A stretch of 64,000 bases of DNA, taken from a virus. The position numbers and the translations under genes were made by a program. The notes under the pieces were generated by a model. It saw only the letters and a program-made list of their open reading frames with translations. It had not been told where the DNA came from and ran no database searches. The stretch spans positions 79,942 through 143,941 of the IMG/VR virus record IMGVR_UViG_3300018080_000112. One strand, written 5' to 3'. Shown here in pieces: positions 1-64,000 of the stretch. How positions within the stretch are numbered: the first letter of the stretch is position 1; each line of letters starts with the position of its first letter.

Positions 1-411
1 CGGGTGTACATGGAAACAGTAATCGGCGGGGGCTAATCGAGGGACATCAACTCTGTGCAGTCGCCGATCTGGTACAATCTCGACACTCCCGATTGGCAAC
101 ATTCCGCCGTCTTCTTGCTTCGGATTTGTCCAGTACACAAGGAAAGAACTGGCGCAGTTCCCCATGTAGACTATGACTGCATTCAGTTCTTCTCCGAAGT
201 ATTGCCCCAATTTCAGTGACCCCTGGACCGCTTGTTGAAGGTAATGATCATCTGTGGATTGACCAGCCATAGGCTCGATTTCAGGAGCCGTTGTTTCACC
301 GTCCGCAACTACTTTGTTCCATTTTTCCTTGAACACATCTAGTTGTTCTGGTGTTAGGTCTCCTTTTACATTCAACATCCCCTTGACTGTCCCGTCCTCT
401 TTCTTTTCCAT
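1..411 (-). CDS. Unknown protein, cut by the left window edge
   Basis: An open frame of 137 codons starts with ATG behind a GAGAGGAT ribosome binding site and runs without a stop off the left edge, so the C-terminus is missing. The visible part begins MEKKEDGTVKGMLNVKGDLT and has no signal peptide or membrane segment. A middle stretch (about residues 60-125) is rich in hydrophobic and aromatic residues and looks like a folded domain. It is the first gene after promoter P1 and the end of the P1 leader. I do not recognise the family. That it is a gene is well supported by the open frame, the start site and the promoter; the function is unknown. Confidence 0.75.
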   Translation of the reverse strand, partial: MEKKEDGTVKGMLNVKGDLTPEQLDVFKEKWNKVVADGETTAPEIEPMAGQSTDDHYLQQAVQGSLKLGQYFGEELNAVIVYMGNCASSFLVYWTNPKQEDGGMLPIGSVEIVPDRRLHRVDVPRLAPADYCFHVHP

Positions 412-466
412 TCTATCCTCTCCATGTTCAAAGCTATCGAAAATTGTTCTTTACGCCATAACCATG

Positions 467-500
467 TTTATAGAGACACACCTTTTGTCAAAAGCGTACC
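467..500 (-). promoter_or_regulatory. Phage promoter P1 (GGT-N19-TGTCTCTA family)
   Basis: Read leftward it is GGTACGCTTTTGAC, then AAAAGGTG, then TGTCTCTATAA. It has the fixed 22-nt distance from the first G of GGT to TGTCTCTA seen in all nine copies in the window. It stands about 55 bp in front of the gene that runs off the left edge. An array of seven iterons lies immediately upstream, suggesting activator binding. Promoter function is inferred from recurrence, spacing and position. Confidence 0.75.
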
Positions 501-520
501 GTTTCACAATAAAAAAGTTT

Positions 521-715
521 TCAAGGTTGTTGACTAGGGGTGGTTCAAGACTGTTGACTAGTGTGACTTACAAGGTCAAGGCTATTGACCGAGTCAGAAT
601 CTAAGTTCAAGGCTGTTGATATCGGTCGGATACGGTTTCAAGGCTGTTGATATCGAGCCGCATACAGGTCAAGACTGTTAACAAAATGCGGATTGGGTTC
701 GTAGCTGTTGACCTT
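521..715. repeat. Iteron array, seven copies, 31-bp period
   Basis: Seven same-orientation copies of a unit close to TCAAGGCTGTTGACT start at 521, 545, 576, 607, 638, 669 and 699, giving spacings of 24, 31, 31, 31, 31 and 30 bp. A 31-bp step equals about three helical turns, so all copies face the same side of the DNA. The unit is conserved while the bases between units are not. The array fills the space between P1 and the next gene. It could be an activator array for P1, a replication origin or a partition site; the sequence does not decide. Confidence 0.85.
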
Positions 716-726
716 CTCGAAAAGAG

Positions 727-1212
727 TCACGGTTTCGCCATTATCTTTTTGATCTTACGCATAAGGACAGGTGTCTTCATGCGCATGGGGCGTCTCTTCC
801 GGGCTGGTGGAAAAGGCATGTTTTTGACTACCTTGTTTGCGAATCGTTTATCCGGTAGACCTGCGGCGGATTTGTTTGCTTCAGCAAAGAGGCGAAACAA
901 CCGCATTGTCTTCTCTTCAGAACTGACCTTGTGGTACTTTTCAATAAGAGATTTTATCTTGTCGTAGTTCTTTCCATAAACGCGCATCCCCAACAAATCA
1001 ACCTTTTGGTCAATGGCAATCATCTGGTTCTGTTGTGACCGCAACAAACGGAATGCTGCAACTGACATTTTGTGTTGCTTCTTCATGTTGTCAGAGACTA
1101 CTTTCACGTAATATCCGACCATTGTGACAACCAGGAAACCGATAATACTGAAAGCTGTTGTTGCCCAAAACTTCCAGGACGGACCTCGTTTTGTGGTCTC
1201 TTCATCGCTCAT
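727..1212 (-). CDS. Small membrane-anchored protein of unknown function
   Basis: A 161-residue protein starting at ATG behind AAAGGAGAACAAG. Residues about 15-36 form one hydrophobic membrane helix, preceded by a short polar N-terminus with acidic and basic residues, so a single-pass inner-membrane protein is expected. The rest is soluble and helical. The last 30 residues are strongly basic (ARKRR, MRKIKK), which could contact nucleic acid or the membrane surface. It lies between two iteron clusters (521-715 and 1225-1272). No family recognised. Confidence 0.7.
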   Translation of the reverse strand: MSDEETTKRGPSWKFWATTAFSIIGFLVVTMVGYYVKVVSDNMKKQHKMSVAAFRLLRSQQNQMIAIDQKVDLLGMRVYGKNYDKIKSLIEKYHKVSSEEKTMRLFRLFAEANKSAAGLPDKRFANKVVKNMPFPPARKRRPMRMKTPVLMRKIKKIMAKP

Positions 1213-1224
1213 CTTGTTCTCCTT

Positions 1225-1272
1225 TCAAGGCTATTAATATAATACGCATCACATTTCAAAACTGTTGACTGG
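1225..1272. repeat. Iteron pair, 31-bp spacing
   Basis: Two further copies of the same iteron (TCAAGGCTATTAATA and TCAAAACTGTTGACT) start at 1225 and 1256, again 31 bp apart and in the same orientation as the seven-copy array. They lie in the gap between two leftward genes, directly upstream of the 161-residue membrane protein. Confidence 0.75.
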
Positions 1273-1283
1273 ATCGCCTAAAG

Positions 1284-2642
1284 TTACCCGATAAAGAACT
1301 TGATCAACGATTCTACATTGACGCCGAACTGATTGCCAAGGGACTGCGCCAGCCGGAACACGACACCCTTTCCGATTCCTTTGCCGACCGCCGCCGCCAA
1401 CTTTATCGCGATCTGCATCTTGCTCATGCCATGCAGAACAGGCATCACTTCAGTTTGTTCCAGCGCCTCCATCTCTTCCATGACCTCTGGGGTCTGTTCC
1501 TTGTTCTCAAGCTCGTCAAGGCGCTTCAAGACCTGTTCAAAGCTCATGTTAAGCGTGGCGGTCTGTTGCGCGTTCTCGGCAAGCTCTTGTTGAAGCGCTT
1601 CGTTCTCCGCCTTCATGCGCCGAAGTTGTTCCTCTTGTTCCTCTCTCTCCTTCTCCTTCTTTGCCTGTTCTTGCTCCTCCTGGTAGTTTTGCAGAACATG
1701 AAGATACTCTGATAACGGTATCCGCGACAACTTACGATAGTCGATTTCTTCCAGCGGATAATTTAAGTTGTCTGGACTCACTTCATCCACAAGGTCAACC
1801 GAAGGGGGAATATCAGCGCAAACCTTCCAGTCTACACGAACAATGACCGCACCCGGCTCCTGGTCTTGTAAGACAACGCCGTACCAGTCCGGGAAATGAA
1901 GCGGCGAATAAACGGGATCTCCAACCTTGAAATCCTCATTTTTCACCTTGTTGTGTTCTTCTAAGAGAGACAAATACTCTGTTAAGGGGACACGTTCAAG
2001 CTGGTTCGAATCAATGTATATAAGCGGATATGCTGCAGACTCGATAATTTTCCAATCCACGTTCACAAAGGTGTCATATTCGGCTTGATCGTCCTGTATA
2101 ACGCCGTAACTTCCGGGATAGTAGTTGGGAGAACAAACAGGATCTCCCTTTTTGTAGGGGGTATTCTCTGGCGTGCCGTTCTTCTGCATCGCGATAACAA
2201 ATTCGTGAAGCGGCGCTCTTTCCAGGTTATAAGTTTGTTCGCAATCCGAAGGGTAATAAAGAGGATCTTTTGCACACCAGTCAATGGTCACATTAAACTG
2301 GTCTTGCATCATCGTGACCACACCCATGCTGGTTCCGTAGGATGTGAACTTATGGCGGACCACGTCACCGACAGAGAGGTTTTGACCTTCTGTCTTTTCA
2401 TACCTCTCTTGTTCCTTTTGCTGTTCTAGTCGCTCTTGTTGCTGTTCCAGGTCTCGGATCTTCAAGAGCACTTCATCAGAGACCACATCTTTCAGCGCGT
2501 TTAGTTGCGCCACGACTTCCGCCGTTTTGTCTACTGATCCGGTCACCTCGTGTTTTTGGCTATCAGAAGCAACCAAGTCTACGTATTCTTGTCCTGTTAG
2601 GTGTCCATCTTTGTCATATGTGTATGCTTTTGTTGTTGCCAT
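1284..2642 (-). CDS. Triple beta-barrel-repeat and coiled-coil protein
   Basis: The start is taken at MATTKAYTY because GGGGAG lies 9 nt before it; an in-frame ATG three codons upstream is too close to that site. About 452 residues. Residues about 60-90 are Gln/Glu-rich coiled coil. Three tandem domains follow (about 90-155, 165-235, 240-315), each with a (V/K)GDxV start, a YGVV turn, a VxVDWK strand and a PLxEYxxxL end. These look like small SH3/KOW-type beta barrels. A second long coiled coil (about 320-400) and a Gly/Ala-rich hydrophobic C-terminus follow. Function unknown. The repeat pattern suggests multivalent binding, and the hydrophobic end may touch a membrane. Confidence 0.75.
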   Translation of the reverse strand: MATTKAYTYDKDGHLTGQEYVDLVASDSQKHEVTGSVDKTAEVVAQLNALKDVVSDEVLLKIRDLEQQQERLEQQKEQERYEKTEGQNLSVGDVVRHKFTSYGTSMGVVTMMQDQFNVTIDWCAKDPLYYPSDCEQTYNLERAPLHEFVIAMQKNGTPENTPYKKGDPVCSPNYYPGSYGVIQDDQAEYDTFVNVDWKIIESAAYPLIYIDSNQLERVPLTEYLSLLEEHNKVKNEDFKVGDPVYSPLHFPDWYGVVLQDQEPGAVIVRVDWKVCADIPPSVDLVDEVSPDNLNYPLEEIDYRKLSRIPLSEYLHVLQNYQEEQEQAKKEKEREEQEEQLRRMKAENEALQQELAENAQQTATLNMSFEQVLKRLDELENKEQTPEVMEEMEALEQTEVMPVLHGMSKMQIAIKLAAAVGKGIGKGVVFRLAQSLGNQFGVNVESLIKFFIG

Positions 2643-2711
2643 GTTCTTCATCTCCCCTGATGAATAAAACCGGTCAATATTGTAACGGCGCTCCTCTTGT
2701 GCGCCTTTTAA

Positions 2712-2987
2712 TCAGTCAACACCATCTCTGACCTTGTTCGCCTCAAGGAACGCCTTCACGTCTTCCGGATTGGCTCTGGCGCGGTCTCGCATGGTCTCGA
2801 ACTCATGATCTGTCATAAGCAACACTTCTTCTTCCCCGGTGCTGGTGTCTTTGATCGCCTTTCCATCATGTTCTACTTGCACCACGAGATAGTTCTGATC
2901 GGACCCAAAACGGCGCTCTTTGTTATCGATACGCATCACACGACCCAAAAGACCCAACGACTGACCCATAAAATTCCAAAAACCCAT
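2712..2987 (-). CDS. Small unknown protein
   Basis: A 91-residue protein with ATG behind AAAGGATC. It has a hydrophobic N-terminus (MGFWNFMGQSLGLLGRV), then a beta-rich middle (LVVQVEHDGKAI) and a charged helical C-terminus. It sits between two leftward genes in the unit downstream of P2. No family recognised. Confidence 0.65.
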   Translation of the reverse strand: MGFWNFMGQSLGLLGRVMRIDNKERRFGSDQNYLVVQVEHDGKAIKDTSTGEEEVLLMTDHEFETMRDRARANPEDVKAFLEANKVRDGVD

Positions 2988-3013
2988 TGTCTTGATCCTT
3001 TCGGCTGTTCAGG

Positions 3014-3220
3014 TTATTTTTGTTCCTTTTCCATGGTGATTCTTGCAGATCGTTTGTTCTCTCCAGGAACAACTTCGCGAATTGTGCGCTCCACTTCCTT
3101 CTCCTGGATGTAATTCAAGCCACACCCAAGCTCGATACCGACCACACTGAAAAAATCCTTCAGGTCTTCACGAGAAGAACCGTCCGGAACATCGATCTCA
3201 CCGTATATTCTGACCTTCAT
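3014..3220 (-). CDS. Small unknown protein
   Basis: A 68-residue protein, first gene after promoter P2, with AAAAGGAG ahead of its ATG. It starts with a regular beta strand (MKVRIYGEIDVP), then a helix and a highly charged tail ending KEQK. Size and composition are typical of small phage regulatory or accessory proteins, but nothing specific is recognisable. Confidence 0.65.
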   Translation of the reverse strand: MKVRIYGEIDVPDGSSREDLKDFFSVVGIELGCGLNYIQEKEVERTIREVVPGENKRSARITMEKEQK

Positions 3221-3239
3221 AACAACTCCTTTTGTTGTT

Positions 3240-3289
3240 TCAAGACTGTTAACTGATGCTCGTTTCTGGGGTGCAAGGCTGTTGAAGAT
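3240..3289. repeat. Iteron pair between P2 and its first gene
   Basis: Two iteron copies (TCAAGACTGTTAACT at 3240 and GCAAGGCTGTTGAAG at 3273), 33 bp apart, same orientation as the other arrays. Unlike the arrays at P1 and P4, this pair lies downstream of the promoter, in the leader of the small gene at 3014-3220, where a bound protein would block rather than help transcription. Confidence 0.65.
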
Positions 3290-3314
3290 TGTTGTCTCCT
3301 GACACCCGGAAAAG

Positions 3315-3327
3315 GTTAGGACCTAAC
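3315..3327. promoter_or_regulatory. 13-bp palindrome GTTAGGWCCTAAC (copy 1)
   Basis: Perfect palindrome around a central A, between P2 and the iteron pair at 3240. It is the only copy of the ten that does not lie at a gene-gene junction. Confidence 0.75.
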
Positions 3328-3362
3328 TATCAGCACGCGAGCATGAAAACAAACAGCGTTAC

Positions 3363-3396
3363 CTATTAGAGACACATTTTTATCCGAAAACGAACC
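3363..3396 (-). promoter_or_regulatory. Phage promoter P2
   Basis: Leftward copy GGTTCGTTTTCGGAT, AAAAATG, TGTCTCTAATA with the fixed 22-nt spacing. It faces the small genes at 3014, 2712 and 1284. It is back to back with the rightward copy P9 about 130 bp away. Confidence 0.75.
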
Positions 3397-3528
3397 GTTT
3401 TCCAGTGAAATAAAACCACCTTTTGACAACTACGACCTGAAACCCCAACAAAATCAAGGAAAAAGGTCCGCTCACAAAAGAGTAACCAGAAGCACCCCAT
3501 AAAAAGCACCAAGAAATCAAACACAAAT

Positions 3529-3561
3529 GGTTGCATTTCTACATTTTTCTTGTCTCTATTA
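3529..3561 (+). promoter_or_regulatory. Phage promoter P9, the only rightward copy, for nrdJ
   Basis: Rightward GGTTGCATTT, 12 nt, TGTCTCTATTA. The distance from GGT to TGTCTCTA is exactly the 22 nt seen in the eight leftward copies. It lies about 145 bp before the only long rightward gene, nrdJ. Occurrence of the same element on the other strand exactly where the gene direction flips is strong support that the family are promoters. Confidence 0.75.
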
Positions 3562-3706
3562 AAGAAAGCATCTAAAATGTAAGACCACCTCGCACAGTGG
3601 GCGGTAGCGTCTACCGAACAGACGACAGACCGAATACAGACCGATGATAGGGGATACAAGATAGGACAGTTTTTTTCGCCTCAAAACCATAGGAGAAGAA
3701 CGTTCA

Positions 3707-5587
3707 ATGACAACACACACCAACCTTTCAACCCAAACCATGGCGCGGCTCATCCATCACATGAAGTACGCCAAATACCTACCAGACCAGCAAAGAAGGG
3801 AAGAGTACAAAGAAACCGTTAGCCGGAACTTGATGATGCATGTCAAGAAATTTCCCCGGCTCGCACAAGAGATCTCAGAGGCTTACAAGTACGTTTTTGA
3901 CCGAAAAGTACTCCCCGCGATGCGATCAATGCAGTTTGCAGGGGAAGCAATCGAGCGCAACAACTGCAGGCTGTACAACTGTTCTTTTACCCACATCGAC
4001 CATCCAGACGTGTTTCAAGAGATTATGTTCCTCTTGTTGTCTGGTTGCGGCGTTGGGTACAGCGTGCAACAACAACACGTGGCGAAGCTTCCAAAGATAC
4101 AAAAGCCAGACGAACCCTTCACGTACAAAGTACCTGATTCAATCGAGGGATGGTCCCTTGCTGTGGGGAAGTTGATCGATGCTTTTTTGCGGGGTAAGCG
4201 CTTTCCAATCTTCGATTTTAGCGGAGTCAGACCAGCCGGATCACCAATCGTTACCAGCGGGGGGATCGCGCCTGGTCCTGGTCCTTTAAGCACTGCGCTT
4301 GTTGAGATACAGAACATACTGGTGAACAAGGCTCCTGGTTCGAAATTATCAACACTGGAGTGTCACGACATTCTTTGTCACCTTGCGCACGCCGTTCTCT
4401 CTGGCGGTGTCCGTCGTTCCTCTTATATCGCCCTTTTCAGCATTGACGACAAAGAGATGTTGGAGTGTAAGAGCGGCGAATGGTGGAAAGACAACCTCCA
4501 GCGCTCGCTTGCAAACAACTCCGCCGTGGTCTTGCGCAGTGAACTCCACGACCGAAGAGATCAAGTCAATGCAATCTGGGATCTCTTGGAAAACTCCCTA
4601 AGCGGCGAACCGAACATTTTCTTGACGAATGATCTTGATTGGGGTTGCAACCCTTGTGGTGAAATTGGCGGACCTAGCAACTTCTTTTGCAACCTGGATG
4701 AGATCAACGCGAGCAACGTCAAGAACCAGACAGACCTCGACCAGCGAGCGCTGATTGCTTCAAGGCTGGCGACCATTCAAGGCACATACACAGACTTCCC
4801 CTTCCTTCGCCCCATCTGGAAAGAAAGAGCCGAGCAAGCGGGTCTTATTGGCGTGGGAATGACCGGTATTTCTCGCGGGAACATTTTGGGTCTCAACCTC
4901 AAACGCGCCGCAAAAATTGTGCTGGCTGAAAATAAGCGTCTGGCGAAGCTTCTCGGCATTACAAAAGCGGAACGGTCCACAACCATTAAGCCATCTGGAA
5001 CGTCCTCTCTTGCCCTCTCAAATGGTCTTGTCGTGTCTTCTGGCATCCACCCCTACCACAGTCCCTTCTGGAAACGACGGATCACCGTCACACACACCGA
5101 ACCAGTCTACCAATATTTGATGAATGAACACCCCTGGCTTGTTGAGCCGTCCGCGTATCGACCAGAGAGGGAATCTGTGATTACTCTCCCGCAAGCCGCG
5201 CCAGATGGTGCAATCATGCGTGATGAGGGAGCCATGGCTCTTTTAGAGCGCGTCAAGTACTTCTATGACAACTGGATCTCCCCCGGTCACGTCACCGGAA
5301 AGAACACAAACAACATAAGCTGTACCGTATCTGTCAAAAAACATGAATGGCAAATGGTTCGGGATTGGTGGTGGAACAACACAGACTCTTTTGTGTCTCT
5401 CACCTTCATGAACTATGACGGCGGTGTCTACAAGCAAATGCCAATGGAAGAATGCAGCGAGAAAGAGTACAAGCGACTCGTCAAACAACTCCGACCCATG
5501 GATTTAAGAAGTGTGGTAGAGGAAAAGGATACAACGACAAGATCTCAAACTGTGGCTTGTGCTGGCGGTGCTTGCGAGCTAGTCTAA
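3707..5587 (+). CDS. nrdJ: Adenosylcobalamin-dependent (class II) ribonucleotide reductase, monomeric type
   Basis: Reduces ribonucleotides (triphosphates in the monomeric family) to deoxy forms for phage DNA synthesis, using vitamin B12 as radical source. The 626-residue protein keeps the family's cysteines in the right pattern: Cys92 in NCSF, the thiyl Cys317 and Glu319 in NPCGEI, Cys328 eleven residues later in FCNLDEI, and the C-terminal reducing pair Cys618/Cys623 in CAGGAC. It is shorter than the Lactobacillus-type enzyme (about 740) and lacks an ATP-cone. Start ATG has AGGAGAAG ahead. It is transcribed alone from P9 and converges on the zinc-finger gene, overlapping it by 4 bp. Confidence 0.93.
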   Translation: MTTHTNLSTQTMARLIHHMKYAKYLPDQQRREEYKETVSRNLMMHVKKFPRLAQEISEAYKYVFDRKVLPAMRSMQFAGEAIERNNCRLYNCSFTHIDHPDVFQEIMFLLLSGCGVGYSVQQQHVAKLPKIQKPDEPFTYKVPDSIEGWSLAVGKLIDAFLRGKRFPIFDFSGVRPAGSPIVTSGGIAPGPGPLSTALVEIQNILVNKAPGSKLSTLECHDILCHLAHAVLSGGVRRSSYIALFSIDDKEMLECKSGEWWKDNLQRSLANNSAVVLRSELHDRRDQVNAIWDLLENSLSGEPNIFLTNDLDWGCNPCGEIGGPSNFFCNLDEINASNVKNQTDLDQRALIASRLATIQGTYTDFPFLRPIWKERAEQAGLIGVGMTGISRGNILGLNLKRAAKIVLAENKRLAKLLGITKAERSTTIKPSGTSSLALSNGLVVSSGIHPYHSPFWKRRITVTHTEPVYQYLMNEHPWLVEPSAYRPERESVITLPQAAPDGAIMRDEGAMALLERVKYFYDNWISPGHVTGKNTNNISCTVSVKKHEWQMVRDWWWNNTDSFVSLTFMNYDGGVYKQMPMEECSEKEYKRLVKQLRPMDLRSVVEEKDTTTRSQTVACAGGACELV

Positions 5588-8500
5588 CCCTTCTTACTTC
5601 CGAATCTCCCCTTCATATACTCTTCATACGGAACAGAACCAACTTGCTCTTCTATCTCTTGTCTCTTTGCTGATTCTATCGCCGCCTTGTGGGATGCCTT
5701 TGACCGCTCCACCGGACTCATAGACTCTTCCGCCGCAATCTGTTCTCTCCTCTTTGCCTGATACTCTTCGACCTCTTTTTGTGTAATATCAGAGAGACTC
5801 TTCAACGTGATACCAGTCGATACACTAGCGGGAATCCCAATACCTGTTCCGCTCAAAATAGCGCTCAAACCTGATAGGAATCCCTCTATATCACCTGTCC
5901 ACGTCGTTTTCCCCCGCAGTGGTGAGAGAATACCATCCAGGAAAACACGCAAACGAGAGGTTGGCTCAAGATCCGCACTCGGTAGCCGTTCCCTCACTTT
6001 CGTCATGATCTGTTCGTAAATGTCTGGCTCTTCCTCTGGCTCTTCCCGTTCAGAGAAACCTTCTCCCTTCGTTGTCTCTGTCGGTGGTGGAAACGTACCT
6101 TCTGAGACAAACGCGCCACCCGCTGCGCTGAGTTCTTGACTGGCTGTAGAAAACGGCACTTCTTCTTTCACCATGCTTGTGCTCGTTCGCTCTACTTGTA
6201 TCCGACAATCAATCCCAAATTCACTCATAAACATTCGAGGTAGCTCACCAGACACCACAAAGTGACTCACAATCTTAAAGGACCGCCTTGAATAGGTGTT
6301 CGCACAAGTAAACCCAAGGCGAAGTTTCTGGGGTGCTACTTCCTCAACAATAGCGTATGTAAGAGCGTTCCCAAGCTGTTCATTTCTGATCTGAACACGA
6401 GAAACAATGTTGCTCCAGTCATAACCCCACATCGTTGCTGTTTGACTCTCCAGATGAACCCACGTCGGCGGTACTTGCAGCGTTGTAGGGTCCGGCTCCT
6501 CGATTGTCTCCGCCGGTACTACAACAACGGGAACAGGCTCCTTTGTACCCGTCTTTTTGATCACAGACTCCCGCAACAAAAACGCATTAGTTGAACACGC
6601 CTCCAACCGTGGTGAGTTTTCCAGTTCAGGACACGCCTGAACATCCTTGATGATATCGTCACAGATCTCCACCGTTCGCTCTTGACTCACCGCCTGGATG
6701 CACTGCGCCGCATTTAAGAGACACTCTTGCTGTTGGATGATGGTATCGTTGAGACGGTGCATTCGAGCCGCTTCAATGTAACAAGCATACGCCATCACCT
6801 GGTTACACTCGTCACGGTACTTCTTACCAAAATTCGACAGATGGATTCCCATCATAAACGGGTCAAGCTGAGCGCGTAACTGGTCTGTAATCACTTTCGC
6901 CTTTAGGTCAGACACAAGACCGGAAACGGATTGCTCTTCTCGGATATATGGTTTCTTGAGACCCCAAAGGTCATTCTCCAGCGTCTTGAGAACATCTTGA
7001 ACCACAAACGACTCCGTCTCTTGTCGTTCTCGCAACTTCTTTGTCCAGTCCTCCAGCGGTTCACTCCAGGCTTGTTCTTCCTGGTCTTGTTCAAGCTGAA
7101 TGATCCAATCCCGCAACCGCACCCGTTCCTGCAATAGGTCACGAAAACACTGCGAAACGCCCGTAAAAGCTTGCCCTATGAACACCCGCTGAAGAGAGAT
7201 GATACCAGCCCCTACAAGCTTCACCTCCATCGAATGTTCTGCACCCGATGATTTCACCGTCACAGACTGCGCCGTTACTTGTTCCAGTCCCGAGAGGATC
7301 TTTGCTGTTCTCGCTTCTGTCTTTGATAGTTTCTTTGTGTCCAGCGGCACAGCTTTCTCAGACCAGATCGGCGGGACCTCTTTCGGGATCTCTTTCGGCT
7401 CTTCTTTCTTTAGTGGTTCCTTAGCTAACTCCGCTCTGTTTCGGTCCCTTATCAGCCGCTTGAACGCCTCCAATGTTTTCGCATCTTTGGGAACATTAGA
7501 GAACAACACCCGAAAAATCTCGGTTTCATCTGGCGTCATTTCAACGTAGCCGTCTTCTGTTGGGAAAGAGACCGAGAAAGGTTTTGGCTCCTCCACTACA
7601 GGACTCGCTTCGAAGGGGATCTTCCCCACTCCGCCGCATGTCTTACATTGTTCCTCGCCAAACAAAGAATAACCTCTCCCTTGACAGTCGTGACAAGGAA
7701 CCAGCGGCTCTTCTTTGACTGGTTCTCTTTCCTTCCAGCCCTCGCCATCACAAGAGTTACAATCGATCCCCATATCATCTGTACCGACTCCGTCACACCA
7801 GGAACAAAGCACGACGTTTGGTTTTGTAGGTATGACACCATAGCCGCGACACCGCGAACATGTGATGTGTACGCCTACTTCGGTTGTTTCCCCGTTACCC
7901 GCGCAAATAGGACACTCTTTGGTCAACCCTTCTTCTGGTTCTTCTTCCACGTAATGCCAGCCCATTCCGTCACAATCTGGGCACTTATAAGGACTCCCCG
8001 CATAACTTGTTTCACCCGTCCCCTTGCACCGAACACACCACTCTGTTTCTCTTTTTGTTATCTCTGGCTCTTCTTTTGCTGCAAAAGGAGAGAAGACAGT
8101 TCCTTCTCCCTGGCAAGAAGGACAAACACCAGTAACAGCGCCGCGCTTCTCCACGACTCTACCAAACCCTTGGCAGTACTCGCACTCTTCCACATACCAC
8201 CACCCCAAACCGCCACATGTTGAACACTCTTCTGTGTATGTTTTTGCGCTCTGTACGTGACCAATCCCATCACAATCAGGACACTCTTTCTTCCGCTTTC
8301 CGTACTTCTCTGCATCCACAGAGCCAGTTCCCAAGCAACCATTACAATCAATCTCGTGACCAGAGACGGACAAAACACCCGTACCACCACAATCTGGACA
8401 ATCCTTCTGTGCTTTCTTCTCTGGTTCTCTCGCCTTTACCTTTTTGGGGTACTTCACTTCCTTGGTGCGCGTCCCTTTCCCCAAACACGGGACACAAAAG

Positions 8501-8601
8501 AGCGAACTATCATGCGCCGCTCTTCCAGTCCCTTTACAAGCGGAACACTCCACGGATTCAAAAACAGGCTGTTTTCTCTTTTCTATTCCTTTCCACGCCA
8601 T
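5584..8601 (-). CDS. Giant DnaJ-type zinc-finger protein with sixteen CxxCxGxG motifs
   Basis: A 1005-residue protein. The N-terminal third (about residues 17-340) carries sixteen CxxCxGxG motifs (CSACKGTG, CVPCLGKG, CPDCGGTG and so on). That is the equivalent of four DnaJ cysteine-rich domains, each normally built from four such motifs binding two zinc ions. There is no J-domain (no HPD). The remaining two thirds is helical with acidic linkers and a Gly/Ile-rich patch near 900, and matches nothing I know. In DnaJ this domain helps hold unfolded protein, so a chaperone or multi-site scaffold role is an inference. A separate J-domain protein lies at 35584-36060. Palindrome copy 2 sits just before its ribosome binding site AGGGGAAC. 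Confidence 0.85.
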   Translation of the reverse strand: MAWKGIEKRKQPVFESVECSACKGTGRAAHDSSLFCVPCLGKGTRTKEVKYPKKVKAREPEKKAQKDCPDCGGTGVLSVSGHEIDCNGCLGTGSVDAEKYGKRKKECPDCDGIGHVQSAKTYTEECSTCGGLGWWYVEECEYCQGFGRVVEKRGAVTGVCPSCQGEGTVFSPFAAKEEPEITKRETEWCVRCKGTGETSYAGSPYKCPDCDGMGWHYVEEEPEEGLTKECPICAGNGETTEVGVHITCSRCRGYGVIPTKPNVVLCSWCDGVGTDDMGIDCNSCDGEGWKEREPVKEEPLVPCHDCQGRGYSLFGEEQCKTCGGVGKIPFEASPVVEEPKPFSVSFPTEDGYVEMTPDETEIFRVLFSNVPKDAKTLEAFKRLIRDRNRAELAKEPLKKEEPKEIPKEVPPIWSEKAVPLDTKKLSKTEARTAKILSGLEQVTAQSVTVKSSGAEHSMEVKLVGAGIISLQRVFIGQAFTGVSQCFRDLLQERVRLRDWIIQLEQDQEEQAWSEPLEDWTKKLRERQETESFVVQDVLKTLENDLWGLKKPYIREEQSVSGLVSDLKAKVITDQLRAQLDPFMMGIHLSNFGKKYRDECNQVMAYACYIEAARMHRLNDTIIQQQECLLNAAQCIQAVSQERTVEICDDIIKDVQACPELENSPRLEACSTNAFLLRESVIKKTGTKEPVPVVVVPAETIEEPDPTTLQVPPTWVHLESQTATMWGYDWSNIVSRVQIRNEQLGNALTYAIVEEVAPQKLRLGFTCANTYSRRSFKIVSHFVVSGELPRMFMSEFGIDCRIQVERTSTSMVKEEVPFSTASQELSAAGGAFVSEGTFPPPTETTKGEGFSEREEPEEEPDIYEQIMTKVRERLPSADLEPTSRLRVFLDGILSPLRGKTTWTGDIEGFLSGLSAILSGTGIGIPASVSTGITLKSLSDITQKEVEEYQAKRREQIAAEESMSPVERSKASHKAAIESAKRQEIEEQVGSVPYEEYMKGRFGSKKG

Positions 8602-8615
8602 CTTGTTCCCCTAAT

Positions 8616-8628
8616 GTTAGGACCTAAC
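8616..8628. promoter_or_regulatory. Palindrome GTTAGGWCCTAAC (copy 2)
   Basis: It overlaps the TAG stop of the upstream gene (GGT TAG) and ends 14 nt before the start of the zinc-finger giant, just ahead of its ribosome binding site. Confidence 0.75.
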
Positions 8629-9442
8629 CTTGATCAAAGGCTGTCAATTTCTCTACAAATGAGTGACCTGGTTTCTCGTCATTCAGTTCGATTTCCACTT
8701 CTTTTAGCGGCTTACCTATCAGCGGTGTCAGCTTTGTAGGGTCCGGCGGTCTCACCGGTGCCTTTTGGCGCTTCCTTCGCGGCTTACCGTTCTGTTTCGC
8801 TGCAATCATTGGCGGAGTTGGGGCTTGCCGTGGTCTTGAAGCGGTCACATCTTCTTCTTTCAGTGGTTCATTCTGGTAGCGCTTTCCAGTGGGGTCCTTT
8901 TGTTGCGCCTTGATCTCTTCGGTCAAGACCTCCAGATAATGATCCGCCGTCTCTTTTGATACCCCTAACTGTTCCGCAGACACTTCCGCCTTGAACTCTT
9001 GTGGGGGTCGTGGCTTGCCTTGTGGCTTGCCAACCGTCACTGGCACACTTTCCTCTTGCGCCGGTTGTGGTTTGCCTACAGGAGCGCTCTCGGGTGCCTT
9101 CTCGGGTGCCTCTTGTGGTTTTGTTGTGTCGTGTGGCTCAACATCTGGTTCACCTGGATTCCGCCGGTATCGACCAGAACAGTACGCCGCAAAATGCATA
9201 ATCGTGAACTGATCTGATTTGTGCAACTGGTTGAGATGGTGTTTCACATCTTCGTCTTGGCGTTCTGGATATCGGTAAAAATAGCACGCACCGAGAACAC
9301 CCAACATCCGGAACGTGAGAATTTTCTGGTCATACGCTTTGAACAGGTCACACATGGAGTATTTGATCTCCACTGTCCCTTCGTAATCTTCGCCGTCCAT
9401 TGTCTTGAAGGCAATAGCGATCTCATCTTTGTTCGGTTTCAT
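8624..9442 (-). CDS. Unknown protein with proline/GKP-rich linker
   Basis: About 272 residues from the ATG preceded by AGGAG at 8 nt; an in-frame GTG three codons upstream is a worse start. The N-terminal domain (about 1-90) is compact with a helical pattern (LTFRMLGVLGACYFYR) resembling in layout the 149-residue protein at 11305-11754. Residues about 95-150 are a Pro/Glu/Lys linker with repeated GKP motifs, followed by a helical segment and a basic RRKRQK patch. It is the first gene after P3. Function unknown. Confidence 0.7.
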   Translation of the reverse strand: MKPNKDEIAIAFKTMDGEDYEGTVEIKYSMCDLFKAYDQKILTFRMLGVLGACYFYRYPERQDEDVKHHLNQLHKSDQFTIMHFAAYCSGRYRRNPGEPDVEPHDTTKPQEAPEKAPESAPVGKPQPAQEESVPVTVGKPQGKPRPPQEFKAEVSAEQLGVSKETADHYLEVLTEEIKAQQKDPTGKRYQNEPLKEEDVTASRPRQAPTPPMIAAKQNGKPRRKRQKAPVRPPDPTKLTPLIGKPLKEVEIELNDEKPGHSFVEKLTAFDQG

Positions 9443-9481
9443 CCGCCGCACTCCTCTTTTGTGTCATTGTGAAACGGTCTA

Positions 9482-9515
9482 CTAATAGAGTCACACTTTG
9501 AAGGGAAACGTAACC
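9482..9515 (-). promoter_or_regulatory. Phage promoter P3
   Basis: Leftward GGTTACGTTTCC, TGACTCTATTA with the fixed 22-nt spacing; it differs from the family at one base of the TGTCTCTA block (TGACTCTA). It precedes the gene at 8624-9442 and the zinc-finger giant. Confidence 0.7.
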
Positions 9516-9530
9516 GGTAGAAGGAAGAAA

Positions 9531-10385
9531 TCAGGAAGGAGAAGACTCAGTTTGTTGTTTCTCTTGCGCATCTTCAGCGGCGATATAAAGCTGAACAAAC
9601 TTCTTCAAAGCAAAGTACTGGTGAAGAAGTTGAGAGTTCCAATCCGAACAATCGATCCCTTCTGTGTCCTTGTACACATCGAAATATGCCTCATACCAGG
9701 CTTGTTCCGCCGGACAATAGCCGCCGCATAACCGACTCTCGTACTCATCCCACAACTCTCGCCAGCGGGTCCGCAGTCCCTTGATCTTCTCCAGTGCTGC
9801 AAGCGCTTCTTCCGCCTGCAGATCGATATCTTCTTCCTCCAGAAGCAACTCAAAGTTCTTGTCCTTGAGTTCTGCAATCTGGTTGTCAAGCTCAATTACG
9901 TCCGGTGATTCGTCCGTCTCGCCTTGCTTGAAAAGAACATCGATCCCGCACGAAAGGTCATGCATTTTCTCCTGCACTTCCTGGATCGCTTTTTGGGTCT
10001 CCATCACCACTTCGTGATCTTCTCGCAAGTGTTCGAGATGCAACTCCGCCTCTTTGATCAAAAACGTCTTCTGTCTGTGAACCGGCGTCACCTTCTCCAT
10101 GAAATAATCAAGGTGATCGTGCTTGCTGTTCAGCGTGCTCAGGAGCCACGAGAGCGCATCCGGACCACTCGGGACAACGCAGAGGTCTTGCAGATCTCCA
10201 TGGAAGAGTATCGTGTTCGCAGACACTACCACGCGAAAGCTGTACATGCTGGTTCCTGGTTTCTGACAATACCAGCGTCCTTCCCCCTCTTTGATCAGAA
10301 TATGATCCTTGAGAGAGGGATCTGAGAGCGCCTTCATATGCGCTCGCCACTCTTTCGAGTTATATTTTTCCTCATACTGTGACAT
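9531..10385 (-). CDS. Coiled-coil protein of unknown function
   Basis: A 284-residue protein with an N-terminal beta-rich domain (about 25-90, containing GTSMYSFRVVV and a HGDLQDL turn), then a long Glu/Lys/Leu coiled coil (about 105-205) and a Trp/Tyr-rich C-terminal domain. It starts inside the end of the preceding zinc-ribbon gene (14-bp overlap), so the two are translationally coupled. It is the last gene of the block read from P4. Confidence 0.7.
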   Translation of the reverse strand: MSQYEEKYNSKEWRAHMKALSDPSLKDHILIKEGEGRWYCQKPGTSMYSFRVVVSANTILFHGDLQDLCVVPSGPDALSWLLSTLNSKHDHLDYFMEKVTPVHRQKTFLIKEAELHLEHLREDHEVVMETQKAIQEVQEKMHDLSCGIDVLFKQGETDESPDVIELDNQIAELKDKNFELLLEEEDIDLQAEEALAALEKIKGLRTRWRELWDEYESRLCGGYCPAEQAWYEAYFDVYKDTEGIDCSDWNSQLLHQYFALKKFVQLYIAAEDAQEKQQTESSPS

Positions 10386-10881
10386 GCAATTCTTCCCCTG
10401 TCTTTTGTTCGATGGTTGTCAACATCTTCCGCGCCGCATCTGTAAGACGCCACTTCTTTTGTCCTGAACAGTCGCCGCACACCTCGATCAGTCCCTTTGT
10501 GACCAATGAGGGAAGAGAACCCGCCCCTCTCTTTTGGGATACCGTTGCAGGTTCCTCCTTGCACTTCAGGAAAATGAGCGCCTTTTGTTCTCCCATTGTC
10601 AAATCAATCCAGCGGTATCGCTTCGTGACCTTCGCCTTCTTTGTTCCCTTCTCGATACAAGAGGGACACAACGCCTTTGGAAAGGGTGTGAGACCTTTAC
10701 AGCCCGGACACTTCATTGGAGTAACGGAAGGACCATTCAACGACCAGCCAGAGCCAGCCGGATAATGACGCGCCCAACCAGCCGCGCCGCAAAGCTCACA
10801 TACATAATAGCCGTTAGAAGGGTCTTGTTTCCATTTGTGATCTTTTCGGTCCTTGCAAGGATTCCAATCCGCCACGTTCAT
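10372..10881 (-). CDS. Zinc-ribbon protein with possible winged helix
   Basis: A 169-residue protein with several Cys pairs: CELC near residue 28, CPGC and CPSC near 58-70, and CGDC near 130. The first three form one or two zinc ribbons. The C-terminal half (MGEQKALIFLKCKEE to LTDAARKML) has the helix pattern of a winged-helix DNA-binding fold with a cysteine pair inserted. A nucleic-acid-binding regulator is plausible but not shown. It overlaps both neighbours (4 bp upstream, 14 bp downstream). Confidence 0.7.
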   Translation of the reverse strand: MNVADWNPCKDRKDHKWKQDPSNGYYVCELCGAAGWARHYPAGSGWSLNGPSVTPMKCPGCKGLTPFPKALCPSCIEKGTKKAKVTKRYRWIDLTMGEQKALIFLKCKEEPATVSQKRGAGSLPSLVTKGLIEVCGDCSGQKKWRLTDAARKMLTTIEQKTGEELHVTV

Positions 10882-11270
10882 CGTGCTTGCTCCACTTGTT
10901 GTTCCTGACTTCGCTTCTGGTGCTCTTCAATCTCCGCCATGTTCAGATGGATCTTTTTGGCGTGGTCTTGTGTCACATAACCCGGTGTTGCATCTTCCCC
11001 ATAAGACTCACACCAGCGACAAGACGCCTCTTTGCTTCCTGTCTGTGCGTCTTCAGAGACTCCGGTCCCTTTGCAGATCGGACAAGGAACCCGCATCATA
11101 TCTCCGCCCACAACCGCCATTTTGACCGTCTTTGCGATCAAAAATAGGTCCTTGGGGACACGCGGACCCGCCTTCTTCAAACAAGCAAACAATGCATTCG
11201 CATGCTTTGCAGCTTGCACCAATTCCATCGCTTCATTCGTCACCTTTTCAGTCTGTTCTGTCTGTTCCAT
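10878..11270 (-). CDS. Small protein with one DnaJ-like zinc finger
   Basis: A 130-residue protein, ATG behind AAGGAG. Residues about 65-95 hold CPICKGTG and, 18 residues on, CRWC, a half DnaJ-type zinc finger like those repeated sixteen times in the protein at 5584-8601. The rest is helical and ends with a Gln/Glu-rich tail. It overlaps the next gene by ATGA. It may work with, or derive from, the same zinc-finger family. Confidence 0.7.
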   Translation of the reverse strand: MEQTEQTEKVTNEAMELVQAAKHANALFACLKKAGPRVPKDLFLIAKTVKMAVVGGDMMRVPCPICKGTGVSEDAQTGSKEASCRWCESYGEDATPGYVTQDHAKKIHLNMAEIEEHQKRSQEQQVEQAR

Positions 11271-11304
11271 CTGTCTTCTCCTTTGTCCCGTTATTACGGT
11301 GTGT

Positions 11305-11754
11305 TTACAACTCCATAACCTCTAAATGTGCCTCACATAAACCATACTCGACACAGTCCGGATTGGCGGTCTCCACAAGCGCATGACACTCATGACAACG
11401 CAACCCATCATCCAACTGACGGTGAAACCGGTCCAAACAATACTGACCAAACTCCCCAATGGTCAGATCTTCGACCTGGCTTGTATCCACCTCCATACCG
11501 CCGACCTCGACAGACTCACCCGCCGCCTTGCACAACTTACCAAAAAGCTCTTCATCCGCCTCGTGAAGGTTCTCAAGGTAGTACATGACACAGAGCGCCC
11601 CGAAAGCAGTCAACGGGTCAGTCTTTTCTTCTGAATCGTCCGCACTTGGCGCAAAATACCCATCATCGAACAAGGAAACCAGGTTCTGAAAATCAACCAT
11701 TTCGTAATCAATGGTGACCTGTTTTCCGTTATCACCTTCCATGTCCATCTTCAT
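11305..11754 (-). CDS. Small acidic protein with C-terminal cysteine cluster
   Basis: A 149-residue acidic protein behind GGGAG. The central segment (AFGALCVMYYLENLHEADEELF to GEFGQYCLDRFHRQ) matches in layout the N-terminal domain of the protein at 8624-9442, so the two may be distant paralogues. The C-terminus has Cys-His pairs (CHECH, then CxxxxxC) that could bind a metal. Function unknown. Confidence 0.65.
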   Translation of the reverse strand: MKMDMEGDNGKQVTIDYEMVDFQNLVSLFDDGYFAPSADDSEEKTDPLTAFGALCVMYYLENLHEADEELFGKLCKAAGESVEVGGMEVDTSQVEDLTIGEFGQYCLDRFHRQLDDGLRCHECHALVETANPDCVEYGLCEAHLEVMEL

Positions 11755-11773
11755 CGTATGCTCTCCCTTATAT

Positions 11774-12682
11774 TTACCACTCTGTTTTCTCTTCTCTCCG
11801 TCGCATGGACTCTTTCAACTTGCGTCGCTTCTCTTCCCGCTCTTGTTCTTCCTCTGACAACGTCATACCGTCCACAGCTAACGGACCATCATGGAAACCT
11901 GGAATCCCGCCGGAAACTAGGGAAGCACTGTCAAACTCCGCATCATCGATCCTTGTGAAATCTTCCAGCACGGACGTGAATTCAGGATTGATCTCATGAG
12001 AATCATCCCTTGGACAGTGTTGCGGGGGTCCATCCGCTGTTTCCCCGATAACCTCGAAGAATCGCTGTTCCGTAACACAGAAGACCTCATATTTGGTCAT
12101 TTCTGTGCTTTTCTTGATCCTGCCAGACATGCCGACCCCAACACCCGGCGACCCCAGAGAAAAATCGGGTGGTCTGGATGGGTCAGATGTACCTGATTTT
12201 ATCGTTACAGCGCCTGTTGTACCGCCTCCGAAGTGACCACCACGACCCGCACTGGCTCGCAGTGCGCTACTTGTTTCAAAGTTAGGAAGAGACGTTTTTG
12301 GTGCTGGTATGTGCGATTCCTCCAGCCCCTGTTCTCCCACTTTAGTCCACTTGCCTTTGGCGAAAATATACAAGAGACCCGCACTTGTATCCATGCACAA
12401 AGACCCTTCTTCGGCATCATCAGGGAACTCTCCTGTACCTTTTGCAATCTCCACAGACACACGGCGTGTTCCTAGTGGTGCAAATGGTCTCGCTTCCGGG
12501 TCAAAAAGCGCGTCCTCATCTTCCTCTTCATCAAAAGGAAATCCGCGCTCTTCATCCACCATAACGACCTGGATGGCTCTTCTCTCCTCTTTCGCCCTTT
12601 TCTCTCGTTCTTTTCGTCTCTTCATGATTCTCTCAATTGTAGCTTGCGCAAACGGATTTGGTTTCTTTCCTGTGCTCACCAC
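11774..12682 (-). CDS. Tagged protein A: unknown, fibre-like motif, conserved C-terminal tag
   Basis: Starts with GTG (12682 or 12679), overlapping the stop of the preceding tagged gene. The 302-residue protein has a basic helical N-terminus (ERIMKRRKEREKRAKEERR). A segment about residues 85-115 reads EEGSLCMDTSAGLLYIF..GKWTKV, the short module common in phage fibre and collar proteins. A Gly/Ser-rich linker follows. It ends KLKESMRRREEKTEW, the C-terminal tag shared by four proteins in the window. A virion or assembly role is inferred from these motifs only. Confidence 0.75.
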   Translation of the reverse strand: MVSTGKKPNPFAQATIERIMKRRKEREKRAKEERRAIQVVMVDEERGFPFDEEEDEDALFDPEARPFAPLGTRRVSVEIAKGTGEFPDDAEEGSLCMDTSAGLLYIFAKGKWTKVGEQGLEESHIPAPKTSLPNFETSSALRASAGRGGHFGGGTTGAVTIKSGTSDPSRPPDFSLGSPGVGVGMSGRIKKSTEMTKYEVFCVTEQRFFEVIGETADGPPQHCPRDDSHEINPEFTSVLEDFTRIDDAEFDSASLVSGGIPGFHDGPLAVDGMTLSEEEQEREEKRRKLKESMRRREEKTEW

Positions 12683-14508
12683 TCTGAATCTTCTTCGCGT
12701 CGCTTAATTGACGCCTTCAACAAGCGCTTCTTCTTTTGTTCCTCTGTCTCTTGTGTAGACCAGTCAACACCGACGTGAGCTTGACTCCCGTCTATCATAC
12801 GAACAAGGTCCGTCATATCAGCAAGCGGAACATCAAAGGAGTTGTTTTTGATCGGCGGTAACCCTTCCGCTTCCCGAATCTCGTTGATCGTTCGAACATC
12901 TTGACCATATCTGTCCATGTATTGCCCCCACAGAACTTCGTCTTGTTGTGTTGGAGCGGGAACTGTAACAAATGCTTCGCCATACCTCTCCTGTTGTTTC
13001 TCGTGCTTCTCCAGTATTTTCATCTGTTCAGGAGTAAAAAACGACGCTGGTACAATAGGTTTTTTCTCTTCTTCCTTGCGCAAACCAGAGGTCTCTTTCG
13101 CCTGTTCTGGAGTAAAAAAGGATTCCGAGCCACTGTGTAAAATATCTCCCCACACATCTACAATAGGCTTTTCACTACTTGGTGTCAGTCCCCCCACAAC
13201 GGGGTCAAGGCGCACAAAATCACGAACAACTTGATTCAACCGGTCTAATTCTTGCGCCGACAAATCACCAGAGAACACAACTTCCATCCTTCCGGTGGTC
13301 TCATATACACGAATCAAAACAGGCTTAGGAACACCAGCCTCCACAATCTTTTTTCGCAAAAGCGCTTGATCAATGATTGTGCTTCGAGGAACCTTATAGT
13401 CATAAGAGCGCCTTCTCACCGGGCTTTCTTCCTTGAAAGCATCAAGAAATTTTTCCGCTTCCGGCGTCTCAAAGAAATCACGTGCTTCTTCTATTGTCTT
13501 GAAGACACGAACCTCACCCGGCTTGCCAAGCTGCACTGCGCTTCCTGCAGCAACTGGAACTCTGGTTCCATCCTCTTGCTCAATGGTCATCGTTACCGGG
13601 TCAAACGAACCCGGTATCACCTCAGAACTCATCACGGACTCACCGGGATTCAAGGACTCAGAAACCCGTATAGGTCCCGTGGGATGTGTCGGAGAATGTC
13701 GCCAAGGATCGTCTGGTCCCACTGTACTATCCTCCTGGTTTGGGTCTCCCGCGTTGGTTCGATCATCATCCTCAAAGAAAACAGGACGACCTTGAACCTC
13801 TGACTGGAACTCTGGTTCGGAAGAATGCGCACGTTTCCGCATGCCGGTCACCATTTCCGCGTGTCTCTCATTCGGTGACTCTGTCTTGATCATACTGGAC
13901 TGGATTGCAAAAGCTTGCGCCATAGCCGCGTGGTCAATCTCCATGTGATCGATGTTCAATTGACCCTTGTAACCGGGCGGAACAAACTCAAGAGCCTCTG
14001 CACGTGGAAAAGAAATCGGGTGTATGAACTCTTTTTGTGTTCCGAGAAATTTGACCGTTTGGGTGGTCTTCTCTTTTCTCCGCTCCATTCGTGACTTTAC
14101 TGCGTTCTTTACAGCGGGAACAGCGTGCTTCATATCCACCCACCCAAAGACAGCGTCCTTCGTCCACATCGTTTCTGTGTTCTCATCGAAGTACTGTGTG
14201 CCTTGCGGAGCATCTGACGGCACTTGCTCCCGTCCCTCGAACCCTCGACCTATGTAGAACGGACTCTCGTCTTTTGTGCCACTTATCAGCGCTCCTGGAA
14301 GAGCTTTTGTCTCCGTCATTTCCTTGATCAAATTGTCCACCTTGGAAACATCCTCTGACGAATCTGTGGGCGCAACCCCCACGCCACGAGACTCAAAGTG
14401 TTTACTCGTGGGGATCTCCGGGCTGTCTTGTTTTCTCCTCTTCTTCATGGGAAGCAACTCCTTTGCCTTCGCCAGTAACATCCGCAGTGCGACACTTACA
14501 TCAGCCAT
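12676..14508 (-). CDS. Tagged protein B: unknown, portal-like segment, conserved C-terminal tag
   Basis: A 610-residue protein that starts inside the end of the SbcD-like gene. Residues about 85-125 contain DAPQGTQYFDENTETMW, the same fibre/collar-like module as in tagged protein A. Near residue 550 TINEIREAEGLPPIKNN closely resembles the C-terminal segment typical of HK97-type portal proteins. It ends LLKASIKRREEDSEW, the shared tag. Together with its neighbour it probably belongs to virion assembly, although it lies in the replication half of the window. No full-length homology is recognisable by eye. Confidence 0.75.
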   Translation of the reverse strand: MADVSVALRMLLAKAKELLPMKKRRKQDSPEIPTSKHFESRGVGVAPTDSSEDVSKVDNLIKEMTETKALPGALISGTKDESPFYIGRGFEGREQVPSDAPQGTQYFDENTETMWTKDAVFGWVDMKHAVPAVKNAVKSRMERRKEKTTQTVKFLGTQKEFIHPISFPRAEALEFVPPGYKGQLNIDHMEIDHAAMAQAFAIQSSMIKTESPNERHAEMVTGMRKRAHSSEPEFQSEVQGRPVFFEDDDRTNAGDPNQEDSTVGPDDPWRHSPTHPTGPIRVSESLNPGESVMSSEVIPGSFDPVTMTIEQEDGTRVPVAAGSAVQLGKPGEVRVFKTIEEARDFFETPEAEKFLDAFKEESPVRRRSYDYKVPRSTIIDQALLRKKIVEAGVPKPVLIRVYETTGRMEVVFSGDLSAQELDRLNQVVRDFVRLDPVVGGLTPSSEKPIVDVWGDILHSGSESFFTPEQAKETSGLRKEEEKKPIVPASFFTPEQMKILEKHEKQQERYGEAFVTVPAPTQQDEVLWGQYMDRYGQDVRTINEIREAEGLPPIKNNSFDVPLADMTDLVRMIDGSQAHVGVDWSTQETEEQKKKRLLKASIKRREEDSEW

Positions 14509-15769
14509 CTTTGATCCCGGATTGTTGTGCTTCCACTAGAATCTCTTTTCCTAGCGGAACAAGGTCTTTCGGCTCGAACCCATCTAAGGAAACAAAACCC
14601 GAACACAAAACAGAATCCAGTATCTCTTCAGGAGATTGCTCGGAAGATAGTTGTACCCGAACAGGAGTAGACGAAAAGCGATCTGTATCCTTATCAGGCG
14701 ATAGTAGCTCAACATATACGGCTCCTTTCTGGTAGAAGGCATCCATGGCTCTGTTTATAGCCGACCGGAGCACCTTCACAGAGTCTGGTTGCACCAGCAC
14801 AATATTACCTGATGCACGAGCCGCCATTGATTCAATTGTTGGATCTTGTATGCTGTCAACGTATCTCAGATTCCCATCGATACCGATCCGATACTTCACA
14901 AAAACGGGCGATGTTGGTAAGTAGTAGAACTCCAGGTCAACCGCTTTTTTCGTCTCTGTACTTGCTGCAGATTTGCTTGTTGGCGCTGTCTTAATCGACA
15001 CCGTCCAGACACCGCGTTGTTGTTTGATCTCGTGGGGGTGTTGTTGCCACGGTTGTCCCGGTATCAAGACCTTTGTTCCAGATACATAGGTGATTTGTGG
15101 CATGTGTATGTGACCGGAGATCACCAGGTCAAAACCACGGACCCACTTCTTTGAGATAATCGAGCTTTCTCGAATCACGATCCCCTCGTGATCTACAAGC
15201 TCATCCTTGGCGAGACTATCCACCGGAACATTGTGCTCATTGAGAACAGAGCCAGACACCATTCCATGCGTCACACAGATGGTTGGTTGACCTTCTGTAA
15301 GCGCATAAGGCTTGAACCATTCTTTCTTGAACTGGTCTCGATAGGGAACGGCACACACCGAAATCTTTTGACCATCCGCCAGCCGCCAATCAATCACTTC
15401 CGGTTCATGGGCAACCTGGAAACCAGGAAGGTCTGCAAAAATCTGAAGCGCATGCTGTTCGCCAGAGCGGACCACAAAATCGTGGTTACCCGGTACGAGT
15501 AACACATTCAAGCCAGCATCTGACCACTTCCGAAACTCTGCATAAACCGCATTGAACACATTGATTGTCACCTTGCTCTTTGCATCAAATACGTCACCCG
15601 AGATCACTACATTCTTGATCCTGAGTTGTTCAGAGAGTTGGAGGACCCCGTCAAGGCTATCAAGAGCCGTTTTAAGGCGCGAATTAATTCCGTTGATAAG
15701 ACGACCATACCGCTTATGGTTGTGTGCGTGTATATCGCTGATAACGATAAATTCAACCGATGTTGTCAT
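14501..15769 (-). CDS. SbcD/Mre11-like metallophosphoesterase nuclease
   Basis: The 422-residue protein has the ordered metallophosphoesterase motifs of the SbcD/Mre11/T4 gp47 family: SDIHAHNH near residue 10, SGDVFD near 57, PGNHDF near 93, a conserved VTHG near 165 and GHIHMP near 217. These bind two metal ions and cleave DNA ends during repair and recombination. The partner ATPase (SbcC/gp46) is not in the window. The C-terminal third is a separate domain with a strand-rich start, as in the family's capping domain. It overlaps the preceding methylase-like gene by 17 bp. Confidence 0.88.
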   Translation of the reverse strand: MTTSVEFIVISDIHAHNHKRYGRLINGINSRLKTALDSLDGVLQLSEQLRIKNVVISGDVFDAKSKVTINVFNAVYAEFRKWSDAGLNVLLVPGNHDFVVRSGEQHALQIFADLPGFQVAHEPEVIDWRLADGQKISVCAVPYRDQFKKEWFKPYALTEGQPTICVTHGMVSGSVLNEHNVPVDSLAKDELVDHEGIVIRESSIISKKWVRGFDLVISGHIHMPQITYVSGTKVLIPGQPWQQHPHEIKQQRGVWTVSIKTAPTSKSAASTETKKAVDLEFYYLPTSPVFVKYRIGIDGNLRYVDSIQDPTIESMAARASGNIVLVQPDSVKVLRSAINRAMDAFYQKGAVYVELLSPDKDTDRFSSTPVRVQLSSEQSPEEILDSVLCSGFVSLDGFEPKDLVPLGKEILVEAQQSGIKDG

Positions 15770-16286
15770 GTTCGTCTCCCAGATATTTCAAGGATTCTTC
15801 TGTTACCAGATAATTCCAGCGCTTTGATGGGATCTGTTGAGAGGGGTCGTCAAGAACAAGGACCTCCGCCGGATAACCAGCATACCGACACTTCCAGTCA
15901 AGTAACTCCTTCAAAAAGAATTCAACAATCGAACCCTTGTTATAAGCGACCACTATCTTATCCAGAGTAACCAGCGGATCATTCTTGAGAAAGAGACCCA
16001 CACCGATCTGACAAATGGATTGTTTTGGGAAAGCAAGCCCGGATCGAATCAACCGAAACAGATACACAGCGGCTCTCTCAATATCCGTACTCGGTTCATT
16101 CTCTTGTAGCTCTCGCCAGCCGTGCGAGATATCCGATTTCCGCTTTGCAAGATCTTCCGCATCTCGACCAATTTCATACCGAGACGTTCCTTTTGGATAA
16201 ACCTTGACCTGTTCAACATAGGTTCTGTGCCCCACGTCAACCCCCGTTGTGCTCCTGTTCCAGCTTGCATATAATAGAACTCTCAT
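15753..16286 (-). CDS. Possible degenerate D12-type DNA adenine methylase relic
   Basis: Start chosen at the ATG behind AAGGAG (MRVLLYASW, 177 residues); an ORF start 18 codons upstream has no such site. The segment DIERAAVYLFRLIRSGLAF and the following KIVVAYNKGSIVEFF to VLVLDDP resemble the middle of D12-class adenine methylases (ERA..yLylnrtsF, then the strand before DPPY). The catalytic DPPY would be replaced by DDPS, so the protein would lack methylase activity. The N-terminal glycine motif is also missing. This is a weak resemblance and it may be an unrelated protein. First gene after P4. Confidence 0.6.
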   Translation of the reverse strand: MRVLLYASWNRSTTGVDVGHRTYVEQVKVYPKGTSRYEIGRDAEDLAKRKSDISHGWRELQENEPSTDIERAAVYLFRLIRSGLAFPKQSICQIGVGLFLKNDPLVTLDKIVVAYNKGSIVEFFLKELLDWKCRYAGYPAEVLVLDDPSQQIPSKRWNYLVTEESLKYLGDEHDNIG

Positions 16287-16316
16287 TCGTTTCTCCTTTT
16301 GCCTCTTACCACTCCC

Positions 16317-16349
16317 TACTAGAGACACACTTTTTGTCAAAAGCGTACC
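16317..16349 (-). promoter_or_regulatory. Phage promoter P4
   Basis: Leftward GGTACGCTTTTGAC, AAAAAGTG, TGTCTCTAGTA, almost identical to P1, with the fixed 22-nt spacing. It stands about 30 bp before the methylase-like gene and would read the eight overlapping genes down to 9531. As at P1, iterons lie directly upstream (first copy about 25 bp from GGT). Confidence 0.78.
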
Positions 16350-16373
16350 ACTAGAGAAAAGAAAAGTATCAAA

Positions 16374-16471
16374 TCAAGACTGTTGACTCTTTCCGATCAC
16401 TTCTTTTTCAAGGCTGTTGACTTAGAGATGGTTTGAGAGGGGCTGTTGACTGGAATGATAATCAGGTCAAG
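16374..16471. repeat. Iteron array upstream of P4, three to four copies
   Basis: Iteron copies start at 16374 (TCAAGACTGTTGACT), 16408 (TCAAGGCTGTTGACT) and about 16437 (GGCTGTTGACT core only); a partial fourth (TCAAGTGTTAG) at 16467 runs into palindrome copy 3. Spacings are 34, 29 and 30 bp. Same orientation relative to the promoter as the array at P1. Confidence 0.75.
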
Positions 16472-16472
16472 T

Positions 16473-16485
16473 GTTAGGTCCTAAC
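16473..16485. promoter_or_regulatory. Palindrome GTTAGGWCCTAAC (copy 3)
   Basis: It overlaps the recA stop codon (GGT TAG) and lies at the upstream edge of the P4 iteron array. Confidence 0.75.
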
Positions 16486-17623
16486 CTTTCTTTTTCTTCT
16501 TTCCCGTCTCTTTCGGGTCTGGTGCTTGCGGGATCTTGTCACTTCCAGGAAGTTCCGGCATCGTGGGTTTGGGCTTGCCTGCAGGGATCACTTGTGTCGC
16601 CCGTTGTTCCTCCATCTTTCGCAGAACGTCCGCCTTCAACGCCTCGAATCGTTCCTCATTCTCTCGAAGTTCAATGACAACATTATCTTTGCCTTGACCC
16701 AATGCTTTCGCGCCATACTGATACCAGGACCCTTTCTTTTCGATGATACCGAAATCCACGGCACAATCCATGATTTCGCGGTAAGGGTCAAAACCACGAC
16801 CAAAAATCAAGTCAATCTCCGCTTGCGCAAAGGGCGGAGCGAGCTTGTTCTTGACTACCTTCACCCGTACCGTGTTCCCAAGAACATCTTCGCCTTTCTT
16901 GAGTGTGGCGATACGCCGGATATCCAGCCGTACAGATGCATAAAACTTCAAAGCATTTCCGCCGGTAGTGGTCTCTGGATTTCCGAACATGACACCAATC
17001 TTCTGGCGAAGTTGGTTGATAAAGATCACCGTTGTCTTTGTCTTGCCTATGATGCTTGTCAGCTTCCGCAAAGCTTGACTCATCAGGCGAGCTTGTAGCC
17101 CCATGTGACTGTCGCCCATATCACCTTCGATCTCGGCTCGCGGAACGAGCGCCGCCACAGAATCAACCACAGCAAGATCAAATCCGCCGCTACTCACCAC
17201 GATATCCAGGATCTCCAGCGCTTGTTCTCCATGGTCTGGTTGAGCCAGATACAAGGCATCTGTGTCAACGCCAAGGTTCTGAGCATACGCCAGATCAAGC
17301 GCATGTTCCGCATCGATAAAAGCGCACGCGCCGCCACGTTTCTGAATCTCTGCGATTGCATGCAGTGTCATTGTGGTCTTGCCACCGGACTCAGGTCCGT
17401 ATATCTCGATTACCCGTCCCCTTGGATAACCACCGACACCCAACGCGATATCGAGCTTCATGCTTCCCGTGGGGAATGTATCAACGACCTGAACGGGCGC
17501 ATCACCCAATTGTTGAATCGCACCCTTTCCGTACTGTTTCTCGATTAGATTCACCGCCGCCTGACGAGCTTTTTCTCTCGGATCTTTTGGTTCCTCTTTC
17601 GGGTCTTTCGTCTCTTTTCCCAT
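16481..17623 (-). CDS. recA: RecA recombinase
   Basis: A 380-residue RecA that forms filaments on single-stranded DNA and drives strand exchange with ATP. Walker A GPESGGKT is at residues 76-83. The catalytic Glu is in FIDAEHALD, Walker B in [11 protein letters not shown], and loops L1/L2 in [12 protein letters not shown] and [22 protein letters not shown]. Bacterial-type, not the UvsX branch. The C-terminal tail is unusual: it is basic (ending GKKKKKG) and Pro/Lys-rich, where bacterial RecA has a regulatory acidic tail. It follows the SSB gene; a strong hairpin-plus-T8 terminator abuts its ribosome binding site AGGAG. Confidence 0.97.
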
Positions 17624-17638
17624 GGATCATGTTCTCCT

Positions 17639-17725
17639 AAAAAAAACCGATGCTCTCCCCTTCCTCCAATGACACACTACACAAGTCGATATGGTAAAGG
17701 AGAAAGAGAAAGGGGAGAGAACCGG
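17639..17725 (-). terminator. Long-loop intrinsic terminator or attenuator in the ssb-recA gap
   Basis: Read leftward, CCGGTTCTCTCCCCTT (17725-17710) pairs with AAGGGGAGAGCATCGG (17662-17647): 16 positions with one mismatch and one G-U, a loop of about 47 nt, then eight T residues at once. The T-run touches the recA ribosome binding site. As no promoter of the phage family lies between this element and recA, it would attenuate read-through from ssb into recA. Confidence 0.75.
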
Positions 17726-17758
17726 CGGGATTATGGTAGGTGGAAACTGGTGTGATTG

Positions 17759-18985
17759 TTAACCCTGTTCGGCTTGCTTCTCCAGGTATGCCTCGACATC
17801 ATCGACACTTTTGGGTTTCTCTTCTGCAGGAGCCTCCGAAGCGGGTGCCGCTTGTGGTGCGGGTGTCGGCGCAGGTTTGCCGGGTGCAGGCTTACCAGGG
17901 GCTGGCTTACCGGGTGTAGGCGCGGTCTCCGCCTCCATAGCCGGACCCTTGAACCACTTGAGACCAGTCACGGCGCGGAACGTGGCCGCACAGTGCGGAA
18001 CAAGCGCACAATCGAAACAGAATTGCTCTTTGGGATCTGGTTCCTGGCTGTAACACCATGGAACATCATCCTCTTTGGTGAAACCAGCCACACCATTCTG
18101 AACAAGCTGTTCCTTGCTCATCACCGCGCCGCCAGTGATCAACTGTTCGAACGCCTCCGGGTTGAGTCCAGGGGCGGGAGGAGGCGCGGAGTGTTCCGGC
18201 AACGCACCAGCCGAAGGAGCCGAACCAGGAAGGCTATTCTGGGAGTTGGTGTCTTCGCCGTAGTAGAGCGCCCGTGTCTCATCATAGGTGTTGCTCTTCC
18301 ACATGCGATGCTCATCCAGGTTCCCCTCACCACCCATGTACTTTTCCAGGGTCTCCATCTCGCTCTTCTCGGGAAAGACGGGACACTTTTCCGGGATAGG
18401 GAGGAAGCTGTACGTGGTGTTGAGACCTTCGCCGGTACGAGACATCTCCAGGTCATAACCTTCGAAGGGGTCCGTCACATCACCCCAATGAGCGCTTGCG
18501 AACAGGTCCAGCATCTTCTCATGAGCCATCCAGCCGATAGACAAGAACTTGATCTTCGCTTCGCCGATCAACTCTTGCTTCTCCTGAACCTCTTTGTCAG
18601 TCGCCTTGAAGACAGGGTCATCACGGTCGATCACCTGGTACACAAAACGGCGGTTGGGTTTGAGCTTCTTCGAACGAGACGCATCATCAGGGTGACCCGT
18701 TTCAGCAAGCTGTTCGCGCTGTTCGCAGACAAAGCACTTGTCTTCTCGCAACTGCGCTGGACAGTTCGCCCGTTTGCCGCCGGTGAGGTCCCAATGCTGA
18801 TACACCTTCTTATAAGGCAACTCCGCGTTTGGACCTTCAGCGGTCCAGGGGGGGAGAATCCGGATACGGTAGGTGATACCGTTCTTGGGGGTCAAAAAGA
18901 CCGCCGGAGTTCGCGACCCTTTGATAGGGGCGTCTGTGGTTTTCTGTTCTTTCGTCTTCTCTGTGTTTACTTTCACAAATCCCAT
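17759..18985 (-). CDS. gp32-like single-stranded DNA-binding protein
   Basis: Start chosen at MGFVKVNTE behind AAAGGA (408 residues); an ORF start 11 codons upstream lies in the leader hairpin. The N-terminal core (about 15-245) has the T4 gp32 layout: an OB-fold-like strand series (NGITYRIRILPP, YQHWDL) with an inserted zinc site around CPAQLREDKCFVCEQ, then a FLSIGW strand. A second cysteine set (CYSQEPDPKEQFCFDC, HC) lies near 305-330. The C-terminus is a Pro/Ala/Gly-Lys linker and an acidic end (SVDDVEAYLEKQAEQG), the usual protein-contact tail of SSBs. Neighbours recA and the mediator-like gene fit a recombination role. Not OB-fold SSB of the bacterial type. Confidence 0.8.
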   Translation of the reverse strand: MGFVKVNTEKTKEQKTTDAPIKGSRTPAVFLTPKNGITYRIRILPPWTAEGPNAELPYKKVYQHWDLTGGKRANCPAQLREDKCFVCEQREQLAETGHPDDASRSKKLKPNRRFVYQVIDRDDPVFKATDKEVQEKQELIGEAKIKFLSIGWMAHEKMLDLFASAHWGDVTDPFEGYDLEMSRTGEGLNTTYSFLPIPEKCPVFPEKSEMETLEKYMGGEGNLDEHRMWKSNTYDETRALYYGEDTNSQNSLPGSAPSAGALPEHSAPPPAPGLNPEAFEQLITGGAVMSKEQLVQNGVAGFTKEDDVPWCYSQEPDPKEQFCFDCALVPHCAATFRAVTGLKWFKGPAMEAETAPTPGKPAPGKPAPGKPAPTPAPQAAPASEAPAEEKPKSVDDVEAYLEKQAEQG

Positions 18986-19112
18986 CGGTTTGTTTTCCTT
19001 TTGTTTCCCTAAAGGCAACGCCTTTTCGGTTCCTTTTGAGTTCCTTTTTACTTCCCGCGATCAAAGTTGTTCTTGACCTATCATAGTTGTGGGGAACACG
19101 ACTTTCCCACGA
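18986..19112 (-). promoter_or_regulatory. Leader of ssb: hairpins and purine-rich repeat
   Basis: Leftward from the end of the mediator-like gene there is a hairpin GTGGGAA/TTCCC(C)AC (about 19089-19110) without a T-run. Next comes an unstructured purine-rich run with AAAAGGAAC-type units (about 19020-19050), then a small hairpin AAAGGC-GTT-GCCTTT just before the ribosome binding site. The layout recalls T4 gene 32, whose protein represses its own mRNA by coating an unstructured leader; autoregulation here is inference. Similar purine repeats and a hairpin lie in front of the sigma-like gene. Confidence 0.5.
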
Positions 19113-19754
19113 CTATCGCCGTGGTTTTCCTAATGGCAACGATCTTGTTTGGTGGTAGTCTGTCTCTTCCTGTGGGGTTTCACCTCCTTTTTGACTCTCT
19201 TTCCGCAATCTCAGCTTCTCGTTGTGAATATCCGAAAGTTTTCGAGACTGCGACGTTAGCTCTCTCAACTTTTGCTCTGACCTCTCTTCCATCTGGCGGA
19301 TCATGGGATTCAAGTTACCGATCTCCGACCGCTCCTGAGCGCCGACCGAGATCAACATCTTAGATCGTTCGGAAAAGGATTCTGCTGCAACCCGACAAAG
19401 GTCCGCTTCCAGCTTAATGTCAAGAACAGCATCCCGCATCCCTTGAACACGGTCGTCCTCATCCACTTCCATCTCGATAACCTTCATCGCAACTTTGTCG
19501 CCCTGTTTCTTGTAACGGTTCTGGATCTCTCTGAAAATCTCCGCCTCCAGCTTTTTGAGTTCCATCTTCGCCTTCGCCAGCTTCTTCTTTGAGTAAGCTG
19601 AAATCGCGCCATAGTACGCGAACATTCCGGGCTGTTCACACATCTGGTGTGTGAGATTCTCAGAGTCAATCCCGCAAGCTTCGATCCACTCGTTTGCTTG
19701 TTGCACAAACGCCGTGAGATCCATTTCCATTTCGCCAGTGAGTTTGAGTTTCAT
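19113..19754 (-). CDS. Helical protein, probable recombination mediator (UvsY-like role)
   Basis: Start taken at MKLKLTGEME behind AGGAGG (213 residues); the ORF extends 15 codons further without a site. It is almost all helix: residues about 40-75 (YGAISAYSKKKLAKAKMELKKLEAEIF) and 95-150 have the Lys/Glu-rich pattern of the small mediators that load recombinase on SSB-coated DNA. It is the first gene after P5, followed by SSB and RecA, the three parts of a phage strand-exchange machine. The assignment rests on layout and neighbours, not on a clear motif. Confidence 0.65.
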   Translation of the reverse strand: MKLKLTGEMEMDLTAFVQQANEWIEACGIDSENLTHQMCEQPGMFAYYGAISAYSKKKLAKAKMELKKLEAEIFREIQNRYKKQGDKVAMKVIEMEVDEDDRVQGMRDAVLDIKLEADLCRVAAESFSERSKMLISVGAQERSEIGNLNPMIRQMEERSEQKLRELTSQSRKLSDIHNEKLRLRKESQKGGETPQEETDYHQTRSLPLGKPRR

Positions 19755-19849
19755 TTGAGATAACCTCCTTTGGATTGGTCTTGTTAGACCGTCTACCAAA
19801 CATTCCGGTTTTGGTGTGGCGCAACTTTTGTTTGTTGCGTTTGTTATGT

Positions 19850-19882
19850 ATATAGAGACACATCTTTTGGCGAAACCCTACC
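19850..19882 (-). promoter_or_regulatory. Phage promoter P5
   Basis: Leftward GGTAGGGTTTCGCC, AAAAGATG, TGTCTCTATATA with the fixed spacing. It precedes the mediator-like gene, ssb and recA. An A/T-only stem (CTTTTTTC / GAAAAAAAAG, about 19884-19912) lies just upstream, after the end of the zinc-ribbon gene. Confidence 0.75.
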
Positions 19883-19909
19883 ACTTTTTTTTCGCCAAAG
19901 TGAAAAAAG

Positions 19910-20332
19910 TTATTTCCCCTTTTCAGACGGGAGACTAGGTCGCCCCATGACGGTCGGAGTACCACTGTCGTCAAGACCTAGCTTCTCATTGTCCGCCTTC
20001 CACTTCTTCCAATCGTTTTTGTGCTCCTCTACCATCCCCTTCTTTGTCACCTTTGTTCTGGTCTTGTTATGCCACTCTTGGTTCGTATTCCGGAAGGTTT
20101 CATTCTCGCGGGGGTCCTGTCTGGACTCCATCATCTTTCTAGTGTGATTCATCGAACGCCGCTTCAACTGCATATCAGTCCGCTCTTTACTCTTGACCCA
20201 TCCCTTGACCGCTGAGATGCACCGGCGTAACGGCTCACCACAACCACAAACCTGATTGTCTCGTGTGTCATTGTTCACAAGGCGATCTTCTTTCTTCCCG
20301 CAAGCATCGCACTCATATTCGAAAAGTTTCAT
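19910..20332 (-). CDS. FmdB-like zinc-ribbon protein
   Basis: A 140-residue protein behind GGAGATCAATC. The N-terminus, MKLFEYECDACG then CGCGEPLRRCISAV, is the classic FmdB/CxxC_CxxC-SSSS zinc ribbon (four cysteines within about 35 residues). The rest is highly charged and helical without a hydrophobic core, so probably extended. FmdB ribbons in phages are widespread and of unknown role. It follows polA, separated by palindrome copy 4. Confidence 0.8.
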   Translation of the reverse strand: MKLFEYECDACGKKEDRLVNNDTRDNQVCGCGEPLRRCISAVKGWVKSKERTDMQLKRRSMNHTRKMMESRQDPRENETFRNTNQEWHNKTRTKVTKKGMVEEHKNDWKKWKADNEKLGLDDSGTPTVMGRPSLPSEKGK

Positions 20333-20356
20333 GATTGATCTCCATATTGTTGAAAA

Positions 20357-20369
20357 GTTAGGTCCTAAC
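20357..20369. promoter_or_regulatory. Palindrome GTTAGGWCCTAAC (copy 4)
   Basis: It begins one base after the TAA stop of polA and lies 24 nt before the zinc-ribbon gene start. Confidence 0.75.
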
Positions 20370-20370
20370 C

Positions 20371-23300
20371 TTATGCAGCTTTCGCCAACGTCTCTATGAT
20401 CTCCGGTGTCAAATCCTTCTTGTCAGACCATGCCATATCTCCGCCAGCCACATACTCAAAATCCATCACAATGGGTGTTGAGCACCATGGTGCGGCGTCT
20501 TCCTCAAAAGCGACCTTAACGATCTGAGCCGACCTCTCCAGGTCCTCTTTGTGTACCAGGTATTGAATCTCGTCATGGATCGTGTTGATGCATTTAATTC
20601 GCAGACCTTCTCGCTTGAATCGTGCATAAGAAAGAGCCAGCCCTTTCTTGTACATATCCGCCGCCGATCCTTGAATCACGAAATTGGTCAGTTCTCGCTC
20701 TATTCCTTTGATGACCTTCATAGGGGTGTCTCGGTCCAGAAGTTCGTAGAACTCTCGTCTCCGTCCTTGTGCGTTAAGAATAACGCCGGTTCTTCTCGCG
20801 TCACGTCTGGTCTTTTCAATCCAGGAGATAACCATGGGTCGCGCCGTCATATATCGCTCAATGAAATCCTTGCATTCATCTTCTGAAGCATCGATCCCCG
20901 GCTCGAAACCGTCACCTTTGAACAGAATATCACTCAGCCCCTTTGGACCGACACCGTACACAATTGAGAAGTTCAACTGTTTTCCGATAGAACGGAGTGT
21001 TTTCCGCTCCTTTGCGTCCGCCCGATCCCATCTGTCCCCAAACATCGCCTCCGCAGTTGCTGCATGAATATCCAGCCCGTGTGCATACCCTTCAACAAGC
21101 GATGGCTCCTGACAGTAGTGGGTCAAGATGCGCACTTCGATCTGACTCAAATCAGCAAATACCCACACCCAATCCTTTTGTAGTTCCGGCGGGATAATAA
21201 AGATACCCTTTACAAGATGCGCCAAACGACCGCGAGAGGGGAAATTCTGCATGTTGGGTCCGCCACTTGAATTGTGGTTGATAAAACCATGCGCTATGTA
21301 ACTATGGTCTTCCTCAACCGCAATATCCCAAACATCCTCTATTCCGATTGACTCAATTCTTTGGATATAATGACCTCTATCTGGTCTAAAACATCCCCCA
21401 ATGAGGTCAGAACTTCTTTGTCGGTCACACGCAAAAGAAGAAACCCCTTCTCCTGTATAATCTTTTCTTTCTTTGCGTCTCGTTCCTTTGTTTTCTTGTC
21501 TTTGCGATGGTAATCGCCATCGACTTCCACAAGCAAATTTGCAGACGGAAGAAAGAAATCGACCATGTAATTTCGATACAAAATAAACTGACGTTCGTGT
21601 GCTATGTTTCTCTCCAAAAGACCGAGTGAAAGAAACAATTCTCCTCGATTTGTTGACCAACAAATATGGTCTCGTGGAACCTCGTTCTGTTCTCTTCGAT
21701 AACGGTGACCATTTGCCAACTCTTTGATGAACCAAAGCTGTTCGTTTACCTTGATAAATGCCAGATACAACAACTTGAAAAACTCGTGAGGTTTGTCGTA
21801 GTAATTTTTTGTTGCTTCCAGCAACCCTGGTGTCAAAACTTCCAGGCGTTCCAAGTAAACCAGATCCGTATCCTGCAACTTGTAAGGGAGCACTCCCGTA
21901 GGTTTCTTCAACTCGTGAAATTGTATGTTCTGGCGAACAAACCACTCTGTTGTATCGAACTTTCGCGCCAATTCCGAAAGAGACCAGCCATCTCTTAGAG
22001 ATTTTTCTAACTCCTCCTTTGGAATTACTACCGCTGGTTGTTCCTTTTTTCCGCGCTGATTTCCCATCATCGAACGGCGATAATTTAGCCGCTTTGATGA
22101 CTTGATCAAATCGCCGTACTTTTCTTTGTAGTACTTCTTTGAAGTGTTGATGACGTGACGGCTTACGCCGTATCGCCGAACCACTTCGGCATCTGTAATT
22201 CCTTCGTTCATTATCAGAACAAAGCTTTCTTCGTCGAATACCTTTCGGCGACCCCTTTCCACGGAATGTTCCAGAGTAATTACTCGGGGTACAAACTTCT
22301 CGTCCTTCTGCGAGTTCATCTAAACGCCTCCATCCCTTTGGCGTCAAAAAGCGATGCCCCGCTGTACACTTGATAAAAGAACCATTATCAAGTACAACCT
22401 TATACATCTCCTCCTGACCCTTATAATATTTATTCACGATTGGTCGATACCGACCTTTGTGGGTCAGGATAGATACATTCTGATTCTTTGTCAAATCAAG
22501 ATCTGATATTCTAAATTTTCCCATATTTGTCTCAAGCACCGTGTCCCCCGCAACACACAGCCGACCGGACTCTGTTCCTACTTGCCGAAAAGAGGCATGA
22601 ATACAATCGTCCTTCTCCGCTATTCGAGGCAACACGTTCAAGTATTTTGACTTCAGATCACGAGCCTTTCGCCACTTGTGGATATGTCCCGCGATCTCGT
22701 AGCCTTTCTTGTTCAACCGCATCAGCGAATCACCATCCAGAGAAGGAATCTGTTGGCTAGGTGGTAACTTCTTTGTTGCTTCTGTCGCCTTGATAATCGG
22801 GATCTTCATCTCTTTAAAGAGCGCCGCAACCTGGTCACCACTCCCCAGATTAATATCCCGCTGGATCATTTCGAAGATCTTCTCTTCCATCTCCTTCATG
22901 AGACCGTCAAGCTCAAGGCTGTTCGCGTCAACGCGCTCCCGGCTCACATACAGCCCTTCTCGCTCCATTTCATACAAGGGGTCAAGCAAGATGTGCTCTG
23001 TGATTGCCAGGTCTAACAAAGCTGGTACAGCCGCCACACGAGCCAAATAGTGCGCGGTAGCAATCCAGGTGAAGAACGTATCTCGTGCAGCATACGCCGC
23101 CATAATACTTGTCGTGATGTATTCGTAGTAAGCACGCCCAACCGGGTCTCGATCAGATGGCTTCTTCCACCGGTTCATGCGACACAACACGGTCACATAG
23201 ATCTCAAGCAACTTTTCAGCGGTAGCCGCTTCTGGATCTATATCTTCCGCTGCAACAATCTTCAAACCAGCCAGCTTGTCCGCGTAGATCAATCGCCGGA

Positions 23301-23841
23301 GAATCATCCCGTCAAGTGTCGGGTGCGGAGCAATCAGACCGTCATTTGCTCCCATGTGCCAATCGTATTTAGGGTTCCAGAACGCCCACAGACAGTCTGT
23401 TCGTTCATAGATGGGTGCCAGAGCCTCCGAGACCTTTTGCGGGTCAAGACAGGACTCCCCCGTTCGATGTCGAACAGGAATATACACATTCCGCAACTGG
23501 TCATGCGCCACATTCGCCAGCGGACCCAAATCCTTCCGGTAAGAGAACGAATAGCCAATGATGCGATGTCTCAGTTTGCCAAGACCTTCTGTTTCTGTAT
23601 CAGCCGAGATTGCTTTCGCGACTCGCAGATCTTCACAAACTTGGAGAAAAGCATCCCATGTGTTGATCAACTCGAACTGTTCATCCGCCTCCAATATACC
23701 AGGAAATTCTTTCTCCTTTTGTAGGTCCACCTCAGAGGGGAGAACAACATCATCATCATCATAAACGCGGATGTTCTCGCCATTCAGGTCCCTCACAAAC
23801 GTCTGTTGTTTAGAGAACAAACCTAGCTGTTGTTTCGCCAT
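20371..23841 (-). CDS. polA: Family A DNA polymerase with intein (1156-codon precursor)
   Basis: Start chosen at MAKQQLGLF, behind GGGGAG and one base after the previous stop. The replicative polymerase has a 3'-5' exonuclease domain (ADTETEG near 90, WNPKYDW, and YAARDTFF) and no 5' nuclease domain. Polymerase motifs lie in the C-extein: A FADLSQIEVR, B RSIGKQLNFSIVYG, C NTIHDEIQ. After residue 428 (SGRL) a 429-residue intein splits the conserved SGRL-SSGGPNMQN template/primer loop; splicing would join 428 + 299 residues. The intein frame stays open across an endonuclease gene in another frame. First residue after the intein is Ser. Active polymerase depends on splicing. Confidence 0.93.
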   Translation of the reverse strand: MAKQQLGLFSKQQTFVRDLNGENIRVYDDDDVVLPSEVDLQKEKEFPGILEADEQFELINTWDAFLQVCEDLRVAKAISADTETEGLGKLRHRIIGYSFSYRKDLGPLANVAHDQLRNVYIPVRHRTGESCLDPQKVSEALAPIYERTDCLWAFWNPKYDWHMGANDGLIAPHPTLDGMILRRLIYADKLAGLKIVAAEDIDPEAATAEKLLEIYVTVLCRMNRWKKPSDRDPVGRAYYEYITTSIMAAYAARDTFFTWIATAHYLARVAAVPALLDLAITEHILLDPLYEMEREGLYVSRERVDANSLELDGLMKEMEEKIFEMIQRDINLGSGDQVAALFKEMKIPIIKATEATKKLPPSQQIPSLDGDSLMRLNKKGYEIAGHIHKWRKARDLKSKYLNVLPRIAEKDDCIHASFRQVGTESGRLCVAGDTVLETNMGKFRISDLDLTKNQNVSILTHKGRYRPIVNKYYKGQEEMYKVVLDNGSFIKCTAGHRFLTPKGWRRLDELAEGREVCTPSNYSGTFRGKGSPKGIRRRKLCSDNERRNYRCRSGSAIRRKPSRHQHFKEVLQRKVRRFDQVIKAAKLSPFDDGKSARKKGTTSGSNSKGGVRKISKRWLVSFGIGAKVRYNRVVCSPEHTISRVEETYGSAPLQVAGYGSGLLGTPGSFDTRVAGSNKKLLRQTSRVFQVVVSGIYQGKRTALVHQRVGKWSPLSKRTERGSTRPYLLVNKSRRIVSFTRSFGEKHSTRTSVYFVSKLHGRFLSSVCKFACGSRWRLPSQRQENKGTRRKERKDYTGEGVSSFACDRQRSSDLIGGCFRPDRGHYIQRIESIGIEDVWDIAVEEDHSYIAHGFINHNSSGGPNMQNFPSRGRLAHLVKGIFIIPPELQKDWVWVFADLSQIEVRILTHYCQEPSLVEGYAHGLDIHAATAEAMFGDRWDRADAKERKTLRSIGKQLNFSIVYGVGPKGLSDILFKGDGFEPGIDASEDECKDFIERYMTARPMVISWIEKTRRDARRTGVILNAQGRRREFYELLDRDTPMKVIKGIERELTNFVIQGSAADMYKKGLALSYARFKREGLRIKCINTIHDEIQYLVHKEDLERSAQIVKVAFEEDAAPWCSTPIVMDFEYVAGGDMAWSDKKDLTPEIIETLAKAA
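21271..22557 (-). mobile_element. Intein in polA, 429 residues, with endonuclease in another frame
   Basis: N-terminal splicing block A is CVAGDTVLET (Cys1), block B SFIKCTAGHRFLTPKGW (T..H). C-terminal block F is EDVWDIAVEEDHSYIAHGFI and block G ends HN before Ser. Only these ends look like a normal protein. About 300 residues between them in the polymerase frame are Arg/Ser/Lys/Gly-rich and read like nonsense. In the other frame the same DNA gives a proper endonuclease that begins just after block B and stops just before block F. The intein therefore has splicing parts in one frame and a homing nuclease in another. Confidence 0.9.
21339..22319 (-). CDS. EDxHD/Vsr-like (DUF559-type) homing endonuclease nested in the intein
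   Basis: A 326-residue protein in a different frame from polA. It has its own ATG, 7 nt after a GGAGG that also codes intein residues. The N-terminal part has two helix-turn-helix-like units (about 25-60: ITDAEVVRRYGVSRHVI; about 95-130: SLSELARKFDTTEWFV). The C-terminal domain reads YMVDFFLPSANLLVEVDGDYH, then a Lys/Glu helix and GFLLLRVTDKEV, the PD-(D/E)XK core of DUF559/EDxHD nucleases, which is related to Vsr. It would cut intein-less polA alleles to spread the intein. Nucleases of this class are known beside split inteins in phage genes; the overlap in a second frame is the odd part. Confidence 0.88.
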   Translation of the reverse strand: MNSQKDEKFVPRVITLEHSVERGRRKVFDEESFVLIMNEGITDAEVVRRYGVSRHVINTSKKYYKEKYGDLIKSSKRLNYRRSMMGNQRGKKEQPAVVIPKEELEKSLRDGWSLSELARKFDTTEWFVRQNIQFHELKKPTGVLPYKLQDTDLVYLERLEVLTPGLLEATKNYYDKPHEFFKLLYLAFIKVNEQLWFIKELANGHRYRREQNEVPRDHICWSTNRGELFLSLGLLERNIAHERQFILYRNYMVDFFLPSANLLVEVDGDYHRKDKKTKERDAKKEKIIQEKGFLLLRVTDKEVLTSLGDVLDQIEVIISKELSQSE

Positions 23842-23842
23842 C

Positions 23843-24400
23843 TCACTCCCCTTCACTATCTGTTTTCAAGTAGCCAAACCACACATAAAATCCGTCACCC
23901 AAGTACTCAATATCCTCTCTCTTTCGCATCTTCCGCTTCAGTAGTATATACTCAGGATCTTTGTTCACAGTGTAATTACCACCCGTCATACACTCCAAGA
24001 TCGGACCTAGATCATACACATGCATGATTCGACCAGCAAGGCGCAAGATCCTACTGCAAATGTACATATAATCATTGGGTCTCGTCGGACCACGAGAAGA
24101 CTCTTCCCATGCCCACCGGATCATTTTCGCATCTGTGAATTGAAGGAGACAGGCTTGATTCAGATTACAGCGGTCGGTACAAAGAAAGTTACCAGCATCA
24201 TACGAGTTACCAAAGCAACTTGGTGGATCAATCTCTCCTTTGTCTTGTAGTTCATGGACAACACAACGAGCGCACAACATCTTCTGGAGACTAAAACGAC
24301 CAATGTGCGCCTCTTCCTCCAACACAACAAGACCACACTCTTGACAAACAAGCTGACTAGGTTGCTTGTCCTTTTTCTTTCGTGTTCTCTTCGCACTCAT
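23843..24400 (-). CDS. Cysteine-rich protein of unknown function
   Basis: A 185-residue protein. A basic N-terminus (KRTRKKKDK) is followed by CQECG near 18 and CARC near 43, forming a treble-clef-like zinc site. A second Cys set (CFGN, CTDRCNLNQAC, residues 62-85) follows. The C-terminal half is a compact alpha/beta segment with many Tyr and Met. It overlaps the end of the sigma-like gene (ATGA) and ends one base before polA, so it is coupled to both. Possibly a DNA- or polymerase-binding factor; no family recognised. Confidence 0.7.
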   Translation of the reverse strand: MSAKRTRKKKDKQPSQLVCQECGLVVLEEEAHIGRFSLQKMLCARCVVHELQDKGEIDPPSCFGNSYDAGNFLCTDRCNLNQACLLQFTDAKMIRWAWEESSRGPTRPNDYMYICSRILRLAGRIMHVYDLGPILECMTGGNYTVNKDPEYILLKRKMRKREDIEYLGDGFYVWFGYLKTDSEGE

Positions 24401-25110
24401 TCATCATCATCATCCAACTCTAGGCGTGTCGCAATTTTTGCGATTGCTGTTCGAACAGAGCGCCATCCACAACCCACATACTCTTGGATGGTATCACGAC
24501 CGCACACCTCGAAACCGACAGCACCGGCATTGATTGTCTTGCTTCGCCGGTTCTTGATATCTGTTTGTGCTTCCCGCTCATTGGCGAAATTAAGAAGAGC
24601 TTGTGGAGGACGAACCAGCGACCGAATCACCCATTTGTAAATCTTACCCTTCTGGGTATTGGGGAACTTGTCAGCTTCATCATACGCCTTCTGTAAGAGG
24701 TCCCGCGCTACAAGCCGTTCTTCCTCCGATTGTGGGTTCATTTGGAGAGGCAACCCGTTTCTCTTGCACGAGAAATTCCGCAAGTGCATCACTTCATGTA
24801 ACGTTTTGGTGTCCTCTTTCTCGCTGTGTATGCCGCGATCAAGCGAAACATGAACGTATGAGTTATCGCCACGAATCAGATTCAAAGAGCGCCGCCGCAG
24901 TGACGCCAGCATATACTTCTCTGGATTGTCTGCGCTCTCATATCCATCCGACCTTGCGACCTCCCAAGCGATAATCAGCAACTCCTGATAAAGGTCTTCT
25001 TGGTCGTGGTCCCGGCAAGAACAGGACAAACCATAAGCTAACTTTTTCAAGAATGGTTGGTATTTGGTAGTGAATGCATGGAATGATTGTTCGCCCTTAT
25101 TGCGGGTCAT
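24397..25110 (-). CDS. Phage sigma-70-family-like factor
   Basis: Start chosen at MTRNKGEQ behind GGAGG (237 residues). Residues about 30-85 match sigma region 2: DHDQEDLYQELLIIAWEVARS, then NPEKYMLASLRRRSLNLIR. Near the C-terminus TIQEYVGCGWRSVRTAIAKI is a region-4-like helix-turn-helix for the -35 element. There are no regions 1 or 3, as in ECF-type factors. It would redirect host RNA polymerase; the nine GGT-N19-TGTCTCTA elements, with an ECF-like two-block layout, are its obvious candidates. Its own promoter is of the host type. Region 2 is convincing, the link to the promoters is inference. Confidence 0.75.
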   Translation of the reverse strand: MTRNKGEQSFHAFTTKYQPFLKKLAYGLSCSCRDHDQEDLYQELLIIAWEVARSDGYESADNPEKYMLASLRRRSLNLIRGDNSYVHVSLDRGIHSEKEDTKTLHEVMHLRNFSCKRNGLPLQMNPQSEEERLVARDLLQKAYDEADKFPNTQKGKIYKWVIRSLVRPPQALLNFANEREAQTDIKNRRSKTINAGAVGFEVCGRDTIQEYVGCGWRSVRTAIAKIATRLELDDDDE

Positions 25111-25124
25111 CTCTTCTTCCTCCA

Positions 25125-25143
25125 GCACCAGTATTCCTGGTGC
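25125..25143 (-). promoter_or_regulatory. Hairpin next to the sigma-gene ribosome binding site
   Basis: GCACCAG-GAATA-CTGGTGC (leftward reading) is a perfect 7-bp stem with a 5-nt loop, ending 1-2 nt before the GGAGG of the sigma-like gene. It could modulate ribosome access. Confidence 0.5.
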
Positions 25144-25146
25144 AAA

Positions 25147-25208
25147 ACAAGTTCCTTTTGGGTTCCTTTGTGCTTCCTTTTGGGTTCCTTTGTGCTTCCT
25201 TTTTTCAA
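25147..25208. repeat. Tandem purine-rich repeat in the sigma-gene leader
   Basis: Two copies of a 25-bp unit, rightward GGTTCCTTTGTGCTTCCTTTT, with a partial third. Leftward (mRNA sense) it is AAAAGGAAGCACAAAGGAACCC twice, a sequence free of stable pairing. It is similar to the AAAAGGAAC units in front of ssb. Confidence 0.7.
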
Positions 25209-25230
25209 GGCGTCTAACCTTGAGCGTCCT

Positions 25231-25259
25231 ATTATAGATCGACCTCCTTTAAACAGCAA
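25231..25259 (-). promoter_or_regulatory. Host-type sigma-70 promoter for the sigma-like gene
   Basis: Leftward TTGCTG, a 17-nt spacer, TATAAT. The -10 is perfect and the spacing ideal; the -35 matches 3 of 6. It is the only such element I found, and precedes the phage sigma-like gene, the cysteine-rich gene, polA and the zinc-ribbon gene. It is unlike the nine phage promoters. Confidence 0.6.
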
Positions 25260-25280
25260 GCGCTAAAATACAAAGTAAGC

Positions 25281-25306
25281 TGTACCCGGACCTTTAACCG
25301 GGTACA
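25281..25306 (-). terminator. Hairpin after the CobT-like gene
   Basis: A perfect 9-bp stem TGTACCCGG / CCGGGTACA with an 8-nt loop, 12 nt after the stop codon. There is only a weak T-rich tract downstream, so this is a candidate terminator or 3'-end stabiliser separating the CobS/CobT unit from the sigma unit. Confidence 0.5.
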
Positions 25307-25317
25307 AGCCCACTTTC

Positions 25318-27207
25318 CTACGCGGTGACCTCTTTCCGTTTCCGTGTTTGCCGTCGTTGTTGAACCAGGTACTCTTTGAGCTTTTGCAACTCCGTCCGGC
25401 TCAGATCCGCCGCATTTCTCAAGACCACGTGATCCGGGTAGTAATGAGAGACCGCATCTGAACAGATCCCGATCCCGATCAACTCGATTCCCGCATCCAT
25501 TGATTGAGTGACCACCCGGCGAAGGTACTCTTGACCGTTCACCTGGAACTCGCCAAATTCTTGCTCTGGGTAGCCATCAGAGAACACAAACAGGATGCGC
25601 CGCTCTCCGGGCTTAGAAGAAAGCTGAAGGCGTCTCACGGCAACGGCAACCGCTTCTCCGTCATAGTTGTGACACTGCGCTTTCATGGTCATGATACGAG
25701 GAGCAACCCGCTTCCACTGTTCGTGAAATTCCTTGTAGATTTCGATCTTCAACTCACCCCATCGTGTAAAGGTATCATGGGCTGGTGTGCCTCTTGTTTT
25801 CGCCCTGTTCTCTCGCTCTGTGTGGAATGCGACAGAGGTAAACCCCAGAATCTCAAACGGCACTCGAATCGAATGACAGAACTCACCAAACGCAATAACG
25901 GCTTTCCGGGCTTCTTGAACCTTCCGTCCCCCCATGCTACCAGAGAGGTCAACTAGCAACGAAACACGAGCGGACGTAGTCTCTGCATAGGTCTTGCGAC
26001 GGAACACACGGGGGTCACCAGTCAGCAAGAACCGAGGAATATCTACAGGACTCAACTCACCCCACAGCTTTCCTCTGGAGATCTCACAGCGCTTGACGCT
26101 TGCCATCGCCATCCGGAGTTGACGAATCATCACACCTACGCTCTTTCGTACTTCCGCCAGAGCCTTTTGATACTCCGCCTTGTGCTTGGCGTTTGCCTTC
26201 ATCACCTTGACCACATCATCCTTTGTGGTATAGGGAGCATAGAAGGACTTTCCTTTTGCCTTGTAGTGCTTGTACAAGCCAGCCGCTTCGTGTTCGATGG
26301 TCTCCGATTTCTCCAGAGCCTTCAAGACCTCTTCCGCCTTTTCCTTGGCGACTTCCGGGTCAATCTCGTGCTCCTTCATCACCCCTTCCATTTCTTCCTT
26401 CAATGCTTCGGTGATTGCTTCCGTCACCTCTTTTATAGAAGGTTCACCCTTTCCGCTTCCCGGCATAGGCATTCCAGCACGACCCGCCGCGCCAGCCGAC
26501 ATCATCGTTTCCATGATCTCTTCCAGCATCTCTTCCATCGCCGCCATAGACGTACCAGAAGGAGGTACAAAATCGAGACCGAACGCTTCCATCAGATACT
26601 TCGCCAGTGCAAGGCTATGGTCGCTTGTGGGGAGATCTTTGATCACATCCAGAACCGGTTGGAGTGGTTCGAGATCTTCGAGAAGAGACGGTTTTGGGAA
26701 CTCATCAATCATCTCTTCGTCACCAGACGCCATCACCAGGATTCCTTCTGCAAGCTGGTGAATCGCCTCAAGCTCATCAAAACGAGGATAGATCTTGTCT
26801 CGGCTGATAATTCGGGCGCTGTCATCCATATTGCGCTTTGAGCCTCGCCACATCTGAACCATCTTTGACTCTGATCGAATATCTTCAGTGACCCCAAGGA
26901 AAAGCTTTGTCAAAGGGTCCTTGACCTTTCGGAGCGTCGTGAAATCACTGAATAAGAGATGAGACACTTCGTGGTCAACGTGCCCCTCCATCAGTGTAAT
27001 CACCTTGTCAAGCTTCTCCTCGAACGCCGTCAGCTTGGCGGGATCTTCTTCGATGTCTGGGAAATCTGGGAGGGATGGGAGATAGATTGTCTTGCCGTCT
27101 GTCTTGCACTCGCCACCTTCAAAGACAACATCAATAAAGTAGCGATCCGAAAGAATACGCGCCAAGCGCTGTATCTTTCCTTCTAATAGTTCCTTGGTCG
27201 TTCTCAT
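25318..27207 (-). CDS. CobT-like VWA-domain protein
   Basis: A 629-residue protein. The C-terminal third is a von Willebrand A domain with a complete MIDAS: DLSGSMGG at 420-427, the conserved Thr/Asp positions after MTMKAQCHNYDGEAV, and FVFSDGYPE. The N-terminal domain contains HEVSH (79-83), a zincin-like motif, then TEDIRSESKM as in CobT proteins. The middle (about 225-310) is Met/Glu-rich and acidic. With the MoxR/CobS-like ATPase just upstream it forms the ATPase + VWA pair that in bacteria inserts metals or remodels proteins. Such pairs occur in large phages without cobalamin genes, so the substrate is unknown. ATG behind GGGGAACAG. Confidence 0.85.
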   Translation of the reverse strand: MRTTKELLEGKIQRLARILSDRYFIDVVFEGGECKTDGKTIYLPSLPDFPDIEEDPAKLTAFEEKLDKVITLMEGHVDHEVSHLLFSDFTTLRKVKDPLTKLFLGVTEDIRSESKMVQMWRGSKRNMDDSARIISRDKIYPRFDELEAIHQLAEGILVMASGDEEMIDEFPKPSLLEDLEPLQPVLDVIKDLPTSDHSLALAKYLMEAFGLDFVPPSGTSMAAMEEMLEEIMETMMSAGAAGRAGMPMPGSGKGEPSIKEVTEAITEALKEEMEGVMKEHEIDPEVAKEKAEEVLKALEKSETIEHEAAGLYKHYKAKGKSFYAPYTTKDDVVKVMKANAKHKAEYQKALAEVRKSVGVMIRQLRMAMASVKRCEISRGKLWGELSPVDIPRFLLTGDPRVFRRKTYAETTSARVSLLVDLSGSMGGRKVQEARKAVIAFGEFCHSIRVPFEILGFTSVAFHTERENRAKTRGTPAHDTFTRWGELKIEIYKEFHEQWKRVAPRIMTMKAQCHNYDGEAVAVAVRRLQLSSKPGERRILFVFSDGYPEQEFGEFQVNGQEYLRRVVTQSMDAGIELIGIGICSDAVSHYYPDHVVLRNAADLSRTELQKLKEYLVQQRRQTRKRKEVTA

Positions 27208-27259
27208 TGTTCTGTTCCCCTGTCTATATCAGTTTATGTTCGTTGTCTGTCACATCGTG

Positions 27260-27310
27260 ACACAAAAGGTAAGGGAGTGACTTTTTTCTGACTGCGCCAG
27301 AAAAAGGCAA
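27260..27310 (-). terminator. Conserved AGTCAGAAAAAAGTC element (copy a)
   Basis: In the gap between the CobS-like and CobT-like genes. Leftward AGTCAGAAAAAAGTC at 27293-27279, followed by CCCTTACCTTTTG. The upstream TTTTTCTG pairs with CAGAAAAA to make a stem-loop. Shared with copies at 28711 and 39456. Terminator or RNA-processing role inferred. Confidence 0.45.
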
Positions 27311-27362
27311 CTTGGAGCGGCTGAAGAGTTCAAGGAACCGCCCCAAGTTACCGGCGCGACAA

Positions 27363-28625
27363 TCAATCAAAAGCGCGTTGAACCAATCCTTCCAGCGTCC
27401 CCCGCTCCTCTTGTGGAGAGCGATTGATAAAACAGAACTTGGCGGACTTCTGAGGGTTACCCCAGATACAGAACTTTTCCGCCCAATTGATCGCATCCCG
27501 TGTTGAGAGAGGAGCGGACAACTGACCGTTGACAAACGCTTCACGAACCGCATTGATCGCCTTGATGATTGCTTCCGCTTCCCATTCTTCAATGTCGCCA
27601 CCGAAACGGTTCATCAGGATCTTTTGCTCTTGTTTTGCATCCAGGTAATCGAGAATGACGGTCATAGCGAACCGGTTGATCTGTGCGTAGTTTTGGATAC
27701 GAGTCCCTTGCGAGTAGAGACCCGTATCGTCCCCCATTCCGGCGGTGTTCGCCGTAGCGATGATGGTGTTCTCAGGATGTAAAGAGATCAGCTTTTCGCC
27801 TTCTTCCATGATAAGGAGTTGGCTGTTCTTCTCCAGCGGTCGCTGTAGAACAAAGCTCACCTCTTCGCCAATCGTGTCCCACTCATCCAGGAGAACCACC
27901 GTGCCAGGGAGAGCCATCGCTCTCGGCAAGATACCATAACAGAACTCCATTTCACGCTTCTCGCCTTCACCCTTGACCACATAGTGACCGATCAAATCAG
28001 CCCGTGTGATAGCTGAATCGAAGTTGATACGGACAAAGTTAAGGTTGAGACGAGCACAGATTTGTTCGATGATGCTGGTCTTTCCGCTCCCTGTTGGACC
28101 GTAGACCAAGACCTTGTCCTTCAGATGCAGACCGAGAAGCACGACCTGTGTCGCTTCCGGGTCGAACACGTAATCAGGATCAATGGGAGGAGTCAGAGGA
28201 CCCGGTGTCTTGTAGCCGGTGACCATCTTGTCTCGCTTCTCCGCCTTTTTCGCCTTGGGGTTCCACAAGAAATCGAAGGTTTTCTTGACGGAGAACAGCT
28301 TTTTCTCGCGCTCCTCATAGACAAGAGAGCCGACCGAACCAGAGTTGACACCCTTGACCGGGAAACCGGGAAAACGGGTCTCGTAATCCTCCGCAGTGGT
28401 CTTGTGCTCCTTCTTTAGATGATCTGTGAGATCACGAAAAGCTTGACCACAGAGCCGACAGATGGCTTGACCCGCGCTGTTATACTTTGCTTCCAGCCCG
28501 GAGATTTTGAGACCCTTGATCTGTAGTTCGTCAACGCTGCCTGTTGGTTCGGTTGATTCTTCCGCCGTCAACTCCAGAACAGGTTCGGTGGTGGTTTCGG
28601 TGGTAGGTTCTTCTTTTGTGGACAT
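27363..28625 (-). CDS. CobS/MoxR-like AAA+ ATPase with C2H2 zinc finger
   Basis: Start chosen at MSTKEEPT behind AAGGAG (420 residues). Walker A GPTGSGKT is at 176-183, Walker B VVLLDEWD near 252; sensor I is IATANTAG and arginine-rich RIQN follows. These are features of the CobS/MoxR branch, which works with a VWA partner (the next gene). Before the ATPase, CRLC at 56-59 with His69 and His74 forms a Ros/MucR-like C2H2 finger followed by an RFPGFP loop, an unusual addition that could give DNA binding. First gene after P6. Likely a chaperone-like ATPase complex; not a true cobaltochelatase as no cobalamin genes are present. Confidence 0.87.
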   Translation of the reverse strand: MSTKEEPTTETTTEPVLELTAEESTEPTGSVDELQIKGLKISGLEAKYNSAGQAICRLCGQAFRDLTDHLKKEHKTTAEDYETRFPGFPVKGVNSGSVGSLVYEEREKKLFSVKKTFDFLWNPKAKKAEKRDKMVTGYKTPGPLTPPIDPDYVFDPEATQVVLLGLHLKDKVLVYGPTGSGKTSIIEQICARLNLNFVRINFDSAITRADLIGHYVVKGEGEKREMEFCYGILPRAMALPGTVVLLDEWDTIGEEVSFVLQRPLEKNSQLLIMEEGEKLISLHPENTIIATANTAGMGDDTGLYSQGTRIQNYAQINRFAMTVILDYLDAKQEQKILMNRFGGDIEEWEAEAIIKAINAVREAFVNGQLSAPLSTRDAINWAEKFCIWGNPQKSAKFCFINRSPQEERGTLEGLVQRAFD

Positions 28626-28693
28626 GGCAAAAACTCCTTGCTTTCGTTTAACATGCAACCGAGAACTCTCTCAGCGCACAAATAAAATCTCTC

Positions 28694-28730
28694 GAAAAAA
28701 GTGAGGGCTAGACTTTTTTCTGACTCACTT
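28694..28730 (-). terminator. Intrinsic terminator with conserved AGTCAGAAAAAAGTC element (copy b)
   Basis: Leftward AAGTGAG (28730-28724), an 18-nt loop containing AGAAAAAAGTCTAGCC, CTCACTT (28705-28699), then a T-run. It lies after the gene at 28799 (the last of the P7 unit) and downstream of P6 in the same direction, so an initiated P6 transcript must pass it: terminator for P7 reading and possible attenuator for P6. Confidence 0.65.
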
Positions 28731-28731
28731 C

Positions 28732-28764
28732 TTTTAGGGACACACATTAGACCAAAGTGACACC
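28732..28764 (-). promoter_or_regulatory. Phage promoter P6
   Basis: Leftward GGTGTCACTTTGG, TCTAATGTG, TGTCCCTAAAA with the fixed 22-nt spacing; one base differs in the right block. It precedes the CobS-like and CobT-like genes with a leader of about 110 nt. Confidence 0.7.
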
Positions 28765-28798
28765 ATTTTTTCTTTCGCTTGTTGAAAAAAAGAACACA

Positions 28799-29236
28799 TT
28801 ACTTGCGCCCACTGCGAGAAAACAAGCCAAGAACATCACTGAATCCTATCGTGTCTGACTCCGCCGCTTCTTTCTCTTTCTGTTCCTGATACTCTTCCAT
28901 AGCCTCTTGCATCTTCTGTATATCCTGCAAGCGCTTTTTGAGCCGGTCCAGATAATCCATGCGATGAATCAACTCCACACGGAGCGGGTCGCCCTTTCTC
29001 ATCTCCCGGATGTTCTGTCGTAGCTCATCCATGGTAATTCCGCTCCAGTGATCATCAATCAACTGGTGCAACTTTTCATCCATTCGAATCGCAAGCGTCT
29101 CCAGATCCGCCTTGCTCATACCACAGAAACACCGATTAATCTGGTCAGAATGCAGATTGCACATATCCACAGAACGCAAACGAAACGCCGCTTGTTGCAT
29201 GTAAGCCGCACCGCATATCGGACATATTGTAACCAT
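28799..29236 (-). CDS. Zinc-binding coiled-coil protein
   Basis: A 145-residue protein, ATG behind GGAGAAGTAAG. The N-terminus CPICGAAY and the pair C(27).CFCG give a likely zinc site with His residues between. The rest is a long helix (LDRLKKRLQDIQKMQEAMEEYQEQKEKEAAE) typical of a coiled coil. Last gene of the P7 unit. No family recognised. Confidence 0.7.
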   Translation of the reverse strand: MVTICPICGAAYMQQAAFRLRSVDMCNLHSDQINRCFCGMSKADLETLAIRMDEKLHQLIDDHWSGITMDELRQNIREMRKGDPLRVELIHRMDYLDRLKKRLQDIQKMQEAMEEYQEQKEKEAAESDTIGFSDVLGLFSRSGRK

Positions 29237-29237
29237 C

Positions 29238-29555
29238 TTACTTCTCCGTTCCCCTGAACTTTTCCGCCTCCTGTGGTGTCTTAGGAAACCCCAACAAAAG
29301 AAGGTTCACTTCCTCCTTTGTCTCGATTGTCAACAAGTGGTCCCTTATCCGCTGCAGCAAATCAAACCAGGAAGGAAGGTCGAGCGAAGCTGTTACTGTA
29401 ATGGTCAAAAGAAGGATGTTCATCACCGTGGGGTGGTCTTCTGGTTTGTGGCTCTTCAAGATATCATCCACCACAGAGAAGGAGCCAGCCAAGAGTAGCT
29501 CATCTACGGCGTCAAACACTTCGTCAATTTCGTCATCTGTGACGGTCATACTCAT
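29238..29555 (-). CDS. Small acidic helical protein
   Basis: A 105-residue protein behind GGAG. Its sequence is alternating amphipathic helices (VDDILKSHKPEDHPTVMNILLLTITV, then WFDLLQRIRDHLL) with no cysteines or membrane segment. Overlaps the end of the upstream gene by ATGA and is followed 1 bp later by the zinc-binding gene. Function unknown. Confidence 0.65.
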   Translation of the reverse strand: MSMTVTDDEIDEVFDAVDELLLAGSFSVVDDILKSHKPEDHPTVMNILLLTITVTASLDLPSWFDLLQRIRDHLLTIETKEEVNLLLLGFPKTPQEAEKFRGTEK

Positions 29556-29800
29556 GGTGTTGACTCCACCGCATCTTTTTTCTTGTTGTGTTTCTCTCGA
29601 AGCTTTGCAGTGTGCTCGCGGTTTCTTTGTGCTACCGCTTCACTAAGCTCGAAACTGATTGACCGAATCTCTTCCCAGAGCGCCGTATCATCCAGAATTT
29701 CCTTCCTATCCATCCCCTTGTAACCAGGGGAAGCGGAACAATAACCGGCATGCAAAAACGACGATAGATCCCCATGTGCGGCGGCGCTAATAATTCTCAT
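29552..29800 (-). CDS. Small unknown protein
   Basis: An 82-residue protein with GGAG before the ATG. N-terminal half Gly/Ser/Ala-rich with a short RKEILDD helix after it; C-terminal half basic and helical, ending NKKKDAVESTP. It follows palindrome copy 5, which separates it from the primase gene. No family recognised. Confidence 0.6.
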   Translation of the reverse strand: MRIISAAAHGDLSSFLHAGYCSASPGYKGMDRKEILDDTALWEEIRSISFELSEAVAQRNREHTAKLREKHNKKKDAVESTP

Positions 29801-29816
29801 TGAACTTCTCCAAAAG

Positions 29817-29829
29817 GTTAGGTCCTAAC
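29817..29829. promoter_or_regulatory. Palindrome GTTAGGWCCTAAC (copy 5)
   Basis: It encodes the last residues (VRT) and the TAA stop of the primase gene, 16 nt before the next start codon. Confidence 0.75.
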
Positions 29830-30903
29830 CGTACTGTATCCCGAAATCCGAACGTTGATCAAGAGAGCAACTTCCTCTTTACTCTCTACATACACCGATT
29901 CATCGATGTAGTTACGAGTCTTCTCTGTTCCAATCTCATCCGGGTCTCCACCAGAGAGACAAGCAATCTTCACAGAGTCGAAACGTCCTAGCAAATAACT
30001 TGCGGCGGTCAAAAGGGGAGGTCTCCCATAACCACCCGTCTTCTTGCCCCCGAACCGACCTTTCGCCTCCAACCGCTTCTTTACAGGGTTGGGGACCTTC
30101 CAGCTATCCGGGTCATAACACAAGACCACCTTGCGAACACCGTACTCTTTCAACAAATTAATCTGAGCTTGGCTGATCTTGTTTCCGAATGTAGCCACGG
30201 CATCTTCACCCGTTTTCAGCGCAGAAAAGACACCTTCGCAGATGATAACCTCATCGAAAGAAGACGCCTTGTCAATGTTGAACAAACAATTGGCTCCTGA
30301 ATAGCCAGCCGGGGTCAAGTAGCGGAGTTGGTGTGTTCCACTTGTGTCTCTTGCTTGCCAGAATACCAGCTTGTTACGTTGCCAAACAGGGAGAATAAGG
30401 CGACCGGAGTACTTTCCGAATACACAACCACCAAATTTCATCTCCAGCATGGTATTCCAGTTTATACCGCGATTAAGAGCATATCGGTTCACCGTGGGTA
30501 TCCGGGGGTCTCCTAGTGGGATGAAGTTTTCTGGTAATTCCAACGCTTTCTTGCTCACCTGAATTCGACCGTGACTCGTGCGTACAAAGGTTTGAGTACC
30601 GTCCATCAGCGCAAGCTGTTTCTTAACGTAATCCTCAAAGGAATCATCCCCTGGTATCGCGTTGTATTCCCCCATCACCTTGAACAACTTCATTCCCCGA
30701 ACACCCGTCAGATATTGCAACAACTCCTCTCTGTCGGGTGACCACTGACAACGATGACAGTAGTACAGATCGTCCGTTACGGTAATCCACAACTTTTCAT
30801 ATCCGCCACAGTACGGACAATCAATCTTGATTTGCTTATCATCGACCGTAACCGCCTTGTAACCGATCTTTCTTTCATGGAGGAACCGCAACATGTCAAA
30901 CAT
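29818..30903 (-). CDS. Short DnaG-like primase (zinc finger + Toprim)
   Basis: Synthesises RNA primers for replication. The 361-residue protein has a CHC2-type zinc ribbon at the N-terminus (Cys29, Cys32, Cys49, Cys52 in CPYCGGYEKLW and YYCHRCQW). Near residue 210 is the Toprim core VIICEGVFSALKTG (catalytic Glu), followed by KVVLCYDPDSW with the metal-binding DxD. It is about half the length of bacterial DnaG and lacks the helicase-binding C-terminal domain; the DnaB-like helicase is a separate gene two genes upstream. The organisation resembles T4 gp61 rather than the fused T7 protein. ATG behind AGGGGG. Confidence 0.9.
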   Translation of the reverse strand: MFDMLRFLHERKIGYKAVTVDDKQIKIDCPYCGGYEKLWITVTDDLYYCHRCQWSPDREELLQYLTGVRGMKLFKVMGEYNAIPGDDSFEDYVKKQLALMDGTQTFVRTSHGRIQVSKKALELPENFIPLGDPRIPTVNRYALNRGINWNTMLEMKFGGCVFGKYSGRLILPVWQRNKLVFWQARDTSGTHQLRYLTPAGYSGANCLFNIDKASSFDEVIICEGVFSALKTGEDAVATFGNKISQAQINLLKEYGVRKVVLCYDPDSWKVPNPVKKRLEAKGRFGGKKTGGYGRPPLLTAASYLLGRFDSVKIACLSGGDPDEIGTEKTRNYIDESVYVESKEEVALLINVRISGYSTVRT

Positions 30904-30912
30904 AGGTCCCCC

Positions 30913-31383
30913 TCACCAGCTATCCGCTGTTCGTTCCAAACCGACCTTGTTCAAATCTTCCTCCGAAAAAGCTCGAAGCGGCGTGCGCCCTGAAATAACC
31001 AGAATCCCCACATCCATCTTGTGGCGGTCACAAACCGCTTTGATGAAATCTCGAAACCCTTCCCGTTCTACAGGGTCCATATTCGTGTCCAGAACATTAA
31101 TCGCGATCACTTTTGTACCTTCCGGAACAGTTGTCACTTCATGTTCCAGGTCCCGAACCTTCTCCGCCAGCTTGGGATCAATAATCTCCCCCTTGAAAGA
31201 CAACTGCGCTGACTTTCTCTCCTTCAACAACTTGATCTCCAACTGAAGAGCCGCCAATTCAGATGCTGCGTTACGAACCAGCGTTCGCCAACTCTTGCGC
31301 ACCGGTTCTGTGGAGACCTCCTCAAAGCGCTTGTCTGACAACATACGCTCACAAGCTCGAATCAATCCTTTTATTCCCATCAT
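30913..31383 (-). CDS. Unknown protein between helicase and primase
   Basis: A 156-residue protein. The N-terminal half is helical (ASELAALQLEIKLLKERKSAQ). The C-terminal half is a clear alpha/beta fold: KVIAINVLDTNMD, then GFRDFIKAVCDRH, then MDVGILVISGRTPLRAF, as in a small Rossmann-like domain. Located in the primase-helicase operon, so a replication accessory role is possible. No catalytic motif that I can name. Confidence 0.7.
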   Translation of the reverse strand: MMGIKGLIRACERMLSDKRFEEVSTEPVRKSWRTLVRNAASELAALQLEIKLLKERKSAQLSFKGEIIDPKLAEKVRDLEHEVTTVPEGTKVIAINVLDTNMDPVEREGFRDFIKAVCDRHKMDVGILVISGRTPLRAFSEEDLNKVGLERTADSW

Positions 31384-31392
31384 GCTGATCCC

Positions 31393-32718
31393 CTATCCCG
31401 CGAGCGGATGGCGAACAAGACACATCTTCGCCATGTCCGTCTTCAACGGTCCAATCGTCACCTTCGCAATACCATCCCTGTTCTTGTCCACCCGCAAAAT
31501 GACCTCGTGCTTCTCTCGTAACTCATCATTCATCGTAATCGTGATGATGTAGTCACAAATCCCCAGAGAATCCCAAGAACCCGCTACATGGGTTCCAGTC
31601 ACCACCTTTGCAGTCGCGCCCTTCTTATTCGTCTGTGACGCCGTCCATCCAACTGCGTTCTTGTCCACACACAACCCACGAAACTCTTCCAGGATCTCTT
31701 GAAGTTCAATGTGTCGTTGTTCTCGTGGTGTGGTCGGTTTAACAATCGCCGCATAGTCCAGGACAATCAGGTTCGGTCGCCAGCGCTCCTTTCGCTCTAA
31801 CAGGTCAAGAGACGCTCGCATATCATCAATTGTGGCTCCTTTTGTTGGATAGCGCTTGATCCATAACCGGCGACCAAATCGCCGCGCCATCTTCTGCATC
31901 TCACCCAAAACAAGATCTGTTTTCGGTCTCAGATGGCTCATATCAGTTCCAGTGAAACCAGCATCCATCCGATCCGCATTCTTCTCCGCACTCATCTCAA
32001 ACGAAAAAAGGGCTGTGTTTGCACCAGACCAGATCCCGCGCCTTGCAATCTGACCTAGCGCCACAGATTTCCCGCCGTTTGTCGGAGCGATGAACAGACC
32101 AATCTCACCCGGACACACACCGCCGTATCGTAAGAGCCGATCAAGCTCAGGAATGCCAGTAGGGAGAACACCCGTCAAATCATCATCATCATCCGCTCTA
32201 CGGCGTATCCTCTCGTCAACCGTCTCAAAGTACCAAAGACCACCCGCTTCTGTCGTGGTGATGACAGAATCCGCCTTCTTGACGATCTTTGAGATCTCCA
32301 GAAACTTCCCTTGTTGAATCCGGGGAAGGATCTCTGTGACCGCCTCGCGCCACCCTTGAGCTTGCGCGAAACCAGCCACCACATCGGTTGTGTATTCTTT
32401 GCTGTATGGAATCTCATCGAAAGAGCTATTTACAAGCTCAGCCAGCGAGGTTTCGATACCGCTTCCACTCCACACCTTCTCTACTTCGTTAAGTACTTGT
32501 GCTTTGCGTGGTAGAAGCTTGTAGGTCGAAAAAAAGCGGAGGACGATACTGGAAAGCGCTCGTTTCTCTGGGGTCGCAAAATACCCCGGCTTGACCCAAC
32601 GAACAGCCGCATCTGCAAAATCATGATCTTGCACCATCAGGCGCAAAATATCCTCTTGCGTCTCATTATCAAATGTGTACTTAGGTTCTGGTTTCTCTTC
32701 CTTCGGTTTGCCCGTCAT
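31393..32718 (-). CDS. DnaB-like replicative helicase
   Basis: Start chosen at MTGKPKEEK behind GGGGAG (441 residues); it begins inside the end of the small membrane gene. The RecA-like motor has Walker A IAPTNGGKS near 210, H1a FSFEMSAEK, Walker B NLIVLDYAAIVKP and H4 motifs with WTASQTNKKG. The N-terminal domain is short and helical. It encircles single-stranded DNA and unwinds the phage fork with the primase downstream. Motif order and length fit T4 gp41/DnaB. The aspartate-rich loop (ADDDDDLTG) near 190 lies at the subunit linker. Confidence 0.9.
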   Translation of the reverse strand: MTGKPKEEKPEPKYTFDNETQEDILRLMVQDHDFADAAVRWVKPGYFATPEKRALSSIVLRFFSTYKLLPRKAQVLNEVEKVWSGSGIETSLAELVNSSFDEIPYSKEYTTDVVAGFAQAQGWREAVTEILPRIQQGKFLEISKIVKKADSVITTTEAGGLWYFETVDERIRRRADDDDDLTGVLPTGIPELDRLLRYGGVCPGEIGLFIAPTNGGKSVALGQIARRGIWSGANTALFSFEMSAEKNADRMDAGFTGTDMSHLRPKTDLVLGEMQKMARRFGRRLWIKRYPTKGATIDDMRASLDLLERKERWRPNLIVLDYAAIVKPTTPREQRHIELQEILEEFRGLCVDKNAVGWTASQTNKKGATAKVVTGTHVAGSWDSLGICDYIITITMNDELREKHEVILRVDKNRDGIAKVTIGPLKTDMAKMCLVRHPLAG

Positions 32719-32950
32719 CTTTGTTCTCCCCTGAACAAGTTGAAAGTTTGTCTGATTGTCTCTTGTTGTACCAGCACACAAAAAACCACCAAACAGGAAA
32801 GGTCAACACGCCGATAGAAAACAAGCTCATCGCCGCTGTTTTCTTTGTCATATCAAAAAGGGTTGACCAAAATAGTTTTCCGCACCGAACAACTTGCCGC
32901 GACAGCGGTCGTTCCTTGGCGGTGTTTCTCTGCGAATAAAAAGAGTACAT
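32681..32950 (-). CDS. Small membrane protein
   Basis: An 89-residue protein from an ATG behind GGGGAG at good distance. Residues about 40-62 (MSLFSIGVLTFPVWWFFVCWY) form a single membrane helix with aromatic residues at its end. The N-terminal third is basic (KERPLSRQVVRCGK), so it should face the cytoplasm. The C-terminus is charged and hydrophilic. It overlaps the helicase start by 38 bp. Function unknown; phage membrane proteins of this size may be accessory lysis or exclusion factors, but nothing here proves it. Confidence 0.6.
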   Translation of the reverse strand: MYSFYSQRNTAKERPLSRQVVRCGKLFWSTLFDMTKKTAAMSLFSIGVLTFPVWWFFVCWYNKRQSDKLSTCSGENKDDGQTEGRETRT

Positions 32951-32973
32951 TCGTCACTCCCCTGACCTGTACT

Positions 32974-33183
32974 TCACCAGTCGGAATTCTCTTCTCGCTT
33001 CTTGATCGAAGAATGCAAGCGCTTCCGTTTGCTGTTTCCTCGAATCTGATTCGGTGGAATTCCCAAAAGCTGACACGCGGTGTCTCTATCCAACACACCC
33101 AAACGCTTCAACTCCAGAATCTTGTCTTCATCGAACTCAAGATCATTCGCGAACCGTTTTGTTTGCAACTCATAAAAAACCAT
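32974..33183 (-). CDS. Tagged protein C: 69-residue protein with conserved C-terminal tag
   Basis: The first gene after P7, ATG behind AAGGA. It is short but carries two recognisable bits. LGVLDRDTACQLLGIPPNQ (33-51) resembles the C-terminal ELxGLPP segment of HK97-type portals, also seen in tagged protein B. It ends RLHSSIKKREENSDW, the shared C-terminal tag. It may be little more than a carrier for the tag, so possibly a competitor or adaptor for whatever binds the tag. Basic before the tag (NSKRKRLH). Confidence 0.75.
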   Translation of the reverse strand: MVFYELQTKRFANDLEFDEDKILELKRLGVLDRDTACQLLGIPPNQIRGNSKRKRLHSSIKKREENSDW

Positions 33184-33217
33184 TTGTTTACTGTCCTTCT
33201 ATTACTCAAAACTACTA

Positions 33218-33251
33218 TCTATAGAGACACACATTTCTCCAAAAATACACC
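33218..33251 (-). promoter_or_regulatory. Phage promoter P7
   Basis: Leftward GGTGTATTTTTGG, AGAAATGTG, TGTCTCTATAG with the fixed spacing. Precedes tagged protein C, the membrane protein, helicase, primase and small genes down to 28799. Confidence 0.77.
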
Positions 33252-33305
33252 AGTAGAAGATAAACAATCAAACAATTAAAAGAAATGAGTAAGGAAAAGG
33301 AGGGA

Positions 33306-33641
33306 TTATCGACCGGCGCAGATACGGTAAGAAGTGCCCAGAATCATCTCCATATCACAACGGTCACAACCATGCGACCGTACCGTATTTCCAGGATAAT
33401 GAAGCGCGTCATGAGACCACCCTTGGAGTGTCGCCAACCTCTTTGCGGAACTCGTAGACGAAAGAGATACAATATCCGGCTCAACCACTGCGATGTGTTT
33501 ATATCCGACCATGCTCCGATACAACAACTCTATCGTAATTCTCTCGTGCTTTGTAAGATCATCCACTTCGTACTTCTCTCCCTCTGTAAAGACAAAGAGA
33601 GTTTGACGCATAAGCTCTCGGGTCCACTTTGGAGGAGACAT
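33306..33641 (-). CDS. Unknown protein
   Basis: Start chosen at MSPPKWTRE behind TAGGAG (111 residues); the longer ORF reading runs into the preceding gene. It has an N-terminal amphipathic segment (FTEGEKYEVDDLT), a beta-rich middle (GYKHIAVVEPDIVSL) and a C-terminal cysteine pair CDRC in a loop. Last gene of the P8 unit. No family recognised. Confidence 0.65.
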   Translation of the reverse strand: MSPPKWTRELMRQTLFVFTEGEKYEVDDLTKHERITIELLYRSMVGYKHIAVVEPDIVSLSSTSSAKRLATLQGWSHDALHYPGNTVRSHGCDRCDMEMILGTSYRICAGR

Positions 33642-33649
33642 TTCGGCTC

Positions 33650-34411
33650 CTATAAGCTTCGAAGATCCGCTTTGATCGCCATGTTGCCAGGTTGTTGCTC
33701 TCCGATCACCTTCACTGTGAGTTCGTAGCCCCACCAACGCACGGTCCCGTGGGGAAACATTGTACGACGCATCTCCGCCGCTGCCTTGTCATCCTGAACA
33801 TACACGTACAGCGCACCCGGTTCATTGGGCTTGTCCGCAACACCGACCGTGAAAGAACCAGGGGACCATCCCTTTTCTGTTTCGATGTACTGATGAAGGT
33901 CCACACACGCATCTGATAACCCCGTGTTTTCCACAGGTTGTGATACAGGAGCGGACTTCACTTGAAGCATGAGATCACCGAACATATCAACGGCTTGACC
34001 CAAAACATCCGCGACCTCTTCCTGTTCCGCCCCCTCCCGGACCATCTTCAAGGCTTGTTGCAGTGTGTAATCCACGTCCGCCTCGTTAGGAGCCGCAAAG
34101 GAGAGAAATTCATGAATCCAGTACTCCGCAGACTCGTGGTCCGCTGCAACCTCAGAAGCAAAGTTGACCAACGCCCACTTGAGTGTCTTCATCCACCGCA
34201 CAGCGGTCTTGATAAACTCCGCCGCTGCAGGGGAGTTCGAACACGTGGTTGGTAGCTTCGAGACAATATCTTGCGCTTCGTACTCACAAGCCTTCAAAAA
34301 AGCGACAGCACTATCCGGGCTGAGCAATTCATTGGACAGATCTCCAGCTTGTGTTTGAGGCTCATCCTGTGATTCCATTTCTCTTTTCGCGTCCGTTGCC
34401 ATATCTGACAT
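33650..34411 (-). CDS. Unknown protein
   Basis: Start chosen at MSDMATDAK behind AAGGAG (253 residues). The first 150 residues are acidic helices (DSAVAFLKACEYEAQDIV, and a Glu-rich region). The last 90 are a compact alpha/beta domain (SPGSFTVGV, LYVYVQDDKAAAEMRRTMF, RWWGYELTVKVI), which has the ordering of a small RNA- or protein-binding domain. No motif of a known enzyme. Second to last gene of the P8 unit. Confidence 0.65.
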   Translation of the reverse strand: MSDMATDAKREMESQDEPQTQAGDLSNELLSPDSAVAFLKACEYEAQDIVSKLPTTCSNSPAAAEFIKTAVRWMKTLKWALVNFASEVAADHESAEYWIHEFLSFAAPNEADVDYTLQQALKMVREGAEQEEVADVLGQAVDMFGDLMLQVKSAPVSQPVENTGLSDACVDLHQYIETEKGWSPGSFTVGVADKPNEPGALYVYVQDDKAAAEMRRTMFPHGTVRWWGYELTVKVIGEQQPGNMAIKADLRSL

Positions 34412-34467
34412 TTTTGTGTCTCCTTCTTTCAGTGGCACAGTGCGCCACAAACGAATGTGAAAGTGTT

Positions 34468-35184
34468 TCATGTCTGGTACATATTGCGCCAGACTTCCCT
34501 TGTTTTCTTGAACTCCAATGAGAACGCTTCACTATCATCCGGGTCACCACAAAGAGACCACACCTCTTCTTCGCTTCCCAGATTCTTAATCATTTGCTTG
34601 AGTAGCTTCCCGTCATACTCCAGCAAAAACTCTCGGTCACTCTCCGTGGGATCGATGCGCTTGTCACAAGCACCAGGATGAACAGAAAACGCAGGTTCAT
34701 CCCCTTCCTCCTTCATCTTCTTCCACCACGTATAACGACGCACCGCCCACATGCTTGCAAGCTGGCTGAAGGTAGGAGCCTCTTGTTTATGGTCATTGAT
34801 CCAGTAGAACTGTGCCTCCAGATAGTCTTGAAAGGTCGCGTCAACCATCTCAGCTTGCGCCACAGCACGACAAAGACAACCCATGATCGATTTGTTTGTT
34901 TCCATCTTTCGGCGCATATTCATCTCGTAGGGTCTGCGATAATAGCGAGCGTACAACTTCGCATAAATCGAACCCATCTGATCAGCCTTCTGGTACTTCA
35001 CCCGGCTGGCATCATCAAGGGGCAAAAGACGCTTGCCACAGACCTGGCGAACCATTTCCTCTCTGTCCTGAGAACGACCGCGCCGCGCCTTCTTACTGCG
35101 CCGATAATGCTTCTCCTGGTCTCGCTTGACAACCACCATTGGTTCAGGAGCCTGTCGCGGTGGTTTGCCGACATTACTCATCAT
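34468..35184 (-). CDS. Unknown protein with basic N-terminus
   Basis: The longest open frame starts 57 codons earlier, but those codons lie in the preceding gene; the start is set at MMSNVGKPP behind AGAGG (238 residues; 35181 is possible). The N-terminus is Pro/Lys/Arg-rich with a GKP motif and a RRSKKARRGRSQDR run, a nucleic-acid-binding look. The rest is helical with many Tyr/Trp residues. It starts inside the end of the previous gene. Function unknown. Confidence 0.6.
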   Translation of the reverse strand: MMSNVGKPPRQAPEPMVVVKRDQEKHYRRSKKARRGRSQDREEMVRQVCGKRLLPLDDASRVKYQKADQMGSIYAKLYARYYRRPYEMNMRRKMETNKSIMGCLCRAVAQAEMVDATFQDYLEAQFYWINDHKQEAPTFSQLASMWAVRRYTWWKKMKEEGDEPAFSVHPGACDKRIDPTESDREFLLEYDGKLLKQMIKNLGSEEEVWSLCGDPDDSEAFSLEFKKTREVWRNMYQT

Positions 35185-35533
35185 TCGCCGCCGCCTCTTT
35201 CTCTTTGTCAGTAGACAGCGCCTCTCGGTCATACAGTTCCTCTTGTAGCGGAACCATAAAGTGAGGCATCGCCAGCAAAAAGAACTCCACATCATCAATC
35301 TGGATAAAGAACCCGTACATGGAACAACGAAACTGTTCGACACCGGCGGTCTCATACCAGTACGGGTCCTCTTTCAAGCGCTTCATACCGCGAAGAAGAC
35401 CAGACTGCGAGACCATCATCTTCGCCACAAACGCCGCCATTCCGAACTCCCCAAGAGCGTCTGCGCCGGACCTCATAATCTCTTTGACGCCTTCTTCTGT
35501 CTCCAGCTTCCGTTTTAGCTCTTCCTCTGTCAT
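35174..35533 (-). CDS. Small unknown protein
   Basis: Start chosen at MTEEELKRK behind AAGGAT (119 residues). A longer reading to 35590 would translate palindrome copy 6 and the intergenic stretch. It has an N-terminal helix (ELKRKLETEEGVKEIM), a mixed middle ending DDVEFFLLAMPHF, and an acidic helical tail. It follows the J-domain gene. No family recognised. Confidence 0.6.
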   Translation of the reverse strand: MTEEELKRKLETEEGVKEIMRSGADALGEFGMAAFVAKMMVSQSGLLRGMKRLKEDPYWYETAGVEQFRCSMYGFFIQIDDVEFFLLAMPHFMVPLQEELYDREALSTDKEKEAAANDE

Positions 35534-35554
35534 GGTCGAATCCTTCAACTCGAT

Positions 35555-35567
35555 GTTAGGACCTAAC
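35555..35567. promoter_or_regulatory. Palindrome GTTAGGWCCTAAC (copy 6)
   Basis: In the junction after the J-domain gene, 21 nt before the next start codon; here it does not overlap a stop codon. Confidence 0.75.
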
Positions 35568-35583
35568 CCTTCTTTTTCAGCCA

Positions 35584-36060
35584 TCACCATCCCCTTTCCT
35601 GAAATATTGCATCCCTTGCTTCTGTCAGCTTTTTCGCCGTTTCTTCATCACCACCGTGGTCCGGGTGATGTTTGCGCATCAGCGCGGTGTACGCCGCCTT
35701 AATCACCTCTTTTGGCGCGTCCTGGTTCACATACAAAACAGAATAAAAGTCATCAGAGACAGATGGAATTGACACACCGGGAGAACGAAAACTCGGGTCT
35801 TGCTGGTGTGGTTTCCCTTGCGCACGGTCAAAAGGAGACTCATATCGAACAGCCCACGAAGCATAAATGAATCGAGACTCAATTTCCCTTTTCAACGACC
35901 GGTGAAAATACCACAGCTTCAACTCCGAGTCATACCGTCTCTTTTTCGGTTCTTGTCGGAGCGCCCACGAGGACCAAATCGGTGCGCCTGGTATCGGGAC
36001 TGACACAGCCAACCACCCCGCTTTACCAGGAGCATCCCAGATGTAACCGATCAAGCTCAC
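35584..36060 (-). CDS. J-domain (DnaJ-type) co-chaperone-like protein
   Basis: Starts with GTG behind GGAGAGTAAG (158 residues). The C-terminal 60 residues are a J-domain: APKEVIKAAYTALMRKHHPDHGG with the essential HPD (about residues 131-133), then helix III with KKLTEARDAIF. It should stimulate the ATPase of host DnaK. The N-terminal 95 residues are a separate domain (SWALRQEPKKRRYDSELKLWYFHRSL) I cannot place. No zinc finger follows, in contrast to DnaJ; the zinc-finger part exists as a separate giant protein at 5584-8601. Confidence 0.83.
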   Translation of the reverse strand: MSLIGYIWDAPGKAGWLAVSVPIPGAPIWSSWALRQEPKKRRYDSELKLWYFHRSLKREIESRFIYASWAVRYESPFDRAQGKPHQQDPSFRSPGVSIPSVSDDFYSVLYVNQDAPKEVIKAAYTALMRKHHPDHGGDEETAKKLTEARDAIFQERGW

Positions 36061-36063
36061 CGC

Positions 36064-36771
36064 TTACTCTCCTTCTTTGTCATGCACCTGAATTGTACCG
36101 CCGTGACCAACCGTCAGAGTCCGGCGAACACCAGCGTCTGCGTTCTGTTGTGGTGGTCCCTCTTGTGGGGGTGCCCCTTGCGGCGATTCGATCAAGGACA
36201 TCTGATTCTCCGGAGTTTGACTCTCTTGTTCTGTGGTCGCCACGGGCGCTCTTGCTGGTGTGCGGTCTGCAATCTTCGGTGTAGCCGCCTTCTTCGTGGA
36301 CTTCTTTGGAGACTTTCGTTTCTTTGCGGGTGCCTTCACTGGTTCCGGTGGTGGTTCTTGACGCAACACCACACCCGCCGGAAGATTAATCCGCTTCAAG
36401 AACAAGCTTCCATCCTCCAGCATGCGACAAATGAAGGTCTCAGGTACTTCAAAAGAGATATCACCGGTCTCTTTCAGAAAGTGTAACGTGTCAACCCATC
36501 CATCAACCATCCGTTGTGCTTCGGCTTGTGGGATCTCGATCAAACCACCAAATCCGGGGTTCAACACAGCGCGATCAACAGCCGCAAACAAGTTGGTCAA
36601 CTCGTTGCCTATGCCTGTCCTGACTTGGTCGTCTATCGCCTCCGTGGACGCTCTGAGCATAGAAGAAAGATCCGCTGAGACCTCTTCCAAAGCTTCCGCA
36701 TTTTCCTCATCAAACATTTGGGTCTGTTTTTCGTTCGCCGTTCTATGATTGTTGTCACTACCCTTGGTCAT
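36064..36771 (-). CDS. Two-domain unknown protein with basic linker
   Basis: A 235-residue protein behind GGGAG. The first 130 residues are a helical domain (ADLSSMLRASTEAIDDQ, IPQAEAQRMVDGWVDTLHFL). Then comes a Lys/Pro-rich, histone-H1-like run (KAPAKKRKSPKKSTKKAAT), followed by a disordered Pro/Gln-rich part and a short strand-rich C-terminus. The basic run suggests nucleic-acid contact. Followed within 3 bp by the J-domain gene. Function unknown. Confidence 0.65.
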   Translation of the reverse strand: MTKGSDNNHRTANEKQTQMFDEENAEALEEVSADLSSMLRASTEAIDDQVRTGIGNELTNLFAAVDRAVLNPGFGGLIEIPQAEAQRMVDGWVDTLHFLKETGDISFEVPETFICRMLEDGSLFLKRINLPAGVVLRQEPPPEPVKAPAKKRKSPKKSTKKAATPKIADRTPARAPVATTEQESQTPENQMSLIESPQGAPPQEGPPQQNADAGVRRTLTVGHGGTIQVHDKEGE

Positions 36772-36783
36772 CCTCTGAACTCC

Positions 36784-38349
36784 CTATCCTGGAATGATGT
36801 TAAAACAGTTCTGTTCCTTATAGATCTTCAACCGAATCAAGGAATGTTTCGCCAGCGTTCTGTGTTGACCATCTGCAAAATCCACAAGGACAAGGTCATC
36901 ACCACGGAGACCACGCCCAAACCGCTGCAAGACTCCGATCACGGATTTACCAGCCGCTGCATTGATCACCACGTCAATATCCGGCAAATCAACACCTTGC
37001 TGGAAGATATCACTTGCCAACAAAACACGCAACTTTCCTTCTCTAAAAGAAGATAACGCTTCCTCTCGTTCCTCCAAGCTCGACTCACCATCCAACTTTG
37101 TATGAGCTATGAAGGTCTCTTCTTCATCCTTGTCTTTCTCGGTCCACAACATAGTGGAGAGACGATCCCCGTGGGGAATACTCTTAAACAACACAAGGAT
37201 CTTTTTCCCTTGCTCATAATAGTCCTGAACAAGGCGAGTAATACGGCGGTTTCGTGGCTCATACCAAACAATCCCGCGATCATACACATCATTCCAATTG
37301 CGGGGGTCACCGCCAGATGATCCGCCGATTTGAATGAGCATGATAGTTGCTTCTGGAATAACACCCGCCTCCACCATCTCTTTGTTTGTAGACCGGTGAA
37401 CAATGTCACCGAATCCAGCTATAACCTTGAGATTAGAAGCGTCCGGTCGGTCCAAGGGTGTACCACTCATACAGACCCGATAATACGACGGACAAGACAT
37501 GATGAGATTGTACGCTCCTTTTGCGGCGGACCCGTGACCTTCATCGAAAATGAACAGTTCAACCTTGTCCAGAAAAGCGAGCAAATCTTTGTGGTTCTGG
37601 TGAGCTTTTTTCTTGAGAATATTGGTCATTGTGGTAAGACCAGCCACCGTGATGAAACCCGTCCGGAAATCCCCCTCAACGCAATCTTGAACTGTCAATG
37701 AGTGCTCGTCTAGCCAAGGACCCAAACGGGTCTCAAAACGCTTCTTTGTCTGTTTAACGAGCGAATTTCCGTACACCACAAAGAGAGTCCGCATCCCCAT
37801 CCGACCAATCAGACCAGCCGCCGCCTCTGTCTTACCGCTTCCTGTCGCCGCCCACCAAATACCTGTACCAGGAACACGATAGGAGGAAACACGACCAACA
37901 CGCGCCGTTAGATGCTCCCGGTCTTCCTCAGAAAGAGTCAGCAAAGGGAAATCAACCGTATCCTCTACAGATCGCCGAATGGAAGCAACCATGTCCTCCT
38001 GATAATCACGCAACGCTTCAATACCTGAAAGAGTCTCTGTGGGGGGATATCGTGACTCTGGCTTGTCCCGGAGATCAATCACCACATACAGCGCCTTGAT
38101 CACATTCAGCGTTGACACAACATGGGGAACCAGACCCGTGGGGAAGATGAACTCTTTGTTGTAATCTTGACTCTGACCCAACCGCTCGTAACCATCCCAT
38201 TTTCCTCTGATATAGGCGTCTGTAAAAGCATAACCATCCTTACGGAAAGAGGTCGCCATCTTCAGCGCTTCATAAACGTGTGGTGGGAATTGTTGGCGAG
38301 GGGAGTGATAGATTCGACTATAGTGATTCAAGATGTCTATAATAAACAT
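36784..38349 (-). CDS. SF2 DNA helicase (UvsW-like)
   Basis: A 521-residue superfamily 2 helicase. Motif I is ATGSGKTEAA (near 168), Ia FVVYGNSLV, motif II LFIFDEGHGS (DEGH), III CMSGTPLDR, motif V DIFQQGVDLP and motif VI QRFGRGLRG. The order and the DEGH box match UvsW/RadD-type helicases used for branch migration and replication restart. The N-terminal about 90 residues are a separate, possibly DNA-binding part. ATG behind GAGGAGATAC; a long hairpin lies in its leader. Second gene after P8. Confidence 0.9.
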   Translation of the reverse strand: MFIIDILNHYSRIYHSPRQQFPPHVYEALKMATSFRKDGYAFTDAYIRGKWDGYERLGQSQDYNKEFIFPTGLVPHVVSTLNVIKALYVVIDLRDKPESRYPPTETLSGIEALRDYQEDMVASIRRSVEDTVDFPLLTLSEEDREHLTARVGRVSSYRVPGTGIWWAATGSGKTEAAAGLIGRMGMRTLFVVYGNSLVKQTKKRFETRLGPWLDEHSLTVQDCVEGDFRTGFITVAGLTTMTNILKKKAHQNHKDLLAFLDKVELFIFDEGHGSAAKGAYNLIMSCPSYYRVCMSGTPLDRPDASNLKVIAGFGDIVHRSTNKEMVEAGVIPEATIMLIQIGGSSGGDPRNWNDVYDRGIVWYEPRNRRITRLVQDYYEQGKKILVLFKSIPHGDRLSTMLWTEKDKDEEETFIAHTKLDGESSLEEREEALSSFREGKLRVLLASDIFQQGVDLPDIDVVINAAAGKSVIGVLQRFGRGLRGDDLVLVDFADGQHRTLAKHSLIRLKIYKEQNCFNIIPG

Positions 38350-38368
38350 GTATCTCCTCGAATAAAGG

Positions 38369-38433
38369 AAAATTCAAGAGCCGGTGCGAAGATAACTTAT
38401 TAGTGGGGAGCAGCGCACCGACTCCTGAATTTT
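38369..38433 (-). promoter_or_regulatory. Long hairpin in front of the SF2 helicase gene
   Basis: A 20-bp stem (38369-38388 with 38414-38433, two non-Watson-Crick positions) enclosing a 25-nt loop. Arms are A/T-rich at the base and CGGTGCG at the top. It lies between the stop of the tagged gene at 38442 and 20 nt before the helicase start. Terminator, RNase III site or translation control are all possible; no T-run follows. Confidence 0.6.
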
Positions 38434-38441
38434 CGTGAACA

Positions 38442-39302
38442 TTACCAGTCAGATTCCTCTTCTCGCCGCCGCATGGACTCCTTCAACTTTTGCTTCTTTT
38501 CCTCTTTCGTCAAGCGACCTTTACGCGCCTTTTTCATTGAAGCTTTCGACTTCGCCTTGACCTCTTCCTGTGCTGGTGTGAGTTCCGGTTTGGGCTGAGC
38601 CGCCGGTTTCGGTGTAGGCTCTGGTGTCGGTTCTGGTTCTGGCTCTGACGCCAGACTGGTTGTGTGCTTCCTTGGCTTACCCACGGTCTTTGGTTTCGGC
38701 TTACCCGCCTTTGGTGCAGACGGCGGTGACACGGTGTGTCCCAATCCCGTCAAGATCTCTTCAAGACCCGCCACACTACTGATCTTCGGCATGTGAAGAT
38801 CTTCCGGCAACGGAAGCGAACCAGGTAACTCCGGAAGCGTCTCCGCCACATCTAACATCACATTGGCAAGAACACACTCTTCTGTGTACTTCTGGCGCAC
38901 CTTGCTCTGCGTCCGCAAGTCAAAAATCTCTGTGATATCTTCCTCTTTATCCGAATAGGAAGACACAATCGCAGATGTACCGTGAACGTTAGTCCAACCA
39001 GTCAGCAACGCAAACAGGTCTTTCTTGATATGTGACGCCAGCTTTACAACGGCAACCCACCACTCTGCAGACCACTTTTTCATCCCCTTGAAAGCAACTA
39101 TCTCCACCGGCTTGTGTGTCTTTAGTGCTTCTATTACCATTCGAGCTTGTTCGCTTCGTTCGTGCCCCTTAATAGAATTGATAGTGAACGCCAGATCCAT
39201 CTCCGGCAATTCATTCTCAACGCAAGCCTCCAAAATAAAGTGAGCTTGCGACATTAGGTTCTTGATTGCTTCTTCCTCATATTTTAACTGTGTCCTGATC
39301 AT
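38442..39302 (-). CDS. Tagged protein D: unknown, conserved C-terminal tag
   Basis: Start chosen at MIRTQLKYE behind GGAG (286 residues). The first 170 residues are an alpha/beta domain (VEIVAFKGMKKWSAEWWVAVVKLASHI, ending in the LANVMLDVAETL region). About residues 190-265 are a Pro/Lys/Glu linker with AGKPKP and VGKP motifs. Then a basic helix and the shared C-terminal tag KLKESMRRREEESDW. The N-terminal fold is unrelated to those of the other tagged proteins. First gene after P8, so expressed with the SF2 helicase. Confidence 0.75.
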   Translation of the reverse strand: MIRTQLKYEEEAIKNLMSQAHFILEACVENELPEMDLAFTINSIKGHERSEQARMVIEALKTHKPVEIVAFKGMKKWSAEWWVAVVKLASHIKKDLFALLTGWTNVHGTSAIVSSYSDKEEDITEIFDLRTQSKVRQKYTEECVLANVMLDVAETLPELPGSLPLPEDLHMPKISSVAGLEEILTGLGHTVSPPSAPKAGKPKPKTVGKPRKHTTSLASEPEPEPTPEPTPKPAAQPKPELTPAQEEVKAKSKASMKKARKGRLTKEEKKQKLKESMRRREEESDW

Positions 39303-39339
39303 TCCGTTTTCTCCTGCTCCCATGATTCTTACCTCACAG

Positions 39340-39372
39340 TGTTAGAGACACACTTTTTTCCAAAAACACACC
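39340..39372 (-). promoter_or_regulatory. Phage promoter P8
   Basis: Leftward GGTGTGTTTTTGG, AAAAAAGTG, TGTCTCTAACA with the fixed 22-nt spacing. It precedes tagged protein D and the block down to 33306. Confidence 0.77.
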
Positions 39373-39440
39373 ACTAAACAACAAAAAAGTTTTAATGTCG
39401 TTGCCCCGTGGGTGATTCCAGACATTACGAAGGAACCACA

Positions 39441-39470
39441 AAAAAATGAGGGCAAGACTTTTTTCTGACT
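39441..39470 (-). terminator. Conserved AGTCAGAAAAAAGTC element (copy c)
   Basis: Leftward AGTCAGAAAAAAGTCTTGCC, CTCA, then seven T residues. Same 30-bp element as copy b, placed after the 156-residue gene that ends the virion unit and before P8. Probable intrinsic terminator. Confidence 0.5.
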
Positions 39471-39506
39471 GTTGCGTTTTCAGAAATGAGGAAAATCAAA
39501 CATGAA

Positions 39507-39977
39507 TCAGAGGATAGACGAAAGGTCACACCGGATCGGTTCTGCGCCTTGCATCACCAAATTCAGACCATCATAATTGACCCGCAAAAGTCGCAACCGA
39601 TAATCATCCGGAACATGAATCGCCATAATTCGAGGGACGGTAGTCTTCACCTCTTTCACACCGGCGCTCTGAAGGATCTCTTTCTTCGGCATACGCCGAA
39701 CAAGGTCCTTCTCTTCCCGCCGAAACAGGATAAATATCTGCGTCAGCTTTCGTTGCGAAAAGAGTGCATGACACCGCTGAGCCAGCTTAATCATACAACC
39801 ATAGTTGCATGTACAAGTTCGCTCTTCCTCCAAACAAATCATCGCGGGAGTCTGGGGGTGGTCTTTTCGCCAGAGGAGATCTTCTGGCAAAATATCTTTG
39901 AGACCCACAAGTAACGTATGATTCTTTATGATGTGACAGGGGATTTGACCCAATTGGGCGACCTCAATTCGAGGCAT
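39507..39977 (-). CDS. Unknown protein
   Basis: A 156-residue protein behind AAGGAGG. It starts with a beta-rich domain (IEVAQLGQIPCHIIKNHTLLVGLKD), has a Cys cluster CTCNYGC near 54-60 that could bind a metal, and a C-terminal strand-rich end (VPRIMAIHVPDDYRLRLLRVNY). Last gene of the virion unit, right after palindrome copy 7. No family recognised. Confidence 0.65.
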   Translation of the reverse strand: MPRIEVAQLGQIPCHIIKNHTLLVGLKDILPEDLLWRKDHPQTPAMICLEEERTCTCNYGCMIKLAQRCHALFSQRKLTQIFILFRREEKDLVRRMPKKEILQSAGVKEVKTTVPRIMAIHVPDDYRLRLLRVNYDGLNLVMQGAEPIRCDLSSIL

Positions 39978-40010
39978 GATTTCCTCCTTGCAGACCTACC
40001 AAAAAGAAAG

Positions 40011-40023
40011 GTTAGGTCCTAAC
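40011..40023. promoter_or_regulatory. Palindrome GTTAGGWCCTAAC (copy 7)
   Basis: Between the beta-helix gene and the 156-residue gene, 33 nt before the latter's start. Confidence 0.75.
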
Positions 40024-40038
40024 AATCAACCGAAAAGA

Positions 40039-42876
40039 TTACCGGTTGTAGAGATACACGTCATTGTCACTCAGACCATCATTCAAGTACAAACCGCCGA
40101 CAGAGCCAGACGGCGCGGGTAACGTAACCGCCGGAGTCGCGCCAGCTAACATCTCTCGCATACGTCCACCAGCGTTCCAGGAGCCGCCAGTGAGGTCGAA
40201 GATCGCAATTGACGGGAATCCTATCGGTGAAGTTGGACTGAACTTGTTCCCTGATACCATGTTCTCTGTTGCGTTTCTCATATCATAGTGGCGCTCTTCC
40301 GATGCTGAAGACCGATTTCCGAGAAGCGAACTCCCCGTCATGCTCTGGAGGTCATAGCCCGTCTTGTTGTTGCGACAGATGTTATTGACAATCGTCGCAT
40401 CCTCGCCATTGACCAATTGAAGACCGGTCTCTGTGTTTGTAGTGTAGTTCCCGCTGACCTTTGTTCCCCACGCACCCCGGATACTCATCCCGAATGACGT
40501 TGCAATTGAAGAAGAGACCCCTATCGCTTTATTGTTCTCAATTACCCCAGAACGACAATAACCACCTCCCGCAAGCGACCCCAAAAGATAGGACTGGATC
40601 ACATCTTCAACATAATTTCCAACGATGTTACAAGCCGCAAGGTCACGGAACCGGACCCCAATAGACTGATCAGAAGAAGGAACACCAGCGCTGTTGTTTT
40701 TCAGAAAACGATTATAAAGGAAGTTGAGTTGTGTCGCCGAACCTGGAACCCACATGCGAGCTTCCGCCGTGATCCCGATGCTGATCTCGTGTCGATTCGC
40801 AAAGTAAGCCCCCACAAAGGGATTATTGATCTTGACGCCGTATTCAGATGCAACCCCCACAATCCGATTATCCACGATAAAGGAATTGTTTAAGGACTCG
40901 AACGCAAGTATGCGCTCGTGATGTGACATCGTGTCATCAATACAATTGATTCGAGACGACTGAAAAACAGAGTTCTCAAAAGAATCAAAAGAGAGACCAC
41001 GACCGGCTGTGATGAACTGACAATTTTCAATTGTCCAGCCCACTGCGGACCCGAAATTTGCAGTCAGAATATCAGAAGCAACGTAACGACCGTCCACTTT
41101 GCAGTTGATGAATTGCACCGTGGTACAACTGGAAAAGTTCAACAACTTACCAACACCACGAATCGTCATATCACGGAAAGTGATGCTCGAACAACTAGAC
41201 AAGCTGAAGATCTTGTGCTCATCAATTGTAGTATCTGACAAGCCGTAATCAAGGATCGTATTGTCCAGACCTTCGCCCTGGAAAGTGAGACCATTCGCGC
41301 CAGAGATGGAGAACAACGTCAGAAGCGGAAGCATCGCATCAAAGGAATGCACACCTGTACGGAACAGAATGATGCCACCACCCCGCACAGAAACAACACG
41401 CTGGATCGCCGTGCTGATCTCTCCGAATTGCGTTGTATATGTTGTGGGTCCGTCACTCTGTGGAACATCTGCGCTGACAGCGTGTGACGCCGCAATCGGT
41501 CGCACCGTCAGAGCCGGTCCTTTCCCGCCAGAAATTCGATTGGTGATGTTTGTGAAAGTCACGCCGCTGTGAACATCAATACGACCCGCCAACACCTCAT
41601 CATCCAGAGCGTTCAACCCACGATAATCAGAGTTCGGTGTCGGTTTTCCTACCCAATTCGCTTGTCTGTGCTGGACAACACGACCTTGAGTGTTCGGCGC
41701 AAGACCTTCCTTCCACTCCGGATAATTGGACTGTTTGTTGAGATACAGCCGCGTGACGCCAGAAACATCTTCGGCGTCATTCCCCTTCACCTGTGCATAG
41801 AACCCACGCCAATTGTTGTTGTACACCTGGAAAGTAGTGTTGATAAGCTGGTCCGCTTCTGTGTTGAGATAAGCACCCGTCCAAGGCCAAGCGAGCAACT
41901 TGATATCCACCCATCGCCAGTCAGGATCAACCGCTGTAATCTCCCCAAAATGCCACTGACCAAAATCACCATCGCCGGTTGTATTGTTTTCGTTTGCGCC
42001 GTGTTTAATCTGACCAATGGCATGCGCCAAATGGTCATACGCTGACTTCCAGTCACGAACCCACAGGTCTGAAGAGGCGTCTCCCAGGACCTCATTGGTC
42101 GCGCCATACTCAAACAAGGGCAAGAGAGGTTCAAACATACGAGGTCGCTGGTCTGTGGTCTTACGACCAATCACCTTGACGTTTCCACTGTCATAGTGAC
42201 GAGCCTCGCCATAACCGACCTTGTTCACATACTGTTCTGTTCCCGCCGCCGTCACAACAGACACCAGGTCATTTCCATAGAGATCCACATCAGGATTTCC
42301 AGAAACAATCTGACCAGATGTGTTCGTTCGGATGCAGTGCAAGGGAAGGATGTATGTGTCGTTGTCACTGAAACGAGCGGGGGCATACCCAGAACTGGAC
42401 CGGAGTCCTACCGGATTGCTCCGCATAGGTTGCACAATTCTCCAGTACACTGTCTGGCGCGTGTAAACTTGCGGAATAGGAATCTCTTGTCCATCCGGCA
42501 ACGGGTCTGGATTGTCAACAGTTGAGTCCCAAAAAGCACGCTGGTCCGCATCACTGTTCAATGCATAGAATTCAACCTCAAGCCAGTACTCTGTTTGATT
42601 GGCTCCTAGCTTGACCCGCTGAGCGCTTGTTCCAGTTTGACCATTGATGAATTGACCATTCCAGTCATAACCGCGACCATTGAAGATATCGATCTGACCG
42701 ACCTGAGATCCCACTTGCGGCAAAATGCGCACGTCGAACCCGTCCAGCACACCGACACCTGTCACCAAACGAGCGAGATCCTTTTGGAGATTCGATGGAT
42801 ACTCACGAGTTGCATAATCAACATCCGGCTTATCCATGCGTTCGGCATTATGCCAAACTGGTCTTTTTGCTGTCAT
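40039..42876 (-). CDS. Beta-helix virion protein (tailspike-like or baseplate-associated)
   Basis: Start chosen at MTAKRPVWH behind GGAG (945 residues). The first 300 residues are a beta-rich domain with many Tyr/Trp/Asn residues (YDWNGQFINGQTG). From about 480 to 870 short repeating turns with Asn and Gly ladders appear (GANGLTFQGEGLDNTILDY; CSSITFRDMTIRGVG; NSFIVDNRIVGVASEYGVKI; MTGSSLLGNRSS), the signature of a right-handed parallel beta-helix as in tailspikes and pectate-lyase folds. Such proteins bind or cut surface polysaccharide. Active-site residues cannot be assigned. Probable virion protein, in the same unit as the tail genes. Confidence 0.75.
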   Translation of the reverse strand: MTAKRPVWHNAERMDKPDVDYATREYPSNLQKDLARLVTGVGVLDGFDVRILPQVGSQVGQIDIFNGRGYDWNGQFINGQTGTSAQRVKLGANQTEYWLEVEFYALNSDADQRAFWDSTVDNPDPLPDGQEIPIPQVYTRQTVYWRIVQPMRSNPVGLRSSSGYAPARFSDNDTYILPLHCIRTNTSGQIVSGNPDVDLYGNDLVSVVTAAGTEQYVNKVGYGEARHYDSGNVKVIGRKTTDQRPRMFEPLLPLFEYGATNEVLGDASSDLWVRDWKSAYDHLAHAIGQIKHGANENNTTGDGDFGQWHFGEITAVDPDWRWVDIKLLAWPWTGAYLNTEADQLINTTFQVYNNNWRGFYAQVKGNDAEDVSGVTRLYLNKQSNYPEWKEGLAPNTQGRVVQHRQANWVGKPTPNSDYRGLNALDDEVLAGRIDVHSGVTFTNITNRISGGKGPALTVRPIAASHAVSADVPQSDGPTTYTTQFGEISTAIQRVVSVRGGGIILFRTGVHSFDAMLPLLTLFSISGANGLTFQGEGLDNTILDYGLSDTTIDEHKIFSLSSCSSITFRDMTIRGVGKLLNFSSCTTVQFINCKVDGRYVASDILTANFGSAVGWTIENCQFITAGRGLSFDSFENSVFQSSRINCIDDTMSHHERILAFESLNNSFIVDNRIVGVASEYGVKINNPFVGAYFANRHEISIGITAEARMWVPGSATQLNFLYNRFLKNNSAGVPSSDQSIGVRFRDLAACNIVGNYVEDVIQSYLLGSLAGGGYCRSGVIENNKAIGVSSSIATSFGMSIRGAWGTKVSGNYTTNTETGLQLVNGEDATIVNNICRNNKTGYDLQSMTGSSLLGNRSSASEERHYDMRNATENMVSGNKFSPTSPIGFPSIAIFDLTGGSWNAGGRMREMLAGATPAVTLPAPSGSVGGLYLNDGLSDNDVYLYNR

Positions 42877-42913
42877 AACTGATTCTCCAACCGTCAAAAA
42901 TATTTAAAAGATC

Positions 42914-43585
42914 TCACTGATCTTTCGAGTTCGTTACCATTCGATGAAGGTCTTCAACAAAGGGCAAGTGATTCTCCAATGTACCACCTTCTATCTGGTC
43001 GATCCACCACTGGAGTTCTTTTTCCACAACATCCTTGAAAGGGAACATCCAATAATACCAGCGACCCACAAATTGCTTTGTGATCCACACTGGCGGTTTC
43101 ATCTTCTTTTCTGTTCCTTCGTTGTAGCGCCAATGGCTGATCGCCATTGTCATCCCGAAAGCTCGCATCTCGTACTTCTTTCGCCAGTACGCCGGGAGAG
43201 GCAACGCACACAACAAAAACAGAAGGGAGAACAACCAGCCTGCACTTCCCCAGATGGCTCCTAGCGCCAACAGACTCAACACAGCAAGGATCTGTGGAAA
43301 GAGATACAGAATTGCAAAGAGAGGACCCAACCGGCGCGAATCGTCCGCATGAATCATCTCATGGGGTAACACCTCCACAACCGTGTCATCTTCTTCGATC
43401 ATCGACTTCGGAAAATAGACGGTGGACCCGATTGTTGTGATGTATCCGGTCATGAACTCCGGGTTGAAAAAGAGAATCTTGTTGATGATTTTCATCAAAA
43501 GAGACTCTTCCTTCACCTTGACGTGAACCCCACGAAAACTCGCGTACTCCTCTATCTTCTCTCGCAACTCTGATATATTGCTCAT
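42914..43585 (-). CDS. Membrane zinc metalloprotease (minigluzincin-like)
   Basis: Start chosen at MSNISEL, 6 nt after AAGGA; an ATG two codons earlier touches the site. The 223-residue protein has HEMIH at 75-79 as zinc ligands, two membrane helices (about 86-130), and KYEMRAFG about 20 residues after them, whose Glu is the third-ligand candidate (YExxA as in M48-like proteases). That order matches minigluzincins. A membrane-embedded protease in a phage might help lysis or virion entry. It sits between the methyltransferase and the beta-helix genes. Confidence 0.7.
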   Translation of the reverse strand: MSNISELREKIEEYASFRGVHVKVKEESLLMKIINKILFFNPEFMTGYITTIGSTVYFPKSMIEEDDTVVEVLPHEMIHADDSRRLGPLFAILYLFPQILAVLSLLALGAIWGSAGWLFSLLFLLCALPLPAYWRKKYEMRAFGMTMAISHWRYNEGTEKKMKPPVWITKQFVGRWYYWMFPFKDVVEKELQWWIDQIEGGTLENHLPFVEDLHRMVTNSKDQ

Positions 43586-43605
43586 CTTCATTCCTTTTGT
43601 TGTCG

Positions 43606-43618
43606 GTTAGGACCTAAC
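43606..43618. promoter_or_regulatory. Palindrome GTTAGGWCCTAAC (copy 8)
   Basis: Contains the TAG stop of the methyltransferase gene; lies 20 nt before the chosen start of the protease gene. Confidence 0.75.
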
Positions 43619-45458
43619 CTTTCTCGCCATCGCTGTTCATGAAATCGAAAATAGAGGTTTGACCCTTTCCCTCTTTCTTGATCTTAGTCTCGATCATTTT
43701 TCGAGCTTTATCCAGCGATCCAAGCTGATCAAACTCAATTTGTTGTTTCGCCGCCTCGACTCGCTCTGTCGCAATCTCAATATAATCAGCGTTACACTCC
43801 ACACCGAGGAATCTGAATCCTTCCATCAACGCAGCAACACCTGTGGTTCCACTTCCTGTAAATGGGTCTAATACAACCCCCTCCGGCGGCGTCACCAAAC
43901 GAACCAGATAGCGCATAAGCTTGATCGGTTTGACTGTGGGGTGGATATTGGTTCTCTTTGTCTCTCCGCGTTGATACGGGGTGTCTATCGGTGTGCTTCG
44001 ACCATTGGTGACCTTTTTGCCATTTCGTTCCTCTAGCCCCTCCTCTTTCTCAGATCGGGACGCTTTCGGAATGTAGATGAACGGAGGAGCCGCTTCCAGG
44101 TTTAGAAAAAACCGCGCCGCTGTCCCCTCATCCTCATAACCTGTTCTCTCCACTGGTTTTGTGACCTTGCCACCCACATAACCATCGCTTTGCCAGCCAG
44201 CTTGACCGCCTTCGTGTCCTTTACTACTCCCGCTTTGTTCCCCGAGAAGACGAACAGGACACTGTGGAACACACACATAGTCCTTCACTTCCTCTTTGCC
44301 GTCGTTGCTTACTTGACCATCCGTGTACTGAACAGAGCCAATCCCGAACATAGAGGCGTCACCGTCTCCCTTTGACGCCTTACCACTCCCGTTTGAAGGC
44401 TTGACTCTCTTTGTTCCTTTGCAGATGCAGTCCGGGTGATGCGTCAGCAACAAGTGACTAGGCCAGCGACCCTTCAATTCTCCCTCTGTAGTCTGTCTAT
44501 ATGTTTCCTCAGAGGTTCTAACTTGCCAGCTTCCTTCGTCCTCGTACTTGATCACCGTCTTTGATTTGCGCCGCGCCGCCGCTGTGGATTGTTCTCCCTG
44601 AAAAGAGATCCGACAAGCGTCAATATTCACCGCGCCTGTTCCGAACTGGAGAACAGTTTCAGCAACCGACCCGATCAACGGTTTGCGAGCCAACCACCAA
44701 TCTTCTACTGATGGCTTGAGCGCGAGACCATATCCTTCATACGCTTGTGCTTCTGGTGTCGCCGGTCTCGTTATAAACGCTTCCACTTCATCTTCTTGTG
44801 GTTCTGCACGTCCGTAGTTGTCGCCCTTCATATCAAAGTGACGCCCGTCAAGATTCGGATTTGAGCCTACCACTTCTCGAAATGTTCCCGCTTCGCGTTC
44901 CAGGCGTTCACGAAGCTCATCATGGACCGAAAGAAGTTTCTTGACCGCTTCTTTGTCTCCTTCTTTCTTTGCGTCTTGCACGGCTCGCTTGGCGTCATAA
45001 AGAGCCTGTTTCTCTTCCCCGTGTTCCTTGAGCCACAGATGGAACATGTGTTTGTCTATCGCCTTCGACACATCCATGTTTTTCGGGAATCCTGAACCCA
45101 CGACGTGCGCAATTCGGTCCCTGATCTCAAAACCAGCAGACTCGATAGCCCACGCAGTCCAATGGCTTGTTCGCGGAATAGCCCAACACAACATGTGTCC
45201 ACCGGGCTTGAGAACACGCAAGCAAGCGGTCATCACGTCCGTCATCCACGAGACCCACGCATCCCGACCACCCTTGTCCGTATCCCAATCTTTGTTCATG
45301 AATGCGATACCAGACGGCTACGGAGGGTCAGTCACGATTGCATCGCATGTGTTGTCCGGCAATTCCCGCAACACATCCAGGCAATCTCCCAGACGAAGCT
45401 GATATGACTCTTCGCCTAGAATTGACTGACCCAATTCTCCTTTTATTTGTTTACCCAC
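43614..45458 (-). pseudogene. Class-beta DNA methyltransferase interrupted by an amber codon in DPPY
   Basis: Read through, the 614-codon frame is a full N6-adenine/N4-cytosine methyltransferase. GTG start (45458) follows GGGGAGTAATCC. Motif IV VTDPP comes first; then the frame has TAG (45318-45320) where the catalytic Tyr of DPPY belongs, followed by PSGIAFMNKDWD. Motif I LDPFTGSGTTG is near the end. A shorter frame starting at the ATG at 45299 lacks DPPY and cannot be a methylase. One base change would restore the Tyr. A frameshift is not needed. Sequencing error, a true inactivating mutation, or read-through are possible; the gene's own terminator is also TAG, arguing against recoding. It lies immediately beside an HNH gene. 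Confidence 0.75.
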
Positions 45459-45540
45459 GGATTACTCCCCTTGACACTCCTCGTCCCATCTCATATTCAT
45501 AAAACATAAGAAACCATTTTCGCAACACAAAGGAAAAAAA

Positions 45541-46281
45541 ATGGGAAAGAAAATAGAACGGACCTGTCCTATTTGTAAAAAAACATACACAGCCGACGAG
45601 ACACGCCTCAAACACGGAAGAAATATAACATGCAGTTACTCTTGCGGAAGAAAACAAACACAGCAAAAAACAACCAAAAAAGTAAAACTTACGTGCCCTG
45701 TTTGCAATTCCACTTTTGAAAGGTCTCCCGGACATATCAAGAAAAACAAACATTCGTTCTGTTCCAGGGACTGTCAATACAAAGCAAGAACGATGGGAAT
45801 ATCCAAAAGAACCATAACCAAACCGTACACGTACACCCCCGAAAGCAAACAAGCTATGTTGGAAGCGTCCAGAAAACCAAAGGGGAAAAGAAAACACCAC
45901 TGGATGATTTGCACAAACTGCGGCAAACGATTCGATGACCCCTCTTACGGAAGAAAACGAAAAAGCGGACAGACGTTCTGTTCTTTGGATTGTTGTAATG
46001 AGTTCAGAACAGGAGAAAACAACCCCGCATGGCGCGGCGGTCACCCCGCTTATTATGGAAAAAAGTGGAAACGCTTGCGAAGAGAAACAAGGAAGCGAGA
46101 TCAAAACACATGCAGACGTTGTGGTATTCTTAGTAAATCCAGAAACCACGACGTGCATCACATTAAGCCCGTATCTTCCTTCGAGGACCCAGATGACGCA
46201 AATTACTTGGACAACCTGATTACTCTTTGTCATCCTTGTCATCAGCTTGTGGAATGGAAAGGATTGGACTTCGACATTTGA
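45541..46281 (+). CDS. HNH homing endonuclease with zinc ribbons
   Basis: A rightward 246-residue gene among leftward genes, ATG behind AAAGGAAAAAAA. Three zinc ribbon units (CPICKKTY, CPVCNSTF, CTNCGKRF, each followed by a second Cys pair) precede a NUMOD-like stretch (GENNPAWRGG) and an HNH domain: CRRCG, DVHHIKPVSSF with catalytic His, YLDNLITLCHPCH. The base composition is more A-rich than that of its neighbours, a sign of transfer. Its stop codon lies 3 bp from the truncated start of a second methyltransferase copy, so the insertion point is at that gene's motif IV codons. Confidence 0.88.
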   Translation: MGKKIERTCPICKKTYTADETRLKHGRNITCSYSCGRKQTQQKTTKKVKLTCPVCNSTFERSPGHIKKNKHSFCSRDCQYKARTMGISKRTITKPYTYTPESKQAMLEASRKPKGKRKHHWMICTNCGKRFDDPSYGRKRKSGQTFCSLDCCNEFRTGENNPAWRGGHPAYYGKKWKRLRRETRKRDQNTCRRCGILSKSRNHDVHHIKPVSSFEDPDDANYLDNLITLCHPCHQLVEWKGLDFDI

Positions 46282-46284
46282 ACA

Positions 46285-46392
46285 AATGGAGTCCACAGAA
46301 TTTTCTGGAAGTTCTTTCAGAGCGGTCAAACAATCGTCACAGACCAGCTTATATGATTTGTTCTCTAACAGAGAACCTGTCGCTTCCTTCAC
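46285..46392 (-). pseudogene. Truncated 5' end of a second DNA methyltransferase
   Basis: A GTG with GGGAGG ahead starts KEATGSLLENKSYKLVCDD (36 codons), ending SVDSI. It aligns with the start of the methyltransferase at 43614-45458 (SYQLRLGDCLDVLRELP) and breaks off exactly where VTDPPY should follow. The HNH gene begins 3 bp beyond. About 60% identity between the two 5' ends shows that they are homologues, not a recent duplication. It is a relic created when the HNH-bearing segment was inserted. Downstream the complete copy has its own ribosome binding site. Confidence 0.75.
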
Positions 46393-46461
46393 AATCTCAA
46401 CCTCCCAAAATCAAATCAGCCCCCTCTTTTCGGGAGTTGATAGCGAGATGTGAGACAAACT

Positions 46462-49059
46462 TCACTTAAAAAGTACCGGGATCTCGATAACACGGTCCTT
46501 TTCATCGTAGAACGTAACATGTACACCAGCGGCGCGAACCTGTTCAATCAGCCACGCGAGCCGCATTAACAAAGCATTTCCGTCCAGCAACGCGGAGAAG
46601 GAAAAACCATCACGACGCGGCTGAGAATCTGTCAATGTTGAAGTCTTTACAATAGAAACACCGAGAACCACGGAAGGATCGATGTTACTGACTTTGAAAG
46701 CATCGTGGCTAAAATCGGGAATGAACCCGCGCTCAAACTCGAAATAACCGCTGGTTGGAGTTGTAAGTTTTACACCGTCATAATCAATCGTTTCTTGCGT
46801 ACCATACGAGAAATCAAGCAACGCCTTCCCAGATTCATCAGGGAAACCGAGAGGTGTGGCAAGCACACCTGCCAGCGCTGTAAGGGGCAACTCTTCGTGA
46901 TACGACGCAACTCGCGACCCGGCAAGATGTGACCGGACAAGACCAGACACATAAATTACGTTGCTGTCTCCTCCTGTTCCCTTTCCCCAATAGTAAAGCT
47001 CAGGTCTCCCAAAAGTACCTTCAGAGGAAACCACAACACGAGATGGATAGCCCGGATGTGGATTGTCCGGATGCGTCCGCCAAGCGTTCACTTGTGCTGT
47101 TGTTGGGAGATAAGAAGCATCATCCACAACAAGATCAAAAGGCTGATAATACAACGTCACCGGACCTGGCAACGTCACCGTCTGCAACCCCAGAGTCTTT
47201 GGAGATGTTGCGGGATCAAAAGATTCTACAAGAAGCTGATTCGCCATATAAATACGCGCATCATTTGGGTCTGTTCTGTTGACAGACGCCAGCGCATAAA
47301 TAGAAGACACGCTGTCTTTTCGAACCGTCGTGGGTCCACGAGAAGATGTGTCATACAAGTAGGGTCCAGGAAACTTACCCTCTGGCGTGGCTGGCGGAGG
47401 ATAACCCGCTTCTGGAAGATGATCACTGTAGGTAGGAACAACAGGATCTGTACCATAAATACGGCGCAGTGTTGTTCCTGCGCCGTGCGTGTTCGCTAGT
47501 GGTCTCGCCAAAGGCAAGCGCACCATTCCATTGGGGTCATCAACAAGCTCAACCCACGTCAAATTGTTCGCTATATCCGTGGAAAACGTAGGAGCCACGG
47601 CAAGCCCCAACTGAGGAACAAAGTACTCTGTGTTCCCCGTAGGAACCCACCACGTAACACTTGAGACCTCAATTCGACCGAGATAACCCGTTGTGTCATA
47701 CACACGGAAGTGCAAATTCGGCGACTGTGTTCCTTCCGCGATGCCATTCAAAGGAGCATCAATAGAGAACAAAAAAGTGGACGCTGTGATCTCCGAAGTT
47801 AAGCGCCGTCTTTGCCAGGGAGTTCCTGTAACAAACACCAACTCTTCGCTTCCACCACCTTCGTCTAAAATCCAGGTGCCATACACATCTTCCAGCCGAC
47901 AAGGACAATCAAGCCATGTGTTGTTGACAATCGAGGCATATCCGAGACCGCCGGGAACCTCATCTCGCTGAATCCAGCGGATCGTGACTCCTTTTTTCAG
48001 TCTCTTCGTAGCTGGCAACGGAGAACCCAGAGTAAACGTCAATGTGTTCGGATTGTAACCCGTCGCCGGTGTCAGCAACACAGTTGTGTCCCGCTCTTCC
48101 GGGTCTATCAAAATCTGCGGAGTTGTTGGAACCGCCATTGTGACAGACTCTTCAAGCTTGAGATCAGATGTACCACCCGGCGCTTCTTCACGAAGTCTCG
48201 CTTCTTTCCAGGGAAGCATGTGCAGATACGCATTTCCAGGCAAGCCAGAGCGTGTTATTTGGTCACACAAGATCTTGATGAACACACGACGCGCCTGCGT
48301 CTCTATCAGCTTCCAACAACCCCCTTGCATAAACAAAACTGTGTCGGCGGTCTGGTCATTCGCCAATGGCTCTGACAAACGAACTCTTCTGAGGTAGTGA
48401 TCTGTCGTGACCAGTGTCACATCTTCCTCATTAGGTCCACCCGGATCAAGAACACCAGTTCCATACAAAGGCATGCGGTCAAAAACGGGTCTGTCAAGGT
48501 CAGAGACCTGTCGAAGGACTCCGCTGGTCAAAACCACTGTTCCACCGGAAACAGCGCCGGTGAGGGTATCGCCTGTTTGAAATTCGCCCCCTCTCCGCAC
48601 GTTGTAGTGAATCTTTCCGTCTTGCTTGTCGTGATATCGGAAACGAGCCGACACCCCAGAACCGTTTGTGATCAACTCGTCATGTTGGAAATTCGTTAAA
48701 TTCCAGGTCGTATAGTCCGAGTACTCGATGTTTGGGTTACAAACGATATAGCCGTCACCCGCTTCTCGGTCAATCTCCAGGTCAAAGACAAGGTTGTTGT
48801 AGGGTCCAAGGGTGATTTCAAGAAGTTGCCAGAACGCCGCTGGAATGGTCTTGTAATCCGCCATCAGCGCCTGAGCACAAGCCCGGAAGAAGTCATCATC
48901 AAAGAATCCAAGCGGTGGTCGATGTACTCCGTAATTACCTGCAATCGCAGTGAGATAATTCCCCACAGACCAGCGAAGCAACATCATCCGGCGAACCATC
49001 TGAATCGCAGACCGAATCGGAACATCCGCCGGAATCAAAGTAGTTAAATCAAGAGCCAT
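46462..49059 (-). CDS. Large virion protein of unknown role
   Basis: An 865-residue protein behind AAAGGA. The N-terminal 90 residues are helical (IRSAIQMVRRMMLLRWSVGNYL) with hydrophobic faces as in tail or baseplate attachment parts. The rest is beta-rich with many Pro, Gly and Asn residues and strand patterns such as GYIVCNPNIEYSDY, and a C-terminal compact domain. No enzymatic motifs are visible. It lies between the bacterioferritin gene and the HNH gene, in the virion unit, so a baseplate or tail structural role is inferred by position. Confidence 0.7.
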   Translation of the reverse strand: MALDLTTLIPADVPIRSAIQMVRRMMLLRWSVGNYLTAIAGNYGVHRPPLGFFDDDFFRACAQALMADYKTIPAAFWQLLEITLGPYNNLVFDLEIDREAGDGYIVCNPNIEYSDYTTWNLTNFQHDELITNGSGVSARFRYHDKQDGKIHYNVRRGGEFQTGDTLTGAVSGGTVVLTSGVLRQVSDLDRPVFDRMPLYGTGVLDPGGPNEEDVTLVTTDHYLRRVRLSEPLANDQTADTVLFMQGGCWKLIETQARRVFIKILCDQITRSGLPGNAYLHMLPWKEARLREEAPGGTSDLKLEESVTMAVPTTPQILIDPEERDTTVLLTPATGYNPNTLTFTLGSPLPATKRLKKGVTIRWIQRDEVPGGLGYASIVNNTWLDCPCRLEDVYGTWILDEGGGSEELVFVTGTPWQRRRLTSEITASTFLFSIDAPLNGIAEGTQSPNLHFRVYDTTGYLGRIEVSSVTWWVPTGNTEYFVPQLGLAVAPTFSTDIANNLTWVELVDDPNGMVRLPLARPLANTHGAGTTLRRIYGTDPVVPTYSDHLPEAGYPPPATPEGKFPGPYLYDTSSRGPTTVRKDSVSSIYALASVNRTDPNDARIYMANQLLVESFDPATSPKTLGLQTVTLPGPVTLYYQPFDLVVDDASYLPTTAQVNAWRTHPDNPHPGYPSRVVVSSEGTFGRPELYYWGKGTGGDSNVIYVSGLVRSHLAGSRVASYHEELPLTALAGVLATPLGFPDESGKALLDFSYGTQETIDYDGVKLTTPTSGYFEFERGFIPDFSHDAFKVSNIDPSVVLGVSIVKTSTLTDSQPRRDGFSFSALLDGNALLMRLAWLIEQVRAAGVHVTFYDEKDRVIEIPVLFK

Positions 49060-49085
49060 CGAACTCGTTGTCCTTTGCCTAAAAA

Positions 49086-49098
49086 GTTAGGTCCTAAC
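49086..49098. promoter_or_regulatory. Palindrome GTTAGGWCCTAAC (copy 9)
   Basis: Begins 2 nt after the TGA stop of the bacterioferritin gene, 26 nt before the next start codon. Confidence 0.75.
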
Positions 49099-49100
49099 AA

Positions 49101-49625
49101 TCAATCGTCGTGATCTTCCTCATCTTCTTTCGGCTCTTCTCGCATGCCGTTGAGATACCGCTCAAGACCAACCTGCTTGATGACGGTGAGTTGACTCGTC
49201 AACCAGTCATAGTGCTTCTCTTCGTCTTCCAGCAACCGTTCAATCAGGACCACAGTCCCGTTGTCTTTATCCTCTCGTGCTTGCTGGATCACCAGGTTGT
49301 AATGACGAATCGCGTCCTCTTCAAGCTTGATATTGTGGCGAATCATCGCCTCCACACTTGCGCCTGGATCAACATCATTGAGCTTAAACTTGGGGACTGC
49401 ATCAAAGAACACAACACGCTCCATCAACAAATGGACGTGGTTCATCTCTTCGATTGCTTCCTTCTTCAAAAGAGCGTGCAACTTGAGATAGCCCCAACCC
49501 GCACAAAGCTCAGATTGAATGAGGTAGGTCGAAATCGCCGTGACCTGATCCGACAAAGAATCATTCAACAAGCCAAGCAACTTCGTAGAAATCTTTCTCG
49601 CTTTGGAAATACGTGTTTGGAACAT
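49101..49625 (-). CDS. Bacterioferritin-like iron storage or iron-oxidising protein
   Basis: The 174-residue protein aligns along its length with bacterial bacterioferritin. The heme Met (Met61, in EEMNH) is kept. Di-iron ligands are Glu60, His63, Glu102 (in KLEEDAI), Glu135 and His138 (in DEEKHYDWL); the first ligand Glu is replaced by Gln27 (SDQVTAIS). So five of six ligands of the ferroxidase centre remain. Bacterioferritin forms 24-mer cages that oxidise and store iron. The C-terminus is a short acidic tail (EEPKEDEEDHDD), absent in typical members. ATG behind AAGGTG. Its place between two virion genes is surprising. Confidence 0.9.
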   Translation of the reverse strand: MFQTRISKARKISTKLLGLLNDSLSDQVTAISTYLIQSELCAGWGYLKLHALLKKEAIEEMNHVHLLMERVVFFDAVPKFKLNDVDPGASVEAMIRHNIKLEEDAIRHYNLVIQQAREDKDNGTVVLIERLLEDEEKHYDWLTSQLTVIKQVGLERYLNGMREEPKEDEEDHDD

Positions 49626-49657
49626 CGTTACACCTTCTTATAGGGGATGAAGAGACC

Positions 49658-51496
49658 TCATTTATCGTCCCAATCATCTACAGTAAACCTTCCGCCGATT
49701 ATCTCATCACTTTGCTGAATCCCGATCAAGATGCGCCTTGTCAAGCTGTCTTGATTCAACAAGCCCACATCTTTCTGAAGATCGCGACCTTCATCTACCT
49801 TTGTACGTCGCGCCCGGTACTCTACCGGCAAACCACCCGGACAGAAGGACAACCCATATTCGTCCTCAAGGTTCTGAACCAGTAATGTATAGAGACCCCA
49901 AGGCGTATGAATCGCCGTATCCAAATACACGAAGCGGGGGTTACCTTCGCCAAGGCGTTGTTCGGGCTGTTCAGGGTCTACAGGAGCCTTGAACTGTTGC
50001 GGGAGCACTCGCTTGACCACAACCGGTTCTTCGTCACCCTGAGCTTGTATGACGTAATTTGAGGGTGTTCTCAGTGGGGTTCCATCACGGACAGGTCCGG
50101 TGAACTCCACCAGCAAAATATCTTCGGCAATCGGAACAACCCGCTTGAGAGAGACACAATCCGCAGTCAAGAAACAGCAAATCTCTTCCGCGCTGTTCCC
50201 TTCCATATCGTCCACCATAATCCGGAAACAAACCTTGCTGTCTGCGTCCCATAGCGGGTCAGTGGTCGGTCGATTGATCGTGACTGTGTAAACACCTGGA
50301 CTTGGCGAGATAATGGACCCGGAAAAGTTCAGCAACCAGATAGATCCATTCTGGAGAATCTGTGTCCAAGGTCCAATCGTATCAGGTCCGTAATAAACTT
50401 GCAGTGTCGAAAGGTCCACATCACTATCTGTGTCCACAATCTGGAAACTGAACGCCGTGTTTCGAGGAGCACGCCGCTCGTCACCTTCTGTCAAGCCAAG
50501 ACCACACTCTGGATCTTCGTTGATGATGTCCGGCTCGTCATTGTCCTTGTGCTCCATCGTAAAGGAGCACTCATGAATCGTCTCGTTCCCATCCAGGTCC
50601 AGGACCCGCGTCTTGATCAAAACAATATCATCACTCTGGATGTATCCAGCCGGAACCGTGATCGAAACATCTCGGTCAAGAAGAGGGTCAACACCCGGCG
50701 TTATCACACATGTGATGGTCGGCGCATGTGGTTGCAGCGCACCGTCTCGGATCTTGAGAAGAGAACCGCCGTACTGCGATGTAACACTCAACCAAATCAC
50801 AATCGAAGCATCATCAATACCAGAGCCGCCCGTTGGGTACGGAAGATCTTGTATGCTGTACGTGATGTTAGTGAGCGGGAGAGCAACCCCCACAGATGTA
50901 CAAGCCGGATTGTAGTTGTACACCCGTGGAGGCTCCTCTTCCTTACTCTCAAGATACCAGGAGCCACTTCCGTAACCACCCGCCATTGAACCTTCGCTGA
51001 TGCTCATCCCTTCGTGCGGCTCTTCGTCCAGCCCGTTGGGAAAAACATCATTGCTGTTCAAGCGGTCAACCAAAACCCCGTCCTGGCTGTTGATCTGGTT
51101 CACCCCTAACAGGTCCCGGTTGTTCCAGGAGCCGACTGTGATCGGAACCTCATTCCCGGTCCCTGATTCGGACCCGAACACCGTTGTTGTCTTTGCTCTG
51201 TAGTGATACACACCCGGAGTAGGAGGAATGTCCACATAGAAAAACGAGTCCCGGACCACACCGGACACATCTGACCATGTGAGACCCAAATCATCAGACC
51301 GCTCAACCACGAATCCGTCATACCCAGAAGGCAATAATGACAACTGAGGAGCCGAGAGTTGGATCAATGCGGATGCGCTGATACCAGTCAAAGACGAATA
51401 CCGGTCCAATGGTTGTGTGTAAACCAAAATATCAGGGATGATCGGCTGATCATCGCCAGGTATGTCTATTTGAAACTGATACCAGCGGAACGCCAT
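49658..51496 (-). CDS. Virion protein with Ig/FN3-like beta domains
   Basis: A 612-residue protein, ATG behind AGGAGATACC. Residues about 30-130 show a fibronectin-III-like pattern (SAPQLSLLPSGYDGFVVERSDDLGLTW, GVYHYRAKTT). Further beta-rich domains with SITVPAGYI and DVDLSTLQVYYG patterns follow, and a C-terminal domain with VDEGRDLQKDV. Such domains are common in phage tails and necks as surface-binding decorations. No enzymatic motif. Position in the virion unit supports a structural role. Confidence 0.72.
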   Translation of the reverse strand: MAFRWYQFQIDIPGDDQPIIPDILVYTQPLDRYSSLTGISASALIQLSAPQLSLLPSGYDGFVVERSDDLGLTWSDVSGVVRDSFFYVDIPPTPGVYHYRAKTTTVFGSESGTGNEVPITVGSWNNRDLLGVNQINSQDGVLVDRLNSNDVFPNGLDEEPHEGMSISEGSMAGGYGSGSWYLESKEEEPPRVYNYNPACTSVGVALPLTNITYSIQDLPYPTGGSGIDDASIVIWLSVTSQYGGSLLKIRDGALQPHAPTITCVITPGVDPLLDRDVSITVPAGYIQSDDIVLIKTRVLDLDGNETIHECSFTMEHKDNDEPDIINEDPECGLGLTEGDERRAPRNTAFSFQIVDTDSDVDLSTLQVYYGPDTIGPWTQILQNGSIWLLNFSGSIISPSPGVYTVTINRPTTDPLWDADSKVCFRIMVDDMEGNSAEEICCFLTADCVSLKRVVPIAEDILLVEFTGPVRDGTPLRTPSNYVIQAQGDEEPVVVKRVLPQQFKAPVDPEQPEQRLGEGNPRFVYLDTAIHTPWGLYTLLVQNLEDEYGLSFCPGGLPVEYRARRTKVDEGRDLQKDVGLLNQDSLTRRILIGIQQSDEIIGGRFTVDDWDDK

Positions 51497-51537
51497 TGTG
51501 GTATCTCCTGATTATACTGTTTGACGCCACACCAAAA

Positions 51538-51550
51538 GTTAGGACCTAAC
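51538..51550. promoter_or_regulatory. Palindrome GTTAGGWCCTAAC (copy 10)
   Basis: Begins one base after the TAG stop of the acidic protein gene. A TATAAT lies about 20 nt downstream of it in the leader of the FN3-like gene, but without a good -35. Confidence 0.75.
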
Positions 51551-51551
51551 C

Positions 51552-52094
51552 CTATTCGTCTTTTGATGCCTCGTCATCTTCCTCTTTCTTTGCCGGTTTC
51601 TTCTTCGCCGCCTTCTTCGCCTCTTCCAGACGTTTCTGAAGCTCGATGATTTTATCTTCCGGGTCCGCTTCGTCCTCTTCATCCTCTTCCGAAGACCCTT
51701 CCTCTCCTTCGTCCTTGGTGCCGTCCCCTTCAGAAGAACCTTCGTCGCCAGTCTCGTCACCGTCCTCCGCCTCGATCTCCGCAAGAAGAGCGTCCGTGTC
51801 GTCCTCTTGTTCCTGCGCCGGTTGCGGGTTCACAAGGCTCTGGTAGATGCGCTGGAACATCTCGTTCTTACCGTCGAACCCAAAGACCTCGATCAGCAAG
51901 AACAAGATGAAGTCACCATTGGAGGCAAAACCGAAGCGGCTGACGTTCATCCCGCCGGTGAAGACCACCATCCGATCAGCCTTCATCAAGCCTTTGATGA
52001 ACTCCTTCTTCTGTTTCGCATGTTGCGCTTTCGCCTGTTGTTCCTGTGTGGGTGCTTTAGTTTGCTTGTTCTTTTTCTTGTTCTTGTTACTCAT
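51552..52094 (-). CDS. Small protein with acidic tail
   Basis: A 180-residue protein, ATG behind AAGGAG. Lys-rich N-terminus (KNKKKNKQTK), compact middle (about 30-95: MVVFTGGMNVSRFGFASNGDFILFLL), then an extremely acidic run of Glu/Asp/Ser/Gly, and a short Lys/Ala-rich end (EEAKKAAKKKPAKKEEDD). Charge-block layout suggests electrostatic binding, for example a tail or capsid assembly factor. No family recognised. Confidence 0.65.
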   Translation of the reverse strand: MSNKNKKKNKQTKAPTQEQQAKAQHAKQKKEFIKGLMKADRMVVFTGGMNVSRFGFASNGDFILFLLIEVFGFDGKNEMFQRIYQSLVNPQPAQEQEDDTDALLAEIEAEDGDETGDEGSSEGDGTKDEGEEGSSEEDEEDEADPEDKIIELQKRLEEAKKAAKKKPAKKEEDDEASKDE

Positions 52095-52262
52095 GTGAGT
52101 CCAACTCCTTCAGATTAAACAATCCCGGTCAAACCGACCATACTAACTCGCGACTGTTCATAAACAGCCGTACCTCAATCGAAAACATAATATATCAAAG
52201 AGATCACAAAACAAAAGATAAATCAAACCTTTCATCAAACCGAAAGAACAGACCCTTGGAAA

Positions 52263-52454
52263 TCAAGGATTTTCCAAAGCATCGATTTCAGACTCCAACG
52301 TGCTGTTTTCCGCCTCTACCGCATCAATCTCCGCCTGCAACTCCTCGGCTGTTTTTTCATCTTGCGCCGCTTCCAACTCCTTCTTCCTTGCCTTCAAGTG
52401 TTCCTTTTTCTTCTCCGCCGCGACAAGCTGACCCTTTAACCCTTCGTTTGCCAT
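52263..52454 (-). CDS. Small coiled-coil protein
   Basis: Start chosen at MANEGLKGQ behind AGGA (63 residues); the ORF continues 12 codons upstream into the fibre gene end. Almost entirely a Glu/Lys/Leu coiled coil (LVAAEKKKEHLKARKKELEAA, then ELQAEIDAVEAEN). Following the fibre gene, it may be a small assembly or trimerisation factor. The 168-bp gap to the next gene holds no gene that I can see; two short inverted repeats without T-runs lie in it. Confidence 0.6.
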   Translation of the reverse strand: MANEGLKGQLVAAEKKKEHLKARKKELEAAQDEKTAEELQAEIDAVEAENSTLESEIDALENP

Positions 52455-52471
52455 TCTTTTCTGTCCTCTTA

Positions 52472-54829
52472 TTACGCAATAAACGTCCAAGTTCCGCCAC
52501 GCATCTGATATATGGCTTGTGTGGCTGATGTTTTCATGTACAAGGAACCATCCGCCGCTGCAGGAGAACTACCACCACCAACTCCGGCGGTTCCAAAGAT
52601 AAGTTGGGGCACCGCAGAAGGAGCAGAAGATGCATTTCCAAAGTTCAGAGCCACGGTTACATTCGTCCTACCAAAACCGCCACGACAATAAACCTCACTC
52701 GCCTCCAATTCCACCTTACCCGTTGTATTGTTTCCCCACACATAACAAACAGCGCTTGTGCCGGACGGATATAATACTAAATTACCAGACGAAGTACTGA
52801 AATTGCTCGAACCATTCGCATCAAGACTAATACCACCACCGGAAGTTGCATCCAGATGAATACCGCCAGACCCCCCGTTGATGTCAACCGAACCGCCAGT
52901 GCTCGTGGCGTTCAAGAAAATATCATAACCATTGATCGTCGTTAGTGTGATATTCCCTACCGATGTGTCCAGCGTAATAGTTCCACCGGCATTCAGATCA
53001 ATATCACCACCGGTAGTTGTGGCATTAAGAACGATCTGTCCGCCCGTGCTTGAGCTATTCAGAGTGATATTTCCAGAGGATGAGTTCGTCAACGTCATCC
53101 CATCATCAGAAGTAAGGCTCAACGTGGCATCAGAATCAATATACAGGTCTGCACCAGCACCAACCGTCGTAATATCAAGATCCCATCCGTTTGCACTTCG
53201 AACAGACTGCAAACCGCCAGACCTCAAATACATACCCTGGTTTGTTCCTGTGGTTAACTCCATGACTCCGCCAGAATCCATGTCGATTCGACCGCCAGTT
53301 GACTGGATGTACAATTGACTACCACAAGTTAAATTACAGGTCCCCGTTCCACCATCGATACTAAACCACCCGCCAGTCCCCGTTGAATCAATGGTGACCC
53401 CGCCAGTCCCGGCGTTAATATCTACCTGTCCACCAGATCCCGTCGCACTCAAAACAAGATCCGCATTCGTTCCCGTTGCTGATAAAGTGAGGTTACCTGT
53501 CGTGGTTGTGAAGTTACTAGCACCAGAAGCATCAATGCTAATAAAACCACTAGGGGAATCAATGGTGACACCGCCCGTACCGGCGTCAATGTTCACTTGT
53601 CCGCCGGACCCCGTTGCACTCAACAAAAGATCTGCATTCGTACCAGATGCCGACAAGGTGAGGTTTCCAGAGGTAGTCGTGAAGTTACTCGCACCGGAAG
53701 CATCAAGGCTAATTACACCACCCGAAGTTGCGTCCAGGTACATACCACCGGAACCTGCATTTATATCAACGGAACCACCGGTGCTCGTGGCATTGAGAAA
53801 AATATCATAACCATTGATTGCTGTCAGCGTGATGTTGCCCACGGTGGTATCAAGGGTCATCGCACCATTCGAGTTAACATCCAAGACACCCCCGGATGTG
53901 ATCGAAATAGTACTGCTCGCACCTGTCGTGAGTAAACCCACTGTACCGGATGTATTGGTATTGAAGAGAGATGTGGTCGCTCCTGAAGATGAAACACTGG
54001 TTGTTCCAGAAGACCCCAAAGAAGCACCTCCAGTGCCTCCGTTTAAGCTAACCAATCCTCCCGATGTTTGAGCATAAACATAAAAACCACCGCCGGTTGC
54101 CGAATTCGTTATGACAATGTTTCCAGATGCCGAGTTGTCCAGCGTAATGCCTTCGTCAGCATCCATATCAAGCGTTCTGTCGGAATTGATGGAAATATCC
54201 GCGCCGCTCCCCACGGATTGAATATCAACATCATACCCGTTAGCGCTTCGTAATGACGCCGCGCCCCCGCTGTACAACCGCAAAGCGGCGTTTGTTCCAG
54301 ACGTGATCTCCATGATGCCAGACGAATCAATGTCCAGTTGTCCGTTATAGTAATACTGACCAATACCAGACAACTGACCGCCGTCAGTCAACACCCCCAC
54401 AGAGTTCTGGATCGTCTTTCCACCGGTCCCATTGAAGCGAGCAAGCGCATGATCAGTCGAAGATGCCGGACCCACAACATCACCAGATGCCGCACCTGTG
54501 CTGATTGTTTGCCAACCGCTATTGTACAACTGTAGTTGTGCGGTCGTTGTATTCCACACGAGCATTCCATTTGCAGGCGAAAGGTAGCCCCTCTGCGTTG
54601 TGTTAAACGGCGCAACTTGCAAAGCGGACCCCAGACCCCCAGACGCACCCGCTTCGCCTATGACAAGCCCCCCGTTGCCATCCTTGCTCAAGCTCGCAGA
54701 CTTGATTCCACTCAGTCCATAATGGATCGTATGGGATTGATTTGTACGAACAGGACCGTGTTCACCAGACGCGGGATCTCCCGTCGTGTATGTCGATCCT
54801 GGATATCCTAAACCTACAAAATCAGGCAT
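52472..54829 (-). CDS. Repeat-rich tail fibre protein
   Basis: A 785-residue protein behind GGGAG. The N-terminal about 110 residues match the fibre at 54859-60363 (HTIHYG, then GGLVIGE and GMLVWNTTTAQLQLYNSGW): a shared attachment part. From about 140 on it is made of short Ser/Thr/Gly/Asp units with alternating strands (GNITLTTINGYDIFLNATST, GGSVDINAGSGGMYLDA), several of them near-identical duplicates, consistent with a long beta-helical shaft. The C-terminus carries a short compact domain with a GGTWTFIA end. Receptor binding cannot be located. Gene-internal duplicates make the shaft prone to recombination. Confidence 0.8.
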   Translation of the reverse strand: MPDFVGLGYPGSTYTTGDPASGEHGPVRTNQSHTIHYGLSGIKSASLSKDGNGGLVIGEAGASGGLGSALQVAPFNTTQRGYLSPANGMLVWNTTTAQLQLYNSGWQTISTGAASGDVVGPASSTDHALARFNGTGGKTIQNSVGVLTDGGQLSGIGQYYYNGQLDIDSSGIMEITSGTNAALRLYSGGAASLRSANGYDVDIQSVGSGADISINSDRTLDMDADEGITLDNSASGNIVITNSATGGGFYVYAQTSGGLVSLNGGTGGASLGSSGTTSVSSSGATTSLFNTNTSGTVGLLTTGASSTISITSGGVLDVNSNGAMTLDTTVGNITLTAINGYDIFLNATSTGGSVDINAGSGGMYLDATSGGVISLDASGASNFTTTSGNLTLSASGTNADLLLSATGSGGQVNIDAGTGGVTIDSPSGFISIDASGASNFTTTTGNLTLSATGTNADLVLSATGSGGQVDINAGTGGVTIDSTGTGGWFSIDGGTGTCNLTCGSQLYIQSTGGRIDMDSGGVMELTTGTNQGMYLRSGGLQSVRSANGWDLDITTVGAGADLYIDSDATLSLTSDDGMTLTNSSSGNITLNSSSTGGQIVLNATTTGGDIDLNAGGTITLDTSVGNITLTTINGYDIFLNATSTGGSVDINGGSGGIHLDATSGGGISLDANGSSNFSTSSGNLVLYPSGTSAVCYVWGNNTTGKVELEASEVYCRGGFGRTNVTVALNFGNASSAPSAVPQLIFGTAGVGGGSSPAAADGSLYMKTSATQAIYQMRGGTWTFIA

Positions 54830-54858
54830 AGGTCTGACTCCCTATTGAGTTGAAATTA

Positions 54859-57800
54859 TCAAGTCTGGCGACCGACAACAGTCCACGTAGCGGTTGTGTT
54901 ATTCCCGGTGTTGATATAAAGCTTCCCGTTGACCACATCGATCCACAGGGTTCCTTTTCCATAACCGCCAACAGCGGCGGGAACACCGCCCCATGCAAAC
55001 TTTAGATTTCCACCGCCCGTTGGCGACGTGGTGCCTGTGAACGTGACCTCATCATCATCCGCCCCGAGCACAAGACCCTTACCAGCAACGCCAGCATTCC
55101 CGCGTGTTCCTGCACCCGTGGGTATTCCAGCATACATGGAAACATTTCCAGTGGTCCCTGTGGTTGTCGTGCCGGAGTAAATAGATACCGCACCCGTGTC
55201 TCCCGTTCCAAGAGTACCACCAGACACAAGATTCACAGCGCCCGTGTCTGCAGAGTTACCCGCCGGAACAATCGCACCAGAGGAGAACGTTACAACCCCT
55301 GTACCCGAAGATGTGGAAGTTGGAATAATACCGCTATAAATCAAAACAGAACCACTTGCCCCATCAGAGGCACCACTTCCGCCGATACCCGAGGAGATAT
55401 TGATGCCACCACCCGCACCGCCGTTCCCGCCACCGGTTGAATTGCCTCCGATACCACCGAACAGGTAAACAGCACCTCCAGCGCCTCCAGCACCACCCGT
55501 CGCTGTCGCTCCTCCAGCACCACCGTAGAGACGGCTATTACCACCGACACCTCCAGCACCGACCGTTCCTGTCCCGCCAATGCCACCTTGAATAATAGCA
55601 CCCATACCGGCTGTATCATTCGCCGCGACAGAAGACTGAATATAGAACGTTTTTGCATCCGGATTACCAGATGTGAGCGTGCTTCCAATGTGCGTGTAAT
55701 CAGTGCTTGATCCCGTCGCTACATTCGTGAGTCGAATCGGCACGTCATAATGGATATCCATCGCCCGGTCAAGGTTAAGATCATACGCAGACCCGACCTG
55801 TGTTCCATTTGTAGCACCGGATTTTCCAAGGACTGAAATACCGTAATTTGTTCCTGTACTGAGGTTCCAGGAACCCATGGTGGAATAATCGACAATCATT
55901 CCATAATGGAACCCTGTGTAAGTGTCCGTTCCCTCACTATCATCGAACTGAATGTAAAGAACAGGAGCCGTATTTGATGAGTTGTATCGCTCTTGCAGAT
56001 ATAACGTGTTGTCCGCCGCCGCCGTATGCTCAAGCTCGACGGGTCCTGAGTCCACATTGATCTTCTTACCTACGCCCGGACCACCATAATCATAAGCTTG
56101 ATCCAGCGTTCCGCCGCCACCCGTAGAAGCACCGCCGATGATTTGCCAGCCTGCACCCGTATAAGCGTAGAGGTCATCGTTGGTGTCGTCGTAAACAAGG
56201 TCACCTGTTTGCTGATAGGTCGGAATTGTTGGAATGCTTGCCCCGGCATAAGTGGGGACTTGTAAACCTATATTGCGAGTTCCGTTATGGGTTTCCACAA
56301 ACTGGAAATGAGCATAAGAGTACAAGATGGGTTCATCAGAGTTGTTGCCTACGATAACACTTGTCGTCTCTTGATCTGCAATGTAGACAATACCATGATT
56401 ACCGGGAGAACTAGAAACAAGCCCCGCTCCACCACGTACATAAGCATCGCCGCCAGCACCATCCGTCACAGAAAGAGACTCACCACCTTCAAGATAAGCA
56501 TCGCCGCCCGTTCCATCTACGACTCGATTCTGACCGCCTGCAACAAGAGCATCACCAGGAAGATTCCCGGCAACATTCAGCGCGGGTCCGCCAAGCATCG
56601 AAGCATCCCCGGACTGGACACCACCAATTGAATTCTCATCGAATCCACCTAAAATAAGAACAGGACCTCCATCTCCAGGCGAGCCACCACCGGCATAAGC
56701 ACCAGGCGTTCCACCAACGATAGAAACAGGACCACCTGTACCAGAAGTTCCGGAACCGAGAGTTTCTTCGCCACCTTGACCACCAAAAATGGAAACACCA
56801 CCTCCGACAGCAGATGTTGTGTTGTTTGTGTTTCCGATACCGCCTGTACCACCACCTAACTGAATATCACCGCCGCGCTCTGCAATACCACCTGAAGTTG
56901 TAGATGCGTTTCCTCCTGTACCACCCGCTAGAACAACCGTTCCACCAATACCCGCTGGAGTCGAGCCAGAAGCATCTGCGGCGGCTCCTGCACCTATCGC
57001 GATGGTATGACCGAGTTCATCCGCCACAGTGTGCGCAACACACCCCAGTGTCATTTCTCGCGCTGCATTATCCCAATACCAGTAAGCATCCAAACCGGTT
57101 CCGAAATTAGCCTTTATGCCGTCCTCGTGGCGACTGTCAACACCGAATGAGACCCAATTGCTCGAAGCATCAAAGGTCAGATAATCCGTTGCCGTTTCCC
57201 GGATGATAAAAGCACTGGCGTTCCCTGGATCGAGATACATGAGATGTGTAGCGCTCGCCACAGAGCCATAGACGATTGAACTGGTGTGCTGGTTGCCCAG
57301 GTATAGGACACCATCTGTTCCGCCGCCTGCAGTCCCTGCACCACCATCTACATAGGCGTTTCCACCGTTTCCTGTACCACTTGACGAACCACCACGAAGA
57401 TAGGTTGTTCCTCCAGCGGTCGCCGCCCCTGTTGCAGGTCCACCTTCGACCGTTGTCGTACCGGCGGTTCCTGTCGTGACACCACCCGCCGCAACAGACA
57501 AATTTCCGGATGTTCCAGATGTTACACTACCGGATTTCAGGAACACATTCCCGGAGTTTCCAGTTCCCTGATTGTCTCCAGAAGAAAGAGTCAACACACC
57601 AGAAGCATTTGAACCGCTCGTTATAAAGCCTGTGATCAATTGTACTGGATGTGTGGCGGATGTACCTGAAGTAGTGCCAATATCAAACAAATTCGCCGCC
57701 GTAAATACGATGTTACCTTCGTCATTGTCACCAAACGAGGCATACATTCCGTCTTCAAAACGAAGCGCTGTAAGAGATGGATTTGTGTTATCCAGAATAA

Positions 57801-60363
57801 TCGGTCCATCCGTGGCATTGATTACGATTGTGTTCTCAGTGCCTGGGAGACCACTCGCGGCTTGATAATTCGTATTAAGACCCGAAAGACCACTACCACC
57901 CGCTGTATTCCATGCCGCACCATCATAATACTGGATCTCGTCATCTGTGGTGTTGTAAACAATGGAACCAGCTTGCGGAGAAGCAATCGCATTTCGTTGT
58001 GTCGTGGTAAATTCAACAAGGCGAAGATGGGAACCGGATGTTGCCTGACCGACCTCCACACGAGTTGTGTTCGAGTCTCCCAAGTAGACAAGACCATCCG
58101 TCACCCCATCACCACCACGAACATAAGCATTTCCACCAGGACCTCTAGTGCCAGTATAGGCTCCTGAATCCCCTCCTCGGACATATATATGACCCGCAAG
58201 CCCCGGCTCATTATGCGCCCCACCACCTACTTGATCCCCGCCGTCACCACCTTTTATTGTAAGATGTCCGGCATCTCCCGGACGTTCATGACCATCACCG
58301 CCGTCACCAGCGGAGAGAGTCATCGCACCGCCATCGCCAGCCCACAAAGCATTGTTGATGGTGTTTCCATTCCCAGCCTTGACGCTAATGAGACCACCGT
58401 CACCAGATCCGTTCCCCGAATTCGCAGTACCTACAGAGCCGACAATATAAAAACCATAACCAGCTAAGCGAGTGGGGTTCGCCGCTCTTGTGGCTCCTTG
58501 GATTAGGAGACTGTCTGGGCTAGTGGCGGTGTCAAACTTGGCTATAAAGTTCTCGGAGGAAGACCCCCACCGAACGGAAATGTTACTGGCAAGAGTCAGA
58601 CCGTTACTTGTCAGATCAACACCACCACTGATGTCCACGTTGTTCGGGATGGTAACCTGACCATTACCCACAAACGTGATTGGTGGATTGGTCGTGGAGT
58701 TTCCGATGTAGATGTTCCCGGTAGATGAGGCGGGTGTGCCAGAGGTTCCACCTAAATACACGTCCCCGTGGTAGCCACCGGAACCCGTGACTCCCGCACC
58801 TCCGTTAATTTCAACGTTTCCCCCGTAGACGTTAGTGAAGTTCGTGCTGTCACCTACGTCGCCACCAAGAATAAAAACAGCGCCGCCAGGACCCACAGCG
58901 CCGGGGGAGTTGCCACCTTTCCCACCTGATAGTACAACTGATCCGCCGTCTCCGCCCACACCTCCAAACGGATGGGGGCAACTACCGCCCAATCCGCCCG
59001 TTAAGTTAAGGGTGCCACCGTCGCCGCCTCCGTAGTATTGCTCACTTCCTCCACCACCAGTACCGCCAACGAGACTTGTTGGTCCAGCGTTGCCGGGGGC
59101 AGAAACAGTGCTGTAGCCAGGGCTACCTTGGATCAGAGTGCTATACCCCGTTGGGTACACAGTAGTGTGCCCCGCGATCTGGAACTGACTCCCTGTAAAC
59201 CGGATGCTGAAGTCATTGCCTGATCCGAAGTAGACAGGAATGTTATCTGCAGTTGTCATACCTACCGTTGTAAGGTCTAAACCCCCCGTCATGTCTACGT
59301 TAGGAGAGATGGAAATTTGCCCTGCCCCAACAAAATCAACAGGGGGATCACTTGTGAGGCTACCGATTTCTATAGCACTTGTTGTGTGTGCCGATACCCC
59401 ACGCCCAATGTAGATAGCCCCCCCGTCTGTGAGGGAGTCACCAACACCACCGTTGAGGTAGACAGAACCGCCAGTTCCATTTGTCCCGCTTGCCCCTCCT
59501 TGAAGAGTAGCTGACCCACCCGTTGCCACAGTAGTCAAATATGCACCACCAGAACCACCTACAACTTCGACAGCACCACCTACACCGCCCCCTGGTCCAG
59601 CCGCAGAATCACCGCCGTCACCACCCGCCAACGTAAGCAGACCACCGACACCACCAAAATAAGAAGATGTGCAGTCACCGCCGTCGCCTGATTTGATGGT
59701 GGTCGCACCGCCAACACCCGGAGGAGTCGATAAAGTGACGCCATTTGAACCAAGGATGTTGGTGGTGTAGCCTGTACCGCCAGACTGTGCCCCCAGCAAA
59801 TTGAACGTACTTCCATTGAACGTCGCAGAAAAATCATCACCCGTACCAAATGACAACACTTGCGAATCATTGAACCGCATAGCGTCTGTGCTTCCGCCAT
59901 TCGCCAAAATAATCGGTCCATCCGTCGCGTTGATGTCGATCTGATTTTCCGTTCCAGGGAGACCAGACGCCGCCTCATAATTTGTATTCAGACCCGAGAG
60001 ACCACTACCACCCCCTAACGCAACCCACGCAGACCCGTTGTAGACCTTCGGTTCTGTGTCCGAAGTGTTCCACAACAACATCCCCGTCGCTGGAACCAAA
60101 TAAGCCTGTTCCGTATCAGAAAAGCTGGCAAGACGAAGCGTGGACCCACGCTGACCCACGCCCGTCCCTGTACCAGTTTCACCGATCAGTAAGCCCCCTC
60201 CGTTTGCGGTTGAGCGAAGGGATGCCGCTCGTAATTGAGCATCGCCATAATGGATCGTATGACCTCCGGACGTATCGAACTGACCATGTGTATTCACCAC
60301 AGGGTCTGTCGAATGCGTGGCTGTCTCGTTCTTATTAAAGGCTACGCCTAAATATTCCGACAT
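54859..60363 (-). CDS. Giant tail fibre, glycine-rich repeats
   Basis: A 1834-residue protein behind AGGAGATGAG. The N-terminal part shares the attachment domain of the 785-residue fibre. Long tracts of GGxGG and LxGGxGG units (about 200-330, 430-560, 690-770, 1000-1070, 1180-1340, 1650-1800) resemble polyglycine-II bundles known from phage S16-type adhesins. Between them the module GLNTNYxAASGLPGTEN...DGPIIL...RF...FG recurs, with LRLVEFTTxQRxAIxSPQAGS later. The pieces look shuffled copies. The C-terminal end (WGGVPAAVGGYGKGTLWID) is a distinct domain. The size implies a very long tail fibre. Confidence 0.82.
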   Translation of the reverse strand: MSEYLGVAFNKNETATHSTDPVVNTHGQFDTSGGHTIHYGDAQLRAASLRSTANGGGLLIGETGTGTGVGQRGSTLRLASFSDTEQAYLVPATGMLLWNTSDTEPKVYNGSAWVALGGGSGLSGLNTNYEAASGLPGTENQIDINATDGPIILANGGSTDAMRFNDSQVLSFGTGDDFSATFNGSTFNLLGAQSGGTGYTTNILGSNGVTLSTPPGVGGATTIKSGDGGDCTSSYFGGVGGLLTLAGGDGGDSAAGPGGGVGGAVEVVGGSGGAYLTTVATGGSATLQGGASGTNGTGGSVYLNGGVGDSLTDGGAIYIGRGVSAHTTSAIEIGSLTSDPPVDFVGAGQISISPNVDMTGGLDLTTVGMTTADNIPVYFGSGNDFSIRFTGSQFQIAGHTTVYPTGYSTLIQGSPGYSTVSAPGNAGPTSLVGGTGGGGSEQYYGGGDGGTLNLTGGLGGSCPHPFGGVGGDGGSVVLSGGKGGNSPGAVGPGGAVFILGGDVGDSTNFTNVYGGNVEINGGAGVTGSGGYHGDVYLGGTSGTPASSTGNIYIGNSTTNPPITFVGNGQVTIPNNVDISGGVDLTSNGLTLASNISVRWGSSSENFIAKFDTATSPDSLLIQGATRAANPTRLAGYGFYIVGSVGTANSGNGSGDGGLISVKAGNGNTINNALWAGDGGAMTLSAGDGGDGHERPGDAGHLTIKGGDGGDQVGGGAHNEPGLAGHIYVRGGDSGAYTGTRGPGGNAYVRGGDGVTDGLVYLGDSNTTRVEVGQATSGSHLRLVEFTTTQRNAIASPQAGSIVYNTTDDEIQYYDGAAWNTAGGSGLSGLNTNYQAASGLPGTENTIVINATDGPIILDNTNPSLTALRFEDGMYASFGDNDEGNIVFTAANLFDIGTTSGTSATHPVQLITGFITSGSNASGVLTLSSGDNQGTGNSGNVFLKSGSVTSGTSGNLSVAAGGVTTGTAGTTTVEGGPATGAATAGGTTYLRGGSSSGTGNGGNAYVDGGAGTAGGGTDGVLYLGNQHTSSIVYGSVASATHLMYLDPGNASAFIIRETATDYLTFDASSNWVSFGVDSRHEDGIKANFGTGLDAYWYWDNAAREMTLGCVAHTVADELGHTIAIGAGAAADASGSTPAGIGGTVVLAGGTGGNASTTSGGIAERGGDIQLGGGTGGIGNTNNTTSAVGGGVSIFGGQGGEETLGSGTSGTGGPVSIVGGTPGAYAGGGSPGDGGPVLILGGFDENSIGGVQSGDASMLGGPALNVAGNLPGDALVAGGQNRVVDGTGGDAYLEGGESLSVTDGAGGDAYVRGGAGLVSSSPGNHGIVYIADQETTSVIVGNNSDEPILYSYAHFQFVETHNGTRNIGLQVPTYAGASIPTIPTYQQTGDLVYDDTNDDLYAYTGAGWQIIGGASTGGGGTLDQAYDYGGPGVGKKINVDSGPVELEHTAAADNTLYLQERYNSSNTAPVLYIQFDDSEGTDTYTGFHYGMIVDYSTMGSWNLSTGTNYGISVLGKSGATNGTQVGSAYDLNLDRAMDIHYDVPIRLTNVATGSSTDYTHIGSTLTSGNPDAKTFYIQSSVAANDTAGMGAIIQGGIGGTGTVGAGGVGGNSRLYGGAGGATATGGAGGAGGAVYLFGGIGGNSTGGGNGGAGGGINISSGIGGSGASDGASGSVLIYSGIIPTSTSSGTGVVTFSSGAIVPAGNSADTGAVNLVSGGTLGTGDTGAVSIYSGTTTTGTTGNVSMYAGIPTGAGTRGNAGVAGKGLVLGADDDEVTFTGTTSPTGGGNLKFAWGGVPAAVGGYGKGTLWIDVVNGKLYINTGNNTTATWTVVGRQT
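57905..58085. repeat. DNA repeat unit shared by the two giant fibre genes (copy 1)
   Basis: Encodes the module LRLVEFTTTQRNAIASPQAGS, with YYDGAAW after it. The matching stretch near 63005-63200 in the next fibre gene is alike at DNA level, roughly three quarters identical by eye. It offers a site for recombination between the genes. Confidence 0.65.
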
Positions 60364-60405
60364 CGCTCATCTCCTGCAGAGGAAACCTATATATAGTAAA
60401 CCTGA

Positions 60406-63400
60406 TTAGCTTTGTGATCCGACCTTCACCCAAGCATCAGGACTTCCTTCCTGGAAAATCCACATCACGCCGCCTTCATTTCCACCGGTCTGATCAATGT
60501 CGATCCAGATGCTTCCGATACCAGGTGTGCCAGTTGGGTCACCAGATCCCCACACCATGACAATCCCGTTAACGGAGTCAATCACGATCTTCGCAGTCGC
60601 ATTCAGACCCGTGAGGTCAAGCTGGCTCGCTGTGACGTTCACATTCCCTTGCGTACCTGAAGCGGAGGTTCCCGTGGTCAGATTCACATCACCCGAGTCA
60701 CCCGAACCCGCAATCACATTTCCAGTGGCTACTGTGACATCACCAGAGTTTCCAGCCGTTGCTCCTGTATCTACGATACCACTTCGAATCTGGATCGGGT
60801 CCGTTGCAGCTAACCGCGTCACAGTCCCGATATCGAACAACGATCCTGTAAAGTAAATATAACCATCACCACCCGTTCCGAAATCAAGAGCCATGCCGTC
60901 CTGGAACAACATCGCAGTATCAGAACCGTTCGTATTGTCCATGACAATCGAGCCATAAGACGCGGTGTCTATCTCAATTGTGTTGTCATTCTTCTGGTAA
61001 TTCGTGTTGAGACCAGCACCAGCACCCGCCGCGAGCCACCACGTACCATCTGCACGGAACCACAAACCTTCATTACCATCATCATTTCGAACAACCAGGT
61101 CACCATCAGCCGAATTTGTGACATTCGCCACCGCCGCTGTGGTTGTCGGTGCTTGAAGACCCACATTAGCGATGTGACCATCCGTCTCAAGACGACCGTG
61201 GAAAGTTGTTACCGGACGGTCAGTCGTGTTACTGATGTGAATCGCAGAGGTTTTTCCGTTGAAACTGTAACTTCCCTCTGTGTTTGTAAAAACAGATCCT
61301 AAGTAAACAGCACCATCTGTTCCACCGACTGATCTATGATCGCCACCGGCAATGTGAACGTCCCCACTGACACCTGTCGTGCCTGTACCAGCACCACCGG
61401 CTAAGAAAGAATCACCACCATCACCGCCGTTTGCACTGCCACCACCAGCCTCCCCAGCAACAAAGTAGACGTTTCCTCCAGGACCATCATCAAAGGTTGT
61501 ATTTCCATAACCACCAATACCGGCGAAGAATCCAACCCAACCACCGTCTCCTGGTCCGTTTGTACTCGCCGCCGCTGCGCCAGCAAGAGAACCGGCACAC
61601 AAGAAATAACCACCGTCACCCGCAGTTTCACCAGCGGCGGTTCCCGCTGCACCACCACCGGAAGGTTCAAACACAATCCTACCGCCATTTTTTGCGGCTG
61701 TGTTGGAGTGAGCCACATACACAGATGTTCCATCTGGTTGTGTTGTCCACGCAGAAGAAACCGTGGCGAGTCTTGTAGACCCCACATAGTCACTGACAGA
61801 TCGTGTTTGACCTGACCCGGTTCCACTGGTGATTTCTATGTCATACCCGTTGTAAAAATCATCAACATCACTAGCAGTTGCTGCTAATGTAATGGTTGAC
61901 GCACCACCCGCTTGAGCCGTTGCGCTTTCTGACGCAGGACCAGCCGTACCACACTCAACTCCGAAAGACAGACCAGGAGCCTGTACGCGACTCTCAGTGT
62001 CCCCTTGTATTTTAATGTATTTCGTAAACCCGTTGTTCCACCCGGTTATGTGTGGGTCTGTGGAAGCTGTGCTGTTCCAGTAAATATCTGTGTTGTTCTC
62101 CTCAAAGAGAAGACCACCAGACCCCTTCATCGTTGTCAGCGGATTGTCTGTGCTATTTCCGATCTCGATTGCACTGGTGTTCTGATCCGCGATGTACACC
62201 AACCCATCTGTTCCTGTTGGTTGCGTGCCGCCACGGAGATAAATACTACCGGGTGTCCCGCCGCTCAAGGGGTCAGCACCACCCTGAACAAAAACATTTC
62301 CGGCTGTTCCCGCGCCAAGAGTTGAACCACCGATAAGCGAAGCGCTTCCGGCTTGTCCTGTGGTTGTACCACCACCAGCAATCGAAGCTGTTCCAGCACT
62401 CTGAGCAGTAGAATTTCCACCGGACATTGTGACGTTTCCGCCAGCACCTTCCGTACCGCCACTCGCAGAGCCAGCTTGACCGCCATAGATACCGACGTGA
62501 CCACCGGCACCACCTGTGGTTCCAGTGTTTCCATCACCACCTTGACCACCATATATTGTAACGCCACTTCCAGCACCACCGGCTCCTTCACTGGCGAATG
62601 CTGATCCACCTTGACCGCCTTGCAGCAAGAAATCACCAGCATCACCCGCGCCATAACCAGTAACTGCGTTTCCACCATTCCCTAACCAGAATGCAACTGC
62701 GCCGCCCTCACCAGCATCCGCGCCACTGGCAACACCACCGTCTCCCGCCTGGAGATAAAAGTCATCACCAGCCGTCGCCGCCGCCGCTGTAGAACTAATA
62801 ACAGCCAAAGTTCCAGCCGTGGTTCTCTGCATCTGCCAGTTGGTCCCTGTGGATGTACCGAAACCAAGCTTCATATCATTGTTGAAACGGAAGGCTGTGT
62901 TCGATTCTGTCCAGGTCCCTGTGTCAGCGATTGTGATCTCACCATCTGTGTTGTCCATCGAAATGGTGTTATCACCAACTTGGTAATTGGAATTTAATCC
63001 CTCCGCGCCACCGGCGGCTTCTACCCATTGTGTTCCATCATAATATTGAAGGGTGTCTGTGGTTGTGTTGTAAACCATAGAACCAGCTTGGGGAGAACTA
63101 ATCGCATCTCGTTGCACAGTTGTAAATTCAACCAGACGAAGATGAGAGCCAGAAGACGCTTCGCCGACCTCGACACGAGTTGTGTACTGGTCGCCAAGAT
63201 AAACATTTCCATGAGAACCAGCCGCGTTTGACTGACCACCGCGAATTCGAGCATTTCCTATCGTACCAGTGCCAAGCAAGTTCGCGCCGCCATAAACAAG
63301 AGCATCTCCCGCAGTACCAGCCCCTGTCGCCGCACCGCCCCAAAGAAATGCTGACCCCCCAGAACCTGTTGCCGTACTACCACCAACTACAGAAGAACTT

Positions 63401-64000
63401 CCCGCTTGCGAACTTCCAGAAGCACCACCTGCAAGCGACGATAATCCGGCTGTTCCAGAAACAGTAAGACCTGCAGTAATAACAATATCGCCAGACTGCT
63501 GTGTATCTGATTTACCTGCCGTTATAGTAAGCTTACCACCGTCTCCCTCAACACCTGTGCCAGATGACGTTGCGCCGTCTCCGGTTAAGATGTACATCCA
63601 ACCGCCGTCACCGCCTTGTTGCGTTCCAGCACCCGCGCCGCCACTTCCCGAAGTGAGATTAGTAGTGCCTCCGTCACCGCCACGACCATTACCAGAGAAA
63701 GCGACCTGACCGTTGCCTGAACCAAGTGTGGCATTTCCGCCGCCGCCAGCATTCACACCGTTTCCAAAACCACCAATTCCACCGGTAATCGATACCAGAC
63801 CCCCATTCCCTGCAGCTTGAGTAAGTGTTCCGTTACCGCCAGCCCCGGCAACTAAAAAAGCGTCTCCACCTTCGCCGCCGCTACTAGCAGAAGCCACGCC
63901 TCCTTCCTGGGCACTGATATGGATATCGTAACCTTCAGTATCATTAGGAGCATCAGCATCCGCCTCAATAAGTAATCTACGAGGAGAAGTCTGTAACTCC
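60406..64000 (-). CDS. Third giant glycine-rich tail fibre, cut by the right edge
   Basis: An open frame of about 1198 codons with no stop to the right window edge; GTG at 63897 is internal and the true start lies outside. The visible protein repeats the modules of the fibre at 54859-60363: GGxGG tracts, GLN(T/S)NYQxxDNTI, LRLVEFTTVQRDAISSPQAGS, and ends WIDIDQTGGNEGGVMWIF...AWVKVG. The last domain is like the C-terminal WIDVVNGKLY of the neighbour. It is therefore a paralogue, probably of the same fibre set; the two may be alternate or stacked fibres. Confidence 0.8.
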   Translation of the reverse strand, partial: ELQTSPRRLLIEADADAPNDTEGYDIHISAQEGGVASASSGGEGGDAFLVAGAGGNGTLTQAAGNGGLVSITGGIGGFGNGVNAGGGGNATLGSGNGQVAFSGNGRGGDGGTTNLTSGSGGAGAGTQQGGDGGWMYILTGDGATSSGTGVEGDGGKLTITAGKSDTQQSGDIVITAGLTVSGTAGLSSLAGGASGSSQAGSSSVVGGSTATGSGGSAFLWGGAATGAGTAGDALVYGGANLLGTGTIGNARIRGGQSNAAGSHGNVYLGDQYTTRVEVGEASSGSHLRLVEFTTVQRDAISSPQAGSMVYNTTTDTLQYYDGTQWVEAAGGAEGLNSNYQVGDNTISMDNTDGEITIADTGTWTESNTAFRFNNDMKLGFGTSTGTNWQMQRTTAGTLAVISSTAAAATAGDDFYLQAGDGGVASGADAGEGGAVAFWLGNGGNAVTGYGAGDAGDFLLQGGQGGSAFASEGAGGAGSGVTIYGGQGGDGNTGTTGGAGGHVGIYGGQAGSASGGTEGAGGNVTMSGGNSTAQSAGTASIAGGGTTTGQAGSASLIGGSTLGAGTAGNVFVQGGADPLSGGTPGSIYLRGGTQPTGTDGLVYIADQNTSAIEIGNSTDNPLTTMKGSGGLLFEENNTDIYWNSTASTDPHITGWNNGFTKYIKIQGDTESRVQAPGLSFGVECGTAGPASESATAQAGGASTITLAATASDVDDFYNGYDIEITSGTGSGQTRSVSDYVGSTRLATVSSAWTTQPDGTSVYVAHSNTAAKNGGRIVFEPSGGGAAGTAAGETAGDGGYFLCAGSLAGAAAASTNGPGDGGWVGFFAGIGGYGNTTFDDGPGGNVYFVAGEAGGGSANGGDGGDSFLAGGAGTGTTGVSGDVHIAGGDHRSVGGTDGAVYLGSVFTNTEGSYSFNGKTSAIHISNTTDRPVTTFHGRLETDGHIANVGLQAPTTTAAVANVTNSADGDLVVRNDDGNEGLWFRADGTWWLAAGAGAGLNTNYQKNDNTIEIDTASYGSIVMDNTNGSDTAMLFQDGMALDFGTGGDGYIYFTGSLFDIGTVTRLAATDPIQIRSGIVDTGATAGNSGDVTVATGNVIAGSGDSGDVNLTTGTSASGTQGNVNVTASQLDLTGLNATAKIVIDSVNGIVMVWGSGDPTGTPGIGSIWIDIDQTGGNEGGVMWIFQEGSPDAWVKVGSQS
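63005..63200. repeat. DNA repeat unit shared by the two giant fibre genes (copy 2)
   Basis: Counterpart of the stretch near 57905-58085, encoding LRLVEFTTVQRDAISSPQAGS and YYDGTQW. Same orientation, so recombination between the copies would delete the intervening fibre parts. Confidence 0.65.

What the first reader, a model, noticed from the sequence alone, without database searches (positions are those of the whole stretch)
21271..22557. Intein with its homing endonuclease encoded in a second reading frame inside it
The polA frame is open through a 429-residue intein whose ends have blocks A, B, F and G. The middle about 300 codons of that frame read as Arg/Ser-rich nonsense, yet contain no stop. 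In another frame the same DNA gives a 326-residue EDxHD/Vsr-like nuclease with a GGAGG and ATG, fitting exactly between block B and block F. EDxHD nucleases are known beside split inteins in fractured phage genes, where the gene is cut; here the host frame is kept unbroken through the nuclease gene. This looks like an overprinted gene pair and a possible missing link between split inteins and nuclease-bearing inteins.
Basis: partly seen in the sequence, partly recalled or inferred. Interest (0 to 1): 0.92.

Follow-up and report, generated by a model that had tools for sequence, protein, structure and literature searches.

The report
Intein hiding an out-of-frame nuclease gene
A phage DNA polymerase gene carries a self-splicing insert whose middle is read in two frames at once, one frame kept free of stops so the polymerase can be made and the other encoding the DNA-cutting enzyme thought to spread the insert, and we find the same layout in about 28 other distinct phage sequences.

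Summary
The polA frame (20371-23856, minus) is open through a 429-residue intein; AlphaFold gives a confident splicing domain from residues 1-95 and 391-429 and no structure between. The same DNA in the +1 frame encodes a 326-residue EDxHD/Vsr-like nuclease (21339-22319) with a Shine-Dalgarno made by the intein's own 'GW-R' codons. Three IMG/VR pattern scans gave 33 loci with this layout (29 non-redundant), nearly all in polA, with two unrelated nuclease families (EDxHD/DUF559 and HNH_3), always in +1. Host-frame stops over the nuclease are 0 where 4.6-20.7 are expected. Nuclease codons show purifying selection, while the host-frame peptide is no more conserved than the unread third frame: the host frame is kept open but its amino acids do not matter. 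A sister state, the fractured split intein, has the same phasing but 31-51 stops and an ATG exactly 114 nt before the intein end (6 of 6). [quoted passage not shown] No paper found describes an overprinted endonuclease inside a true intein. Splicing, translation and cutting are inferred, not shown.

The parts
20371..23856 (-). polA (family A DNA polymerase) ORF with intein, GTG start, 1161 aa, unbroken
   Evidence: DNA_pol_A E=6e-71
22558..23856 (-). N-extein of polA, ends ...GTESGRL
21271..22557 (-). intein, 429 residues, C1 ... HN, +1 residue Ser
22273..22557 (-). N-terminal splicing domain (residues 1-95; block A CVAGDT, block B CTAGH), pLDDT about 95
21388..22272 (-). overprinted middle of the intein in the polA frame (residues 96-390): no stop, no ATG, predicted disordered (pLDDT < 50)
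21271..21387 (-). C-terminal splicing region (residues 391-429; block F DVWDIAVEEDHSY, block G FINHN)
22327..22332 (-). Shine-Dalgarno TGGAGG for the nuclease, written by the intein codons G-W-R; duplex -9.3 kcal/mol
21339..22319 (-). nuclease gene in the +1 frame, ATG to TAG, 326 aa, EDxHD/Vsr-like homing endonuclease
21369..21605 (-). DUF559/Vsr-like catalytic domain of the nuclease (residues 239-317; D254, E265, D267, D281 invariant in 17 relatives)
20371..21270 (-). C-extein of polA, begins SSGGPNMQNFP (conserved family A motif holding the insertion site)

Best explanation
This is a mobile intein of phage polA whose homing endonuclease is not a domain of the intein but a separate gene overprinted in the +1 frame of the intein's linker. 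Ribosomes that start at polA read straight through the overlap, making a precursor with a roughly 295-residue meaningless loop; the splicing domain folds from the two ends and excises itself with the loop (splicing inferred). Other ribosomes start at the Shine-Dalgarno and ATG written inside the intein's block B codons and make the free nuclease (inferred from sequence), which cuts intein-free polA so that the whole element is copied in (inferred). The host frame is selected only to stay free of stops (shown). The +1 phase is special because every host stop there reads NNT|AA, NNT|AG or NNT|GA across two nuclease codons, and NNT to NNC is always synonymous, so any nuclease sequence can be kept with the host frame open (shown by computation; its role as the cause is inferred).
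For: Zero host-frame stops in 29 non-redundant loci against 4.6-20.7 expected each, none with an intermediate number, T3 before AA/AG/GA 0/1960 vs 1285/5432. Two nuclease families, one phase: 32 relatives plus the window in +1, none credible in +2. Nuclease under purifying selection: pair L178/L180 differs at 24/14/69 nuclease codon positions 1/2/3, host-frame peptide identity 58% vs 60% for the unread frame. Shine-Dalgarno at 15 homologous HNH starts -8.3 vs -2.7 kcal/mol at internal ATG/GTG, p=4e-8. Nuclease folds like I-Bth0305I (TM 0.80 of target) and the intein ends like mini-inteins. All splicing motifs conserved. No start codon for a separate C-half in the window. Nuclease and intein distances correlate (r=0.66, p=5e-4) but intein and polA do not (r=0.11, p=0.23) in the EDxHD set, as expected of a unit moving between phages. 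+2 would leave 1.8 unavoidable stops per nuclease on average, +1 none. No Rfam intron.
Against: No experiment: splicing, internal initiation and cutting are unproven. The class was defined by zero stops, so the pooled probability is inflated by selection; the bimodality (0 or 31-51) and the third frame as control are the fair evidence. Several EDxHD relatives (L065, L106, L143, L150, L187, L055) lack an obvious strong SD plus ATG at the homologous place. All examples are uncultured contigs; no cultured phage with this layout was found.
Confidence: 0.86

Rival explanations
1. It is really a fractured (split-intein) gene: the two halves are made separately and trans-splice, and the open polA frame is incidental.
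For: Fractured polA inteins with an EDxHD or HNH nuclease in the same +1 phase exist (L003/L058, L024, L054, L071, L149/L170, L157). Split inteins beside EDxHD nucleases are known (fractured genes, Dassa et al. 2009, from memory).
Against: Fractured loci carry 31-51 stops, as expected by chance; overprinted ones carry 0. All six fractured loci have an ATG exactly 114 nt before the intein end for the C-half; only 1 of 29 overprinted loci does, and the window has no ATG, GTG or TTG in the stretch tested.
Confidence: 0.05
2. The nuclease is made by programmed +1 frameshifting from the polA frame near block B, as a fusion to N-extein plus N-intein.
For: The phase is always +1, and some +1 frames are open upstream of the start.
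Against: In many loci a +1-frame stop lies directly or a codon or two upstream of the start: window, L088, L159, L098, L054, L024. Starts are conserved as ATG or GTG with a strong Shine-Dalgarno.
Confidence: 0.05
3. A group I or other RNA intron carries the nuclease and is removed from the mRNA; the intein resemblance is secondary.
For: Homologous HNH genes do sit in polA introns of cultured phages, e.g. Pf-WMP3 and PhAPEC7.
Against: No Rfam match in the window or four relatives; the intein has all splicing motifs and a confident splicing-domain fold at exact insertion boundaries; an intron would not need an open host frame.
Confidence: 0.02
4. Dead element: the intein still splices but the nuclease gene is decaying or unused, and the frame is open by inheritance.
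For: Mini-inteins without nuclease occur at the same site (L004/L034, L089, L148), so the nuclease is dispensable.
Against: Third-position bias in nuclease codons, invariant catalytic residues over 17 relatives as distant as 15-43% identity, conserved starts; an open frame needs continuing selection because each NNC to NNT change is free for the nuclease.
Confidence: 0.05

Closest known systems
ShiLan domain and Pacc40 gp60 insertion (Arsenault, Gosselin, Gogarten 2025, PMC11855218)
   Same: A nuclease gene inserted in a phage gene, out of frame, with the host frame left open and the host-frame translation featureless.
   Different: That insertion has no intein splicing motifs and is thought to stay in the methylase; [quoted passage not shown] Here a true intein surrounds the gene, the phase is always +1, the Shine-Dalgarno lies in intein codons, and EDxHD as well as HNH nucleases are used.
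Fractured genes: split intein with free-standing EDxHD/Vsr-like endonuclease (Dassa et al. 2009, from memory; paper not held)
   Same: Same nuclease family, same phage DNA-replication context, nuclease gene between the two splicing halves; our fractured polA loci also have the nuclease in +1.
   Different: There the host gene is broken and needs trans-splicing; here the host frame is unbroken and cis-splicing is expected.
Classical inteins with an in-frame LAGLIDADG or HNH endonuclease domain
   Same: Nuclease DNA sits at the same point of the intein, between block B and block F.
   Different: The classical nuclease is part of the intein polypeptide; here it is a separate protein in another frame. 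In-frame inteins of the same survey have 7-40 stops in +1.
I-Bth0305I (EDxHD) and I-HmuI (HNH) intron-encoded homing endonucleases
   Same: Closest solved structures of the two nuclease families (3r3p E=1.5e-11; 1u3e E=6e-6).
   Different: They are encoded in self-splicing RNA introns that need no open host frame.

Membership tests
Intein (Hint superfamily) | Block A Cys1, block B TxxH, block G His-Asn, +1 Cys/Ser/Thr | tested here: met
   C1, T65..H68, H428-N429 invariant in 12 relatives, Ser+1
Intein (Hint superfamily) | Hint fold | tested here: met
   ends at pLDDT about 95; Foldseek hits to Mtu RecA, Ssp DnaB and gp41-1 inteins, E down to 6e-8
Intein (Hint superfamily) | Self-splicing activity | not testable with these tools
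   needs expression
EDxHD / Vsr-like homing endonuclease | Vsr-like PD-(D/E)xK fold with conserved acidic active site | tested here: met
   top PDB matches I-Bth0305I, 3hrl, Vsr 1vsr; D254, E265, D267, D281 invariant
EDxHD / Vsr-like homing endonuclease | Site-specific cutting of the intein-free allele | not testable with these tools
   needs purified protein and polA DNA
Fractured gene with split intein | Host gene broken into two ORFs | tested here: not met
   polA frame has no stop over 1161 codons
Fractured gene with split intein | Own start for the C-half | tested here: not met
   no ATG/GTG/TTG in the last 240 nt before block F; fractured relatives all have ATG at -114
Intein with in-frame endonuclease domain | Nuclease in the intein reading frame | tested here: not met
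   nuclease lies in +1; in-frame middle is disordered and matches nothing
ShiLan-type out-of-frame HNH insertion | Insertion without splicing domain | tested here: not met
   intein domain present; definition from PMC11855218
Group I intron with endonuclease ORF | Intron RNA structure | tested here: not met
   no Rfam match at gathering threshold

The most novel reading that the evidence does not exclude
Overprinted inteins are the parents of the polA split inteins. While the genome is not AT-rich, selection keeps the host frame open over the +1 nuclease and the intein splices in cis; once a start codon for the C-half appears (ATG 114 nt before the end), the host frame is freed, stops accumulate to the chance level, and a split intein with a free-standing endonuclease results. 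The genetic code itself (NNT/NNC synonymy) makes +1 the phase in which this pathway is open to any nuclease.
Probability: 0.45. Interest if true: 0.93.

Novelty: new variant of a known kind. Interest (0 to 1): 0.86.

Why it matters
It adds an intein architecture in which the endonuclease is nested in another frame: a long, fully nested same-strand gene overlap with a simple reason why only one phase is used. It links in-frame endonuclease inteins, fractured split inteins and out-of-frame insertions in one series, and makes the origin of split inteins testable by comparing overprinted and fractured relatives at one polA site. It also means that annotation pipelines can miss such nucleases: the frame is open, so the gene looks like one long polymerase.

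Tried and rejected
Single-protein searches of viral contigs and phages with the nuclease, C-extein or intein ends found no close relative; DNA patterns for the intein end plus extein motif worked. Genome-contig scan for the polA DHSY intein: 0 hits. The A2 nuclease profile added no loci beyond L045/L055. L094 (+2, GC 0.70) rejected as a high-GC artefact; L119 is a frameshifted copy of L072. The GC contrast (overprinted 0.43-0.63, fractured 0.28-0.35, p=1e-6) is real, but the fractured polA loci form one clade, so it is one evolutionary event and not proof. The methylase 43614-45299 was checked for a ShiLan-type insertion and shows none. The antisense ORF over the SSB gene is chance. Cultured-phage intein hits gave mini-inteins, in-frame or fractured loci only.

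Full report
Observation. On the minus strand of a 143,941-base IMG/VR record the polA ORF 20371-23856 runs 1161 codons without a stop and holds a 429-residue intein (22557-21271) with Pfam and NCBIfam splicing-domain matches. One base ahead of that frame lies a 326-codon ORF, 21339-22319, matching DUF559 (E=2e-13) and, as a profile of 17 relatives, I-Bth0305I (3r3p, E=2e-11) and 3hrl. AlphaFold folds the nuclease frame (mean pLDDT 86, best PDB match I-Bth0305I) and, from the intein frame, only residues 1-95 and 391-429 (pLDDT about 95, Foldseek hits to mini-inteins); residues 96-390, the overprinted part, are almost all below 50.

Chance and artefact. With the nuclease protein and codon usage held fixed, 20.7 polA-frame stops are expected and none is present (log10 P -11.4), while the third frame has 22 stops where 18 are expected. 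Other main genes of the window have same-strand alternative runs of at most 135 codons. A sequencing error cannot explain it because the layout recurs.

Relatives. With an N-intein profile, each locus was classed by stops in the host frame and open runs in the others. Thirty-three, the window included, have an open host frame and a long +1 ORF; in-frame endonuclease inteins have 7-40 stops in +1; mini-inteins have no insert. After clustering at 90%, 29 overprinted and 6 same-phase fractured loci remain. Two nuclease families take part: EDxHD/DUF559-like (12 loci) and HNH_3 (17 loci), the latter matching I-HmuI. Twenty-five of 27 C-exteins match family A polymerase; L067 matches a Mu F-like minor head protein, so the layout is not confined to polA.

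Selection. In the overprinted loci no T-ending nuclease codon precedes an AA, AG or GA codon (0 of 1960; 1285 of 5432 elsewhere), the only way a host stop can arise; fractured loci show no such avoidance (236 of 619 vs 332 of 1030). The class is defined by zero stops, so pooled probabilities are inflated; the fair evidence is that loci have either 0 or 31-51 stops, that single loci such as the window are improbable on their own, and that the third frame behaves as expected. Between close pairs, changes pile up at nuclease third positions, and the host-frame peptide is no more similar than the unread third frame. So the nuclease protein is conserved, while the host frame is merely kept readable.

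Why +1. A host stop in this phase is always NNT followed by AA, AG or GA, and NNT to NNC is always synonymous; a dynamic programme finds no unavoidable stop for any of 35 nucleases in +1, but 1.8 on average in +2. This explains the phase without invoking function; that it is the historical cause is inference. Start geometry may add to it: the Shine-Dalgarno is written by conserved intein codons, 'GW-R' (TGGAGG) in the window and L045, and 'G(D/E/Q)E(V/I)' (GGAGGT and the like) in the HNH class, with ATG or GTG at the homologous place. Some EDxHD members have no clear start there.

Cis, not trans. All six fractured polA loci have an ATG exactly 114 nt before the intein end; one of 29 overprinted loci has it, and the window has no start codon there. 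In the tree of splicing regions the fractured loci form one clade (100/98) inside a 19-row set (97/86) of EDxHD overprinted and mini-inteins; the nodes deciding direction are weak. Regaining an open frame from some 30 stops without selection is implausible, so overprinted to fractured is the likelier direction (inference). How an overprinted intein is born is open: in GC-rich phages a 200-codon HNH gene has a chance of the order of 1 in 200 to 1 in 1000 to be open from the start (from the per-locus probabilities), after which homing could spread the whole unit. Nuclease and intein distances agree in both sets, whereas intein and polA distances do not in the EDxHD set.

Relatives in introns. 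HNH genes 40-45% identical to the overprinted ones occur in polA of cultured phages, some annotated as intron-borne; in Pf-WMP3 the insert interrupts the same conserved motif a few codons from the intein site. This fits one endonuclease lineage using an RNA intron or an intein as carrier for the same target (inference).

Prior work. Full-text searches found one close precedent, the ShiLan domain (PMC11855218), and a genome note naming an out-of-frame HNH in a methylase (PMC12613952). They describe out-of-frame HNH insertions without an intein. The library lacks most subscription papers and all preprints, so absence of a report is not proof.

Limits. All loci are uncultured contigs, the second pattern scan was truncated, and nothing here shows protein.

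Noticed in passing
window 17756-19012 (+): A 418-codon antisense ORF covers the whole SSB-like gene 17759-19018 (-); codon shuffling shows it is expected by chance (about 1 stop expected, 1 seen).
   Followed up: yes
window 5584-8601 (-): A 1005-aa protein with six stretches matching the DnaJ CXXCXGXG zinc-finger domain and an Anti-TRAP match, unusual for a phage protein.
   Followed up: no
L067 1655-3195; L147 1104-2682 (oriented on the minus strand): Overprinted inteins outside polA: L067 in a Mu F-like minor head gene with a cysteine-rich Vsr-like nuclease, L147 in a short gene of uncertain identity with an HNH nuclease.
   Followed up: partly
L191 and L192 3075-6185: Pectobacterium phages Amona and Abuela: helicase gene fractured by a split intein with a LAGLIDADG endonuclease ORF overlapping both halves in +2, host halves in one frame; cultured, so testable.
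   Followed up: partly
L173 3300-4300: Phormidium phage Pf-WMP3: HNH relative of the overprinted nucleases in a polA insert that interrupts the PN^IQQIP motif close to the intein insertion site.
   Followed up: partly
L081, L101, L117, L132, L144, L156, L158: Other fractured inteins, many in a 'SxCxTRxxTG' host motif, in AT-rich phages (GC 0.21-0.33), with N- and C-halves in different frames and the long ORF in +1 or +2: no phase rule there.
   Followed up: no
L119 2460-3319 (oriented): Near-copy of L072 with a frameshift in the overlap that breaks both the host and the nuclease frame; sequencing error or recent decay.
   Followed up: no
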